Assembly (NCBI RefSeq): GCF_004341505.2
Contig: NZ_SLYP02000001.1
Coordinates: 2,690,501-2,754,500, forward strand
Direction of reading: 5' to 3'
Length of the DNA stretch: 64,000 nt
DNA from: Sphingomonas sp. JUb134
Lineage (GTDB): Bacteria > Pseudomonadota > Alphaproteobacteria > Sphingomonadales > Sphingomonadaceae
The position numbers and the translations under genes are program-made. Shown in pieces: positions 1 to 64,000 of this stretch. How positions within the stretch are numbered: position 1 is the first letter of the stretch; every line of letters starts with the position of its first letter. The notes under the pieces were generated by a model. It saw only the letters and a list, made by a program, of their open reading frames with translations. It made no database searches and was not told where the DNA came from.

Positions 1-1278
1 GAGCTACCCGGGTTTGGGCTAACTGTCACGCCGCCGGGAGTTCGTGGCGGATGCGTGAAGTCATACATCGTCCAGTATCGCCCAGGCGGGCGCGGGACAC
101 CGACGCGTCGCATCACGATCGGTCGCCACGGGGCAGAATGGCAACCAGCGACAGCTCGTGCGGAGGCCGCGGAGTTGATGCGTCAGCGGCGTACGGGTGT
201 TGATCCGTTCGAGGAGCGCAAGCGCCGACGGCAGGCCGAGATCGACGCCCGAGAGCAGACCGAACAGGCGGAGAAGGTGGCGCGGCGCTTCGAGTATGTG
301 GCGTTCCGGGCGGAGTTCGTGGACCGATACGCCAAGCCCAACCAGGCGCGGAGTTGGAAGCAAACAGAGGCAGCGCTTCGGGATCTGGACGGCAAGTTTG
401 CTGGGCAGCGCGTGGACCTGCTGGCCCGGGACGACATCAGTTCGGGGCTGAGCGAGTTGAAGAGGCGGAGCCCGTCGGCCGCAATCGCGGCACACAAGGC
501 GCTTCGGAAGCTTTATAATTGGGCCAACAGCGAGACGCTGTTCAGTTGGCATCCCATGCGCGAGATGAGCGCTCCAGCGAAGACGAAAGTGCGCGCCCGG
601 GTGCTCTCCGGTGCCGAACTAAAGGTCATCTGGGAGGCGGCCGGAGACCTCGGGTACCCATTCGGCCTGATGTATCAGGTGATCCTATGCACCGGGCTGC
701 GGCTTACCGACGTGTCGGAGGCGACTTGGGGCGAATACCACTCCGAGCACGAGGCTCTGATCATCCGGGCGGAGCGAATGAAAAGGCACCCTCACGACGT
801 GCGGGGCGACTTCTTGGTGCCGCTGAACCTATCGGCGGTCGCGATTATCGAGGCAATCCGAGAGGCGCCGGTCCGCTATTCGCCAGCGCTTGCGAAGGGC
901 AACCGTCCGATCTTCACGACCTCGGGCAAAGCGCCCGTGAAGGGGTTCAGCTATTCGAAGGCCGCTCTGGACGCCAAGATCAAGGAGAAGTTGGGAGCTC
1001 CGTTGCCGCATTGGACGACCCACGACCTGCGCCGTACGATGGCAACGGCGATGCAGCCGCTCGGAGTGCCTCCCTCGATCATTGATCGTCTACAGGATCA
1101 CCGGGATAAGGAGCAGTCAAAGACCGCTCTTCACTACCAGCATTGGGACTATGTCGAGGAAAAGCGCGACGCAGCCAAGCTGTACGGGCAGTATCTTGCC
1201 GGGGTGATTTTCGGGGCGAAAGAATACGAGCCACTGGTGCGGAAGGTCTCCTTCCGCCTTGAGCGGGAAGATGAATGA
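1..1278 (+). CDS. Tyrosine-type site-specific integrase (5' end outside window)
   Basis: Catalyses integration and excision of the element. The frame is open to the left window edge: codons before the GTG at 55 read ELPGFGLTVTPPG, which matches the start of the DUF4102/P4-type integrase N-terminal domain. The gene therefore begins upstream and the GTG at 55 is internal. A SAM-like core-binding region follows, then the catalytic domain with the first Arg in CTGLRLTD, the HDLRR box, a DHR box near the C-terminus and the probable nucleophile Tyr in ALHYQHW. About 425 residues are visible. It lies at the opposite end of the element from the tRNA-Gly gene. Family assignment is firm; the attachment site is inferred. 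Confidence 0.95.
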   Translation, partial: ELPGFGLTVTPPGVRGGCVKSYIVQYRPGGRGTPTRRITIGRHGAEWQPATARAEAAELMRQRRTGVDPFEERKRRRQAEIDAREQTEQAEKVARRFEYVAFRAEFVDRYAKPNQARSWKQTEAALRDLDGKFAGQRVDLLARDDISSGLSELKRRSPSAAIAAHKALRKLYNWANSETLFSWHPMREMSAPAKTKVRARVLSGAELKVIWEAAGDLGYPFGLMYQVILCTGLRLTDVSEATWGEYHSEHEALIIRAERMKRHPHDVRGDFLVPLNLSAVAIIEAIREAPVRYSPALAKGNRPIFTTSGKAPVKGFSYSKAALDAKIKEKLGAPLPHWTTHDLRRTMATAMQPLGVPPSIIDRLQDHRDKEQSKTALHYQHWDYVEEKRDAAKLYGQYLAGVIFGAKEYEPLVRKVSFRLEREDE

Positions 1279-1410
1279 CGCACGCGTCTTTCCCAGCCCG
1301 TCCCTCCGACCAAGCGTGCCGGGATCGCGTCGAGCCGTGAACCTGTGCACGGATGCCCCACGATAGCTATCCACTGCCAAAGATGGCCGCACCTCAAGAC
1401 GGAGTGCGGC

Positions 1411-1641
1411 ATGAAGGACGAAAGCAAGCTTGCAGAACCCGCGTATTTTTCGGTTCAGGACGTGGCGGAATATACCGGCCTATCCGCCGACTTTTGGAAC
1501 CGGCTTCGGAGCGCCGGCGGCGGCCCCCAGTACGTAAAGTTGTCTCCGAAGGCTGTGCGTTATCGCCGTGCGGACATCGACGCGTGGATGGCGGATCGAC
1601 TTTGCCGCAGCACCTTCGATGATGGAAAGGTAGCCGCATGA
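1411..1641 (+). CDS. AlpA/excisionase-like helix-turn-helix protein
   Basis: A 76-aa DNA-binding protein. SVQDVAEYTGLS followed by RYRRADIDAWM is the HTH_17/MerR-like winged-helix signature of AlpA regulators and phage excisionases. The ATG at 1411 has a GGAG about 7 nt upstream, so it is preferred over an in-frame start further upstream. The position just downstream of the integrase is typical of AlpA-like proteins, which control excision or early genes in P4-like elements and satellites. The regulatory role is inferred. Confidence 0.85.
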   Translation: MKDESKLAEPAYFSVQDVAEYTGLSADFWNRLRSAGGGPQYVKLSPKAVRYRRADIDAWMADRLCRSTFDDGKVAA

Positions 1642-1773
1642 TCGGGCGGCGTGGTGGCGCCCCGGCAACGCCTAGGACGGCCGGGGCGGACCTAGCTGGC
1701 GGGCGGGGTCGGCCGGGTTCTATTGGCGTCCACTGCGCTCAGACGCTTCGTGCACAGCCCAACGGAGGCTCGC

Positions 1774-2052
1774 ATGAGTAGCAGTTGTTCTGACAATGTA
1801 GTGACCCTAACTACGGGCGCCCCTTTCTTGCGGACCGGGCACGCCTTCGCACGGGTTGAGGTTCTCGACGATGTCGAGCCAAGCCGCTTCTTGGTAGCGG
1901 TTCGATTCGCCGACGGAGGCTATCTCTTCACTCCGTGCTCTTACACCTATGCTCAAGCGTTACTGGAAGCGCGCCAGCGTGCTGATGCACTTGGCGTTAT
2001 CGCTGTCGATGCAACGTCTGCGGACCTAGCAGGCGGTTTCAGGAATGGCTGA
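1774..2052 (+). CDS. Hypothetical protein of the element's early block
   Basis: A 92-aa protein not recognised. ATG 1774 has a clear CGGAGG 6-7 nt upstream, so it is chosen over an upstream in-frame TTG. It is a compact soluble protein without membrane segments; the middle (FLVAVRFADGGYLFTPCSYTY) looks like beta strands. Its end overlaps the start of the DUF1376 gene by 8 bp, suggesting cotranscription with the early cluster. Confidence 0.6.
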   Translation: MSSSCSDNVVTLTTGAPFLRTGHAFARVEVLDDVEPSRFLVAVRFADGGYLFTPCSYTYAQALLEARQRADALGVIAVDATSADLAGGFRNG

Positions 2053-2788
2053 GTTTCCCGCTCTTCCGCTGTGGACCGACTCGTATTTGGCCGACACGAG
2101 GCATCTTTCGACGCTGGAGCACGGCGCCTACGTGCTGCTGCTCATGGAGGCGTGGCGCCGGCCAACGTGCTCGCTGCCGGACAACGAGGCAGTGCTGGCT
2201 CGCCTCGCCGGGCTTAGCGAGGCCGAATGGGAGGGGATCCGTGGCAATGTCATGGCCTTTTGGACGCGCGATGGCCGAAGCAGAACGTGGACCCAGAAGC
2301 GACTGACGAAACAGCGGGAATTTACGGCGAAACATAGCAAGTCGCAAAGCGAGAAAGCTGCAAAGCGCTGGGATAAAACAAGAAAAGGCAATGCCGCGGC
2401 ACTGCCGGACGGATGCCGGGGCGATGCCTCCATATCCATATCCAGTTCCGTATCTAAAGATACGGGCGCCGGGGCGCCGGTTGAGGATCCTGTGAAGGCT
2501 CTCATCGACACCGGGATTGCTCTTCTCGGGGCGGCGGGCATCCCTGCCAACAGGGCGCGCAGCATCATCGGGAAGTGGCGCAAGGACCATGGTGACGCGC
2601 CGACGCTCGCCGCGATCGTCGCAGCTCGTGACCATGGCGTCACCCAGCCGGTCGAATGGATCAGCGGTCGGTTCCGCTCGGCCACGGCCGAAGAGGACGA
2701 AGCCGCGGCGATCCGGCGGGCGACCGTAGAGCGGTACAAGCGCCTGGTGGGGCCTCCCATGCTCGCTGTGAAAGGACGGATGTCATGA
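2045..2788 (+). CDS. DUF1376 domain protein, phage replication-region type
   Basis: A 247-aa protein whose first ~95 residues carry the DUF1376 (YdaU-like) signature: FPALPLWTDSYLADTRHLSTLEHGAY, then a Trp/Leu-rich LLLMEAWRRP stretch and SLPDNEAVLARLAGLSEAEW. In phages such proteins sit in the replication module and are thought to act in replication initiation. A low-complexity linker (about 100-150) leads to a C-terminal basic region. It overlaps both neighbours (8 bp upstream, ATGA downstream). The replication role is family-based inference. Confidence 0.85.
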   Translation: MAEFPALPLWTDSYLADTRHLSTLEHGAYVLLLMEAWRRPTCSLPDNEAVLARLAGLSEAEWEGIRGNVMAFWTRDGRSRTWTQKRLTKQREFTAKHSKSQSEKAAKRWDKTRKGNAAALPDGCRGDASISISSSVSKDTGAGAPVEDPVKALIDTGIALLGAAGIPANRARSIIGKWRKDHGDAPTLAAIVAARDHGVTQPVEWISGRFRSATAEEDEAAAIRRATVERYKRLVGPPMLAVKGRMS

Positions 2789-3210
2789 CGTTGGATACAT
2801 CCTCGCCCAACGGGGGCACGCCTCGCGCCTGTTCCACTGTCAGAGGCTTGCCTCACACCTCGCGGGAAGCAGGGGCAACTCCTCGGTGCTATGGCAATCC
2901 GCGCCAACTGGCGGAAGAGGCCGGCACTCGTATCAGCGTCTGCAAGCTGCTGTTTGCGATCGCTGGATACGACCTGGAAAAGGTGGTGCTAATCCGCAGC
3001 TCAACGACGGAGCCAGACGTCATCCGCCTCCGCCGTGCGGTCGTGTGGGCGTCTAAGTTCCACACCAATGCTTCATTTCCAGAGATCGGCCGAGCTCTAA
3101 ACTGCAGCGCTGCTGCCGTCATTGACGGCCTTGAGGAAACGAAGCGGCTCTGGTTGGTAGACCCCACGTTTCGGTCCCTCTGCGAAACCTCGCCTAGGCC
3201 TGCCAAGTGA
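2785..3210 (+). CDS. DnaA C-terminal-domain-like helix-turn-helix protein
   Basis: A 141-aa protein started at ATG 2785, which overlaps the previous stop (ATGA) and follows AAAGGA. The first ~45 residues are Ser/Thr/Gly-rich. The C-terminal half (RLRRAVVWASKFHTNASFPE then IGRALNCSAAAVIDGLEETK) follows the pattern of the DnaA domain IV helix-turn-helix, with the basic loop partly changed. There is no AAA+ domain. A role in element replication or as a regulator is likely given the DUF1376 neighbour; the alignment is by eye. Confidence 0.65.
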   Translation: MTLDTSSPNGGTPRACSTVRGLPHTSREAGATPRCYGNPRQLAEEAGTRISVCKLLFAIAGYDLEKVVLIRSSTTEPDVIRLRRAVVWASKFHTNASFPEIGRALNCSAAAVIDGLEETKRLWLVDPTFRSLCETSPRPAK

Positions 3211-3695
3211 GCCGCGCCGGGACCAATACGCGCGCGAGGGCGGTGCAGCGGCCCGGCGCCCAACCGCAGGCGGACACGCAGCGCCTTATCTGCGAGCGGT
3301 TGATCGAAGGTGAGAGCCTACGCGCGATCTGCCGTGACGCCAGCATGCCGAGCAAGTCCACGGTGGCGCGGTGGTTAGCTGCGGATGAGGCATTTCAGGA
3401 GCTATACGCACGTGCTCGCGAGTTGCAGGCGGAAGCTCTCGCTGATGAGATTCTGGAGATTGCGGATAAGGCACATGACCGTGACAGCGCTGCCGCCGCT
3501 CGTGTGAAGGTCGATGTTCGGAAGTGGCTCGCATCGAAACTCGCCCCCAAGAAGTACGGTGATGCAACCCTGTTGAAGCACGCCGATGCGGACGGGGCGC
3601 CCATGTCAGCCCTCGACAGCCTGGAGCGAGTGGGTCTGCTGGCAGCCGCGCTCCACGCAATCGGAGATAAAGCACCGAAAGGAACGAAGCGATGA
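3207..3695 (+). CDS. Terminase small subunit-like protein
   Basis: A 162-aa protein. Recognisable family features are an N-terminal HTH (ERLIEGESLRAICRDASMPS, then STVARWLAADEAF), the helical ARELQAEALADEILEIADKA stretch, and the conserved VDVRKWLASKLAPKKYGD ending. Such subunits recognise pac/cos DNA and guide the large terminase. It starts at a GTG overlapping the previous stop and its own stop overlaps the next ATG. No large terminase gene follows, which is unusual: TerS is normally next to TerL. That absence supports a decayed prophage or satellite. Confidence 0.88.
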   Translation: MSRAGTNTRARAVQRPGAQPQADTQRLICERLIEGESLRAICRDASMPSKSTVARWLAADEAFQELYARARELQAEALADEILEIADKAHDRDSAAAARVKVDVRKWLASKLAPKKYGDATLLKHADADGAPMSALDSLERVGLLAAALHAIGDKAPKGTKR

Positions 3696-4042
3696 TTTCA
3701 GAACGCGATCTGCTCCAGTCCATCGCCAATTCGACGCCTGACGAATGCCGGCAGATCGGCCAACTGTTTTTGTCCTTCGTTGACGCGCCCCGTGACGCTG
3801 TATGGGAGGCCAACTTTCGCCGTCGTCTTGCCGCGCTCCCGGTCCAGGCCAGTGACCTGGCGACGCTCATCGCCGAGCGTCGGCGGTATGTCGCGGAGTA
3901 TGGTGGGGCCTTAGAAGCGTGGCGGCATGGTTGGCATCCGATCCAGATGCGCCGGCAGCTGGAAGCGATGGGCTATAAGGGCGCACCAGGGGGTGAGCCA
4001 GATGCGGCCGACCGCGCAGCGATGGCGAGTTACCGGCTGTAG
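3692..4042 (+). CDS. Hypothetical protein following terminase small subunit
   Basis: A 116-aa soluble, mainly helical protein not recognised. It starts at ATG 3692 in an ATGA overlap with the terminase small subunit and so belongs to the same transcript. It is rich in Arg and Ala (RRRLAALPVQASDLATLIAE, ALEAWRHGWHP) with no membrane segment or known motif. A phage protein is the only inference from context. Confidence 0.6.
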   Translation: MISERDLLQSIANSTPDECRQIGQLFLSFVDAPRDAVWEANFRRRLAALPVQASDLATLIAERRRYVAEYGGALEAWRHGWHPIQMRRQLEAMGYKGAPGGEPDAADRAAMASYRL

Positions 4043-4220
4043 GCCGGCAGGCCCTGTGCACGGTGGCGCTGATGCGGTGTGCGGCCTCTAAGTCGATGGC
4101 TCCACCTTGGCGGGCAGGAGCCACCAGATGAATTTCGAAGCAAAGCGTCTCGAATTAGAAACCGCTCTCAAGCTGGCGCGCGAGGAGCGGGACGTAGCGG
4201 CTGCGGCCGTTCTGGAGCCG

Positions 4221-4228
4221 AAAGCCGA
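4221..4228. repeat. 8-bp target site duplication, left copy
   Basis: AAAGCCGA adjoining the left IS end; the identical copy is at 7259-7266. The size fits IS66 transposition. Confidence 0.95.
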
Positions 4229-4254
4229 GTAAGCGTGGCCGGTAGGCCGCCTTG
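4229..4254. repeat. IS66 terminal inverted repeat, left
   Basis: Starts GTAAGCGTGGCC and ends GCCGCCTTG. It pairs with the right repeat at 7233-7258 with 3 mismatches in 26 positions, all in the central 5 bases. The passenger gene's stop codon abuts its inner edge. Confidence 0.95.
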
Positions 4255-4857
4255 TTATTGCGGCCGGCTCTTCTGGTAGGCGAGCTTGCCAGCATGGCGG
4301 CGGATGGCGATGGCGGCGACGGCGCGCCGGGTGAAGCGTTCGTCGATGTCGTCAGGGTTGTAAGGGCCGCCATACCAGTTGCGCAGTCGGTCGTGTTCCT
4401 CGTGAGTGGGGTCGCCCATGGCGTCGAGGAACATCTCGTATCCGGGCAAGCCACCGACATCCTCGGGTGGACAGCGCCGTTCGCCGGCGACGAAGCGCGG
4501 GTATTTGACGTCAGGCTCGCCGGGGCCGACCGTTTCCACGGTGATGGTGTGCCGCCAGTCGTCGCCCATGTCGTAGGTGTAGACGAGTTCTTTCATGCCC
4601 CGGTCGAGGAGGGCGGCGAGCTTCACGTTCTTGGCGGCCGCCATGCCGCTTTCCGACCACATCGGGTCCGGCACGCCGTAGCGGTGGTCGCCGGCCTCGA
4701 AGTGCCAGAGATGACAGTTCTCCCAGCCCATCGCAGCCTGGACGACATCGTGGAGCATCTTGAGGCTGGCGGTGACCGGCACGTCGACCCGGCGCCAGAT
4801 GGCGGGTTCGATGTTGTCCAGGACGAGGTGCAGGCGGGCAACGGTTTCGGCGCTCAT
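4255..4857 (-). CDS. Plasmid pRiA4b ORF-3-like protein, IS66 passenger
   Basis: A 200-aa protein of the pRiA4b ORF-3 family: LDNIEPAIWRRVDVP near the N-terminus, AMGWENCHLWHF, the YDMGDDWRHTI motif and the C-terminal WYGGPYNPDDID. Biochemical function is unknown. ATG 4857 overlaps the tnpC stop (ATGA), so it is translationally coupled to the transposase operon, and its stop touches the terminal repeat. It lies inside the element's ends and moves with it, making it a passenger or accessory transposition gene. Confidence 0.88.
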   Translation of the reverse strand: MSAETVARLHLVLDNIEPAIWRRVDVPVTASLKMLHDVVQAAMGWENCHLWHFEAGDHRYGVPDPMWSESGMAAAKNVKLAALLDRGMKELVYTYDMGDDWRHTITVETVGPGEPDVKYPRFVAGERRCPPEDVGGLPGYEMFLDAMGDPTHEEHDRLRNWYGGPYNPDDIDERFTRRAVAAIAIRRHAGKLAYQKSRPQ

Positions 4858-6437
4858 GCCGCCAGCCTGGCAGGTTCGCGAGCCCAGTTCCACGGCATGA
4901 GCTCGTCCCAGCGGCTGGCGGGCCAGTCGTCGGCGACCCTGGCGATGACGTCGGCGATGTACGCCTGCGGGTCAACGCTGTTGGCCTTGCAGGTCTGGAT
5001 GACGGTGTAGATCGCGGCGGCACGCTCGCCGCCCGCCCTGGAGCCGGCGAACAGCCAGTTGCGGCGACCAACGGCGACGCCGCGCAGGGCACGCTCGGCG
5101 ATGTTGTTGTCGATCTCCAGGCGGCCGTCGTCGAGGAAGCGGCACAGTGCCGGCCAGCGTTTGGTGCCATAGGCGATGGCCTTGGCCATATCGGACTTGG
5201 GCGACAGGCGACGAAGGGCAGCGTCGAGCACCTCGCGCAAGGCGCCGACCAACGGCTTGGTTCGGTCCTGTCGCACTCGGTGCCGGACATCCGGTGGCTG
5301 GTCGCGCACCTCGGCTTCGACGGCATAGAGCGCGCCGAAGCGCTGGAGGATGTCGGTGGTCAGCGGCGTGGGGATGCGCTCGTGCAGGTCGAACACCTTG
5401 CGCCGGTAATGCGCCCAGCACGCTACCTCGGTGACACCGCTGCGGTACAGCCCGTCATAACCGGCATAGGCATCGGCCTGGAGGAAGCCGCGGAAGCCGG
5501 CGAGATGCGTCTGCGGGTGCGCGGCGGTCCGGTCGGGTGTGAAGCGATACCAGGTCGCGGGCGGCGCCGTGCTGCCGGACGCGCGGTCATCGGCCGCGTA
5601 TACCCACAGCCGCCCGGTCGCGGTCTTGCCTCGGCCCGGGTCGAGCACCGGCACCGGCGTGTCGTCCGCATGGATCTTGTCTGCGGTCAAGACAGCATCA
5701 CGGATACGGCTGACGACCGGGTCGAGCAGGACTGCGGCCTGCCCGGTCCAGCCGGCAAGGGTGGAGCGGTCGATGTCGAGGCCCTGCGCCGCCATCATCT
5801 CGGCCTGACGATAGAGCGGCAGATGGTGGTCGAACTTGGAAACGACGACATGCGCCAGCGTGGCGAAGGTCGCCTTGCCCCGCGCCACGGCGCTGACCGG
5901 CGCGGGTGCCTGCACGATTTTCTCGCAAGCCCGGCAGCTATATTTGGGGCGAACGTTGCGCACGACCCGCCAGTGGACCGGCATGACGTCGAGCATCTCG
6001 TGCGTATCCACGCCCAAGCGACGCAACATGCCGCCACAGTCCGGGCAGGTGCAGGCACCAGATGCCGGCTCATGGACTACTTCCTCGCGCGGCAAGTGGT
6101 CCGGCAGGCTGCGGACCGGTGCCGGTCGCGGCGCTACTTCGGGTGCCGCAGTCTCGACTGCGGAAACATCGCGCTCGGTTTCCAGCTCTTCCAGTGCCAG
6201 TTCGAGCTGCTCGACCTCGCGGCCCAGCTTCTCGGATGAGGCGCCGAACTGCATCCGCCGCAGCCAGGCAATCTGCCCGCGCAGGGTGTCGATGAGCAGG
6301 TCGCGGGCGACGAGCGCGGCATTGGCCCGGGCGAGCGAAGCCTCCAGCGCGGCGATCCGCGCGATGACATCAGCTGAGGAAACGGGCGCTTCCGACACCA
6401 GGATTGCATAGCAGATCGCATGCCGACGGGCGAGCAA
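4854..6437 (-). CDS. tnpC: IS66 family transposase TnpC
   Basis: A transposase of up to 527 aa. It has an N-terminal leucine-zipper-like coiled coil (ALEASLARANAALVARDLLI, QFGASSEKLG), a CxxC...CxxC zinc-binding region (CTCPDCGG, YSCRACEK), and a DDE catalytic core with KIHADDTPVPVL (first Asp), FLQADAYAGYDGLY (second Asp) and the Glu in EIDNNIAERALR. The C-terminus carries the IS66_C-type GGERAAAIYTVIQTCKANSVDP block. The TTG at 6437 or a GTG at 6398 may be the true start. It appears intact. Confidence 0.95.
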   Translation of the reverse strand: MLARRHAICYAILVSEAPVSSADVIARIAALEASLARANAALVARDLLIDTLRGQIAWLRRMQFGASSEKLGREVEQLELALEELETERDVSAVETAAPEVAPRPAPVRSLPDHLPREEVVHEPASGACTCPDCGGMLRRLGVDTHEMLDVMPVHWRVVRNVRPKYSCRACEKIVQAPAPVSAVARGKATFATLAHVVVSKFDHHLPLYRQAEMMAAQGLDIDRSTLAGWTGQAAVLLDPVVSRIRDAVLTADKIHADDTPVPVLDPGRGKTATGRLWVYAADDRASGSTAPPATWYRFTPDRTAAHPQTHLAGFRGFLQADAYAGYDGLYRSGVTEVACWAHYRRKVFDLHERIPTPLTTDILQRFGALYAVEAEVRDQPPDVRHRVRQDRTKPLVGALREVLDAALRRLSPKSDMAKAIAYGTKRWPALCRFLDDGRLEIDNNIAERALRGVAVGRRNWLFAGSRAGGERAAAIYTVIQTCKANSVDPQAYIADVIARVADDWPASRWDELMPWNWAREPARLAA

Positions 6438-6459
6438 AAGCCACGCGAAACCGCCGTTT

Positions 6460-6807
6460 TCAGCCCGCCAGTGTCGGCACGAACGTGCGCTCGGGCCGGC
6501 GCCAGTCGATGCCCTCCAGCAGCATCGACAGCTGCGCCGGCGTCAGCGTCACCGCGCCGGTCGCGGTCACCGGCCAGACGAAGCGGCCCCGGTCCAGCCG
6601 CTTCGAGAACAGGCACAGCCCCTGGCCATCGAACCACAGCAGCTTGACCAGATGACCGCGTTTGCCCCGGAACGCGAACAGCGCGCCGGAATGCGGATCC
6701 TCGCGCAGCACCTGCTGGACCAGCACCGCCAGCCCATCGAAGCCCTTGCGCATGTCGGTCACGCCGCAGGCCAGGAACACTCGCGTCGGCAACGGCGTCG
6801 GACTCAC
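6460..6807 (-). CDS. tnpB: IS66 accessory protein TnpB (Orf2)
   Basis: A 115-aa protein with the IS66 Orf2 signatures GVTDMRKGFDGLA, FRGKRGHLVKLLWFDGQG and LCLFSKRLDRGRFVWP. TnpB is needed for IS66 transposition together with TnpA and TnpC. It begins at a GTG overlapping the tnpA stop and ends 22 nt before tnpC. Confidence 0.95.
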   Translation of the reverse strand: MSPTPLPTRVFLACGVTDMRKGFDGLAVLVQQVLREDPHSGALFAFRGKRGHLVKLLWFDGQGLCLFSKRLDRGRFVWPVTATGAVTLTPAQLSMLLEGIDWRRPERTFVPTLAG

Positions 6808-7208
6808 CTCAGCACCGACAGCACCCGCGCCAGCGCGCCGGCGTCCACCGAGCCGTCCACGCTCACCCGCACGCCACCCGCCAATTCGATGCAGATGAGG
6901 CCGGGCGTGGATGTCGCCGGCTGTGGTGCAGGAACCTCAGCCACACACACCTCGGCGAATGTTGGCAGCGCGGGCGCTATGCCGCCCAGCTTGCCCAGCC
7001 GCGCCTGCTTGCGCCACGTATACACCAGCCCGCTCGATATCTCGCGCCGCTCAAGAACATCGCGAACCCGGACGCCAGGCCGGAACGCCTCGGCCAGGAT
7101 CTCCAGCTTCTCCTCGTCCGACCAACTCCGCCGGCCCGACACCCGGCCGACCACCTCCACGGACCCGAAAACTTCCCGCACCGCTATCGCCCTCGTCAAA
7201 GGCGACAA
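6804..7208 (-). CDS. tnpA: IS66 accessory protein TnpA (Orf1), helix-turn-helix
   Basis: A 134-aa protein with an IS3/IS66-Orf1-like HTH: RRSWSDEEKLEILAEAF, then RVRDVLERREISSGLVYTWR. A variable linker and short C-terminal strand region (GLICIELAGGVRVSV) follow. A TTG at 7208 is the apparent start, so the exact N-terminus is uncertain. First gene of the tnpABC-passenger operon. Confidence 0.9.
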   Translation of the reverse strand: MSPLTRAIAVREVFGSVEVVGRVSGRRSWSDEEKLEILAEAFRPGVRVRDVLERREISSGLVYTWRKQARLGKLGGIAPALPTFAEVCVAEVPAPQPATSTPGLICIELAGGVRVSVDGSVDAGALARVLSVLR

Positions 7209-7232
7209 ACATCCCAGCTACGGCAAAACGGG

Positions 7233-7258
7233 CAAGGCGGCCCGCAGGCCACGCTTAC
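7233..7258. repeat. IS66 terminal inverted repeat, right
   Basis: Read on the minus strand it starts GTAAGCGTGGCC and ends GCCGCCTTG, mirroring the left end. The outermost base is 7258, followed immediately by the second AAAGCCGA copy. Confidence 0.95.
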
Positions 7259-7266
7259 AAAGCCGA
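7259..7266. repeat. 8-bp target site duplication, right copy
   Basis: AAAGCCGA adjoining the right IS end, identical to 4221-4228. Confidence 0.95.
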
Positions 7267-7817
7267 CGACGAAAGCGCGCAGCTCCGCCTCTCGCAGACG
7301 ATCAACGCCGTGCAGGCCATCGAAGCGAAGATCGCCGGCTTGGACCATGCGGAGAACGAGCACCGGGATGCACTGCTCGCGCAGCAGGAGCAGGACCGGC
7401 TCGAGCAGCGTTCGCGCGACGCGATCGCGATCCAGGCCACGCTACAGCGTCGTGAGGAGGCCGCGGCCAGGGTTGACGAGTTGCTGCCGCTGCTGGCCGA
7501 TGCGGTATCCACGCTGACTGTCACGCTTAATGAGGTGCGGGAGCTATACAAGCCGCATACCGCGCACCTGAACGACATCCGGCGCGGCGACGCCATGAAC
7601 ATGTTTCATGTCCTGCCGGGATCGACGGTGCTCACGAATCGAATTGGCTACCGGCTGACGCTCGCCGCTGGAACGGCAGACACCCGCAGGCACGGCGGAG
7701 CCAACGAGGGCACGATCACGGCTTCCGCCGCGGCCGGCAATGCCCGTCTGCTCGCCGCCATGGTGCAGCACATCCCGGAGTTGGCTCAGGTCGAGGAGAC
7801 GGAGAGTGTGTGAGCCT

Positions 7818-8309
7818 GTGACCCTTGCCGCGATCGGGGCCGGTATGGCAGCCCTCAGCACCGCCACTGCCACGGTGACCGCAGTCCAGCAGAACAAGTA
7901 TCAGGCGAAGGTCGCAACCCGAAACGCTGACCTGGAAAGCGCAGCTGGCCGTGATGCGGTCGAGCGCGGCAAGATCGAGAGCCAGAACTACCAGCGCCAG
8001 GCAAGCCAGATGCAGGGCGCCCAGCGCGCGGCGCTCGCAGCGAACGGGATCGACATCAACTTCGGGTCTGCGGCCGGCGTGCGGGCGGACACTGCCATGA
8101 TGCAGGCAGAGGATGCCCAGACGATCCGCGAGAACAGCATGCGTGAGGTTCGAGGAATTGAGATCAACGCCGCGAACTACCGGGCGCAGGTCCAGGCAAG
8201 CCGGCAGGCGGCGACCGGTGCAGCGATCAAGGGAGTGTTCGACTTCGGGTCGACCGTCCTGGGCGGGGCCTCTCAGTACCGGACCGCTAAGCTGCGGCGA
8301 GCGGGCTGA
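7818..8309 (+). CDS. Phage virion core protein, T7 gp14-like
   Basis: A 163-aa protein with a short hydrophobic start (LAAIGAGMAALSTATATVTAV) followed by a long Gln/Ala/Asn-rich helical region (YQRQASQMQGAQRAALAANG). This is the composition and layout of T7 gp14-like internal virion proteins, which form the outer-membrane part of the DNA ejection channel. GTG 7818 is chosen as start. The gene overlaps the transglycosylase gene by one base (TGATG), matching gp14-then-gp16 order in podoviruses. No portal, capsid or tail genes accompany it. Confidence 0.7.
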   Translation: MTLAAIGAGMAALSTATATVTAVQQNKYQAKVATRNADLESAAGRDAVERGKIESQNYQRQASQMQGAQRAALAANGIDINFGSAAGVRADTAMMQAEDAQTIRENSMREVRGIEINAANYRAQVQASRQAATGAAIKGVFDFGSTVLGGASQYRTAKLRRAG

Positions 8310-10477
8310 TGGCACGGGTTCCAATCGCTACCGGAACGCAGGTTGCACTCGCTCCGCTGGCACGCGAACGTCTCCGTCCGGCCGACAATGGCGGTGGGGT
8401 GCTCGGCGGTCTTTCATCCGGCCTCCACCGAACTGGTGCGGCTTTCCAGAGTTTGGCCGAGCAGGAGGAGCGGAACGCCGAGTTGCTCGACAACGCGGCC
8501 GCCAAAGCGTTGGACAATGAGGCCACCCAGCGCATCAATGCGATACTGCGGACGGGTGAGAGTGCATTCTTCACCAAGAAGGGCTTCGACGCCGTCAACG
8601 CGCGCAAGCCCGTCGAGCAGGCGCTCACTGATCTGCACAGCGAGCTGGCGTCCCGCGCAACGACCGAGCGCCAGCGCCGCATGTTTACCGCTGCTTGGAC
8701 ACAGCGGACAGCTTCCGATCTGAGTGACATAGCTCGGTACTCTGGCGAGCAATTGGCCGAGGAGAATAAGCGGCAATCGGTCGGTCGCATGGAGCTAAGC
8801 CAGCAGAACGCGGTGATGTTTGCCGACGACGATGCGCGCTTCTCCGAGCACCTCGAAACAGGTCTTGGTGAATTGCGAGCGATCGCGAATGACGGCGGCT
8901 GGTTACCGGAAAGCCTCACTGCTGCGGAGGCTCGCTACAAGTCGGAGACCTATGCCGCAGTAGTGCGTGCCAAGTTGGCGACGGACGATGTCGACGGTGC
9001 GAAGAGCTACCTCGACGCGCACCGGGGGGCGATCGACTGGAAGGATGAGGCCACCTTAGATGCTGCGCTGACGCCGGTACTGCAGAAGCGCCAAGCCTAT
9101 GCTGACGTCGACCGGCACATGGGGCTCCCAGCCACTTCGAAGGGCGAAGATGCGCCTGCTACGACGCCGGGCACGATGTTTGATGCGATCGTCGGCATCG
9201 AGAGTCGGGGCCGTCAATTCGCGGCCAACGGCCAGCCGCTCACCTCTCCGAAAGGGGCCGTGGGTATCGCGCAGATTATGCCGGAGACAGGTCCTGAAGC
9301 GGCTCGCTTGGCTAAGCTGCCGTGGGACGAGAGCCGGTTCCGGTCGGACGCGCAGTATAACCAGGCACTAGGGCGAGCTTACTTTGAGGCGCAGCTTCGA
9401 AAGTACGGCGACCCCCGCCTGGCGGCCGCCGCTTACAACGCTGGTCCCGGTCGCGTTGACCAAGCGCTGCGCAAGGGTGGCCGCGTAAGTTGGCTTGAGC
9501 ACGTCCCGCCCGAGACCCGCGCCTACGTCGCCAAATTCGGCACCAGCGTCGGCGCGGAAGTTGTCCGCCGGGGTCCGCAGCGGGTCGACCTCGCCGGAAC
9601 ACTGGAGCGTATCGAGGTGACCGCCGCGGCAGAGGGCTGGTCCTTTGAACGTCGTCAGCGCGCGCAAGAGGAAGCTGAGCGACGGACGACCATTGCTGAC
9701 CGATTGAAGAGCCGTGATGAGGCAGAGGCGCTCGATGATGTCCTCACGCGTGCCGATCAGCTTGGAGATGGCTTCACGGACGTGACGCAGCTCGGACCAG
9801 CCTTCGAACGTCTGCCGCCGGCGCAGAGAACTAGCTTGCGGGACCAGGCCCGAGCGAATGCGCGGCCATTGCCGATTGCTGCGAACAGTGAGAAGGCCAT
9901 CGAGCTGAAGATTATGGCTGCCCGTGACCCGGAGGCCTTCAAAGCTATCGGTCTTCGCGAGTACCGGCACCTCATCACGCCCGGCGAACTCGCGTCCCTT
10001 GCGGTCGACCAGGCGCAGCTTCGCGCAAAGCCAGCGGACGCGCCGCCGACCGCGAACCTGCGGAGCGAGATTGACACGGCAATCCGGTTCCATGGAAAGA
10101 ACATCGGCCTGGATGTCGGAAAGCGATCCACCGGCACGCAGCGCAAGCAGTATGGCCACATCACCGATGTCATGCGCGTCTATGTCGAACGGGTGACCGG
10201 AGGGAAGCGCGCGCCCACTGACGACGAACTGAAGGCAGCCTTCGACAGCGCGACGATGAAGGTCATCGTCCGCGGTGATGGCTGGTTCAGCGAGGACAAA
10301 GCCGTGCGCAGATTCGAGGTTCAGTCCGGCGACGGACGCATCGGTATCCCGATACCACCAGCTATCCACGAGCGCATCGTCAACATCTTTTATCGCGAGG
10401 CTGGCCGCAAGCCCACGGACGAAGAAATCGCGCAGGCCTACCTTCGCAACAAAGGCCGGCCGAAGTTCTGGGATTGA
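8309..10477 (+). CDS. Phage internal virion protein with lytic transglycosylase domain
   Basis: A 722-aa protein. Residues about 290-390 form an SLT/Slt70-like domain: AIVGIESRGRQF with the catalytic Glu in GIESRG, SPKGAVGIAQIMP, and AAAYNAGPGRVDQAL. The rest is long and helical (coiled coil about 40-270; charged helices 430-600). This resembles T7 gp16-type ejection proteins, which cut peptidoglycan during genome entry. Size and order after the gp14-like gene support that assignment. It has no signal peptide, as expected for a packaged virion protein. Confidence 0.82.
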   Translation: MARVPIATGTQVALAPLARERLRPADNGGGVLGGLSSGLHRTGAAFQSLAEQEERNAELLDNAAAKALDNEATQRINAILRTGESAFFTKKGFDAVNARKPVEQALTDLHSELASRATTERQRRMFTAAWTQRTASDLSDIARYSGEQLAEENKRQSVGRMELSQQNAVMFADDDARFSEHLETGLGELRAIANDGGWLPESLTAAEARYKSETYAAVVRAKLATDDVDGAKSYLDAHRGAIDWKDEATLDAALTPVLQKRQAYADVDRHMGLPATSKGEDAPATTPGTMFDAIVGIESRGRQFAANGQPLTSPKGAVGIAQIMPETGPEAARLAKLPWDESRFRSDAQYNQALGRAYFEAQLRKYGDPRLAAAAYNAGPGRVDQALRKGGRVSWLEHVPPETRAYVAKFGTSVGAEVVRRGPQRVDLAGTLERIEVTAAAEGWSFERRQRAQEEAERRTTIADRLKSRDEAEALDDVLTRADQLGDGFTDVTQLGPAFERLPPAQRTSLRDQARANARPLPIAANSEKAIELKIMAARDPEAFKAIGLREYRHLITPGELASLAVDQAQLRAKPADAPPTANLRSEIDTAIRFHGKNIGLDVGKRSTGTQRKQYGHITDVMRVYVERVTGGKRAPTDDELKAAFDSATMKVIVRGDGWFSEDKAVRRFEVQSGDGRIGIPIPPAIHERIVNIFYREAGRKPTDEEIAQAYLRNKGRPKFWD

Positions 10478-10631
10478 AAAAAGCTTAGGGTTGGCAGTCA
10501 GGCGTGGAAGCGTAGGGGTGTGGCAGCACCAGCTGTAGCCTTCGCCTTCAGCATGCAAAAGCTGCTGTTCCGACTATCGACACGCCCACTGAAAAGCGCT
10601 TCCATGGAGGGCGCAGATTCAAGGGGGCATC

Positions 10632-10937
10632 ATGCGGCAGTTTTTCGCGGGCATCATCGTAGGCTCGGTATTCGCTTCGGCTCCAATAGCAGCCTCGACG
10701 CTGCTCGGCCCAAAGGGCTCGTTCTCGACGTTTCTCACGAGGCTTGAGTATGATCCGTCGCGGGCATGCGACAAGCCGCGTCGGCCGTACCTCTCCTCTT
10801 CGGAAGATCGCGTAGCGTATCTACGGCGGCGCTCCACCTATCTTGATTGCATTAAGAGCGCGGCATCGGACGACATCAGCTATGCTTCGGAGGTGGTCGT
10901 CGAGGGATACGAAAAGGCGCTGGAAGAGCGGTTCTGA
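10632..10937 (+). CDS. Small exported hypothetical protein
   Basis: A 101-aa protein with an apparent signal peptide (MRQFFAGIIVGSVFASAPIA, cleavage near AAS). The mature part is charged and contains two cysteines (RACDKP, LDCIKS) that could form a disulfide. A GGGGGC stretch precedes the ATG. It stands alone, 154 nt after the transglycosylase gene. Function unknown. Confidence 0.6.
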   Translation: MRQFFAGIIVGSVFASAPIAASTLLGPKGSFSTFLTRLEYDPSRACDKPRRPYLSSSEDRVAYLRRRSTYLDCIKSAASDDISYASEVVVEGYEKALEERF

Positions 10938-11149
10938 AGTTCAGTGTCCTGTTGCGCGGGCCGGCGCTACGCTGCACCTCCGCTGGGCAGCCGGACCGGC
11001 GTGGTGCGTGTCTCCCACCGCGAGTGACGTCTCCTGTGCGATGGTCGAGAGCGGCACCGCCTTGCGGTGGTCGCAATACTGAAGACGCATTGGCGTTGAG
11101 GAACTTTCCCGCATCCCCCCTATACTTTGTCGGGAGTCATGGAGGCGAT

Positions 11150-11353
11150 ATGCAGCTAACAGACGACGACTACTACGAACTTGAGGCATTTGTGCGGGCG
11201 GTCATGCACCGGGTCCAGAGCGGCGCGTGCGGTGTTGATGAAGGGGTCCGTTCGCTTATGCATCCGCTCACGGCTTGGGACCGCGCCAATTGGGCAGAGT
11301 TCGCTCCTTGGATGCGGCTCCAAAGAGACGAATGGAGGCAGCGCGACACCTGA
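11150..11353 (+). CDS. Small acidic hypothetical protein
   Basis: A 67-aa protein started at ATG 11150 with a strong GGAGG 4-5 nt upstream. It is acidic at the N-terminus and Trp-rich towards the end (LTAWDRANWAEFAPWMRLQ). A TATACT at 11121-11126 could be a -10 box, although the matching -35 (TTGAGG) is 20 nt away. Not recognised. Confidence 0.6.
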   Translation: MQLTDDDYYELEAFVRAVMHRVQSGACGVDEGVRSLMHPLTAWDRANWAEFAPWMRLQRDEWRQRDT

Positions 11354-11501
11354 GATTCCTCGGATAGAAAACCTCTTTTGACGAGACGGCGCCGAATCGC
11401 TGACCCTCGAGCATCGCCGAAGAACGAGCCGGGGACCGCAGTCAACATACGCGGCCCTTCCTTACTCAGGGCTGGTGGCGCCGCCACGTCGCTTGAGGCG
11501 G

Positions 11502-11630
11502 CTACTTCTTCTTCGGCGGAGGCGGCGGAGGTGGAGGAGGTGGAGGAGGTGGAGGAGGTCCTCTGTAATCCTTTCGGCTCAGATTCGTGATGTAGCTGGT
11601 CCGCGTCTGCTTTTCAGGTGTTTTGGCCAT
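11502..11630 (-). CDS. Polyproline-tailed mini-protein (42 aa)
   Basis: Reads MAKTPEKQTRTSYITNLSRK, then DYRG, 15 consecutive prolines and a final KKK before the stop. The proline run uses mixed CCT/CCA/CCG codons, so it is not simple slippage of one triplet. No strong ribosome binding site is visible, and only 22 nt separate its start from the divergent gene at 11653. The basic, Tyr-containing head makes real coding plausible. A 15-proline run would depend on EF-P for translation. Function unknown; the call rests on sequence alone. Confidence 0.5.
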   Translation of the reverse strand: MAKTPEKQTRTSYITNLSRKDYRGPPPPPPPPPPPPPPPKKK

Positions 11631-11652
11631 AGAGCATAGCTAAGCTCGCGAC

Positions 11653-12216
11653 ATGGCGCAGGGCAATCTGGATTCTCTTAGAACCTTTGATGAAGATGTT
11701 CTGAGGGAGATCGTTCGTGAGGGCGAGCGCCGCCTCGACGCCCAACTCGCGACTGCAAACGCCGCGGATCAGCGAGCTATGGCTTGGGCCGCACTTCTGG
11801 TGACGGTAGCCGCAGCTGTCCTGGGAGGGTCGGCTGCCCTCCTAGTCGGCGGGACAAATCTGCTGCTAGCCCTCATCGGAGTCGGGGTGGCCTTAATGCT
11901 GGGCGTCGCGATCATGAAAGCCGTCGACGTCGTTCGGCCAAAGGGGTTCGACTTCCCTGGAAACCAGCCTCGGAACTGGCTTCCTGAGAACTGGCAGTGT
12001 CATGGGAGCGGAGAGAAGTGCGACGCGCGCCAGGCGCTGCTTGAGCAGGCCGCTACCCTAGACCAACAGATTGAGGAAAACGCCACCCTTGCAGCGAATG
12101 CGGGGGCGCAACTCAGGATGTCGATGGATTTGGCGCTATACTCGGTCGTGATGGGCGCCGTGCTGGTCGGCCTGCTTGTGCTGGCAGCTGCAGCCGGGGT
12201 GCCGGGGGCGAAGTAG
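11653..12216 (+). CDS. Three-helix membrane protein, SLATT-like layout
   Basis: A 187-aa protein with an N-terminal amphipathic/coiled segment (about 1-40), two adjacent transmembrane helices (about 44-66 and 69-90), a soluble stretch with a CHGSGEKCDARQ cysteine pair, a second coiled segment (about 125-155) and a last transmembrane helix (about 160-182). This resembles the layout of SLATT-type effector proteins or phage holin-like proteins, but no diagnostic motif was identified. Located in the accessory third of the element, so it may be cargo. Confidence 0.6.
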   Translation: MAQGNLDSLRTFDEDVLREIVREGERRLDAQLATANAADQRAMAWAALLVTVAAAVLGGSAALLVGGTNLLLALIGVGVALMLGVAIMKAVDVVRPKGFDFPGNQPRNWLPENWQCHGSGEKCDARQALLEQAATLDQQIEENATLAANAGAQLRMSMDLALYSVVMGAVLVGLLVLAAAAGVPGAK

Positions 12217-12219
12217 GTT

Positions 12220-12342
12220 CAGACCACGGGCTACTCAGCGGGGTTCGTCCACGAGGGCTCCCCGCAGTCCCTGCCCCAGCCGGTGCGCGATCGGATCGCG
12301 CGGTACTTCGCGATCGACGTGCGGCTGCTGGAGCCACGGTAA
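12220..12342 (+). pseudogene. Remnant resembling a phage repressor HTH end
   Basis: This frame encodes a 40-residue C-terminal fragment, including GFVHEGSPQSLPQPVRDRIA and RYFAIDVRLLEP, ending at TAA 12340. The pattern (…F…GSP…LP…RDRIARYF…D…LL) resembles the distal HTH segment of sphingomonad phage repressors. It has no start codon and lies directly after the membrane gene's TAG in the same frame. Probably a decayed gene end; the similarity is from memory of the family. Confidence 0.4.
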
Positions 12343-12355
12343 AGGTCCGGCCTCC

Positions 12356-12386
12356 AAGGACGCCCCCCATGCATGGGGGCGTCCTT
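12356..12386. terminator. Strong 12-bp hairpin, probable terminator
   Basis: AAGGACGCCCCC at 12356-12367 and GGGGGCGTCCTT at 12375-12386 are perfect inverse complements around a 7-nt loop. No long T run follows on either strand, so termination may be weak or factor-assisted. It lies 14 nt after the HTH remnant's stop. Confidence 0.6.
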
Positions 12387-12708
12387 CCCCGGGACGGGCC
12401 CCGGGCTTAAGCCTGATGCCCACGAGGCAGCGCAGGAACCTCGTGCCGGTCTTCCCCGACTGCCAGGCGTGGCTACAGTTCGGGCTGGCGGTCTGCATCA
12501 CCCGCGCGGCCGAAGGCTCACCACTTTCGTCTGCCCAAGCCCAACCGGATGCACGACGGCCAGGCTATCCGGACGCTGGAATCTACCCTTGGCCTCGGCA
12601 GCGCCACTGTACCTCGGGGCTGCGTACATCTCGCGGACCGCAGCCCTTCGGCTATACCTGAAGTCAAAGCAGTTGTGAATCGGCCGAGGCTCAGCCTATC
12701 TCTTTGCT
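12387..12708. other. Non-coding or decayed stretch
   Basis: No supported gene. Short open frames exist but lack ribosome binding sites and recognisable sequence. Together with the upstream HTH remnant this may be degraded phage DNA. Confidence 0.4.
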
Positions 12709-13017
12709 ATGGATCTGAAGCCCCCGTCCCTACCGAAGTTCCAGCCCGCTACTGTGGAGGCCTTCACAGCCTTGAAGAAGGAGGTAACTCGTTTCGAGAA
12801 GTCCCTCCCAGAAAATCAAGAGATCGGGATTTCGGTCAATGGGGCGGATAACGTGATCCACGTCTCGTCCATAAGGGCGAGCAACCAGATGGTGGTGTTC
12901 GAAGGGGTCGACGATCTCGGCCGCCGAGCTCAACTAATCCAGCACTTCACGCAGGTGAATGTGCAGCTGGTGGCGGTCGACGCGCTCTCGGAAACGGCTA
13001 CCCGCATCGGGTTCTGA
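12709..13017 (+). CDS. DUF6173-like hypothetical protein
   Basis: A 102-aa protein. LPENQEIGISVNGADNVIHV, a central FEG.DDLGR segment, and the ending QLIQHFTQVNVQLVAVDAL...IGF follow the pattern recalled for DUF6173, whose members end with a QH-SQ…IGF block. Function unknown. Soluble, beta-rich, no cysteines. A CTTTGCT tract precedes the ATG but there is no strong SD. The family match is from memory. Confidence 0.55.
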   Translation: MDLKPPSLPKFQPATVEAFTALKKEVTRFEKSLPENQEIGISVNGADNVIHVSSIRASNQMVVFEGVDDLGRRAQLIQHFTQVNVQLVAVDALSETATRIGF

Positions 13018-13036
13018 GACCGTGCCAGTTATGTGA

Positions 13037-13279
13037 ATGCCCGAACAGACGGAGGAAAGTGTGACTGTCGCGGATCAGGTGGAGGAGGCGATGCGGCGCC
13101 ACCCCGGCAGCACAGCGCGTGAACTATCGGCCGCGATCTTCGGGTTTCAGGACGGCTATCAGCAGCGCGTCAATCCTATCTGCCGGAAGCTCTGCGCTGA
13201 GGGACGCGCATACAGGGAGGGAAGCGGCACTATCCGGGAGCCCTACCGCTACACCTACGGCAAACCGCGGGGCGTGTAG
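13037..13279 (+). CDS. Small winged-helix-like hypothetical protein
   Basis: An 80-aa protein. VADQVEEAMRRHPGSTAREL and then RVNPICRKLCAEGRAYREGS read like a compact winged helix (three helices then a Tyr/Arg-rich wing). It starts 19 nt after the previous gene. No promoter or SD is obvious. A DNA-binding role is a guess from this pattern. Confidence 0.5.
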   Translation: MPEQTEESVTVADQVEEAMRRHPGSTARELSAAIFGFQDGYQQRVNPICRKLCAEGRAYREGSGTIREPYRYTYGKPRGV

Positions 13280-13709
13280 CTCAACGCCGCACCGCCGCAG
13301 CCACGACAATAGGCGCGATCTTCTTAACGACGCCGCGGGCGCGACCATGCGGCCACCGGCATCGCGAGATTTCCGGTGGCGCTTGTCCGGGCTTGGAACA
13401 GAGCCGGGGGGCCGGAAAGCGGCCCCGCAGGCGTGAGAACAGCCTGACTGTAGAAAACGAGCTTCGCTGGCGCTGAACCGAAGTCGGACCCCGCACCCGA
13501 AGGTGCCACGTCCTCCTCACCCGCTCCAATTGCGGCAGAGGGGCCAGCGAAGCCAACACCAACGTACGACCGTTAACGATCCCGATCAAGCACACGACGT
13601 CGCATCTCGACGCGAGACTGCCGACCTGAACTTTCGCGGATACCACCAGTCTAGCGGCTGCCACAGCACGAGAACGGCATGATCTTACTGGCAAAGCGGC
13701 GCGCGCCGC
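13280..13709. other. Long gap without supported gene
   Basis: This 430-nt stretch lies between two convergent genes. An open minus-strand frame covers most of it but its composition (Arg-rich, no domain, no SD) looks like a chance frame. No tRNA or clear terminator hairpin was seen. Confidence 0.4.
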
Positions 13710-14096
13710 TTAGGAGCCGAGCTGATCGCAGGCGGCTCGCTCGTCCAGACTAGCAAAGCGCGCCGCGTCCGCGAACACGCTAGCCACGTCTTCCGCCGAC
13801 CAGGGGAAGGTGGTGCCGTCCGGAGCTGCCCCCAGGTACCAGGTCAACTTCCAGTGGAGTGCCCGAAGGTGGGGCGCCGGGCTGTCCAGAAGCTCGTCCC
13901 GAGCAGCGGCGCACTGCCCCTCGGCAGAGAGCGCTTCCAGCCGTGCTTGATCGTACGCGGTTCTAGCCCGCTCTAGGGCCTCCTTGGCCTTCCGTTCCAC
14001 GCCCTGGATCTGCTCATAGCGAGCGAGCGCAGCATCCCACTGGGCAGGAGTGAGGAGTGTGGCAAGCGCCGGGATATTCGTGGTAGCCGTTTCCAT
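13710..14096 (-). CDS. Coiled-coil hypothetical protein, divergent from XRE regulator
   Basis: A 128-aa protein. ATG 14096 is chosen because AGAGGG lies about 8 nt upstream; an upstream GTG frame start has no SD. The middle third (YEQIQGVERKAKEALERARTAYDQARLEAL) is a coiled coil; the C-terminal third is Trp- and Asp-rich. Divergent from the HTH regulator at 14245 with a palindromic site between them, so it may be the regulator's target. Not recognised. Confidence 0.6.
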   Translation of the reverse strand: METATTNIPALATLLTPAQWDAALARYEQIQGVERKAKEALERARTAYDQARLEALSAEGQCAAARDELLDSPAPHLRALHWKLTWYLGAAPDGTTFPWSAEDVASVFADAARFASLDERAACDQLGS

Positions 14097-14180
14097 AGTC
14101 GTTGCCCTCTCAGACAGGTTTGCGATCAGGCCGGGCCGGGGAGGTAGGATGCCCCGGTTCGGCCGCCTTAGTAGAACCGA

Positions 14181-14195
14181 GATAGATTCTCTATC
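14181..14195. promoter_or_regulatory. Palindromic operator candidate
   Basis: GATAGA-TTC-TCTATC, perfect 6-bp arms around 3 nt, lies between the divergent coiled-coil gene and the XRE regulator gene. Autoregulated XRE repressors usually bind such sites. Location and symmetry are seen; binding is inferred. Confidence 0.5.
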
Positions 14196-14244
14196 AGTAT
14201 GGGGTAGTTGCCGCAAGCTGCCGTCTGCGATAATCTCTCTCACC

Positions 14245-14472
14245 ATGACACCGACACAATGCCGCATGGCAAGAGCCGCGCTTCACTGGTCCGCGGCCGA
14301 TCTCGCCCGGGCTTCTGCTGTCGGCTACGCAACGGTAGCGCGCTTCGAACTTGGCCAAACCGTCCAGCCGGACAAAGTAGCTGCTATGCGCCAGGCGCTT
14401 GAGGATCAGCGGGTGCGCTTCGTTGAAGATGGGCCGTTCGCAGGAGTTTTGGCGCGGACGCCAGCAGCATGA
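14245..14472 (+). CDS. XRE-family helix-turn-helix regulator
   Basis: A 75-aa single-domain regulator. MTPTQCRMARAALHWSAADL, ARASAVGYATVARFELGQTV and MRQALEDQRVRFVEDG are typical of the short HTH_XRE proteins common in sphingomonads and rhizobia. ATG 14245 is chosen since the HTH starts right after it, although the frame extends upstream. It is divergent from a coiled-coil gene with a palindrome in the shared region. Likely a local repressor; it could also control the NTase pair downstream. Confidence 0.85.
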   Translation: MTPTQCRMARAALHWSAADLARASAVGYATVARFELGQTVQPDKVAAMRQALEDQRVRFVEDGPFAGVLARTPAA

Positions 14473-14596
14473 TGCTCCAGCTTCGGTCTAGGACTGTACC
14501 TAATTATACGTGCGCGGTCGGTGTTCGGTGCTGGGCTGATTGCGCTTAACGTTCTGCGATGTACCTTCGCCCAGTTTTTGGGGGACGATTCGCTGG

Positions 14597-15100
14597 ATGG
14601 GGTACCGATACAAGTTCGACCATCCGCCACTCCTTCCGCCTGGCAGGCATCCAATGTCTTTGTCCGATTTGAGGAATCTGACGGTCAGCCCTTTTGATGC
14701 GGACTCCTCGCGTCATGCCATTTTTGCGAAGTTCGAGGCACTGGTGCTTGACCTTCAACAACGCGGCTTCCGCTGCGAGGTTCTGTGCAACGGCAGCTTC
14801 GTCACCAGCGCCCCCAAACCTGAAGACATCGACGTCGTAGTGCGGATCGATCATGATTTTGCCGCGCAGCTTAGCGACGAGCAGCTCGCATTCTTCGACG
14901 GCCTGAACGACGATTTAGCGGATCACGTGGTGGATACGTTCGGCGAGGTGGCGTATCCTTACGGCCACGCCGACTATGGCGCGGAGGAAGGCCCGAGCTG
15001 GGAAGCGCACTACGGCATGGAGCACGGGCAAGTCTGGCTTAAGGGAGTGGCAGTCGTGAAGGTGGGGGAGACCGATGTCGGACTACGCCTCCGCCGCTGA
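14597..15100 (+). CDS. DUF6932-type minimal nucleotidyltransferase
   Basis: A 167-aa protein. LLPPGRHPMSLSDLRNLTVS at the N-terminus and the NTase motif NGSFVTSAPKPEDIDVVV (GS-x9-DxD) match the DUF6932 family, a Pol-beta-like nucleotidyltransferase fold. The two motif aspartates and Gly-Ser are intact, so catalysis is plausible; substrate unknown. A Trp/His/Tyr-rich segment (WEAHYGMEHGQVWLKG) follows. ATG 14597 is chosen with GGGGGACG upstream. It overlaps the next gene by 26 bp, so the two are almost certainly coexpressed. Toxin-antitoxin or defence function is speculation from context. Confidence 0.75.
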   Translation: MGYRYKFDHPPLLPPGRHPMSLSDLRNLTVSPFDADSSRHAIFAKFEALVLDLQQRGFRCEVLCNGSFVTSAPKPEDIDVVVRIDHDFAAQLSDEQLAFFDGLNDDLADHVVDTFGEVAYPYGHADYGAEEGPSWEAHYGMEHGQVWLKGVAVVKVGETDVGLRLRR

Positions 15101-16001
15101 CCATGCGCGCCGGGTAGGCGCTTCCATTGCCCGGCTAGAGCGTCGCGCAGGCGAGGCGCCGGATGATCGCGCCCTTCAGATCAACTTGGCCGCCAAGCGC
15201 AAGCTCTTGCGCCGCGCGCGTCAGGAGCTGGAAGGGATCGCCGAGTCTCATGGCGTCGAGCTATGTGATTACCGGTTGATCCCGCGGCAAGAAGCACGCC
15301 TCTTGCTGCCAAATATCTCCAGTTCCCTACTGCAATACCAATATGTGTTTAGCCAAGTATATGACAGCCTTCTCAATGGCCCTAAACGCAACGCACGAAT
15401 TGCGGACAAGCCTTGGAAAGAAAGCTGCTTAGAAATAGGTTTCACCTACAGCGGCTCATTTGGCACGGTGTTAATGGCGCCTTCGAAACGAGACTTTTTC
15501 GAAGGATCATTCGACAGGACAGTAGAGGCTGTCGATCAGCTGCTCAACATCAGTGATGATCATGACGTCCGAGACGTTGCAAAGACGCTTGGTGAAGCCG
15601 TTATCAAACGGCTACATGATTGGTCTTTCGCGAACGTAAAGGGCAACTTCGACGCTGATGTTCGGTGGCGCCGGTCAGACGGCCGCCAATTTGGCAGGCT
15701 CGTTAAGTTCGACGACATGGCTCGGATGGTGACGCTCATCTCCGCCACGTCGGACGAGGATCGGCAACCAGTGGAGGCTTCGGGGGTGCTCATAGGCGCC
15801 GACCTCCAGTCGAGGTCCTTCCACTTCGTGGTGCCCAATGGAGACACGTACCGTGGATCATTGGGGGAACGGTTCCCAACGGGCGCCGTACTCAAGCTCC
15901 CTGGCTCCTATCGAGCATCGATAACCCGGATCGTGACGATCAACTACGCGAGCGGACGTGAGACGGAGAGGTTTGAGCTAGAACAGCTTAGCACCGAATA
16001 G
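15075..16001 (+). CDS. Uncharacterised 308-aa partner of the nucleotidyltransferase
   Basis: Starts inside the NTase gene. Residues about 5-60 form charged helices (ARRVGASIARLERRAGEAPD, LAAKRKLLRRARQEL). The middle (about 85-195) is mixed (LLQYQYVFSQVYDSLLNGPK; LEIGFTYSGSFGTVLMAPSK). The C-terminal ~110 residues look beta-rich (GRLVKFDDMARMVTLISATS; GVLIGADLQSRSFHFVVPNG). No catalytic motif or membrane segment is evident. The DNA around 15,290-15,660 is visibly more AT-rich than its surroundings, consistent with separate acquisition. Last gene before the tRNA-Gly end of the element. Confidence 0.7.
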   Translation: MSDYASAADHARRVGASIARLERRAGEAPDDRALQINLAAKRKLLRRARQELEGIAESHGVELCDYRLIPRQEARLLLPNISSSLLQYQYVFSQVYDSLLNGPKRNARIADKPWKESCLEIGFTYSGSFGTVLMAPSKRDFFEGSFDRTVEAVDQLLNISDDHDVRDVAKTLGEAVIKRLHDWSFANVKGNFDADVRWRRSDGRQFGRLVKFDDMARMVTLISATSDEDRQPVEASGVLIGADLQSRSFHFVVPNGDTYRGSLGERFPTGAVLKLPGSYRASITRIVTINYASGRETERFELEQLSTE

Positions 16002-16241
16002 CCGTGCCGATCGACCGCGGGCAGAGCCCCCTGGCTGCTTGCTAGGGGCTGCGCGCGCTTCTGCCAGTCGAGATCCCGGCGCGCTCTCGAGTATGTCGGA
16101 CATGCCGCGCCGGCATCTGCTCGGACCTGTAGGGCACGTTTCTGGAACGGTGTCGGCCTCGGAGCAAGAACTACCCGCCAGATCGCGCTTATCCCGTGCT
16201 TATCCGGACTTCATCAAACGCCGTCGATTTCAGCTAAGTGC

Positions 16242-16315
16242 TGGAGCGGGTGAAGGGAATCGAACCCTCGTCGTAAGCTTGGGAAGCTTCTGCTCTACCA
16301 TTGAGCTACACCCGC
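16242..16315 (-). tRNA. tRNA-Gly (anticodon CCC)
   Basis: Read on the minus strand it begins GCGGGTGTAGCTCAATGG and ends CACCCGCTCCA, with encoded CCA. The D arm (GCTC/GAGC), anticodon loop TTCCCAA and T arm with GGTTCGATTCC are all present; the acceptor stem GCGGGTG/CACCCGC is perfect. The 3' end faces the phage-like element, making it the likely attachment gene. Confidence 0.97.
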
Positions 16316-16601
16316 GAGGCCGTGGTCCCGCCCGGTCGTACGCGCCGGGGCGCTTGCGACGATCGGCAACTGCCATGCTTCTCATCGCCTCGTCAATGGC
16401 GATGATGGTTACCCGCACGTCCGCCCCGGGCGAGCGACGTCAGCCCGCAGCCTCCCACCCAGCGCGAGGTCCGCCCGTCCGCGATCGGAGGCGCGCGCCG
16501 GGGATCCCGGGAGCGGCCCCGTCGAGGCAGGGCCGGATCGCGCCGGACCCGCCGCCGTTTCGGAGAGGATCGCCCAGCCGCCTCGCGGCCGGGCCGGGTG
16601 C

Positions 16602-16757
16602 CTATTCGTCGAGCCAGCACTCGTGGCATTTGGTTCGGCCGATCTCGGCCTCCGCGCCGCAGCCGCACTGGCCCGGCTCGGGCGCGCGGAGCGCCTGTTC
16701 GAAGTAGCGGCGAGGCGCGACGAATACCGCACGCGCGACACGAAGGATCGTATCCAT
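16602..16757 (-). CDS. Small zinc-ribbon-like protein (51 aa)
   Basis: Starts MDTILRVARAVFVAPRRYFE and ends with a four-cysteine module, CGCGAEAEIGRTKCHECWLD (CxC then CxxC), suggesting a small zinc-binding knuckle. A strong SD (AAGGAG) lies about 8 nt before the ATG. An 8-bp inverted repeat lies 25 nt upstream of the start. Not recognised as a named family. The clear SD and cysteine spacing support a real gene. Confidence 0.7.
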   Translation of the reverse strand: MDTILRVARAVFVAPRRYFEQALRAPEPGQCGCGAEAEIGRTKCHECWLDE

Positions 16758-16781
16758 CCCCTATCTCCTTATTTTCTGCAC

Positions 16782-16805
16782 GCAACTTGCCGCGCAACAA
16801 GTTGC
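16782..16805. promoter_or_regulatory. Inverted repeat upstream of the zinc-ribbon gene
   Basis: GCAACTTG-N8-CAAGTTGC, perfect 8-bp arms, in the promoter region of the minus-strand gene at 16602-16757. A dimeric regulator could bind there. Protein unknown. Confidence 0.45.
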
Positions 16806-17043
16806 TTGTCGAGTGGGTACTTCACACCTCCTTCGCACGACTGCGGCCAGGGGCGACCTGGCGGTCGAGGGACGGGCCGAACCCTGCTTTGCTACTGGAT
16901 GGAGGAAGATCCGGACTCTCTCGGTCGCCGCAGAGCCGCGAGGACTCGAGGCAAGCGGCCGCATCGCGCCCCCCGTTAGGCACGACGCGCGCCCGTCGCA
17001 GCGTCAGAAGTGGCGCACGCGAGCCGAAGCGCGTGCCGGCGGT

Positions 17044-17799
17044 TCAGATGCCGCCGGCCGCCACCGGATACCCGGCCGCGACGAGCTGCGCTTCCAGATC
17101 GCCCGTGCAGGTGTCGAGAAGCTTCCGGTCGGTCGCTCGGATGACGAAGTTGGCGCCTACCCGCCCCTCTCGGAAAAAAGGATAGCTGCCGATCGAGACG
17201 CCGGCGTGGGTGCGCTCCGCCTCGCGCAGCAGGTCGGCGACCTCGCTCTCCCCGACCCAGCAGCCGATGGTGGTGGACAGCACCGGCAGCCCGCCCTCCA
17301 GCGTACCGGTGAGCGCATCGAGCATCGCCGCGGCGATGTGCGGCACCCCGGCCAGGATGAAGAGGTTGCCGACGCGGATACCCGGCGCCCCCGACTGGCT
17401 GTTGGCGATGAGCGTCGCGCCCTCCGGCACGCGCGCCATGCGCAGCCGCGCTTCGTTGACCCCGCCGCGCCCGGCGTAATGCGCCTCCAGCATCGCCTGC
17501 GCCTCGGGATGGATCACCACCGGAACGCCGAGTGCCGCCGCGACCGCGTCCACGGTGATGTCGTCATGCGTCGGCCCGATGCCGCCGGTCGTGAAGCAAT
17601 AGTCGTTGCGCGCCCGCAGCGCGTCGAGCGCCTCCACGATCGCCTCCTGCCGGTCCGCCACGATCCGCACCTCGGCCAGGCGGATGCCCTGGACGTTCAG
17701 CCAGGACGCGAGCTGGGCCACGTTGCGGTCCTGCGTCCGTCCGGAAAGGATCTCGTCTCCGATGACGAGCAGGGCGGCGGTCCAGGTGCGCACGGTCAT
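17044..17799 (-). CDS. Molybdopterin-binding CinA/MoaB-like protein
   Basis: A 251-aa protein of the MoCF_biosynth superfamily: AALLVIGDEILSGRTQDRN at the N-terminus, CFTTGGIGPTHDDIT, and NLFILAGVPHIAAAMLD. It corresponds to the N-terminal module of CinA, without the C-terminal nicotinamide-nucleotide amidase domain, so it is the short sphingomonad-type form. Its actual substrate is uncertain. ATG 17799 follows AAGGG. Divergent from map with 64 bp between starts. Confidence 0.88.
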   Translation of the reverse strand: MTVRTWTAALLVIGDEILSGRTQDRNVAQLASWLNVQGIRLAEVRIVADRQEAIVEALDALRARNDYCFTTGGIGPTHDDITVDAVAAALGVPVVIHPEAQAMLEAHYAGRGGVNEARLRMARVPEGATLIANSQSGAPGIRVGNLFILAGVPHIAAAMLDALTGTLEGGLPVLSTTIGCWVGESEVADLLREAERTHAGVSIGSYPFFREGRVGANFVIRATDRKLLDTCTGDLEAQLVAAGYPVAAGGI

Positions 17800-17863
17800 G
17801 TCCCTTGCATAGCGCCCGACCCCGCCCTCGCAAAGCGGCACCCGAGCCGTTATATCGCGGGGC

Positions 17864-18691
17864 ATGACCGAATATGTAACCGTCTCCGCCGACACTCCCC
17901 TGGCGCGCACCGGCGCGATCAAGCTGCATGGCCCCGAAGCGTTCGAGGGCATGCGCAAGGCGGGGCGCCTGGCGGCCGAGGTGCTCGACGCCGTCACGCC
18001 GCACGTGGTGCCGGGCGTTTCCACCGCCGAGATCGACGCGATGATCTTTCGCATGATCGACGATGCCGGGGCGGTGCCGGCGACGCTGGGCTATCGCGGC
18101 TACACCCATTCGACCTGCATCTCGATCAACCATGTCGTGTGCCACGGCATCCCGTCCGAGCGCGTGTTCAAGGACGGCGACATCGCCAACATCGACGTGA
18201 CGCCGCTGCTCGACGGCTGGCACGGCGACACCAGCCGCACCTATCTGGTCGGCAACGTGCCGATCAAGGCGCGGCGGCTGGTCGAGGTGACCTATGACTG
18301 CATGATGCTCGGCATCGAGCAGGCGCGCCCGGGCAACCGGCTGGGCGACGTCGCCCATGCGATCCAGCAGCATGCCGAGGCGCACCGCTATGGCGTCGTC
18401 CGCGACTTCTGCGGGCATGGCGTCGGCCGGCTGTTCCACGATGCGCCGGAGGTGGTGCACGCGGGGCGGCCCGGTACCGGCCCGGAGCTCAAGCCCGGCA
18501 TGATCCTGACGATCGAGCCGATGATCAACATCGGCAAGCCCGACGTGAAGGTGCTGGACGACGGCTGGACGGCGGTGACCCGCGACCGCTCGCTCTCCGC
18601 GCAGTTCGAGCATTCGATCGGCATCACCGAGGACGGCTGCGAGATCTTTACGCTGAGCCCCGCGGGCTACACCAAGCCGCCGTATTTCTGA
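17864..18691 (+). CDS. map: Type I methionine aminopeptidase
   Basis: Removes the initiator methionine from nascent proteins. The 275-aa sequence carries all five metal ligands of the pita-bread fold: D111 (NIDVT), D122 (HGDTSRT), H185 (CGHGVG), E218 (TIEPM) and E249 (FEHS), plus substrate-binding H94 (VCHGIP). The N-terminal ~20 residues are a short extension before the catalytic core (HGPEAFEGMRKAGRLAAEVL). Apparently complete and functional. Confidence 0.97.
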   Translation: MTEYVTVSADTPLARTGAIKLHGPEAFEGMRKAGRLAAEVLDAVTPHVVPGVSTAEIDAMIFRMIDDAGAVPATLGYRGYTHSTCISINHVVCHGIPSERVFKDGDIANIDVTPLLDGWHGDTSRTYLVGNVPIKARRLVEVTYDCMMLGIEQARPGNRLGDVAHAIQQHAEAHRYGVVRDFCGHGVGRLFHDAPEVVHAGRPGTGPELKPGMILTIEPMINIGKPDVKVLDDGWTAVTRDRSLSAQFEHSIGITEDGCEIFTLSPAGYTKPPYF

Positions 18692-18884
18692 TCGCCGAAC
18701 GTCGCCGCTTCGGCACGCGACGTTCCTTGCGCCAGGACAAGGGCAGCCGCGGCGAAGCCGTCCATCGCAGGCTGGCCGCGGGCCGCCGCATCCCCTAGCC
18801 TGGGCTTGTCGGCACGGGCCGAGGCTTGGGGCATGCTGGCGCACACGCCCCGGCAAGGCGCGCCGCAACGAGGGAGATGCCAGA

Positions 18885-19454
18885 ATGAGCGATCACAACA
18901 GCGAAGAGATGGCGCGGGTCGGCACCGGGCAGCCGGTGGCGAACGCCGATCGGTGGACGGGATCGCTGACGACGCGCAGCGGCTTCACCTTCCACGTCCG
19001 TCCGGCCCGTCCCGGCGACGAGGAGCGGCTTGCCGAATTCTTCCGCCATGTTTCCGAAGACGACATCCGCTTCCGCTTCCTGATCGCCCTCGACAAGGTG
19101 GGCCACGACCGCCTCGTCGCGATGACCGCGGTCGATCATGACCGGACCGAGAACTTCCTGGCGCTCGATGACGAGGGCCGCATCCTCGCGACGGGCATGC
19201 TCGCGGCCGATCCGCAGCTGGAGCGCGGCGAGGTCGCGATCTCGATCCGCACCGATCACAAGCGCCGCGGCATCAGCTGGACGCTGCTCGAGCACATCGC
19301 CGCCTATGCCGAGGCGCGCGGCATCAAGACGCTCGAATCGATCGAGGCGCGCGAGAACCGTGCCGCCATCGAGCTGGAGCAGGAAATGGGCTTCACCGCC
19401 CATCCGCTGGAGGACGATCCGACGCTGGTGCTGGTCCGCCGCACCCTCGGCTGA
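18885..19454 (+). CDS. GNAT family N-acetyltransferase
   Basis: A 189-aa protein with a GNAT fold from about residue 36: HVRPARPGDEERLAEFF, the beta4 region GEVAISIRTDHKRRGISWTLLEHI that forms the acetyl-CoA pyrophosphate loop (RRGIS in place of the usual R/QxxGxG/A), and MGFTAH near the end. Substrate unknown; small-molecule or protein acetylation are both possible. A GAGGGAGATG segment gives the SD. Monocistronic, with 193 nt between it and map. Confidence 0.88.
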   Translation: MSDHNSEEMARVGTGQPVANADRWTGSLTTRSGFTFHVRPARPGDEERLAEFFRHVSEDDIRFRFLIALDKVGHDRLVAMTAVDHDRTENFLALDDEGRILATGMLAADPQLERGEVAISIRTDHKRRGISWTLLEHIAAYAEARGIKTLESIEARENRAAIELEQEMGFTAHPLEDDPTLVLVRRTLG

Positions 19455-19478
19455 CCCGGCCACGCCGGTGCCCGCGCG

Positions 19479-20822
19479 TCAGGCGGCGCCGGGCACTGGC
19501 AGGCGGATTTCGGCGCACAGGCCGCCGCTGGGACGGTTCGACAGCTGGAATTGGCCGCCCTCCGCCTCCACCGCGCGGACCACGATCGACAGGCCCAGGC
19601 CGAAGCCGATCGTGTCGCGCTTGCGGGCGGCATCCAGGCGGACGAACGGCTCGAGCACCAGCGGCAGCGAGTCCTCGGGAATGCCGGGACCGTCGTCCTC
19701 TACGGAAAGCACCACCGCATCGGCATGCGCGGCCAAGCGGATGCACACGGTGTCGGCGTGATGAACCGCATTCTCGACGAGGTTCACCAGCGCGCGCTTC
19801 ATGCCCGAGGGGCGCAGGCGGCACTCCAGATGGTCCGGCCCATCATAGGTCACGTTCTGCCCGAGGTCGGCCGCCTCGTCCGCCACGGTCGCGCTCAGCA
19901 CCGCCAGGTCGATCAGCACCGGCTGCTCGGGCTCGCCCTCCCCTCCAAGGAACGCGAGCAACGAGGCGATCATCGACTCCATCTCCGCAAGGTCGGAGTC
20001 GAGCGTCTCGCGAAGCTCGTCGTCCGCCACCCGCTCGGCGCGCAGCCGCAAGCGCGCGAGGGGGGTGCGCAGGTCATGGCCGACCGCTGCCAGCGCGCGG
20101 GTGCGATCGTCGATCAGCCTGTGGATGCGGGCCTGCATGCGGTTGAAGGCGGCGACCACGCGGCGCACTTCGCCGGGCCCCGCCTCCGACACGCGGATCG
20201 GCGCGCCTTCGGGACCGCTGCGGCCCACCCGATCGGCGGCGGTCGCCAGCTGGCGCATCGGCAGCAGCGTACGCCGCACTAGCAGGCCGCCGATCACGAT
20301 CAGGGCGATGGCCGGGATCAGCGCCAGCAGCACCCGCTCCCATGCGAGGTTGAGCGTGCGCAGCGATTCGAGGGTGCGGAAATGGAGCCAGCTGCCGTCC
20401 GACAGGCGTATGCCCCCCGTCACGACCGAGCTGCGCCCGGGCGACGTCAGCCGCAACCGCAGGTCCGAGGTCGCCAGCGACGGCTCCCAGTCCACCACCT
20501 GCTCACGCATCCCGTCCAGCGACGGCGAAATGCGCGCCGGTGGCGGCAGCTCCGGGCTCCAGCGCAGCTCGTAGCGATCGGTCGTGAGTTCGGCCGCCAT
20601 CGCCTCGCGGCGCTCGGGCGGGCTTTCGGTAATCAACCGACGCGCGATCACGAGATGCTCGGCGAGCCGTCGTGCCTCGTCGTCGCGGACGGCGAACTGG
20701 CTCGCGCGCTCGTACAAGAGCGTACTGACGCCGAATTCGAGCGCGGTGGTGAGCAGCAGGATCGCGACGATACGGCCGAGCAACCCGAAGGACGGGTGCA
20801 CGAAGCGCGCAAATCGGGTCAA
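19479..20822 (-). CDS. Membrane sensor histidine kinase (EnvZ-like architecture)
   Basis: A 447-aa kinase. A transmembrane helix at about 14-36, a periplasmic sensor (about 37-162), a second helix at about 163-182, HAMP (about 183-235), then the dimerisation domain with the phosphoacceptor H249 in VGHDLRTPLARLRLR. The ATPase domain has N347/N351 (NLVENAVHHA), G1 DDGPG (376-380) and G2 GFGLGL (406-411). It shares a 4-bp overlap with its upstream regulator. The stimulus is unknown. Confidence 0.95.
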   Translation of the reverse strand: MTRFARFVHPSFGLLGRIVAILLLTTALEFGVSTLLYERASQFAVRDDEARRLAEHLVIARRLITESPPERREAMAAELTTDRYELRWSPELPPPARISPSLDGMREQVVDWEPSLATSDLRLRLTSPGRSSVVTGGIRLSDGSWLHFRTLESLRTLNLAWERVLLALIPAIALIVIGGLLVRRTLLPMRQLATAADRVGRSGPEGAPIRVSEAGPGEVRRVVAAFNRMQARIHRLIDDRTRALAAVGHDLRTPLARLRLRAERVADDELRETLDSDLAEMESMIASLLAFLGGEGEPEQPVLIDLAVLSATVADEAADLGQNVTYDGPDHLECRLRPSGMKRALVNLVENAVHHADTVCIRLAAHADAVVLSVEDDGPGIPEDSLPLVLEPFVRLDAARKRDTIGFGLGLSIVVRAVEAEGGQFQLSNRPSGGLCAEIRLPVPGAA

Positions 20823-21529
20823 GCGCGCTCCACCGGCACGTTGAGCATATAGCCGACGCCGCGCACGGTGATGATCGGCGCGCTGCCGCCGGCGCCCGAA
20901 AGCTTGCGGCGAAGGCGGCTCACCAGCACGTCGATGCTGCGGTCGGAGCTGTCGCCCAGGCGGGTGCGGGACAGCTCGATCAGCCGCTCGCGCGCGATCA
21001 CGCGCTGGGCGTGGTCGAGCAGCACGGCGAGCAGGTCGAACTCCGCGCCCGTCAGGTCGACGACCGCGCCGGTAGGCGAAAGGGTCTCGCGGCGCCGCAG
21101 GTCGATCGTCCAGCCGTCGAAGCGGCGAAGCCCCTCCTCCCGCGCACCGGGGGGTACCTCACGGCCGCCGCGGCGCAGCACTGCGCGGACGCGCGCCAGC
21201 AGCTCGCGGGTGCTGAACGGCTTGGGCAGATAGTCGTCGGCGCCCAGTTCCAGGCCTGCGACCCGGTCGGACTCGCTACCTTTCGCGCTGATGAAGATGA
21301 TCGCCACGTTGCTGCGCTCGCGCAGCTGCCGGCAGAGCTCGATCCCGCTGGTGCCCGGAAGCATGATGTCCAGCAGCACCAGGTCGGCAGGATGCGCGTC
21401 CAGCGCCTCCCACATCTCGTCCGCGGCGGACGCGGTGCGGACAAGATAGCCGTTCTCCTGGAGCGCGCGGGCGGTCAGCGTGCGGAGTGCGGCATCGTCC
21501 TCGACGAGCACGATCGAAGGAGCGCTCAT
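20819..21529 (-). CDS. OmpR-family response regulator
   Basis: A 236-aa regulator. The receiver domain has acidic E10-D11-D12, phosphoacceptor D54 (LVLLDIMLPG), conserved Ser/Thr near 81 and K103 (LPKPFS). The winged-helix output domain (about 132-232) includes LTGAEFDLLAVLLDHAQRVI and the RSIDVLVSRLRRKL recognition-helix region, ending VRGVGYML. It is cotranscribed with and precedes the kinase gene. Targets unknown. Confidence 0.95.
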   Translation of the reverse strand: MSAPSIVLVEDDAALRTLTARALQENGYLVRTASAADEMWEALDAHPADLVLLDIMLPGTSGIELCRQLRERSNVAIIFISAKGSESDRVAGLELGADDYLPKPFSTRELLARVRAVLRRGGREVPPGAREEGLRRFDGWTIDLRRRETLSPTGAVVDLTGAEFDLLAVLLDHAQRVIARERLIELSRTRLGDSSDRSIDVLVSRLRRKLSGAGGSAPIITVRGVGYMLNVPVERA

Positions 21530-21663
21530 GCGGCTGGTCGATCAGGAGCGGGGCGGTTCATGGTTTTTGAGGTAGGCAGCGGCCAAGCGTTGGTCAACGC
21601 GCCGCGGCGGGAGCGAGGACGAGGCGGCCATCGCGACCGCCCCACCCTGCCTCCCGCTGCGGA

Positions 21664-23334
21664 TCAGGAGTCGATGTCGCGGCGGAACGTCTCCGGCAGG
21701 AAGAGCAGCGCCACCACCAGCGTGATCGCGGCGATCACGATCGGGTACCACAGGCCGTAGTAGATGTTGCCGGTCGCCGCGACCATCGCGAACGCCGTGG
21801 TCGGCAGAAAGCCGCCGAACCAGCCGTTGCCGATGTGATAGGGCAGCGACATGGCGGTGTAGCGGATCCGGGTCGGGAACAGCTCGACCAGCAGCGCCGC
21901 GATCGGTCCATAGGCCATGGTCACCAGCAGCACGAGGACGATCAGGATGCCGACCAGCATCGGCCTGTCGATCCGCGCCGGATCGGCCGCCCCAGCCGGG
22001 TAGCCGGCGGCGGTGAGCGCCTGCTGTACCTGGGCGCCATAGGCCTTGATCGCATCGGCACGGGCGGGGCCGGTCACCCTCGCCGGGTCCACGGCCGGCA
22101 GCACCTGCCCGCCGACATGGATGCTCGCGATCGTCCCTGCCGGCGCGGCGACGTTGCCGTAGGAGATGCCGGCCTTCGCCAGATAGGCCTTGGCGATGTC
22201 GCAGGAGCTGCTGTCGAACTTGTTCTTGCCCACCGGGTCGAACTGCACCGAGCATTCGTTCGGGTCCGCCACCACCGACACCGGCGTGGTCTGCTGCGCC
22301 TCGTACAGCGCCGGGTTGGCGGCGTGCGACATCGCCTGGAACAGCGGATAGTAGAGCAGCGCCGAGAGCGCGAAGCCCGTCAGCAGCACCGGCTTGCGGC
22401 CGATCTTGTCGGACACCCAGCCGAAGAAGACGAACGCGGGCGTCGCGATCAGCAGCGCGACCGCCACCAGGATGTTGGTGGTGGCGCCGTCGACGCGCAG
22501 CATCTTTTCCAGGAAGAACAGCGCGTAGAACTGGCTGGTGTAGAAGATCACCCCCTGCCCCATCGCCGCGCCGAGCAGCGCCACCAGCACCACCTTCAGG
22601 TTGCGCCAGGTGCCGAACGCCTCGGTGAGCGGCGCCTTGGAGGTCTTTCCCTCGGCCTTCATCTTCTGGAACACCGGGCTTTCGCTCATCTGCAGGCGGA
22701 TCCACATCGACACCGCCAGGAGCACGATCGAGATCAGGAACGGCACCCGCCATCCCCAGCTCGCAAAGGCTTCCTCGCCCACCGCAAAGCGGGTCCCGAT
22801 CACGATCAGCAGCGCCGCGAACAGGCCAAAGGTCGCCGTCGTCTGGATGAAGCTGGTGTAGAGGCCGCGCTTGTTGTTGGGCGCGTGCTCGGCGACATAG
22901 GTGGCGGCGCCGCCATATTCGCCGCCCAGCGCCAGCCCCTGGAGCAGCCGCAGCACCACCAGGGCGATCGGTGCCGCGACCCCTGCGGTGGCATAGCTCG
23001 GCAGCAATCCGACGACAAAGGTCGACAGGCCCATGATGCCCATGGTGACGAGGAAGGTGTTCTTGCGCCCGACCATGTCGCCGATCCGCCCGAACACCAG
23101 CGCGCCGAACGGCCGCACCGCAAAGCCTGCCGCAAACGCCGCCAGCGCAAAGATGAAGCCGGTGGTCTCGTTCACGCCGGAGAAGAACTGGGCCGTGATG
23201 ATCGTCGCCAGCAGACCGTAGAGGTAGAAATCATACCACTCGAACACCGTGCCCAGCGAGGAGGCCGCGATGACGAGCTTCTCGCTCTGGGTGGCGGGGT
23301 GGTGTTTGGGAATGTCCCCCGGTGCGGTCGCCAT
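21664..23334 (-). CDS. MFS transporter, metabolite:H+ symporter (MHS) type
   Basis: A 556-aa transporter. The FEWYDFYLYG motif in helix 1, GRIGDMVGRKNTF (loop 2-3) and LQGLALGGEYGGAATYVAEH mark the MHS/ShiA-ProP group of MFS proteins. About 12 helices are visible. A hydrophilic insertion (about residues 336-458, with C361 and C378) separates helices 8 and 9. ATG 23334 follows GGAGAGGGG. It is divergent from acs with 352 nt between starts, so uptake of acetate or another short carboxylate is plausible but inferred. Confidence 0.88.
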   Translation of the reverse strand: MATAPGDIPKHHPATQSEKLVIAASSLGTVFEWYDFYLYGLLATIITAQFFSGVNETTGFIFALAAFAAGFAVRPFGALVFGRIGDMVGRKNTFLVTMGIMGLSTFVVGLLPSYATAGVAAPIALVVLRLLQGLALGGEYGGAATYVAEHAPNNKRGLYTSFIQTTATFGLFAALLIVIGTRFAVGEEAFASWGWRVPFLISIVLLAVSMWIRLQMSESPVFQKMKAEGKTSKAPLTEAFGTWRNLKVVLVALLGAAMGQGVIFYTSQFYALFFLEKMLRVDGATTNILVAVALLIATPAFVFFGWVSDKIGRKPVLLTGFALSALLYYPLFQAMSHAANPALYEAQQTTPVSVVADPNECSVQFDPVGKNKFDSSSCDIAKAYLAKAGISYGNVAAPAGTIASIHVGGQVLPAVDPARVTGPARADAIKAYGAQVQQALTAAGYPAGAADPARIDRPMLVGILIVLVLLVTMAYGPIAALLVELFPTRIRYTAMSLPYHIGNGWFGGFLPTTAFAMVAATGNIYYGLWYPIVIAAITLVVALLFLPETFRRDIDS

Positions 23335-23686
23335 GTGCTGCCCCTCTCCTTCGATTCGCAAAGCGCGGCGCGGCCCTTCGTGCGGGGCCGTCGCCGGGCC
23401 GGCTCCAGGCGCCGCTCGCGCCGGGGGTCCGATTGCGACCATGGTGGCGGCATTCGAATTGCGGGTCGAGCCACTTGATCGGCCGGACCGGGGAAAATCG
23501 CAGGCCCGCGCGCTCCGGTCGCGGATCGCTGATCCCTCCATCCGCTCCCTTCGTCCCATTTTGGTCTTGCGCACGGGGGCGCGGGCGCGGGAGAATGGTG
23601 GCGACACCGGTCGCGCGCCGGCTCCATCGGCTCGTGGCGACATGCCCGATGGCGGCGCGTTCGAACCGTAGAGAATGGAGAGGATG

Positions 23687-25645
<1,959 letters not shown>

Positions 25646-25710
25646 CGAACGGCGCCGCCCGTTCGGGCCGGGACTGAACCTCACCGTGGCCGCATGGCCG
25701 CGGTGGGCGC

Positions 25711-26229
25711 TCAGGGTACCGAGACGGGATCGCGCCGCGGGAACTGTCGCATCAGCGCGGAAGCGAGCTTCGTCGCGACCGCCGCGGGGGCATCGGCCGC
25801 GCTTCCCTCCACCTGCACGGTGGAGGCGCGGCCGCTCCAGACGGGCGTGTCCCCGCCACGCAGCAGGATGTCGACCGAAAGGTCGGTCGAGACCAGGCCG
25901 CGGATCTGGCTCTTGCCCGAGGGCAGCGGCACAAACACTTGGCCCAGCGCCGCCATCGCCGGCGGCTCCTTTGCCTTTGCCGTCACCGCACCGCTCTCGG
26001 TGCGCGTGACCGTCACGCGCGCGATGTAGCGGCTGTGGCTCTCGAGCGGCAGCGGAACGAAGCGAGCGTCCGAAAGCGCGCGGGTGACCGCGTCCGTGAA
26101 CAGCCGATCAAAGGCGGAGGCGTCCTCGGCCACCTCGACGGCGATCGTGCCGGGCGCGACAGCGGGTGCAGGCGCCGCCGCCTGGGATTGCAGCGCGAGT
26201 GCAAGGAACGCTGTGGTCGGGATGCTCAT
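25711..26229 (-). CDS. Hypothetical exported protein
   Basis: A 172-aa protein. The N-terminal ~25 residues (MSIPTTAFLALALQSQAAAP) resemble a weak signal peptide. The body is beta-rich (RYIARVTVTRTESGAVTAKA; DLSVDILLRGGDTPVWSG). No family recognised. Start ATG 26229 follows AAGAGA. It lies 86 nt downstream of the TonB-domain gene on the same strand and is convergent with acs, so it is probably periplasmic and perhaps cotranscribed with that gene. Confidence 0.65.
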   Translation of the reverse strand: MSIPTTAFLALALQSQAAAPAPAVAPGTIAVEVAEDASAFDRLFTDAVTRALSDARFVPLPLESHSRYIARVTVTRTESGAVTAKAKEPPAMAALGQVFVPLPSGKSQIRGLVSTDLSVDILLRGGDTPVWSGRASTVQVEGSAADAPAAVATKLASALMRQFPRRDPVSVP

Positions 26230-26315
26230 CGTCTCTTCACCAGGGCCGGAAGGGCTGCCCCGCTGGTCGCACGAACCGGACGCGAAGAACAGAGACGCCG
26301 CGACTGCCCCCGCCC

Positions 26316-27413
26316 TCAGCCCGGATCTTTTCCGAGCGGCAATCCGCCATAGCCTATCTTGAAGATCACCCGGTCGACACAGCCCGAGCGCCCGGTCGCG
26401 GACGCAGGCTTGCGCGCCGAACGCAGGACATGGATCGCCTGCTCGCCGAAATTCGCCGTCGGTTCGCTTGCCAGCACCCGCAGGTTGCCGAGCTCGCCCC
26501 AGGGCGCCACGTCGAACGCGACGACCGCCCACCCTTCGATGGCGCGGCGCGGATAGCCGTTCGGATAGGTCAGCGTCGGCGGCGTGGCCCAATCGCCGGA
26601 ATGCGGGCAGTTGCTGTCGGCGGGCCGGAGGCTGTCCTCGGAGGGAGGCGTGGGCGCCGCAAGGGGCGCCGGTGCTCGCGAAAAGGGAAACAGGCAGCCG
26701 GCGCGCGCGCCGCCCGTGAAGCGGGACTTGCGCACCGCCCGTAAGGCTGCGCGGTCCAGCGCCGCACTCCCCGTGCCCTCCACCGTGCGCACATGGATCG
26801 GCCGCCCGCGCGCATCCTGATCATAGGCGACCATCGTCCAGTGCTTGACGCCCGGCGTGCCCGGCAGCTTGTCGAAATCGGGATACACGGCGACCAGCGG
26901 CCGCGGACGCGGTTCCGTGAGGCACGATGCCTGGGGCGACTGGATCCGGGCCCAGCCATCGGGCGGCAGTTCGCCCGACTGGGGTTCGAGGGAATAGGAG
27001 ATCAGGTCCCCGACCGGCGCTTCCTCGGGCGACATCGCGCGCAGCGTATAGCGGATGGTGCAGTCCGCCTGCGGGGCGCCCGCTTCGAACCGGCTGGCGG
27101 CAAGCGACGGCGCGACATCGTCGCTCCACGGCGCTCCACCCTCTTCCCTGCGGATCGACAGCGTCCGGCCGTTGGCATCGATGCGGAAGCGATAGGTGAG
27201 TGCGTCCGTCGCATCATATCGGTTGCCCCGGCGGATGCTCGTGATCGGACGTCGCAGCGCCAGCGGCGCCACGCTGGTGCCGCCGCAGCGCACCTCGCCC
27301 GGCATCCAGGCGAGCAGTTGCCAAGGCACCACCGGGCGTGGCGAAGCAAGCGACTGCGAAGATGCCGTATTTACGGGCAGCACCAGGCTGGCGAGCAGCA
27401 GCATTCTCTTCAT
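26316..27413 (-). CDS. Exported protein with two TonB C-terminal-like domains
   Basis: A 365-aa protein with signal peptide MKRMLLLASLVLPVNTASSQ. Two segments resemble TonB_C domains: about 185-260 (HWTMVAYDQDARGRPIHVRT, TGSAALDRAALRAVRKSRF) and about 290-360 (GWAVVAFDVAPWGELGNLRV, FGEQAIHVLRSARKP). No N-terminal transmembrane anchor or Pro-rich TonB linker is seen, so it is not a classical energy transducer. Cysteines near both domain ends may form disulfides. Divergent from glnB. Confidence 0.75.
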   Translation of the reverse strand: MKRMLLLASLVLPVNTASSQSLASPRPVVPWQLLAWMPGEVRCGGTSVAPLALRRPITSIRRGNRYDATDALTYRFRIDANGRTLSIRREEGGAPWSDDVAPSLAASRFEAGAPQADCTIRYTLRAMSPEEAPVGDLISYSLEPQSGELPPDGWARIQSPQASCLTEPRPRPLVAVYPDFDKLPGTPGVKHWTMVAYDQDARGRPIHVRTVEGTGSAALDRAALRAVRKSRFTGGARAGCLFPFSRAPAPLAAPTPPSEDSLRPADSNCPHSGDWATPPTLTYPNGYPRRAIEGWAVVAFDVAPWGELGNLRVLASEPTANFGEQAIHVLRSARKPASATGRSGCVDRVIFKIGYGGLPLGKDPG

Positions 27414-27472
27414 GCAGCCAGTCTGCGCAGGAAAGATTGCGCCCCGCAAGTAACGCGCTTGCCGGCATATGA

Positions 27473-28060
<588 letters not shown>

Positions 28061-28149
28061 CCGGACATTTCTTTCGACGCATTGCACGAAATCCGCCGCG
28101 GGGGGGCGCCTCGCGGGGTAATGGTTTTATCCAGAAAGGGCTTAGTTCC

Positions 28150-29562
28150 ATGGCCAATACCGCCAGCACGATCCTCAAGATGATCAAGGACCAGGAGATC
28201 GAGTGGATCGATCTTCGCTTCACCGACCCCAAGGGCAAGTGGCAGCACCTGTCGATGGTCGCCTCGATCCTGACCGAGGACGAGCTGACCGACGGCCTGA
28301 TGTTCGACGGCTCCTCGATCGAAGGCTGGAAGGCGATCAACGAGTCCGACATGGTGCTCAAGCCCGACCTGGACGCCGTCTATGTCGATCCGTTCTCGGC
28401 CACCCCGATGCTGATCCTGTTCTGCGACGTGGTCGAGCCGTCGACCGGCGAGCTCTATGCGCGTGACCCGCGCTCGACCGCCAAGCGCGCGGAGGCCTAC
28501 CTCAAGACCACCGGCATCGGCGACACCGTCTACGTCGGCCCCGAGGCCGAGTTCTTCATGTTCGACGACGTGCGGTTCGAGAACACCTACTCGAGCAGCT
28601 ACTACAAGCTGGACGACATCGAGCTGCCGACCAACAGCGGCCGCGAATATGAGTCGGGCAACATGGCCCACCGTCCGCGCGCCAAGGGCGGCTATTTTCC
28701 GGTCGCGCCGGTCGACAGCGCCGTCGACATCCGCGGCGAGATGGTCTCCACCATGCTCGAAATGGGCCTGCCGTGCGACAAGCACCACCATGAGGTGGCC
28801 GCCGCGCAGCACGAGCTGGGCCTGACCTACGGCACGCTGACCACCACCGCCGATCGCATGCAGATCTACAAGTATGTCGTGCACCAGGTGGCACATGCGT
28901 ACGGCAAGACCGCGACCTTCATGCCCAAGCCGATCAAGGAAGATAACGGCTCGGGCATGCACACCCACTTCTCGATCTGGAACGAGGGCAACCCCCTGTT
29001 CGCGGGCGAGGGCTATGCGGGTCTGTCGGACACCTGCCTCTACTTCATCGGCGGCATCATCAAGCATGCCAAGGCGCTGAACGCCTTCACCAACCCGTCG
29101 ACCAACAGCTACAAGCGGCTGGTGCCGGGCTATGAGGCGCCGGTGCTGCTCGCCTATTCGGCGCGCAACCGCTCGGCATCGTGCCGCATCCCGTACGGCA
29201 CCGGCCCCAAGTCCAAGCGCGTCGAGATCCGCTTCCCGGACGCGATGGCCAACCCCTATCTCGCCTATGCGGCGCTGATGATGGCCGGCCTCGACGGCAT
29301 CCAGAACAAGATCCATCCGGGCGAGGCGATGGACAAGAACCTGTACGACCTGCCGCCGGCAGAGCTCGCCCAGGTCCCGACCGTCTGCGGTTCGCTGCGC
29401 GAGGCGCTCGACAGCCTGGAAGCCGATCACGACTTCCTGCTGAAGGGCGACGTGTTCTCGGCCGACCAGATCGAGGCCTATGTCGAGGTCAAGCGTGGCG
29501 AGGTCGCCCGCTGGGAAATGACCCCGAGCCCGGTCGAATTCGACATGTACTACTCGGCCTGA
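28150..29562 (+). CDS. glnA: Glutamine synthetase type I
   Basis: Makes glutamine from glutamate, ammonia and ATP. 470 aa, as usual for GSI. Motifs: [31 protein letters not shown] (metal-binding Glu), [31 protein letters not shown] (KPxxxxNGSGMHxH) and the ATP-binding NRSASCRIP. The adenylylation Tyr is Y399 in NLYDLPPAE, so the enzyme is of the adenylylated class. A Rho-independent terminator follows. Confidence 0.97.
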
Positions 29563-29587
29563 TCGTCCTCACGATCGCCAAGCAGGA

Positions 29588-29619
29588 GGGGCGTCCGGAG
29601 CGATCCGGGCGCCCCTTTT
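29588..29619 (+). terminator. Rho-independent terminator after glnA
   Basis: GGGGCGTCCGGA-GCGA-TCCGGGCGCCCC forms a GC-rich stem with one mismatch and is followed by TTTT at 29616-29619. It lies 26 nt after the glnA stop. Confidence 0.85.
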
Positions 29620-29680
29620 GCGTGCCGGCGGCGGCGCGCCGCGGCTTGCCCCTGGGCCATCACGGGGCCAGGAAGACGGC

Positions 29681-31096
29681 ATGCCAAGCACTCCCCACTT
29701 CATCGACGGCCATTGGGTCGAAAGCCGCGGCGGACGGCCTGCCCAGGTACGCGATCCCGCGACGGGCGAGGTCTGCGTCCAGCTGACGCTTGGCAGTGCC
29801 GCCGACGTCGACCGTGCGGTGGCGGCCGCGCGGCGGGCGTTCGACGGCTTTTCGCGCACCAGCGTCGCCGAACGCGCGGCGCTGCTGGAGGCGATCGTCG
29901 CCGCCTACGAGGCGCGGCTGGACGCCTTTGCCACCGCCATGACGCGCGAGGTCGGTTGTCCCGCGAGCATGGCGCGCGATGCGCAGGCCATGTCCGGCGT
30001 CGACCACCTGCGGGCGACGCTGCGCGCCCTGGGCGAAGTGCAATGGGAGGAGCGCCGCGGTCGCCACGCGATCCTGCGCGAGCCGATCGGGGTGGCGGCG
30101 CTGATCACCCCCTGGAACTGGCCGATGAACCAGATCGTGGCCAAGGTCGCGCCCGCGCTCGCCGCCGGCTGCACCATGGTGCTCAAGCCCTCGGAAGAAG
30201 CGCCGAGCTGCGCCGCGCTGTTCGCCGAGGTGATGGCCGAGGCGGGGGTACCCGCAGGCGTGTTCAACCTGGTCCAGGGAGACGGCGTGACCGGCCAGGC
30301 GCTCGCCGCGCACCGGCATGTCGACGTGGTGAGCTTCACCGGCTCCACCCGCGCGGGCATCGCCGTGGCGCAGGCGGCGGCGCCCACCGTCAACCGGGTC
30401 CACCAGGAACTCGGCGGCAAGGCACCGGCGCTGGTCCTGCCGAGCGCCGACCTGGAGGCCGCGGTGCGCGCGACCGTTGGCAGCGTCACCTTCAATTCCG
30501 GCCAGAGCTGCCTCGCCCCCACCCGGCTGCTGGTCCCGGCCGCGCAACAAGAAGCGGCGATCGCGCTCGCGCGGGAGGCGATGGCGGCGGTTCGCGTCGG
30601 CGATCCGCGCGACGCGGGCGATCACATCGGCCCGCTGGTGAACCTGGCCCAGTGGCAGCGTGTCCAGCAGCTGATCGCAAGCGCCCTGGCAGAGGGCGCG
30701 ACGCTGGAGGTGGGCGGCCTCGGACACCCGGAAGGCTTCGAGCGCGGCTTCTACGTGCGCCCGACGCTTTTCTCTGGCGTCACCCCGGACATGACCATCG
30801 CGCGTGAGGAGATCTTCGGACCCGTCGTGACGGTGATCGCCTATGCGGACGAGGAAGACGCCGTCCGCATCGCCAACGACACCGACTATGGCCTCTCCGC
30901 AGTCGTGTTCGGCGCGCCCGAGGATACCCGGCGACTGGTCCCCAGGCTACGCGCGGGTATGGTCTATGTGAACGGCGGTGTGCCGGACGCCGACATGCCG
31001 TTCGGCGGCTACAAGCGCTCCGGCAACGGCCGCGAATATGGCGCGCACGGCATTGCCGAATATCTGGAGGTGAAGTCCGTGCTGGGCGGCGGCTGA
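29681..31096 (+). CDS. NAD(P)-dependent aldehyde dehydrogenase
   Basis: A 471-aa ALDH-superfamily enzyme oxidising an aldehyde to its acid. Motifs: TPWNWPMNQIVAKVAPALAAG, KPSEEAP, SFTGSTRAGIAVAQ (cofactor loop), the general-base Glu in ELGGKAP, the catalytic Cys in FNSGQSCLAPTRL, and EEIFGPVVTVI. ATG 29681 with AGGAAG upstream. Monocistronic after the glnA terminator. The substrate cannot be read from sequence. Confidence 0.92.
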   Translation: MPSTPHFIDGHWVESRGGRPAQVRDPATGEVCVQLTLGSAADVDRAVAAARRAFDGFSRTSVAERAALLEAIVAAYEARLDAFATAMTREVGCPASMARDAQAMSGVDHLRATLRALGEVQWEERRGRHAILREPIGVAALITPWNWPMNQIVAKVAPALAAGCTMVLKPSEEAPSCAALFAEVMAEAGVPAGVFNLVQGDGVTGQALAAHRHVDVVSFTGSTRAGIAVAQAAAPTVNRVHQELGGKAPALVLPSADLEAAVRATVGSVTFNSGQSCLAPTRLLVPAAQQEAAIALAREAMAAVRVGDPRDAGDHIGPLVNLAQWQRVQQLIASALAEGATLEVGGLGHPEGFERGFYVRPTLFSGVTPDMTIAREEIFGPVVTVIAYADEEDAVRIANDTDYGLSAVVFGAPEDTRRLVPRLRAGMVYVNGGVPDADMPFGGYKRSGNGREYGAHGIAEYLEVKSVLGGG

Positions 31097-31112
31097 GCCG
31101 GCGCCGCCCCCT

Positions 31113-32477
31113 CTACTCCACCAGCGGCAGGGTGAGGACGAAGCGCGCGCCTTCCCCAAGCGCACTGTCGACGACGATGTCGCCGCCCATGGCGCGGGCG
31201 AGCCGCCGGGCGATGTAGAGGCCAAGGCCGCTTCCCCCCTGCTCGCTCGGGTCGACCCGCTCGAACTTCTCGAAGATGCGGGCCTGGTCCTCGGGCGCGA
31301 TGCCCTTGCCCTGGTCGGCCACGATGACGCAGGCGATCTGCCCTTCGCGCTCCAGCCGCACCCACACGGTGGCCCCCGGCGGGGAGTAGCGCACCGCATT
31401 GCCGATCAGGTTGACCAGGATCTGGAGCGCGCGACGAAATTCGCCGCGTGCCGCCAGCGTCTCGTGCGCGCCCGGCCGGTCGATCGTCACCCCGGCCCGC
31501 TCCGCCCGCACCGCCAGCAGCCCGGCCGCGCGGCGGGTCACGTCGGCCAGGTCCAGCGACTCGACGGCAATCGCGAAGTCCGGGTCCTCGACCGCCTGCA
31601 CGTCCTCCAGGTCGTTGACGAGGCCCATCAGGTGGCGGCCGGCACTCGCGATGTCGCCGGCATAATCGGCATAGTCCTGAAGCAGCGCCCCGTCCGCCTG
31701 CGCGCTGATGCTGTCGGCATGCGCCACGATCCGGTCGAGCGGCTGGCGCAGCGCCGCGCGCAGCCGCTTGCCGAAGTTCTGCGGCAGGCCCTGCGGTTCC
31801 GGCTGCGTCTCGGGCACGTCCGGCTCGACGGCATGGGCGGCGCCGATGAAGCCTGCGAAGCGGCCGCCGGCGTCTGTGCGCGGCACGCCGGACAGCAGCA
31901 CCGTGCGCCCGGTATCGCGCAGCGTCGCATATTGCCCCTCGAACGGCTGCTGCGACGCCATCGCGCCCAGCATCGGAAAGCCTCCCTCGCCGTCGTCGGT
32001 CAGCTGGAACAGCCAGGTGAGCGGGCGGCCGAGCACGTCCGTCGCATCGAAGCCGAAGCGGCTACCGGCGGCGGGCGAGACATAGGTCAGGTGGAGCCCG
32101 CTATCGGCCTCCCACCGCCAGTCGGCGTCGAGCGCCAGCAACTCGGCGGCGTCGGCATCGTCGTGCGTCCCCTCGCCGTCGCCCGGAAGCCCCCAGGCGC
32201 CGACCGTCAGCCGCAGGCCGTCGCCCTCCGGCTCCACCTGCACCCACAACTCGATGTCGTCCTCGCCATCGGCGACCAGGATCTTGCGCGCGACGTCGAT
32301 GCCCAGGCGGCGGCTGATGCGCACCAGCTCCGCCATGGCGGGTACCGCGATCGGCTGGCCGGGTTCGCCGCCGGCACGGGCGTTCAGTCCCGCCAGCCGC
32401 GGTTCGGCATGGCGCAGCCGCCCGTCGGCATCGAGCATCGCGGATGCCGGCTGGTGATAGCGATCGAAGCCGCTCAT
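31113..32477 (-). CDS. PAS-containing sensor kinase-like protein lacking the phosphoacceptor His
   Basis: A 454-aa cytoplasmic protein. A PAS-like region (about 115-215: LDADWRWEADSGLHLTYVSP) precedes a kinase core. Where HisKA has SHELRTPL it reads RAALRQPL (residues 240-247), with Ala241 at the His position. The ATPase domain keeps N356/N360 (NLIGNAVRYSPPG), DQGKG (388-392) and GSGLGL (415-420). It overlaps the preceding DUF2336 gene by 4 bp. Either a pseudokinase/adaptor or a kinase using another residue. Confidence 0.82.
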   Translation of the reverse strand: MSGFDRYHQPASAMLDADGRLRHAEPRLAGLNARAGGEPGQPIAVPAMAELVRISRRLGIDVARKILVADGEDDIELWVQVEPEGDGLRLTVGAWGLPGDGEGTHDDADAAELLALDADWRWEADSGLHLTYVSPAAGSRFGFDATDVLGRPLTWLFQLTDDGEGGFPMLGAMASQQPFEGQYATLRDTGRTVLLSGVPRTDAGGRFAGFIGAAHAVEPDVPETQPEPQGLPQNFGKRLRAALRQPLDRIVAHADSISAQADGALLQDYADYAGDIASAGRHLMGLVNDLEDVQAVEDPDFAIAVESLDLADVTRRAAGLLAVRAERAGVTIDRPGAHETLAARGEFRRALQILVNLIGNAVRYSPPGATVWVRLEREGQIACVIVADQGKGIAPEDQARIFEKFERVDPSEQGGSGLGLYIARRLARAMGGDIVVDSALGEGARFVLTLPLVE

Positions 32478-33517
32478 GCGCCCGCTCCGTCGCCCAGCGC
32501 GAGCAGTGCCGTGCGATAGCCGGCAGGAAGCGCCATCGCCGCCACCGCTCGCCATGCCGCCTGCAGCGGCACCGCGGCGACCTCGTCGATCAGGTCGGCG
32601 AACGTGTCCAGGTCCCGCGCCGGATCCGCCTCGCACAGCGCAAAGCCGATGCGCGCCAGCGTCTCCCGCGGCAGGTCGAGCGCGCGCAGCAGCATGCAGA
32701 GCGGTGCCGGATCGCGCTCCAACACCAGATCCCGCACCGCCCGGGTGCCAAGACCGCCCGCGTCCGCGATCAGCGCCACGACCAGTTCGAGCCGACGATC
32801 GGCAAGCGCCTGTTCGATCAGCTCCGGCAGCGTCGCCACATCCCGGCGCAGCGCGCGTGCGAGCCGGGCCGCGGCCGGCGCCTCATTGTCCTGGCCGCGG
32901 AGTTGCTCCACCGCCGAGATCAGCGCGCGGTCGAGCAGCGCGATCTCCTCCGGATCGGTCGCATTCTGGCGCAGCGCCGCCGCGATCGGCCAGCACAGCT
33001 GCTGGAGCGTCGCATACTCGGCAACGCTGCCGTGGAGCAGCAGCAGCTTGGCCGCCTCGGCAACCAGGCCGTCGTCCGAATTGGCGAGCCGTGCGAGCAG
33101 ACTCGGCTGGTCGGGGTTGAAGGGGGCGCGCACCGGAAGCGCGGCCGCAAGCAGCGCCAGCCGCGTCTCGGCCAGCAGTTCGGCAAGCAGCGTCGCGTCC
33201 CACAGCGTCGGCACCGCAGCCAGCCGGTTCCAGACCTGTTCGGCCTCCTGTCGGATGCGTGCCGCGAGTGCCGGCTCGACCGCGGCGTCCAGCCGCGCGG
33301 CCGCCTCTTCGGCCAGCCGATCGGCGGAGGTGCGGACCAGCCGCTCCAGCCGCTCCGACAGCGCGGCGCGGGTGCGATCGTCGAGAGGGTCGGTCGGCGG
33401 CGCGAACAACGCGGCCACCGGCGGCGCGGCCCGCACCTGCGCACGCATGCCGCGCGCTGCCGCATGGGAGAGCAGCGCTGCGGGATCGGGATCAATCTGG
33501 GTCGAACGGGCGGCCAT
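32474..33517 (-). CDS. DUF2336 domain protein
   Basis: A 347-aa all-helical Ala/Leu-rich protein matching DUF2336 proteins of Caulobacterales and Sphingomonadales. Repeating helical pairs such as LFAPPTDPLDDRTRAALSER and LLARLANSDDGLVAEAAKLL suggest an alpha-solenoid. No catalytic motif. Its stop overlaps the ATG of the sensor-kinase-like gene, implying a shared pathway. Function unknown. Confidence 0.8.
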   Translation of the reverse strand: MAARSTQIDPDPAALLSHAAARGMRAQVRAAPPVAALFAPPTDPLDDRTRAALSERLERLVRTSADRLAEEAAARLDAAVEPALAARIRQEAEQVWNRLAAVPTLWDATLLAELLAETRLALLAAALPVRAPFNPDQPSLLARLANSDDGLVAEAAKLLLLHGSVAEYATLQQLCWPIAAALRQNATDPEEIALLDRALISAVEQLRGQDNEAPAAARLARALRRDVATLPELIEQALADRRLELVVALIADAGGLGTRAVRDLVLERDPAPLCMLLRALDLPRETLARIGFALCEADPARDLDTFADLIDEVAAVPLQAAWRAVAAMALPAGYRTALLALGDGAGA

Positions 33518-33552
33518 GCACCCTCGCCTAACGTGCGGTCGTTAAGACCGGC

Positions 33553-34734
33553 CTAAGCCTTATGACGGCTGGCTTCAACCGCCGCGGCAAGGCTGACGAC
33601 CGCGTGCAGCGTCGCCAGGGCCAGGCCCAGCGTCGCCAGGCCCAGCAGCGCGAACGGCGTCAGCAGCAGCACCTGCGAGGCGGCGCTCGCATACCAGGGG
33701 CGCGGGCGCACCGGCACGCGATCGGCCACGGTGTTGCTCGCCACGCCCCACAGCGCCAGCACGAACGGCGTCGCATGCCCCGCGGCGAGCGAGGCGATGA
33801 TGCCGAGCAGCAGCGCCGACAGCACCGCCAGAAGCAGGATGCCCTGTTCCTGCTGGCTCGCGCGGACATTGTCCCCCCGCAACCAGCTGAGCAGCGACCC
33901 GGCCGAAAGCAGGATCACCGACAGGAGCGCGAGCAGCATGCCGGGCGCCGGATGCCCCAGCCCCAGCGTCAACAGCGCGAGCAGCCCCGCGCCGCCGCCT
34001 GCGACCGCGGTTGCCCAGGCGGGCACCTCGCGCCGGACGAGCTGGGGCAAAAGGAAGCGCGTGATCGGGGTGAAGAACCAGCGGTCCGCCCAGCCGGTGC
34101 GCTGGTTCGCAAGCGCGCCGAGCACGTCATTGCTGCGCCCGGCCAGCACCTGCGCATCGCGCTCCACGCCATGGCCCGATCGGCGAGCGGAGGCAGGCAG
34201 CGCCACGTGGCGGGCACCCGCCTCCACCGCGATCCGCAACACGGTGGACTGGAAATCATATTCGCGGGGCAGCGCCGCCACTTCGGCGAGCCGCTGCGCC
34301 GAAAGCGTCGCAACGCCCGCCCAGCACTGGCCCCGGTCGAGCCGCTCGACCGCGCCGCTCGCCTCCGCCTCCGGCGTCACCAGGATCGCGTCCGGCGCCT
34401 CGCCGGCCATCGCGTGCAGCATCGTGTCGGTGGTCACCAGCCCGTCCGCGATCACGACGACGGTCGCCAGAGGATGGATCTTGGCAGACGCTTCCTCGGC
34501 GGAGCGGACGATGTCCACCGTCACCTCGCGCTTGGCGATACGGCTGACGGCGCCCAGCAGCGCCGGCGTCACCCGTCCCACCGCCACCACCATCTGCCCC
34601 ACGCCGGCTGCGGCGAGCAGCCGCGCCTGATATTCGATCAGCGTCATGCCCCCGAAGGGCAGCGTCGCGGCGAGCGTGCCGGCGCGCCCCTCGGCGTCCT
34701 CGGTCGCGAAAATAAGCCCTGCAAGCATGGGCAT
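33553..34734 (-). CDS. Membrane protein with N-terminal nucleotidyltransferase-like domain
   Basis: A 393-aa protein. The first ~190 residues look like a GT-A/NTP-transferase Rossmann fold ([20 protein letters not shown]; a [12 protein letters not shown] region where the metal Asp would be). The C-terminal half holds about five transmembrane helices ([40 protein letters not shown]), resembling a fusion to a membrane transferase, but the CDP-alcohol phosphatidyltransferase signature is not seen. ATG 34734 or 34728. Divergent from tyrS. Confidence 0.65.
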
Positions 34735-34863
34735 CGGGTTAGGCGGGCGCAGCGGCGCTGCCAAGAGGCGCAGGGCGGGCAAATGCGCCGGAAATCGCAT
34801 CTTCTCGACTTCGCGGGCGCCGAGCGGCTAGGGAGGCCGCGCAAACAGCAGAATGATCGAGCG

Positions 34864-36093
34864 ATGACCCAGTACAACTCCGACCTCCTCCGCCTGCTCG
34901 ACGGGCGCGGCTACATCCACCAGGTGACCGACGCGGCGGCGCTCGACGCGCTTGCGGCCAGCCAAGTGGTGCCGGGGTATATCGGCTTCGATCCGACGGC
35001 GTCGTCGCTCCACGTCGGCCATCTCGTGTCGATCATGATGCTGCGCCAGCTCCAGCGCGCCGGCCACAAGCCGATCGTCTTGATGGGCGGCGGCACCGGC
35101 AAGATCGGCGACCCGAGCTTCAAGGACGAAGCGCGTAAGCTGATGACGGAGGAGACGATCCAGGCGAACGTCGCCTCGATCAAGCGCGTGTTCGAGCGCT
35201 TCCTGACGTTCGGCGACGGGCCGAGCGACGCGATCATGCTCGACAATGCCGAGTGGCTCGACAAGCTCGAGTACATCCCTTTCCTGCGCGACATCGGCCA
35301 GCATTTCTCGGTCAACCGGATGCTGAGCTTCGATTCGGTGAAGCTGCGCCTGGATCGCGAGCAGTCGCTGAGCTTCCTCGAATTCAACTACATGATCCTC
35401 CAGGCCTACGACTTCCTGGAGCTGTCGCGCCGCGCGGGCTGCCGCCTGCAGATGGGCGGATCGGACCAGTGGGGCAACATCGTCAACGGCGTCGACCTCT
35501 CACGCCGGGTTGATGGCACGCCGGTGTTCGGCCTCACCACGCCGCTTCTCACCAACGCGGATGGCACGAAGATGGGCAAGTCCGTGGGCGGCGCGGTGTG
35601 GCTGAACGAGGACCTGCTGTCGCACTTCGACTATTGGCAGTTCTGGCGGAACACCGACGACCGCGACGTCGGCACCCGCCTGCGCCTCTTCACCGACCTG
35701 CCGCTGGACGAGATCGCCCGGCTGGAGGCGTTGCAGGGCGCCGAGATCAACGAGGCGAAGAAGATCCTGGCCGACGCCGCGACCGCGCTCTGCCGCGGTG
35801 AGGAGGCGGCAGTCCAGGCGGCCGAAACCGCGCGCCGGACCTTTGAAGAGGGTGCCGCAGGCGACGCGCTGCCCACGCACCAGCTGGCGGAGGGAAGCAT
35901 CACCGCGGTCGACGCACTGGTGGCGCTGGGTCTCGCCGCGTCCAAGGGCGAGGCACGCCGGCTGATCAAGGGCGGCGGCGCCCGTGTCGATGGCGAGAAG
36001 ATCACCGACGAAGCCATGCAGATCGCGGTATCTGCGCCGGTGCGCCTGTCCTCGGGCAAGAAGCACCACGGCATCCTGCTGCCGGCCGCCTGA
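34864..36093 (+). CDS. tyrS: Tyrosyl-tRNA synthetase
   Basis: Charges tRNA-Tyr. 409 aa. Class I signatures: HIGH box as HVGH ([16 protein letters not shown]), [13 protein letters not shown], the GGSDQWGNI Tyr-binding region and KMSKS as KMGKS ([13 protein letters not shown]). The C-terminal ~65 residues are an S4 RNA-binding domain ([20 protein letters not shown]). The frame is open far upstream, but ATG 34864 is the family start. Confidence 0.97.
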
Positions 36094-36177
36094 AGAAGCG
36101 GGCGCCAGCAGTCGAAAGCTGCTGGCGTAGCCCCGCTGTGCGACCTTGGCGGGATGCGGGACCTTCCACCGCCCCCA

Positions 36178-36384
36178 CCGTATCCCTGCGCAGGCAGGGA
36201 TACGGGCCCAGCAGAGCAACGACCGGTTGCGCCCGTGACCCTGGGCTCCTGCCTTCGCAGGAGCACGAAGGCCGCATCCTCCCTTCTTCGTACCCCGGCG
36301 AAGGCCGGGGCCCAGGTGGGGGCGGCTGCGAGGGTGCGGGCCTTCACTACGGCCTTCCCAACTGGACCCCGGCCTCCGCCGGGG
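36178..36384. repeat. Cluster of four REP-like short hairpins
   Basis: Four GC-rich palindromes with 4-nt loops: 36178-36205 (12-bp stem, CCGTATCCCTGC), 36245-36264 (GCTCCTGC), 36293-36310 and 36367-36384 (both CCCCGGC/GCCGGGG). The same hairpin types recur at 54.4-54.6 kb. They occupy the intergenic space between tyrS and the PilZ gene and look like extragenic palindromic repeats. Confidence 0.75.
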
Positions 36385-36829
36385 TACTGAGAGAAACCTG
36401 CACCTCCCCGAGACGGTGCCAAGTACCGCCCGAGCATCCGTCCTTCCCCATCCCCGCCAATGCTGATATCCATTCGCCGCAAGGGGGCGCCATGGACGAG
36501 AAGTTCAGGCAGACGGCGGCGGGGGCGGTCGAACCGTCGCACGTGCGCGACGAAGTGCAGTTCGAGGCGCGGGGCTTCGGTCCTGCGGCCGAGGCGCTGC
36601 AACTGCGCGTCCTCAACATCTCCTCGCACGGCCTTTCTGCGACCACCGACCTGGCGTTCCAGCCCGGCGACCGGCTGCGGCTGATCCTGCCGGTGGTGGG
36701 CGTGATGGGTGCGGACGTGCGTTGGGCCAAGGGCAAGCGCTTCGGCTGCGTGTTCGACATGCCGATCGATCGCGCGAGCTACTACGAACTGCTCGCCGCG
36801 GTGCTGGAGCCGCTGCCGCCCTTCGACCC

Positions 36830-38890
<2,061 letters not shown>

Positions 38891-38996
38891 GACTATCTGC
38901 TGCCCCTACCGCGTTTCGGCCCGTGTCGGGAAGCGGCGTCGCACTGACTCGCCGACGGCCGTTCGCGCCCGCCGGCTCCTTGCCGTTGGAGATCCC

Positions 38997-39263
38997 ATGG
39001 ACCGCGAAACCCGTCTCAAGCGCCTGCGCTTCCGCGCCTGGCACCGCGGCACCAAGGAAGCCGACCTGATGATCGGCGGCTTCTTCGACGCGCACGGGCA
39101 AGGCTGGAACGACGAAGAGATCGCGTGGTTCGAAACCTTCCTGGAGGAGCAGGACGTCGACATCATGGCCTGGGCGATGGGAACCCAGCCGGTGCCGCCG
39201 CAGTTCGAGGGCACCGTGATGGCGGCGCTCAAGACCCTGAACTACGTGCCGATCGCGCGCTGA
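38997..39263 (+). CDS. sdhE: FAD assembly factor SdhE
   Basis: An 88-aa Sdh5/YgfY-family protein needed for covalent flavinylation of succinate dehydrogenase. The RGTKEADLMIGGF segment contains the RGxxE motif; WFETFLEEQDVDIMAW follows. ATG 38997 fits family length; an upstream frame extension is unlikely. Between recG (divergent) and mfd (same strand, 30 nt downstream), a common alphaproteobacterial arrangement. Confidence 0.95.
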   Translation: MDRETRLKRLRFRAWHRGTKEADLMIGGFFDAHGQGWNDEEIAWFETFLEEQDVDIMAWAMGTQPVPPQFEGTVMAALKTLNYVPIAR

Positions 39264-39293
39264 TCCCTTTCTGAACGGACCGCCCCGCCGCCT

Positions 39294-42752
<3,459 letters not shown>

Positions 42753-42833
42753 AGGTGCCGCCGCTGCAAATCGCTTGCGCACCGATTTGACTGGCTCCTA
42801 TCCTCGCCAGACGAGACATTCTCGGGGGGGATA

Positions 42834-44303
42834 ATGGAAGTCTGGAAGACGAGCGCGATGCGCTCTTGGCTGCTCGCGGGCGGTGCCGTCGCGGGTGCGC
42901 TGATGCTGAGTGCTTGCGGCAATGATGATTCCGCGCCGCCGGCACCACCACCCGCCAACAAGGCGCCTGCGTTCACCTCGGCGGCAACCGCGAACGTCGT
43001 CGAAAACAGCTCCGACTTCACCTACACGGCGGCAGCGACGGATCCGGAAGGAAGCGCACTCACCTTCACGATCTCGGGCGGGGCCGATGCCGCCGCGTTC
43101 GTCCTGTCGGGAGCCACGCTGAAGTTCGTCGCCGTGCCGAACTACGACCTGCCGGCCGATGCGAACGCCGACCATGTCTATGAAGTGCAGCTCCAGGTCA
43201 GCGACGGGCAGGCCCGCACGACCCTCGACCTGCGGGTCAGCGTCACGAACAGCAAGGAAGGCATCGCACTCACACGCGTGGCTACAGGCTTCGTGGATCC
43301 CGTCGCCATCGTTCCAGTTCCCGGTAGTACATCGCTATTCGTCGCTGAACGCGGCGGCGCTATCTACACGCTGGATCCGGCGACTGGCCAGAAGACGCTT
43401 TTCCTGACGCTCTCCGTTGACACCGAAGGCGAGCGCGGTCTCCAGGCGATTGCAGTCTCGCCAAATTACGCGAGCGATGGACGCTTTTACGCCGTGTTCA
43501 GCGGGTGGGAGGGACGTGTCTTGATCACCGCCTGTCGCCGTCAAGGGACGTTCCTCTCACCGTCCTGCGGCGAGGCCGTCCTTTCGGTAGCAGCCGAGGT
43601 ACACGAGCCGACCAACAACTATGCCGCTTCCACGGCGTTTGGGCCGGACGGAAAGCTCTATGTCGTCACCTCCGACGGAGGCGGCAGGCGCGATCCCGCT
43701 GGAACTGCACAAAGCGACACCTCCATTCTCGGGAAGCTTCTTCGGGTCGATAACAACCCCGACCCATACGCTGGGGCCTCGCCCAAGTACTACGTTGCCA
43801 CCAGGATCGCGAAGGGCTTCCGCAATCCTCGTGGCGCCAGCTTCACCAGCGGCCTGCTCCTCGTGGCGGATCGGGGCGAAACCGGAAAGGAAGAGATCAA
43901 TCTCGTCTCGACCGCAAACGCCGGCAACTACGGCTGGCCCGCGAAGGAGGGCACGAGCGTAGTCCTCCCGCCGGCTCCCAAGGACGCGATCGATCCGGTG
44001 ATCGAGTACACGCGGCCTGAGGGCGGCGGGGTCGTCGGCGGCTACGTATATCGCGGGTCCGTCGCCTCGCTCCGGGATCAATATGTCTTTGCGGACAAGA
44101 GCGGGATCGTGTTCTCGGTCCCGCGATCGAAGATTGTTGCCGGAATCACGCTCGGGGCAGCGGCGCTGGAACGCCGTACGGCGGACTTTGCACCGGACCA
44201 GGGTACCCTTGGCCACCCCGCCCTCTTCGGTGAGGACCTGCAGGGCGAACTGTACGTAGTCGATGCTGGCGGTGACGTATTCCGCGTGCGGCAGGCCGAT
44301 TAG
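42834..44303 (+). CDS. Lipoprotein with sugar-dehydrogenase-like beta-propeller
   Basis: A 489-aa protein. A lipoprotein signal with lipobox LSAC (C28) is followed by a Pro/Ala linker and a cadherin-like domain (about 42-135, VVENSSDFTYTAAATDPEGS). The C-terminal ~340 residues resemble the PQQ-dependent glucose/sorbosone dehydrogenase propeller (GFVDPVAIVPVPGSTSLFVA; EVHEPTNNYAASTAFGPDGK; YVATRIAKGFRNPRG; ANAGNYGWPAKEG). The substrate is unknown. Followed by a perfect 15-bp terminator hairpin. Confidence 0.85.
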   Translation: MEVWKTSAMRSWLLAGGAVAGALMLSACGNDDSAPPAPPPANKAPAFTSAATANVVENSSDFTYTAAATDPEGSALTFTISGGADAAAFVLSGATLKFVAVPNYDLPADANADHVYEVQLQVSDGQARTTLDLRVSVTNSKEGIALTRVATGFVDPVAIVPVPGSTSLFVAERGGAIYTLDPATGQKTLFLTLSVDTEGERGLQAIAVSPNYASDGRFYAVFSGWEGRVLITACRRQGTFLSPSCGEAVLSVAAEVHEPTNNYAASTAFGPDGKLYVVTSDGGGRRDPAGTAQSDTSILGKLLRVDNNPDPYAGASPKYYVATRIAKGFRNPRGASFTSGLLLVADRGETGKEEINLVSTANAGNYGWPAKEGTSVVLPPAPKDAIDPVIEYTRPEGGGVVGGYVYRGSVASLRDQYVFADKSGIVFSVPRSKIVAGITLGAAALERRTADFAPDQGTLGHPALFGEDLQGELYVVDAGGDVFRVRQAD

Positions 44304-44311
44304 CAGAGTCT

Positions 44312-44347
44312 CGCACCCACCTCGGACAGCTCTCCGAGGTGGGTGCG
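44312..44347. terminator. Perfect 15-bp hairpin, bidirectional terminator
   Basis: CGCACCCACCTCGGA and TCCGAGGTGGGTGCG flank a 6-nt loop without mismatch. It lies between two convergent genes (ends at 44303 and 44358). No T run follows, so termination depends mainly on the stem. Confidence 0.75.
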
Positions 44348-44357
44348 GGATCGAGCT

Positions 44358-44834
44358 CTATTTGACCGGCCCAATGCTCAGCCCGCGGCGGTAGTTCATC
44401 GTCACCGCCACGCGATTCTCGCCCGAGCGCACCGGGATCACCACCTTGGCGAAGTCCGGCTCCAGGCGCATCAGCGACAGCTTGGGGTCGCGGGAGAAGC
44501 CGCCGCCGTCGTTCCAGTCGGACTTGCCGTTGCCGTTCGCGTCGTGGCGGACCGCCACCGCATAATCGCCGGCGCGCGGCACGGCGATGCAGATGGTCGC
44601 GCCCTCGCGCGCGGGTGCCTCGACGCGGCCGAGCCAGCGGCCCTTCTTCAGGAAGCCGGCGCCGTCGTAGAGCTGGACACGGACCTTGCCGGTGCTGTTC
44701 TTGAGGCCGCGCACCGTCACCATCAGCCAGGTCTGCGTCGCAGCGGTGCAGGCGCCCGGATCGGCAGCCTGTGCGGACGCAGGGGCGGCGGCCAGCAGCG
44801 CCCCGCCGAGCAGCGTCGCGATTGTCGCGTTCAT
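44358..44834 (-). CDS. DUF2141 domain periplasmic protein
   Basis: A 158-aa protein with a signal peptide (MNATIATLLGGALLAAAPAS, cleavage near AQA). The body follows DUF2141: LMVTVRGLKNSTGKVRVQLY, GDYAVAVRHDANGNGKSDWN, and FAKVVIPVRSGENRV. The DANGNGKSDWN loop resembles a calcium-binding loop. Function unknown; probably periplasmic or outer-membrane associated. Confidence 0.88.
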   Translation of the reverse strand: MNATIATLLGGALLAAAPASAQAADPGACTAATQTWLMVTVRGLKNSTGKVRVQLYDGAGFLKKGRWLGRVEAPAREGATICIAVPRAGDYAVAVRHDANGNGKSDWNDGGGFSRDPKLSLMRLEPDFAKVVIPVRSGENRVAVTMNYRRGLSIGPVK

Positions 44835-44891
44835 CTTTTCAAATCTCCGTTCTTGCAGCCGCGGCCCCCCTATCCGCAGCCCCCAAAGCAG

Positions 44892-44919
44892 AAACGGGCG
44901 CCGTTGCGGGCGCCCGTTT
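44892..44919 (-). terminator. clpX terminator hairpin
   Basis: AAACGGGCGCC and GGCGCCCGTTT form an 11-bp perfect stem with a 6-nt loop, 28 nt after the clpX stop. A T-containing stretch follows on the minus strand. Confidence 0.7.
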
Positions 44920-44947
44920 CGTGGTTCTGGCTAGGGCGCGCCGCCGA

Positions 44948-46213
<1,266 letters not shown>

Positions 46214-46357
46214 TCACTTCTCTCCCGCGCACCTAGGCGCGTTACACCGCCCGACAGTCTACACTCGGGCACCGGTCCGGCAATCCATAAAACGCGTTGG
46301 TTATCAGGACGTTGCCCGCGCCGCCGGATTCAGGCGCGGGCATGTTCCAGCCGCGGA

Positions 46358-46984
46358 TCAGGCCGCAGGCGCTTCCTCGGTCGGGGTCGGGCGCTTGTCG
46401 AACACCTGGTCGACCAGGCCGAACGCCTTGGCTTCGTCCGCCTCCAGGAAGGTATCGCGATCCATCGCCCGCTCGATCTCCTCCAGCGGCTTGCCCGTGT
46501 ACTTGGCGTACAGGTCGTTCATCCGGCGACGGATGCGCAGGATCTCCTTGGCTTGGATCTCGATGTCCGAAGCCATGCCCTGGGCGCCGCCCGACGGCTG
46601 GTGGACCATGATGCGCGCGTTGGTGAGCGCGACGCGCATCCCCGGCTCGCCGCTGGCGAGCAGGAAGCTGCCCATCGATGCCGCCTGGCCGATGCACACC
46701 GTGCCGACGCGCGGGCGGATGTACTGCATGGTGTCGTGGATCGCCATGCCGGCGGTCACCACGCCACCCGGCGAGTTGATGTACATCCAGATGTCCTTCT
46801 TCGGGTTCTCGGACTCGAGGAAGAGCAGCTGGGCGGTGATGAGCGACGCCATGTGATCCTCGACGCCACCGGTCACGAACACGATCCGCTCACGCAGCAG
46901 GCGCGAATAGATGTCGAAGCTGCGCTCGCCGCGGCTCGACTGTTCGATGACGATGGGGACGAGGGCGTCGTGGATGTCCTGCAT
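46358..46984 (-). CDS. clpP: ATP-dependent Clp protease proteolytic subunit
   Basis: Serine protease of the ClpXP complex. 208 aa started at ATG 46984 ([20 protein letters not shown]). Catalytic S103 in [12 protein letters not shown] and H128 in [12 protein letters not shown] are present. The open frame extends upstream but the family starts here. Upstream of clpX on the same strand. Confidence 0.97.
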
Positions 46985-47073
46985 TGGGTTCCCGCTTGGT
47001 AAGGTTCGAAACACAACATCGGCGCTCGGATCGCCCGGCGCAAGGGCCGCGAGGTGCGATCCGCGGCGGGACG

Positions 47074-47991
47074 TCAGTTGCCGGGGGCCGGATGCGCCAG
47101 ATAGGCCAGCCGCCGCACCTCCACCCGCCCGCGCACCACCGTGTCGAGGATCAGCCCCGAGAATCCGCACAGGAAGGCGAGGATCATCAGGCCCGTCACC
47201 AGGATCGCGGTCGGGAAGCGCGGCACGAGGCCGGTCTGTAGATAGGTGACCACCAGCGGCACCGCCAGCAGCAGCGCGACGGCCGCGAGGAGGAGGCCCA
47301 CCGCGCCAAAGAACCACAGCGGCCGCTCGAAGCGATAGAGCGTCGCGATCGTCCGCGCGATCCGCCAGCCGTCGCGATAGGTGCTGAGCTTGGAATGCGA
47401 CCCCTCCGGCCGCGCGAAATAGCAGGTCTCGACCTCCGCGACCGGCATCTTGAGCTCCAGCGCATGGACGCTGATCTCGGTCTCGATCTCGAACCCGCCC
47501 GACAGGGAGGGGAAGCTCTTCACGAAGCGGCGCGAGAAGACGCGGTAGCCGGAAAAGATGTCGGTGAAGCTGCGCCCGAACAGGCGGGCGAGAATGCCGG
47601 TCATCGCCCGGTTGCCGAAGCGGTGGCCGCGGCGATACGCGGCCTGGTGCTGCTCGACGCGCGAGCCGACGATCATGTCGAGCTGTTCGCCGACCAGCTG
47701 CGCCACCATCGCCGGCGCGACGCTGGCGTCATAGGTCGCGTCGCCGTCCGCCATCACATAGACGTCGGCCTCGATGTCGGCGAACATGCGGCGCACGACG
47801 GCGCCCTTGCCCTGGATGCGCTCGGAGCGGACCACCGCCCCCGCCTCCCGTGCGACCGCGACCGTCCGATCGCGGCTGTTGTTGTCATAGACATAGATCG
47901 TCGCGTCCGGCAGCGCCTCGCGGAACCCCGCCACCGTCTGCGCGATCGCAGCCTCTTCATTGTAGCAGGGCAGCAGGACGGCGATCTTCAT
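47074..47991 (-). CDS. Family 2 glycosyltransferase with two membrane helices
   Basis: A 305-aa protein. The GT-A domain starts [20 protein letters not shown], with the DxD-like metal site in [14 protein letters not shown] and the [16 protein letters not shown] segment of DPM1/GtrB-like polyprenyl-phosphate sugar transferases. Two transmembrane helices (about 225-248 and 258-285) anchor it. Donor and acceptor are unknown; lipid-linked sugar synthesis is the likely role. Confidence 0.88.
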
Positions 47992-48155
47992 GCAGGTTCC
48001 GGTAGCGTCTGAACTGCGCCCGCGCCTAGCCCATCCCTCAGACTGGCCGCCAGCAGAAAAGAAGATCGCGGAGAGCGTTGCCGCCAGCCCTGGCCTTGCC
48101 GCTTGACAGCCGTGTTGCCGGGTTAATACACCGGTCGGACTCTTGGGGGGAATGA

Positions 48156-49295
48156 ATGCGGCAATATGGACGGGTCGGAGCTGCGCTGGCGGCTCTCTCT
48201 TTGGCGGGCGCGGTTGGAGCGGCACCCAGTGCGACACAGGATCGATCGGCCGCATCTGGCCGACCCCGTGCAAACCTTTCCGTTACGGTGGACGTAGAGG
48301 CGACCAAGGCGGTCCTGGCAGCTCTCCAGAACCCGGCGTTGACGACGGCGGACGCACTGCGCGTGGCTGCGCTTCCCGGCAACCAGGGACTGATCCGGAA
48401 GGCGCGCAACTATGGGCGTCCGGCTTCGAACGAACTGTTCGCAAAGGCCTTGGTCGCCGCGGCCCAAGGGAACGATGCCGAACCCGATCCCGCGAGGTTC
48501 CGCTTCGGGCAGGTGCGAAGTCATATCGAACAGATCCGCGCCACGCTGGGCAAGCTGGAGGACCCGCAGTCCAATCTTCTGGATCAGGTCAAAGGCAGGA
48601 TCGCGGAGTTCACGCCGCCGGATCTGGGCGGACACGTCGTCGGCCACCTGATCGTGGGCGGCACGTCGGGCGGCTTCGCTTTCGGCGATCCGGAGTTCTT
48701 CCTAAACCTGGACCGGTTCCCTTCCGCGCCGCTCGCCGCCACGGTGATGCAGCACGAGCTGTTTCACGCCATCCAGGGGATCGCCAAGCAGGCGCGGCCG
48801 CTCTCGCCCAAGGCCCAGGCCTGCACGGCTGCGGTGCCGCATAGCAAGGAGCTGGTCCCGCTCTTCGCATCGCTGGAGATGGAGGGCAGCGCCAGCCTGG
48901 TCGGCGACGTCGCTGCGATGCCAGCCGGGATCGACGCGGGAAGCGACGAGGCGCGGCAAAGGACGTTGCGCAACATCGGCCTGGTCGATCGAAGCGTCAC
49001 GCTGCTCGAACTGTCGGTCCATGGCCTGAATACGGACGTCGAGGTCCCGTACGACGACGTCTATGCCCTGGGCTTCTATGGCGACGAAGTGCTCTATGCC
49101 TTGGGCTATGTCATGGCGCGCGCGATCGTCGCGGAAGAGGGCAAGGGTGCGATTGCCGAGCTCACCGGGCAGCCGGGTGCACTGTTCGTGCAGCGCTACC
49201 GGAAGCTCCGCGGCTACGGCAAGTCGGAAGCCGTCCCGGCCCTTGGCGCCGAGACGCTCCGGTCGGCCGACCGCCTGGCGGCCTGCCTCGCCTAG
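48156..49295 (+). CDS. Exported DUF5700-like putative zinc metallopeptidase
   Basis: A 379-aa protein with a signal peptide (MRQYGRVGAALAALSLAGAV, cleavage near GAA). The zinc motif HExxH appears as MQHELFHAIQGIA at about residue 200; a later Glu (SLEMEGSASLVGD) may be the third ligand. This follows DUF5700-type putative peptidases. It is followed by a second HExxH gene on the same strand. Substrate unknown. Confidence 0.75.
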   Translation: MRQYGRVGAALAALSLAGAVGAAPSATQDRSAASGRPRANLSVTVDVEATKAVLAALQNPALTTADALRVAALPGNQGLIRKARNYGRPASNELFAKALVAAAQGNDAEPDPARFRFGQVRSHIEQIRATLGKLEDPQSNLLDQVKGRIAEFTPPDLGGHVVGHLIVGGTSGGFAFGDPEFFLNLDRFPSAPLAATVMQHELFHAIQGIAKQARPLSPKAQACTAAVPHSKELVPLFASLEMEGSASLVGDVAAMPAGIDAGSDEARQRTLRNIGLVDRSVTLLELSVHGLNTDVEVPYDDVYALGFYGDEVLYALGYVMARAIVAEEGKGAIAELTGQPGALFVQRYRKLRGYGKSEAVPALGAETLRSADRLAACLA

Positions 49296-49444
49296 ACCTT
49301 TACCGGACGCATTTGACGGTGCTGGGAGACACCGTCCTGCCGTCCTTCGGCGGGACGCCGCACTTCTTTGATCAGGAAACGACAGTGTCGCTGGGGGCGG
49401 AGCGCCGTCGCGCCCGCTCTTTGACGGCCCGGGGATCAGAAACG

Positions 49445-50842
49445 ATGAAGACGCTTACATACGGGCTCGGTGCCCCGGGGCTCACCCTGCTGGCTGCGAC
49501 GTCGCTGCCTGCCGCGCCGGTTCAGAAGGACCAACCCGTCCGCGCGACGGGCAAGGTCCGCGCTTCCCTGGCAGACGGACGATTTGAAGGTCAGGTTTGC
49601 GTCGGAGCACGACCCCCGGCGACAGCAAAGACCTTCGTGCTCAATGCCGGACTGAACGTCGCGCGCGTCACGGATGGGAGCGGCAAGCCCGTGAGCTTCA
49701 CCGGCTGGTTCGATCCAGGGGTCGACGGCGAGGCACGTGTGTATACGTTGGAAGATGCGCCCGCCACGATGTGCGTGTCCTACGTCGGCGCCTTCCCCGT
49801 CTATGCCGAGCGCGACGCACCGACCGACTTCAAGGGGCTGATCGCCTTCAACGCAGACAGCGTGCGCGCGTCCGAACAGGCGGTGTGGTTTCCCGCCCCC
49901 TTCGACCCTGTGCTGAAAACGCGGGTCGATGTGATGGCTTATGATCTGGAGATCGCCTGCGATGGCTGTCGCTTCCTCTACATGAACGGCAGCGGGGCGA
50001 CCAAGGGTCCTGTCGCGCAGTTCAGAAGCGAGCTCGCGCGGCCCCTGCTCCTGTTCGGCGGCACGGGGCCGCTCACGCGGACCGGTGGCTTGACGATCCT
50101 CAACCAGTCAGTGACGGCGGCACAGCAGGCAGCACTGGCCGATCACTTCTCCAGAATTCGCGGCTTCTACGGCAGCTATCTTGGCCAGCCCATGGCCGAC
50201 GATCCGACGCTGCTGCGGATGGTGACGCTGAACCAGGTGGACCGGGATCGCAGGGAAAGCTCCTAGGGATTTGCGACTTGGCCGACGATCGCGCTCAGCG
50301 GCTCTGTCGGTGCCATCGGGGATGCCCTGCTCGCCGGGGGAGAGAAGGCCGAGATGTACGCAGCGTACCTGTCCCACGAAACAGCACATTACTACTTCGG
50401 CACATTGACCCGACCGACCGGCCCCTACGCCTGGCTGCTGCTGGAATCGACCGCGCAGTTCCTGTCGATCAAGGCCCAGCAGGCGATCCTGGGCGAGGAC
50501 GCAGCGTCCCGCCAGGTTGCGCAGCTTCGAAAAGCGATCGAAAAGCAGCCGCAGACGTTCGTCGCGCTCGACGAGATCACCGCCTCGCCGCAGATCGACG
50601 GGGGCTATCGCTATAACTACGCCCCCCTACTGCTGCTCTCGCTCGAGCGGGCGGTCGGCGAGGCCCAGACGCGCATGTTCATGCGGCGATTGTTGTCTGC
50701 GCCCCCGATCCATCGGTGGTCCGACATTGCCGAGATTGCCGTCCAGTCGGGGATCAAGCGCGAGACATGGGATCGCTGGCGCGCGGAGTGTGTCGCCGGC
50801 GGCACCCGCGCCTGCGTGGGCACGGGGACCGCCGCCCTTTAG
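49445..50842 (+). pseudogene. Gluzincin-like peptidase gene with in-frame stop codon
   Basis: Two reading-frame halves lie in the same frame, split by TAG at 50264-50266. The first (274 aa, signal peptide MKTLTYGLGAPGLTLLAATS) is a beta-rich region. The second contains the zinc motif SHETAHYYFGTL (HExxH) and a helical C-terminus. Reading through restores one ~465-aa protein (…RRESS-stop-GFATWPTIALSG…). This layout resembles an M1-type gluzincin. A TGG-to-TAG change would explain it. Without readthrough the catalytic half is lost unless internally initiated at ATG 50354. Confidence 0.75.
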
Positions 50843-50940
50843 CGCCCGGGTGCGTCGCGCCCGAGCATGCGACGGGTTGGAGAGCGAAGCCACTCCCGTG
50901 CGACGGCCCCGCGTCCGGTCGAAGAGGTGCACGCCAAAAG

Positions 50941-50978
50941 AAAAGGGCTGCAGGTCCGTTGCGACCTGCAGCCCTTTT
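50941..50978. terminator. Perfect 16-bp bidirectional terminator
   Basis: AAAAGGGCTGCAGGTC and GACCTGCAGCCCTTTT pair perfectly around a 6-nt loop. T runs follow on both strands. It lies 22 nt after the tig stop and about 100 nt after the gluzincin pseudogene, serving both. Confidence 0.92.
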
Positions 50979-50999
50979 TCGATCCGGTCGGACGCGCGC

Positions 51000-52655
51000 T
51001 TAGGCGGCGTCGTCGGCCTTCTTCTTGGCGGCCTTCTTCTTCGGTGCGGTCTCGCCGCCCTCGTCCGAAGCGCCTTCTTCCTTGGCAGCCTTCTTGGTCG
51101 CAGCCTTCTTCTTCGGCGCGGCGGGTGCTGCCTCGGCGTCGGCGGCGGCCGGCTCGATGTCGGCGGCTTCGGCCTTCTTGGTCGACTTGCGCTTCGGCTT
51201 CACCGGCTCGGCAGCCGCTTCTTCGGTGCCGTGGTCGTGGTCGTGGCCATGCGCGTGGTCATGGTCGTGATCATGGTCATGGTCGTGATCATGGTTGTGG
51301 ACGTGGGTGCCGCTGGCGAACCCGTCCTCGCTCTCGATCGCGGCTTCCAGCTCCTCGCGGGTCACTTCGCGGTCGGTGATCTCGGCCTTGTCGAACAGGA
51401 AGTCGACGACCTTGTCCTCATACAGCGGCGCGCGCAGCTGGGCAGCCGCCATCGGCTCCTGCTGGACGTACTGGATGAAGCGCTCGCGGTCCTGCGGCGA
51501 ATACTGCTGCGCTGCCTGCAGGATCAGGCGCTGCATTTCCTGCTGGCTCACCTCGACGCCGTTCGCCTGGCCGATCTCCGACAGGAGCAGGCCCAGGCGG
51601 ACGCGACGGACCGCGATCGCGCGGTAATCCTCGCGCTCGTTCTCCAGCTCGGCCATCGCCGCCTCGGGGTCGGCCTCATGGGTCGCCTCGTGCTGGAGCT
51701 GCGCCCAGATCTGGTTGAACTCGGCTTCGACCATCGACGGCGGAACCTCGAAGTCGTGGTCGGCGGCGAGCTGGTCGAGCAGCTTGCGCTTCATGTGGGT
51801 GCGGGTCAGGCCGTTCAGTTCCTGGCCGGCCTGGTCCTTCAGGATGCCACGCAGCTGCTCCAGGCTTTCCAGGCCCAGCGCCTTGGCGAACTCGTCGTCG
51901 GCGACGGTCTCGCCGGCCGGCACGCGCACGTCGGTGACCTTGAGGTCGAAGGTCGCCGGCTTGCCCTTCAGCGTGTCGACGCCATAATCCTCGGGGAAGG
52001 TGACCTCGATGGTCTTCTCGTCACCCTTCTTGATGCCGACGAGCTGGTCCTCGAAGCCCGGGATCAGGCGGCCCGAGCCGATCTCGATCGACATGCCCTC
52101 GCCGGTGCCGCCCTCGAAGGCGACGCCGTCGACCTTGCCGGCGAAGTCCATGACGACCAGGTCGCCGGTGGCGGCCTCATGGCCTTCCGGCGCATCTTCG
52201 TGGCGCTTGTTCTGGCTGGCGAGCTGCTGGATGCGCTCGTCGATGGCCGATTCGTCGGCCGGAACGGTCAGACGCTCGAGCTTGATGCCCTCGATGGCGG
52301 GCGCCGGCACGTCCGGGAGCACTTCCAGCTCGACCTTGACGATTGCGTCCTTGCCCGGCTCGAAGCCCTCGTCCAGCGACACCTGCGGCTGAAGCGCGGG
52401 GCGCAGCTTCTGCTCGGAAAGCAGCGTCTGCACGCCTTCCTGGATCGAGGTGTTGAGCGCTTCCTGCGTCAGCGCCGGGCCGTGCATCTTGCGCACCAGG
52501 TTCGCGGGAACCTTGCCGGGACGGAAGCCGGGCATGCGGATCTGCGGCGACACGCGCTTCACCTCGGCATCGACCTTGGCGTCGATTTCGGCCGCGGTGA
52601 TGGTGAGCGTGTAGGCCCGCTTCAAACCCTCGTTCAACGTCTCGACAGTCTGCAT
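51000..52655 (-). CDS. tig: Trigger factor with His-rich and Lys-rich C-terminal extension
   Basis: Ribosome-associated chaperone and prolyl isomerase. 551 aa, about 100 more than usual. The N-terminal ribosome-binding loop GFRPGKVPANLVRK is intact; the FKBP domain spans about 150-245 (GDLVVMDFAGKVDGVAFEGG). The normal fold ends near 445. Beyond it is a His/Asp repeat region (about 450-477, DHDHDHDHDH) and a tail rich in KKA motifs (KKAATKKAAKEE, KKKAAKKK). The His-rich stretch suggests metal binding. Start ATG 52655. Confidence 0.95.
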   Translation of the reverse strand: MQTVETLNEGLKRAYTLTITAAEIDAKVDAEVKRVSPQIRMPGFRPGKVPANLVRKMHGPALTQEALNTSIQEGVQTLLSEQKLRPALQPQVSLDEGFEPGKDAIVKVELEVLPDVPAPAIEGIKLERLTVPADESAIDERIQQLASQNKRHEDAPEGHEAATGDLVVMDFAGKVDGVAFEGGTGEGMSIEIGSGRLIPGFEDQLVGIKKGDEKTIEVTFPEDYGVDTLKGKPATFDLKVTDVRVPAGETVADDEFAKALGLESLEQLRGILKDQAGQELNGLTRTHMKRKLLDQLAADHDFEVPPSMVEAEFNQIWAQLQHEATHEADPEAAMAELENEREDYRAIAVRRVRLGLLLSEIGQANGVEVSQQEMQRLILQAAQQYSPQDRERFIQYVQQEPMAAAQLRAPLYEDKVVDFLFDKAEITDREVTREELEAAIESEDGFASGTHVHNHDHDHDHDHDHDHAHGHDHDHGTEEAAAEPVKPKRKSTKKAEAADIEPAAADAEAAPAAPKKKAATKKAAKEEGASDEGGETAPKKKAAKKKADDAA

Positions 52656-52724
52656 TCTCGACAGCTTTCGTCCAATAGGATCGGGATCACGGTGTCCTAC
52701 AAGCTTCGCTTGCGAGAGCGAAGC

Positions 52725-52809
52725 TGGTGCGGGCGAAGGGAGTCGAACCCCCACATCTTTCGATACTGGAACCTAAATCCAGCGCGTCTACCAGTTCCGC
52801 CACGCCCGC
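52725..52809 (-). tRNA. tRNA-Leu (anticodon TAG)
   Basis: On the minus strand it runs GCGGGCGTGGCGGAACTGGT to CGCCCGCACCA, with encoded CCA. The anticodon loop TTTAGGT gives TAG, and a long variable arm marks a class II tRNA. The acceptor stem GCGGGCG/CGCCCGC is perfect. It precedes tig by 69 nt on the same strand. Confidence 0.97.
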
Positions 52810-52922
52810 GAGCGGACACCGCCGGCACGGCGGCGTCTATAGCAGCCACACAGGCTGGAGCAAGCGTCGTGGCAACCACGGGCCTGCCTGGCGCGTTCAA
52901 TGCGCGTCCAAGGAGAGACACC

Positions 52923-53156
52923 ATGCCCGTAGAGCCCCCCATCCCGGCCGCCCCGCCGGAGGCGCCGCCCCCGCCCGGCAACCCGGCTGCGCCCGACGCG
53001 CCCCAGCCAGAGGCACCGCCGCAGCCGGCCGAGCCCGGCCAGCCTTCGGCGCCCCCGCCGGAGATCAGCCCGCCCGGGCCCGACATCGACTATCCCAGTC
53101 CGGGCGCCGACCCGGTGATCACGCCGGCCCCCGGCCAGCCGATCATGCACGCGTAA
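52923..53156 (+). CDS. Small proline-rich hypothetical protein
   Basis: A 77-aa protein of mostly Pro, Ala and Glu (VEPPIPAAPPEAPPPPGNPA), ending PGQPIMHA. A strong SD (AAGGAGAG) lies 5-6 nt before ATG 52923. No domain; probably intrinsically disordered. It is 11 nt before the next small gene with its own SD, so the two form a short operon. Confidence 0.7.
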   Translation: MPVEPPIPAAPPEAPPPPGNPAAPDAPQPEAPPQPAEPGQPSAPPPEISPPGPDIDYPSPGADPVITPAPGQPIMHA

Positions 53157-53167
53157 AGGAGAGTTTC

Positions 53168-53386
53168 ATGAGCGACCGCGAACGCAGCCCCCACCCCGAC
53201 AGCGATCCGGCAGCGGACAACGACACCCGCAGCGACATCGAGCAGGCCGTGCAGGCCCGTTCGGACGATGTCGAGCGGCTCGGGTCCAAGGTCGGCACCA
53301 CCTCCCCGCTCGACCCGCCGGGCGAGTTCGCCGGCACCGCCGGCACCGGCGGCGTGGTCAAGAACCAGGACCTGACGCAGCAGTAA
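53168..53386 (+). CDS. Small charged hypothetical protein
   Basis: A 72-aa hydrophilic protein (SDRERSPHPDSDPAADNDTR ...) rich in Asp, Ser and Gly, likely disordered. SD AAAGGAGAG precedes ATG 53168. Follows the proline-rich gene by 11 nt. Not recognised; a stress-related small protein would be a guess. Confidence 0.65.
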   Translation: MSDRERSPHPDSDPAADNDTRSDIEQAVQARSDDVERLGSKVGTTSPLDPPGEFAGTAGTGGVVKNQDLTQQ

Positions 53387-53406
53387 TCGGCCGCGTACCG
53401 CGCCGC

Positions 53407-54327
53407 TCAGGCGGCGCGGTACAGCCACTCCGCAGGCAGGCCCATCCTGCGGCACGCCTGCGCGGGTGGTGCGCTGCGGATCACCAGCCGATCCGCCGCC
53501 ATGCCCGCAGCCCGCACCAGCCGCGCACCGCCGCGCGGTAGGCCGGCTTCCGGCCCAAGCTCCAGAACCTCCCGCGCGCTCGCCGGCAGCAGGTCGACCG
53601 CGGCACGCAGCAGCAGCCGCTGCATCGGACGCAGCGCACGCAGGAACGCCGGCGCGTCTCGCATGATCGCCAGGAACTCGTGGATCTCGGGCGCGGCCCG
53701 CAGCTTGGGCAGCATGGCAGCGAGCATCGCCTCCCAGCCGGCCTCGCTGTCCGCCGTGCCGGTGGCGCCGAACAGGCGCGCGCCCGGCTGCGCTTCCCGC
53801 CAGAAGCGGTCGCGATCGGCTGCGTCCAGCGGGTGGACGAAGCGGTGGTAGGCCATCAGGAAGCCGTACGAGGCGGTCGCCTGCACCCAGTCGAGCAGTT
53901 CGGGATCCATCGCCGCATAGGCCTGCCCCTCCCGCGTCGTCCCGCGCACGCGGGCGTGCTGGCGCCCCACCCCGGCGATCATCGCCTCGGCGACGCTGGC
54001 GGGCGCGTAGACCGTGACCATCGCGGCAAGCCCGGTGCGGCGCAGGCGCGTCACCGGATCGCTGCGAAAGCTGCTGTGCTCCCAGACGCCCGACCGCACG
54101 CGCGGCTCGCCGAGTTCGAGCAGCACCGCCGCCACGCCACCGATGAACAGCGACACCGGGTTCTTGAACACCCGCCACGAGACCGAGTCGGGCGCGACCA
54201 GCGCGGGCTCGCCCGCTGGCCGGGTGAAGTCGACCTGCGGCATGCCGTCGCCCGCGAACAGCGACGCACTTTCGCGCTCCAGACGGCGCTGGAGCGGCAT
54301 GGGAAGCGAGAGAGCGGCGGCAGTCAT
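53407..54327 (-). CDS. DUF2236/MpaB-type oxygenase-like protein
   Basis: A 306-aa protein resembling the latex-clearing/MpaB family (DUF2236): SWRVFKNPVSLFIGGVAAVL near the N-terminus, then VWEHSSFRSDPVTRLRRTGL, HARVRGTTREGQAYAAMDPE and YGFLMAYHRFVHPL. These proteins bind a b-type heme through histidines; candidates are H in VWEHS, GRQHARVRG and YHRFVHPL. Convergent with the small operon to its left. Confidence 0.82.
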   Translation of the reverse strand: MTAAALSLPMPLQRRLERESASLFAGDGMPQVDFTRPAGEPALVAPDSVSWRVFKNPVSLFIGGVAAVLLELGEPRVRSGVWEHSSFRSDPVTRLRRTGLAAMVTVYAPASVAEAMIAGVGRQHARVRGTTREGQAYAAMDPELLDWVQATASYGFLMAYHRFVHPLDAADRDRFWREAQPGARLFGATGTADSEAGWEAMLAAMLPKLRAAPEIHEFLAIMRDAPAFLRALRPMQRLLLRAAVDLLPASAREVLELGPEAGLPRGGARLVRAAGMAADRLVIRSAPPAQACRRMGLPAEWLYRAA

Positions 54328-54397
54328 GGCCGTTCGACGCGCAGCCGCCGGCCGAGGTTCCCGCCGGCTTGGGTCCGCAGGGCTCCGCACGAGACCG

Positions 54398-54614
54398 CAC
54401 CCCGGCGAAGGCCGCGGCCCAGTTGGGGACGCGGACGAAGGCCGCCCCCTCTCCCACCTTTGTGCTCCCGCGTAGGCGGGAGCCCAGGGTTCCGAACGCC
54501 GGCACCCGTTGTTCTGCATGGCCCTGGATTCCCGCCTGCGCGGGAATACGAGGATGGATCGGACGCGTACGCCCTCTCACGCGTCCCCCAACTGGGCCCC
54601 GGCCTTCGCCGGGG
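54398..54614. repeat. Second cluster of REP-like short hairpins
   Basis: Four palindromes with 4-nt loops: one near 54398-54417 (CCCCGGC/GCCGCGG, imperfect), 54464-54483 (GCTCCCGC/GCGGGAGC), 54528-54547 (ATTCCCGC/GCGGGAAT) and 54597-54614 (CCCCGGC/GCCGGGG). The layout mirrors the 36.2-36.4 kb cluster. Fills the gap between the DUF2236 gene start and the gatB stop. Confidence 0.75.
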
Positions 54615-54658
54615 TACACGAGTGGCGGGAGGAAGCTCCCCCGCCCCTCCGACGCCCC

Positions 54659-56161
54659 TTACCCCAGCGTCTTCTTCAGCAGCTCGTTCACCACCGCCGG
54701 GTTGGCCTTGCCGCCCATCGCCTTCATCGTCTGGCCGACGAAGAAGCCGAACAGCTTGTCCTTGCCGCCGCGATAATCGGCGACCTTGTCGGCGTTCTTC
54801 TCCATCACCTCGGCGATCACCGCCTCGATGGCGCCGGTGTCGCTGGTCTGCTTGAGCCCGCGCTCCTCGACGATCGTGCCGGCGCCCTCGCCGGTTTCCA
54901 GCATGATCTCGAACACCTGCTTGCCGAGCGTGTTGGAGATGGTGCCGTCAGCAACCAGGCCCAGCAGCTCGGCGCCCTGCGCAGGGGTCACCGGGCTCTC
55001 GCCGATGTCCTTGCCCAGCCGGTTGAGCGCGCCGAACAGGTCGGAGATCAGCCAGTTCGCCGCGGCCTTGGCGACCTCGCTCTCGCTTTTCTTCTGGACC
55101 AGCGCGCTTTCGGCCAGCAGCGCCTCGAACCAGCGCGCCGTCTCCGCCTCGGCGGTCAGCACCGCGGCGTTGTAGGCGGACAGGCCCAGCGCCTGTTCGT
55201 AGCGCTGGCGCTTTGCGTCCGGCAGCTCGGGCAGCGACTGGCGGCATTCCTCCAGGAACGCGTCGTCCAGCACCAGCGGCAACAGGTCCGGGTCCGGGAA
55301 GTAGCGATAGTCGTGCGCGTCTTCCTTTGACCGCATCGAGCGGGTCACGCCCTTGTCGGGATCGAACAGCCGCGTCTCCTGGACGATGCGGCCGCCGTCC
55401 TCCAGCACCTCCACCTGACGCTTCGCCTCATACTCGATCGCCGCCATGACGAAGCGCACGGAGTTGACGTTCTTGGTCTCGGTCCGCGTGCCGAACGGCT
55501 CGCCGGGCTTGCGCACGCTGACGTTCACGTCGGCGCGCATGGAGCCTTCCTCCATGTTGCCGTCGCACGATCCGACATAGCGCAGGATCGTGCGCAGCTT
55601 GCGGACATAGGCGCCGGCCTCGGCGGGCGAGCGCATGTCCGGACGGCTGACGATCTCCATCAGCGCCACGCCCGAGCGGTTGAGGTCGACGTAGGAGCGC
55701 GTCGGGTGCTGGTCGTGCATCAGCTTGCCCGCATCCTGCTCGACGTGGATGCGCTCGATACCGATCTCCTTGGTCTCGGCGTCCGGATCCTTCTCGTCCA
55801 GGCTGATCAGCAACCGGCCCTCGCCCACCAGCGGGTGGTAGAGCTGGCTGATCTGATAGCCCTGCGGCAGATCGGCGTAGAAATAGTTCTTGCGATCGAA
55901 CCGCGACCATTTGTTGATCTGCGCGTCGATCGCCATGCCGGTGCGCACCGCCTGGCGGATGCATTCCTTGTTGGGCGTCGGCAGCATGCCGGGCATGGCC
56001 GCATCGACCAGGCTGACCTGCGTGTTCGGCTCCGCACCGAAGGTGGTCGCCGCGCCGGAGAAAAGCTTGGCGTTGGAGGTCACCTGGGCGTGGACCTCTA
56101 GGCCGATCACGACCTCCCAGTCGCCGGTCGCGCCACGGATGCGGTAGGTGGACTCAGTCAT
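54659..56161 (-). CDS. gatB: Asp/Glu-tRNA amidotransferase subunit B
   Basis: Part of GatCAB, which converts misacylated Glu-tRNA-Gln or Asp-tRNA-Asn. 500 aa. [20 protein letters not shown] near the N-terminus, the [20 protein letters not shown] kinase-core segment, [20 protein letters not shown] and the tail domain ending [20 protein letters not shown] all fit. Follows gatA on the minus strand after a 177-nt gap. Confidence 0.97.
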
Positions 56162-56338
56162 CTTGTTTCAATCCACGGGTTGGGCGACGCAACAGCCGGT
56201 GCTTCACCCTGGGTTCGGTACTCGTGCCCGGTTTCGGCGTCGCTCGACGCTTTGCCGGTCGATCGTCATCGCGTCTCACTGCCCGATCGGGGATCAGGCC
56301 GGCCAAAGCGCCAAGCCCGTTCACCCAATCAAGAAAGC

Positions 56339-57823
56339 TTACCACCAAGCCTCGGGACGTGCGGTGAAGCCGGCGCGCTCCTCGATGGCGAGGCCGGCGT
56401 TCAGCACGCCCTGCTCGTCGAGCGGCTTGCCGATCACCTGCAGGCCTAGCGGCAGCCCGCCCGCGTCCAGCCCGCCCGGTACGCTCATGGCCGGCAGACC
56501 CGCAAGCGACGACGGCACGGTGAAGACGTCGTTGAGGTACATGGCGATGGGATCGTCCGACTTCTCGCCCAGCGCGAACGCCGCGGACGGCGCCGTCGGG
56601 GTGAGCAGCAGGTCGCACTGCGACCATGCCTTTTCGAAGTCCTGCGCGATCAGCGTCCGCACCTTCTGCGCCTGCGTGTAATAGGCGTCGTAGAAGCCGG
56701 CCGACAGCACATAGGTGCCGATCATGATGCGGCGCTTCACCTCGTCGCCGAAGCCGGCGGCTCGGGTGGCGGCGTACATGTCCTGCAGGTTCGCGCCCTC
56801 GGGCAGCTCGCGCTGGCCGTAGCGCACGCCGTCATAGCGCGCGAGGTTGGACGACGCCTCCGCCGGCGCGATGATGTAATAGGCCGGCAGCGCGTATTTG
56901 GTGTGCGGCAGCGACACCTCGACGATCTCGGCACCCGCATCGCGCAGCCAGTCGATGCCCTGCTGCCACAGCGCCTCGATCTCGGCCGGCATGCTGTCGA
57001 CGCGATATTCCTTGGGGATGCCGACGCGCTTGCCCGCGAGGTTGGACGAAAGCCCCGCCTCCCACTTCGGCACCGCCAGGTCGAGCGAGGTCGAGTCCTT
57101 CACGTCGAAGCCCGACATCGCCTCCAGCATGATCGCGCAGTCGCGCACGTCGCGCGCCATCGGCCCCGCCTGGTCGAGCGACGAGGCGAAGGCGATCACG
57201 CCCCAGCGCGAGCAGCGGCCATAGGTCGGCTTGATGCCGCTGATGCCGGTGAAGGCGGCCGGCTGGCGGATCGAGCCGCCGGTGTCGGTGCCGGTCGCCG
57301 CCGGGCACAGCCGCGCCGCGATCGCCGACGAGCTGCCGCCCGAGGAACCACCGGGTGCGAGCGGGGCATTGTCGCCGCCGCCGCGCCGCCAGGGCGAAAT
57401 CACGTTGCCGAACGCCGAGGTCTCGTTGGACGAGCCCATCGCGAACTGGTCCATGTTGAGCTTGCCGAGCATGCCGGCGCCCGCGTCCCACAGCCGCTGC
57501 GACACCGTCGACTCATAGGTCGGCGTGAAGCCCTCCAGGATGTGGCTCGCCGCGGTGGACGTCACACCCTTGGTGCAGAACAGGTCCTTCATGCCGATCG
57601 GCACGCCGGCCAGGGGCTTGAGCGTCTCGCCGGCAGCGCGCGCGTCGTCCGCCTGCTTGGCGGCGGCGAGCGCGTGGTCGGGCGTCTCCACCAGGAAGGC
57701 GTTCAGATCCTTGGCGCGCGATACCGCGGTCACGAACGCGTCGGCCACTTCGCGCGCGGAAAAGGCGCCGGAGCGCACGCCGTCGCGGATGCCGGCGACG
57801 GTCAGGTCGGTAAGCTCGGTCAC
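56339..57823 (-). CDS. gatA: Asp/Glu-tRNA amidotransferase subunit A
   Basis: The amidase subunit that releases ammonia from glutamine. 494 aa. The Ser-cis-Ser-Lys triad is K79 ([10 protein letters not shown]), S160 (PGGSSGGSS) and S184 ([14 protein letters not shown]). GTG start; its G is shared with the gatC stop, so the two are translationally coupled. Confidence 0.97.
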
Positions 57824-58110
57824 TATTCGATCACCTTGGGCACGGTGAAAAAGCCGTGTTCGGCCTGGGGCGCGTTGGCGAGCACCGCGTCGCGCACGTT
57901 GCCGTCGGTGACGACGTCCTCGCGCAGGCGCAGCGTGTTGGGGATGACGGCGGTCATCGGCTCGACGGCAGAGGTATCCACCTCCCCCAGTTGCTCGATC
58001 CAGCCGAGAATGTTGCCGAGTTCGGGCGCCAGGCGCTCCGCCTCGGCATCGGTGATGGCGATGCGCGCGAGGCTCGCCACGCGCTTCACGGTTGCAGTGT
58101 CTACGGACAT
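57823..58110 (-). CDS. gatC: Asp/Glu-tRNA amidotransferase subunit C
   Basis: A 95-aa subunit that packs GatA against GatB. Family pattern [20 protein letters not shown]…[16 protein letters not shown]…[19 protein letters not shown] 58110. Its stop overlaps the gatA GTG by one base. First gene of gatCAB. Confidence 0.95.
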
Positions 58111-58262
58111 GGGTCCGCGGCTAGCATCCCCGCACCCCCGCCACAAGCGGGCGGCGGCCTCTGCGCCACATGGCCCGACGGTTGCGTAATGCGCATGCTT
58201 GCCGCACGGGAAGCCGGTTGCGTCGACCTCCTCGATGCTGCACTGCACAACGGAGAGCCCGC

Positions 58263-59372
58263 GTGGCGCGCAAATTCCTCTACGGAGTGGCAATTCTGGT
58301 CATGCTCGCGCTCGGCGGCACCTTTGCATTTCGGATGTTCGGCGCGGAACTCCTGCGCTGGAGCATGGTGCCGAGCGCGCGCTTCGCGGAACAGCCGGCG
58401 GCGGCGCCCACAGCCTATGCGGACCCCGACATGTGGCTCGCGCGGCCGGGCACGGCGAACGACCCGGCGCGCTGGACGCCGCCCGGCATGGGCGTGCCCG
58501 AGCGTGCCGAGGCAGCGGTGTTCTTCATCCACCCGACCTCCTACCTCCGCAAGAACCAGTGGAACGCACCGCTCGCCGACGAGGAGGCGAATTGGCGCGC
58601 TGCCCTGTTCCTGCGCGGCCAGGCGAGCGCCTTCAACGCCATGGGCGAGGTCTGGGCACCGCGCTATCGCCAGGCGACGTTCGGCGCATTCCTCACGACC
58701 GTGAGCGATGCCGAGCGCGCGCTGGATCTCGCCTATGCCGACGTGCTGCAGGCGTTCGATTCGTTCCTGACCCAGGTCGACCCGAACCGTCCGATCGTGC
58801 TCGCCGGGCACAGCCAGGGCTCGCTGCACCTCACCCGCCTGCTCAAGGATCGGGTTGCGGGCAAGCCGCTCGCCCGCCGCATCGTCGCCGCCTATGTCGT
58901 GGGCTGGCCGGTGTCGCGCACTGCCGACCTGCCGGCACTCGGCCTCCCCGAATGCACCGCGGCCGACCAGCCCGGCTGCATCCTGTCTTGGCAGGCCTTT
59001 GCCGAACCGGCCGATCCGCGCCTGATCACCGACACCTTCGATGCGACCACCGGCTTCACCGGCGCCTCGCGCAAGGGCACGCCGCTCATCTGCACCAACC
59101 CGATCACCGGCACGCCGGGGGCGGACGCGCCGGCAAGCGCGAACCTCGGCACGCTGTTCCCGAACGCCAACCTCACCAACGCGACGCTGGAGCCTGGCCG
59201 GGTGGCGGCGCGCTGCGACGGGCGCGGCTTCCTGCTGATCGGGACGAACCCGCCCGACGTGGGCAGCTACGTCCTGCCGGGCAACAACTATCACGTCTAT
59301 GACTACAGCCTGTTCTGGGGCAGCGTGCGCGCCGACGCCGCGCGCCGCCTGAAGGCGTGGAAGGCCCGATGA
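58263..59372 (+). CDS. DUF3089 alpha/beta hydrolase, membrane anchored
   Basis: A 369-aa protein. GTG 58263 with SD GGAGAG is chosen over an upstream ATG. An N-terminal helix ([20 protein letters not shown]) anchors it. The hydrolase part has [10 protein letters not shown] and nucleophile elbow [26 protein letters not shown] and [17 protein letters not shown] near the end supply the acid/His region. Substrate unknown. The stop overlaps ruvX (ATGA). Confidence 0.85.
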
Positions 59373-59830
59373 TCACCACCGACTCTGCCGCGTTCCGCGC
59401 AGCGCTTCCCAACGGCGGGCGCCTGCTGGGCCTAGACGTCGGCACCAAGACGATCGGCACGGCCGCCTGCGATGCGGGCTGGAGCTTTGCGAGCCCGGCC
59501 GTGCTGATCCGCCGCACCAAGTTCACCAAGGACAAGGCTGCGCTGGTCGCCCTGATCGCGGAGCGCCAGACGGTCGGCCTCGTCATCGGCCTGCCGCTCA
59601 ACCTGGATGGAAGCGATTCGCCGCGTACCCAATCGACCCGTGCCTTTGCCCGCAACCTGGACGACTTGGGCCAGCCGATCCTGCTGTGGGACGAGCGTTG
59701 GTCGACGGTCGCCGTCGAGCGCGTGCTGATCGAGCAGGACATTAGCCGCGCCAAGCGCGCCGAGGCAGTGGACAAAATGGCCGCCGCGCATATCTTGCAG
59801 GCCGCAATCGACGCGCTGGTGAACAGCTGA
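59369..59830 (+). CDS. ruvX: Holliday junction resolvase-like RuvX (YqgF)
   Basis: A 153-aa RNase H-fold protein involved in 16S rRNA processing and possibly junction resolution. [17 protein letters not shown] (first Asp), [20 protein letters not shown] and [17 protein letters not shown] (WDERxST) are present, with the final Asp in [13 protein letters not shown]. Start ATG 59369 overlaps the DUF3089 stop. Confidence 0.95.
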
Positions 59831-59882
59831 CGCGCACTTGGCTCCGCGCTATGGGGCACCGGACATAGACAGGACACTATTC

Positions 59883-60431
59883 ATGGCATCCCGCAGCAGC
59901 AGCTCCGCCCGCGACCTCAGCTGGCTCGTCGCGATCGACGGCGCCGCCGTCCTCGGCAGCTTCGCGCTCGCCTGCATGACCCCGTTCGCAGCGCTTGCGG
60001 CCGCTTCGGCGCTCACCCTCTCGCGTCGCGCCGGCATCATGGCGGTGCTCGGCGCATGGCTGCTCAACCAGATCATCGGCTTCGGCTTCCTCGGCTATCC
60101 GACCGACCCGATGACGATCCTGCGCGGTGTCGCGATCGCAGTGAGCACGCTCGCCGGCTTCGGCGTCGCCAATGCGGTGCGCGGCTCCACCGGCACGCTG
60201 TCGCTCGCGCGCATGGTCGCGGCGATTGCGGGTGCGTTCGTCGCCTATGAAGTCGTGACCTACCTCACCGCGATGGTGCTGGGCGGGACGGAGAACTTCA
60301 CCCCCGCGATCGTTTGGATGCTCGCCCGCAACGACGCGATGTGGTTCACCGGCCTGATGGCGCTCTACCTCGCGCTCACCGCCGGTGCGCCGTCGGTGTT
60401 CGGCCGCCGCCCCCAGCTGCGCCTCGCCTGA
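59883..60431 (+). CDS. Hypothetical multi-pass membrane protein
   Basis: A 182-aa protein with about five transmembrane helices (for example FALACMTPFAALAAASALTL, GIMAVLGAWLLNQIIGFGFL, MVAAIAGAFVAYEVVTYLTA). It has a short basic, Ser-rich N-terminus (ASRSSSSARDLSW). ATG 59883. It follows ruvX by 52 nt. Not recognised. Confidence 0.7.
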   Translation: MASRSSSSARDLSWLVAIDGAAVLGSFALACMTPFAALAAASALTLSRRAGIMAVLGAWLLNQIIGFGFLGYPTDPMTILRGVAIAVSTLAGFGVANAVRGSTGTLSLARMVAAIAGAFVAYEVVTYLTAMVLGGTENFTPAIVWMLARNDAMWFTGLMALYLALTAGAPSVFGRRPQLRLA

Positions 60432-60440
60432 ACCTCCCCC

Positions 60441-60550
60441 GTTCGCCTCGAGTAGGGATCGAGCTTGTCGAGAGCCCGTATCGAGAGGGGCGGCGTGCGC
60501 GACCTCTCGACACGCCGTCTCGACAAGCTCGACGGCTGCTCGAGGCGAAC
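60441..60550. repeat. Nested 110-bp palindrome upstream of pyrB
   Basis: Three nested inverted-repeat pairs share a centre: GTTCGCCTCGAG 60441-60452 with 60539-60550 (12 bp), TCGAGCTTGTCGAGA 60459-60473 with 60518-60532 (15 bp), and TCGAGAGG 60481-60488 with 60503-60510 (8 bp). It is a cruciform-capable repeat of the GAGCTTGTCGAGA type. Lies in the membrane-gene/pyrB gap. Confidence 0.85.
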
Positions 60551-60637
60551 GGAACGGGATACGTCGGTCCAGCCTAGCTGACCGATCACCCTGCACGCCT
60601 TGCGCGTGCCCGCGGCGGGGATTAGGCGATCCCCTCG

Positions 60638-61627
60638 ATGCACATTTCCGATCACAGCCCCGCCGCCCAGATCCCCGGGGGCGCGGTGTTTCCGCACCGC
60701 CACCTGACCGGCATCGAGGGCCTCCAGCCCCACGAGATCCTGTTCCTGCTCGACGAGGCGGAACAATGGGTGGAGGCGAACCGTAGCCGCGCCCAGAGCG
60801 ACCGTCGGCTGGAGGGCATCACCCAGATCAACGCCTTCTTCGAGAATTCGACGCGCACGCTGCTGTCGTTCGAGATCGCGGGCAAGCGGCTCGGTGCGGA
60901 CGTCGTCAACATGCACGCCGCGCAGTCGAGCGTGAAGAAGGGCGAGACGCTGATCGACACCGCCGTCACGTTGAACGCCATGCGCGCCGACGTGATCGTC
61001 ATCCGACATTCCGCCTCGGGCGCGGTCAAGCTGATCGCGGGCAAGGTCGACTGCCCCGTCCTCAACGCCGGCGACGGCTGGCATGAGCATCCGACGCAGG
61101 CGCTGCTCGACGCGCTCACCATCCGCCGCCGCACCGGCGCCATCGCCCACCGCAAGGTCGTGATCTGCGGCGACATGCTCCACAGCCGCGTCGCCCGCTC
61201 CAACATCCTGGCGCTCACCACCCTCGCCGCCGAAGTGCGCGTGGTCGCCCCCTCGACGCTGATGCCGGCGGAGATCGAGCGCATGGGCGTGACGCCCTTC
61301 ACCGACTTCGACGCAGCCCTCGAAGGCGCCGAGGTCGTGATGATGCTCCGCCTCCAGAACGAGCGCATGAACGGCGGCTTCATCCCTTCCACCCGCGAGT
61401 ATCACATGCGCTACGGCCTCACCTCCGAACGGCTGAAGCGCGCGGCGCCCGGCGCCCTCGTCATGCACCCCGGCCCGATGAACCGCGGCGTTGAGATCAC
61501 CTCCGAGGTCGCTGATGACCTTGAGCGTTCGGCGATCACCGAACAGGTCGAGATGGGGGTCGCCGTCCGCATGGCCTGCCTGGACGTGCTGACCCGGCGC
61601 TCGCGCGGCGTGGAGGGCTGGGCATGA
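60638..61627 (+). CDS. pyrB: Aspartate carbamoyltransferase catalytic subunit
   Basis: First committed step of pyrimidine synthesis. 329 aa. Carbamoyl-phosphate site [13 protein letters not shown] (STRT), [23 protein letters not shown] and [14 protein letters not shown] are present, with MLRLQNERM near the C-terminus. Its last bases overlap the pyrC' start (ATGA). The pair matches the pyrBC' operons of pseudomonads, where PyrC' is structural. Confidence 0.97.
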
Positions 61628-62841
61628 CCCTCGCCTTCGTCAACGCGACGCTCGTTTGCCCCGCCAACGGCGTCTCCTCCGGCACGCTGCTGGTCGAGGG
61701 CGATCGCATCTCGGCAGTCGGCGACGTGGCGGTACCCGAGGGTGCCGAGCGCATCGACGTGCGCGGCAAGCTGCTCGCCCCCGGCATCGTCGACCTGGGC
61801 GTGTTCGCGGTCGACCCGGCCGCCTTCCGCGCCGGCGGCATTGTCCGCATCGGGCTGATGCCCGACCAGTCGCCGGTGCTGGACGACCCTGGCATCGTCG
61901 AGCGCGCCGCCAAGGCGGGCAAGCCCGACCTGTGGATCCACCCGATCGCCGCCGCCACGCGCGGGTTGGCGGGCACCGACCTCGCCGAAATGGCGACCAA
62001 CGCCAGTGCGGGGGCGCGCGCGGTCGCGACCGGCCGCCGCTGGATCGGCGACTCCGGCGTGATGCGCAAGGTGTTGCGCTACGCCCGCGATTGCGGCCTT
62101 ACGGTCATCGCCCACGCCGAGGACGGCGGACTGGCCGGGGGCGCAGTCGCCACCGAGGGCGAGACCGCCAGCCGGCTTGGCCTGCCCGCCGCGCCATCAA
62201 TGGCCGAGGCGCTGGCAATCGCCCGCGACCTGATGCTGGTCGAAGAGACCGGCGCCGCGATCCACTTCCGCCAGGTCACCACCGCCGCCGGCTTCGACCT
62301 CGTCCGCCGGGCCAAGGCGCGCGGGCTGCCGGTCACCTGCGGCATCACTCCCGCGCACCTGCTGCTGTCCGACAACACGCTGAACGACTATCGCACCTTT
62401 GCCCATCTCTCGCCGCCGCTGCGGTCGGAAGGCGACCGACAGGCCGCACTTGCCGCGGTGCGCGACGGGACGGTCGACGTGCTGTGCTCGGGCCACGACC
62501 CGCGCGGGCCGGAGGAAAAGCGCCTGCCCTTCACCGATTCGAGCGAAGGCATGGCCGGCGCGGAAACGCTGCTCGCCTTCGGCCTCGGGCTGGTCCGCGA
62601 CGAGGTGCTCACGCTCGATCGCCTGTTCGCGCTGCTCGCCGTCAACCCGGCGCGTGTGCTCGGCATCGACACCGGCACGCTGGCGGCCGGCAGCCCCGCC
62701 GACCTGGTGATCGCAGACGCCGACGCCCCCTGGTTGATCTCGGCCGAGCGCATGGCCGCCAAGGCCGGCAACACGCCGTTCGACGGCCTGCCGGTGCAGG
62801 GCAAGGCATTGAAGGTCATGAAGGGCGGCCGCTTCCTCTGA
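61624..62841 (+). CDS. pyrC: Dihydroorotase-like PyrC' with missing metal ligands
   Basis: A 405-aa amidohydrolase-fold protein. Active dihydroorotases have HxH after beta1; here the site reads DLGVFAVDP (residues 58-64). IAHAED keeps H164, but the next ligand region is HFRQVTT (His replaced by Gln217) and the TDHAP segment is SGHDP (Asp replaced by Gly290). So it is probably inactive and acts as a scaffold for PyrB, as known for Pseudomonas PyrC'. The 4-bp overlap with pyrB supports a complex. An active dihydroorotase should exist elsewhere. Confidence 0.88.
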
Positions 62842-62854
62842 AGCGGCCCGCCGG

Positions 62855-64000
62855 TCAGCGGGCGGCGACCTGCCGCTCGCGAGCGACCCAGGCGGCCACC
62901 CGATCGCCCGCCTCGGCGCGGACGAAGCAGCGGCCGCCCTGCGCGTGCAGCCGCTCGCACAGCGCCACCGCCTCCGGCCGCGCGAACCCGCCCACCGACA
63001 GGCGATAGAAGCGGCCATCGCCGACCCGCGCCTCCACGCCGGACGGGGTGAGCCCTGCTAACGCCCGGTAGCGACGTCGCGCCGTCTCCCAGGCGTCTCT
63101 CGCCACGGCCGCATCCTCATGCGCGCCGAGCTGCACGTAATAGCGCCCCCGCGCGGGCGCGGCCGCTTCGATCCGCCGCGGCGCCTCATGCGAAACCGCC
63201 ACGCGCGCGGCAATCGGCTGCACGATCTCCTGGCGCGGTGCGAAGCGGACACCACTGGCAGGCGTTGCGGCGGCTTGTTCCACCTCTACCGGCGCGGGCG
63301 CCTGCGCCACTGCCACCGGTGCCGCCGCAGCCGGGCGCACCAGCGCGAGCGCCAGCGGCTGCCCCGGATCGGCCACCGCCTCGGTACCGAGCAGAGTCGC
63401 CACCTGCTGCGAGGAGGTCGTCGGCCGTACGAACGCCATCCACTCGCGCATCCGCCGCTCGAGCTCGTCGCCGGTCAGGTCGACGGCCGCCACGGCACGC
63501 GCCTCCGCCCAGCGCCCGCCCAGCGCGAGCGCCAGCGCCAGGTTCTGCCGCGCGGTCGCGCTGGCGCCAGCGCCGCGCGCCTCTTCGCCGATCAGCACCG
63601 CCCCGCCGATCGGATCGCCCGCCAGAGCCAGCGCCAGCCCGCGATCCGCCGGTCTCAGAACCTCCGCATAGCTGGCAAGCGTCGCCCGCGCCGCGGTCCA
63701 GTCGCCGAGCGCCGTCTGTGCAAGCGCCAGGTCGAGCGCCGCGCGCGGCTCGCGCGGGTCGAGCGCCAGCGCATCGCCCGCCGCCTGCGCGGCCGAGGCG
63801 AAGCGACCCGCCTGCAGATAGGCATGGGCTAGCAGCGCGCGATGCGCGGGATCGGAAGGCGACAGCGCCACCAGCTGCTCGGCGTATTTCACGGCAGCCG
63901 AGCCGCGATGCTCCGCGATCGCGACCTCCGCCTTGTTGACGAGCTTGTCGATCCGCGACGGGCTGCGCGCCCCTGCAGCGTCGCTCGCCACGGCCGGGTC
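62855..64000 (-). CDS. TPR/SPOR domain protein (5' end outside window)
   Basis: The frame remains open to the window edge (the GTG at 63991 is preceded by in-frame codons), so the protein likely begins beyond 64000. TPR-like helical repeats span about 1-170 (AAVKYAEQLVALSPSDPAHR, AALDLALAQTALGDWTAARA). After an Ala/Pro-rich linker the C-terminal ~80 residues form a SPOR domain (RYYVQLGAHEDAAVARDAWE, FYRLSVGGFARPEAVALCER), which binds denuded septal peptidoglycan. Convergent with pyrC', 13 nt apart. Confidence 0.85.
   Translation of the reverse strand, partial: DPAVASDAAGARSPSRIDKLVNKAEVAIAEHRGSAAVKYAEQLVALSPSDPAHRALLAHAYLQAGRFASAAQAAGDALALDPREPRAALDLALAQTALGDWTAARATLASYAEVLRPADRGLALALAGDPIGGAVLIGEEARGAGASATARQNLALALALGGRWAEARAVAAVDLTGDELERRMREWMAFVRPTTSSQQVATLLGTEAVADPGQPLALALVRPAAAAPVAVAQAPAPVEVEQAAATPASGVRFAPRQEIVQPIAARVAVSHEAPRRIEAAAPARGRYYVQLGAHEDAAVARDAWETARRRYRALAGLTPSGVEARVGDGRFYRLSVGGFARPEAVALCERLHAQGGRCFVRAEAGDRVAAWVARERQVAAR

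Follow-up and report, generated by a model that had tools for sequence, protein, structure and literature searches.

A nucleotidyltransferase gene pair at the tRNA end of a Sphingomonas prophage remnant is a distant relative of the phage defence candidate PDC-M63

The closest described relative of the gene pair considered here is PDC-M63, a two-gene phage defence candidate catalogued in PADLOC, whose PDC entries presumably originate from a preprint by Payne and others. It appears only in PMC12409345 within the literature searched (which covered few subscription papers and preprints), and the same search gave no mention of DUF6932, the family to which its first gene belongs. According to the available portion of PMC12409345, E. 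coli NILS69 carries PDC-M63AB in a prophage, and deleting the pair revealed no contribution against the 10 phages able to infect this strain; among the possible explanations its authors give is the limited diversity of those phages. The accessible main text of PMC13092281 contains no reference to nucleotidyltransferase, DUF6932, M63 or PDC, and the accessible part of PMC13190303 does not mention the M63AB pair. Several better characterized systems resemble the pair in one respect or another. PD-Lambda-2 is made up of a HigB-like A protein, an Xre-peptidase B protein and a C protein, and the available text of PMC9519451 reports that the Xre-peptidase protein pairs with the HigB-like gene, is toxic alone and is rescued by the upstream gene. 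The same portion of PMC9519451 describes PD-T4-10, with toxin B and antitoxin A, in which PD-T4-10B is toxic and its deletion ended T4 resistance in the tested system. HEPN/MNT modules such as MntA/HepT couple a minimal nucleotidyltransferase to a single partner, as PDC-M63 does.

We analysed a stretch of 64,000 nucleotides from Sphingomonas sp. JUb134 (below, the window) in which the original prediction had placed a nucleotidyltransferase gene and an overlapping partner gene as a candidate new module. Re-reading of the sequence confirmed the pair, its coordinates, its reading frames and its 26-bp overlap, and novelty is the part of the claim that fell, because both genes match PDC-M63. The features of the locus are as follows.

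229 to 275 bases left of the window's first base: left att repeat, 47 bp, perfect
55..1278, + strand: tyrosine integrase gene at the opposite end of the element from the pair (Phage_integrase, E 1e-10)
14181..14195, no strand: GATAGA-3-TCTATC, a perfect inverted repeat and possible operator, upstream of the HTH gene
14245..14472, + strand: small HTH (Xre-type) regulator gene, 75 aa, with its stop 124 bp before the M63A gene
14597..15100, + strand: PDC-M63A gene, 167 aa, DUF6932 minimal nucleotidyltransferase (Pfam PF22014, PADLOC PDC-M63A)
15075..15100, + strand: overlap of the M63A and M63B reading frames, 26 bp
15075..16001, + strand: PDC-M63B gene, 308-aa partner (PADLOC PDC-M63B)
16242..16288, no strand: right att repeat, 47 bp, perfect, within the 3' part of the tRNA-Gly gene
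16242..16315, - strand: tRNA-Gly (CCC), the integration site (ARAGORN)

The pair agrees with PDC-M63 in that its first protein matches the M63A model, its second matches the M63B model over nearly its full length, and the two genes are adjacent in the order A-B; judged by sequence it is thus a distant member of that catalogued candidate, its partner scoring as a distant member (22.6 bits). The predicted surroundings of the pair were also borne out. ARAGORN places the tRNA-Gly gene where a neighbouring one had been claimed, and an XRE gene does lie just upstream, although its match to HTH families is weak in that both Pfam scores (HTH_31, E 8.7e-4; HTH_3, E 1.1e-3) fall under the curated cut-offs. 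The GATAGA-3-TCTATC repeat could act as an operator but may be a chance occurrence, since 15 inverted repeats, this one included, were listed over 541 bases. The AT-rich part claimed for the partner gene appears as a dip in GC to 0.49–0.52 in 15250–15699, against 0.56–0.67 in the other 300-base steps of 14500–16299. A promoter scan gave one site where 0.5 were expected, and a terminator scan gave one where 2.1 were expected.

The element that carries the pair has matching ends and the appearance of a decayed prophage. It is bounded on both sides by the perfect 47-bp direct repeat, whose two starts lie 16,516 bp apart (a 16.5-kb remnant), and a genome search for the 21-base core of this repeat, with one mismatch allowed, gives these two sites and no others. 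The integrase frame continues leftward out of the window to a start about 170 bases outside it, and the part of the protein that begins there matches Arm-DNA-bind_3 (E 6.9e-11). Between the ends lie genes for a DUF1376/primosomal protein, a terminase small subunit, a transposase and two internal-virion or endolysin-like proteins, with the M63AB pair as the last cargo before tRNA-Gly; large terminase, portal and capsid proteins were not seen among the subset of open reading frames scanned. The decayed-prophage reading follows from the matching att ends, the integrase and the phage genes, taken together with this lack of large terminase, portal and capsid among the scanned proteins. The transposase gene (4854–6437 of the window; PHROG E 8e-176), which we take to be of the IS66 type, sits between the terminase small subunit and internal virion protein genes.

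M63A is a DUF6932 protein by Pfam (PF22014, E 2.8e-19, 70.4 bits against a cut-off of 27), this being its sole Pfam match at E<=1, and it matches the PADLOC PDC-M63A model (PDLC04744) with E 3e-23, residues 6–156 aligning to 3–149 of 152. Nucleotidyltransferases of the Pol beta-like type carry the signature GS-x(7-12)-DxD plus a third acidic residue. The predicted intact GS-x9-DxD motif is present as G66, S67, D77 and D79, and these residues, together with R39, K149 and G150, are found in 37/37 aligned M63A sequences including the window's (one sequence, L051, was excluded from the alignment because of an unread base). The third acidic residue, D113, is kept in 34 of the 37, the others having H (two) or E (one). 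Searches for more distant relatives gave little: against PDB sequences the window's M63A found the CD-NTases 6e0k and 6e0m weakly (E 0.04–0.07), ranking below chance-like matches, while a DUF6932 relative, L089, matched the Polbeta nucleotidyltransferase family at E 2.8e-5 (24.6 bits, under the Pfam cut-off of 26.9) and gave no match in the PDB sequence search.

The partner had been described as having no known motif, and this holds for Pfam, in which the window's M63B has no match at E<=1; it does not hold for PADLOC, in which M63B has relatives, and there is in addition one weak PHROG match (E 0.025). The PDC-M63B model (PDLC04747) is matched with E 1.3e-5 and 22.6 bits, residues 12–302 aligning to 12–305 of 309, and in an alignment of 35 M63B proteins that includes the window's, 34 match it at E<=0.01. 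These proteins share a conserved C-terminal domain that holds the dipeptide G127 S128, which is invariant in 35/35; this G and S are the only two fully invariant positions. The N-terminal part (about residues 1–65) presumably forms a helical hairpin, as judged by eye; the coiled-coil in the window's M63B is likewise a by-eye call, like that of the original prediction, and the single match in a PDB sequence search was a coiled-coil surface protein with E 0.14. The M63B domain also extends beyond PDC-M63. The PDC-M32A model is matched by 17 of the 35 M63B proteins and the PDC-M02B model by 4 of 35; in the M63B of L076 the PDC-M32A match spans residues 60–272, that is, it leaves out the N-terminal segment. 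A further protein (L107:937–2211) is a fusion of a PD-T4-10_B-like N-terminus (E 1.6e-8) and an M63B-like C-terminus (E 2.1e-5), and has no DUF6932 gene beside it within its 3.7-kb locus. From the PDC-M32A and PDC-M02B matches and this fusion we infer that the M63B domain may be a transferable sensor or regulator.

These features separate the window pair from the other systems to which it might be assigned. HEPN toxins carry the motif R-x4-6-H. The window's M63B lacks this motif, and neither it nor the 35 aligned partners has a HEPN match in Pfam, so that HEPN/MNT identity was rejected in spite of the shared coupling of a minimal nucleotidyltransferase to one partner. AbiE (AbiEi/AbiEii) was rejected because no AbiE family is matched by either protein at E<=1 in Pfam or PADLOC, and the earlier judgement that the partner is neither HEPN-like nor AbiEi-like therefore stands. 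MenAT was rejected because DUF6932 is all that M63A matches in Pfam at E<=1, and the MenT family differs from DUF6932. Membership in PD-Lambda-2 was rejected as well: some DUF6932 genes do have a PD-Lambda-2_B-like partner, but the window's M63B has no HTH, Xre, peptidase or PD-Lambda-2 match in Pfam or PADLOC. Its likeness to PD-T4-10 is confined to the L107 fusion, the window's M63B having no PD-T4-10_B match at E<=1.

The claim that the nucleotidyltransferase belongs to a coupled pair carried by a mobile element gained support from a survey of the pair's recurrence from both sides. Used alone as queries, the window's M63B found nothing in plasmids or phages and only its own copy among 385 class genomes, and the window's M63A found nothing in viral contigs; other copies were recovered with the window's M63A in plasmids and phages, with the DUF6932 profile and with alignments. 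All 41 IMG/VR loci found through the M63A alignment (27 distinct A and 27 distinct B proteins) have M63B adjoining, with an A/B overlap of 4 bp in 35 of them, although this count says little about A genes with other partners, since the search was seeded from A genes that have B partners. From the M63B side, relatives occur in 3/385 class, 6/398 phylum and 5/396 order genomes (the window's own genome being counted each time), and M63A lies directly upstream of M63B in 10 of the 11 different non-own genomes, L107 being the exception. The pair of PhiR30_1, a record which we assume may come from the work of Brenes and Laub (2025) on E. coli prophage defences, is matched in 97 of 5426 complete E. 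coli genomes, in 94 of them over at least 80% of its length. A profile scan of genome contigs yielded 34 DUF6932 loci from Pseudomonadota, Chloroflexota, Bacteroidota, Bacillota, Nitrospirota, Poribacteria, Methanobrevibacter and others. Two Methanobrevibacter contigs (L079 and L085) each have a DUF6932 gene with a short M63B-like partner of 215 aa.

The nearest relative of the window pair is in Rhodopseudomonas rhenobacensis (A 41% and B 46% identical), and it too has a 26-bp overlap; its B protein is sister to the window's B with tree support of 100/99. The window's B groups with this protein, two other alphaproteobacterial copies, a Chloroflexi copy and an uncultured proteobacterial copy, and the enterobacterial phage M63B copies are separate from this group. 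Distances among A proteins and among B proteins are strongly correlated (r 0.92, 31 pairs, 0 of 10000 permutations), a result that shared descent of whole loci would give as well. In 14 comparisons among phage copies dN is 0.10–0.34 and silent sites are near saturation, with finite dN/dS values in four (0.05–0.09). At amino-acid sites B has changed more than A, by a factor of two to three, in L028/L035 (dN 0.30 vs 0.10) and in L024/L031 (0.34 vs 0.14), which may reflect recombination or diversifying change in B; in the five other phage pairs compared, amino-acid change is similar in A and B. Two family-level relatives (L105 and L106) have a distant M63AB pair adjoining what appears by eye to be the same chromosomal gene, presumably thiC-like, and no phage gene was seen beside either pair within loci of under 4 kb.

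In lambda the exclusion genes rexAB sit between cI and N. The M63AB pair occupies the like slot in four annotated records, namely mEpX1, PhiR30_1, Erwinia phage 59 and a Klebsiella prophage in a large plasmid record (duplicates of mEpX1 and Erwinia phage 59, an unannotated Aeromonas record and an Oscillatoria record with an Xre-type pair being left out of this set). In all four it lies directly behind a CI/S24-type repressor gene; downstream of the pair, sometimes separated from it by small unknown genes, come genes of the N, kil or gam type. The comparison with RexAB concerns the slot, M63AB being a nucleotidyltransferase pair, and the window copy differs further in its setting, a remnant in which the 75-aa HTH gene occupies the repressor's place. 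An upstream XRE gene as a fixed third member of the module was rejected, since the four lambdoid records have the CI/S24-type repressor at that position. Upstream open reading frames gave an HTH or S24 match in 10/10 cases, which is not an unbiased rate because they were picked by eye from 52 listed loci, some of which have no such reading frame.

The partner is the variable member of DUF6932 modules. DUF6932 was found at E<=0.001 in 11 of 385 class genomes, where its partners are M63B in three, Xre-type proteins in four (L003, L004, L008 and L011) and longer, peptidase-like Xre proteins in two (L005 and L007), these six being classed by alignment, with Pfam checks covering HTH families in L003 and L005 and Peptidase_M78 in L005 alone; the remaining two are a gene with an 85-aa reading frame beside it (L010) and a fragment with a stop (L012). 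The partners in the 34 genome-contig loci are M63B-like in 24 (some of these are short, split or truncated where the contig stops, and many are members of the model used), an Xre-peptidase in one, a DUF1828 protein in one and reading frames of 68–74 aa in six; none was found in two, one with an altered A frame (L090) and one at a locus end (L095). PD-Lambda-2_B is matched by 3 of 8 Xre-type partners, with a best E of 2.5e-90. The C-terminal part of the partner is exchanged among DUF6932 modules, between M63B, Xre, Xre-peptidase, DUF1828 and almost nothing. The DUF1828 partner (L089:1462–2463) also matches PADLOC PDC-M24B (E 1e-19), and a Saprospiraceae locus (L072) has two similar short reading frames in tandem after its DUF6932 gene (711–920 and 977–1192; 69 and 71 aa).

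An N-terminal segment appears to be common to several of these partner types. We built a profile from residues 1–64 of the Xre-type partners and searched 3254 open reading frame entries with it (some entered twice). Outside its own members it matched L088 (E 6e-7), L087 (3.5e-4), L083 (1.9e-3), L089 (8e-3) and L093 (0.016); the next forward match was an unrelated reading frame at 0.1 and the best reversed-sequence control scored 0.052. L087, L083 and L093 are short partners and L089 is the DUF1828 partner, all four being from Poribacteria, and L088 has an M63B-like end. The sequence comparison thus supports the segment as shared by several partner types, even though the profile misses the short partners of L072, L081, L091 and L010, which are classed by size and position only. 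Its extension to the window's partner is only suggested: the link from M63B to the Xre-type partners runs through L088 alone, the window's M63B N-terminus was not matched in the same 3254-entry search, and hhalign of its residues 1–67 with residues 1–69 of the Xre-type partners gave a probability of 16% (E 0.0016).

We consider it about an even chance (roughly 0.5) that PDC-M63AB is an exclusion or abortive-infection module expressed during lysogeny. The N-terminal segment of M63B, the presumed helical hairpin, would bind M63A and keep the nucleotidyltransferase inactive, and the C-terminal domain would detect a sign of superinfection. The released or re-activated enzyme would then put a nucleotide on a cell component, perhaps a tRNA or a protein, and this transfer would stop the cell from growing or the phage from replicating. 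Where the lambdoid phage is intact, the lysogen would express the pair along with the repressor and would exclude superinfecting phages in the manner of Rex; in the window the small HTH gene holds the repressor's position. The PADLOC matches, the catalytic residues, the co-occurrence of the two genes, the A/B distances, the repressor slot, the exchange of partners, the L107 fusion and the low dN all favour this reading. It is weakened by the negative result in NILS69, by an N-terminal link that passes through L088, by the classing of four of the seven short partners by size and position, by the M63B-like domain of L107 that has no DUF6932 gene, and by L105 and L106, which have no visible phage gene.

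The alternatives differ in which protein does the harm and in whether phages are involved. M63B might itself be a toxin that M63A neutralises by attaching nucleotides, as MntA does to HepT in type VII systems, and such roles have precedent, in that the MNT enzymes of HEPN/MNT modules are antitoxins according to the available parts of PMC7641770 and PMC11586414, and a PD-Lambda-2 Xre-peptidase, related to one of the partner types, is the toxic member of its pair (PMC9519451, available text). We nevertheless judge this arrangement unlikely, as partners of 68–85 aa (seven loci, three of which match the N-terminal profile) are poor candidates for an enzyme toxin, and M63B has no R-x4-6-H and just the G and S as fully invariant positions. 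Next, and about as unlikely, comes a plain addiction (toxin-antitoxin) module that retains the remnant or a genome region and has no anti-phage role. Two small overlapping genes with an HTH gene nearby would suit such a module, as would a remnant whose scanned proteins include no large terminase, portal or capsid, and the negative phage tests in E. coli NILS69 (PMC12409345, available text); it is made doubtful by the pair's place next to the repressor in lambdoid phages, by the matches of M63B to other defence candidates (PDC-M32A, 17/35) and by the existence of the PD-T4-10_B-like fusion. A non-defence phage function of a repressor operon, such as control of lysogeny, induction or host physiology, would account for the position of the pair in lambdoid genomes, behind the repressor and ahead of the N, kil or gam genes, but is highly improbable, because the pair is also present on contigs of Bacteroidota, Chloroflexota, Nitrospirota and Bacillota and some loci have by eye no phage gene beside it, although unseen prophages are possible there.

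The comparison has practical consequences for a candidate that has so far been, in the literature searched, a catalogue entry with one negative test. It gives PDC-M63 a testable anatomy, with residues to mutate, a putative neutralising part of about 65 residues and a putative phage-sensing domain. The part of about 65 residues should by itself neutralise the enzyme, since natural partners as short as 68–85 aa exist, and challenge with virulent phages may be misdirected, given that it is in temperate phages that the pair adjoins the repressor. More widely, and as a tentative reading, DUF6932 nucleotidyltransferases may constitute a family of plug-in modules for defence or toxin-antitoxin function, in which a constant nucleotidyltransferase and small N-terminal partner segment would be combined with swapped C-termini. 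The M63B domain would then be an infection sensor that can be transferred and serves other effectors too, as in PDC-M32A-like proteins and the PD-T4-10_B-like fusion. We found no description of such a family in the literature searched, in which few subscription papers and preprints were covered. This is the aspect worth following; if true, it would link several unassigned defence candidates in one scheme.
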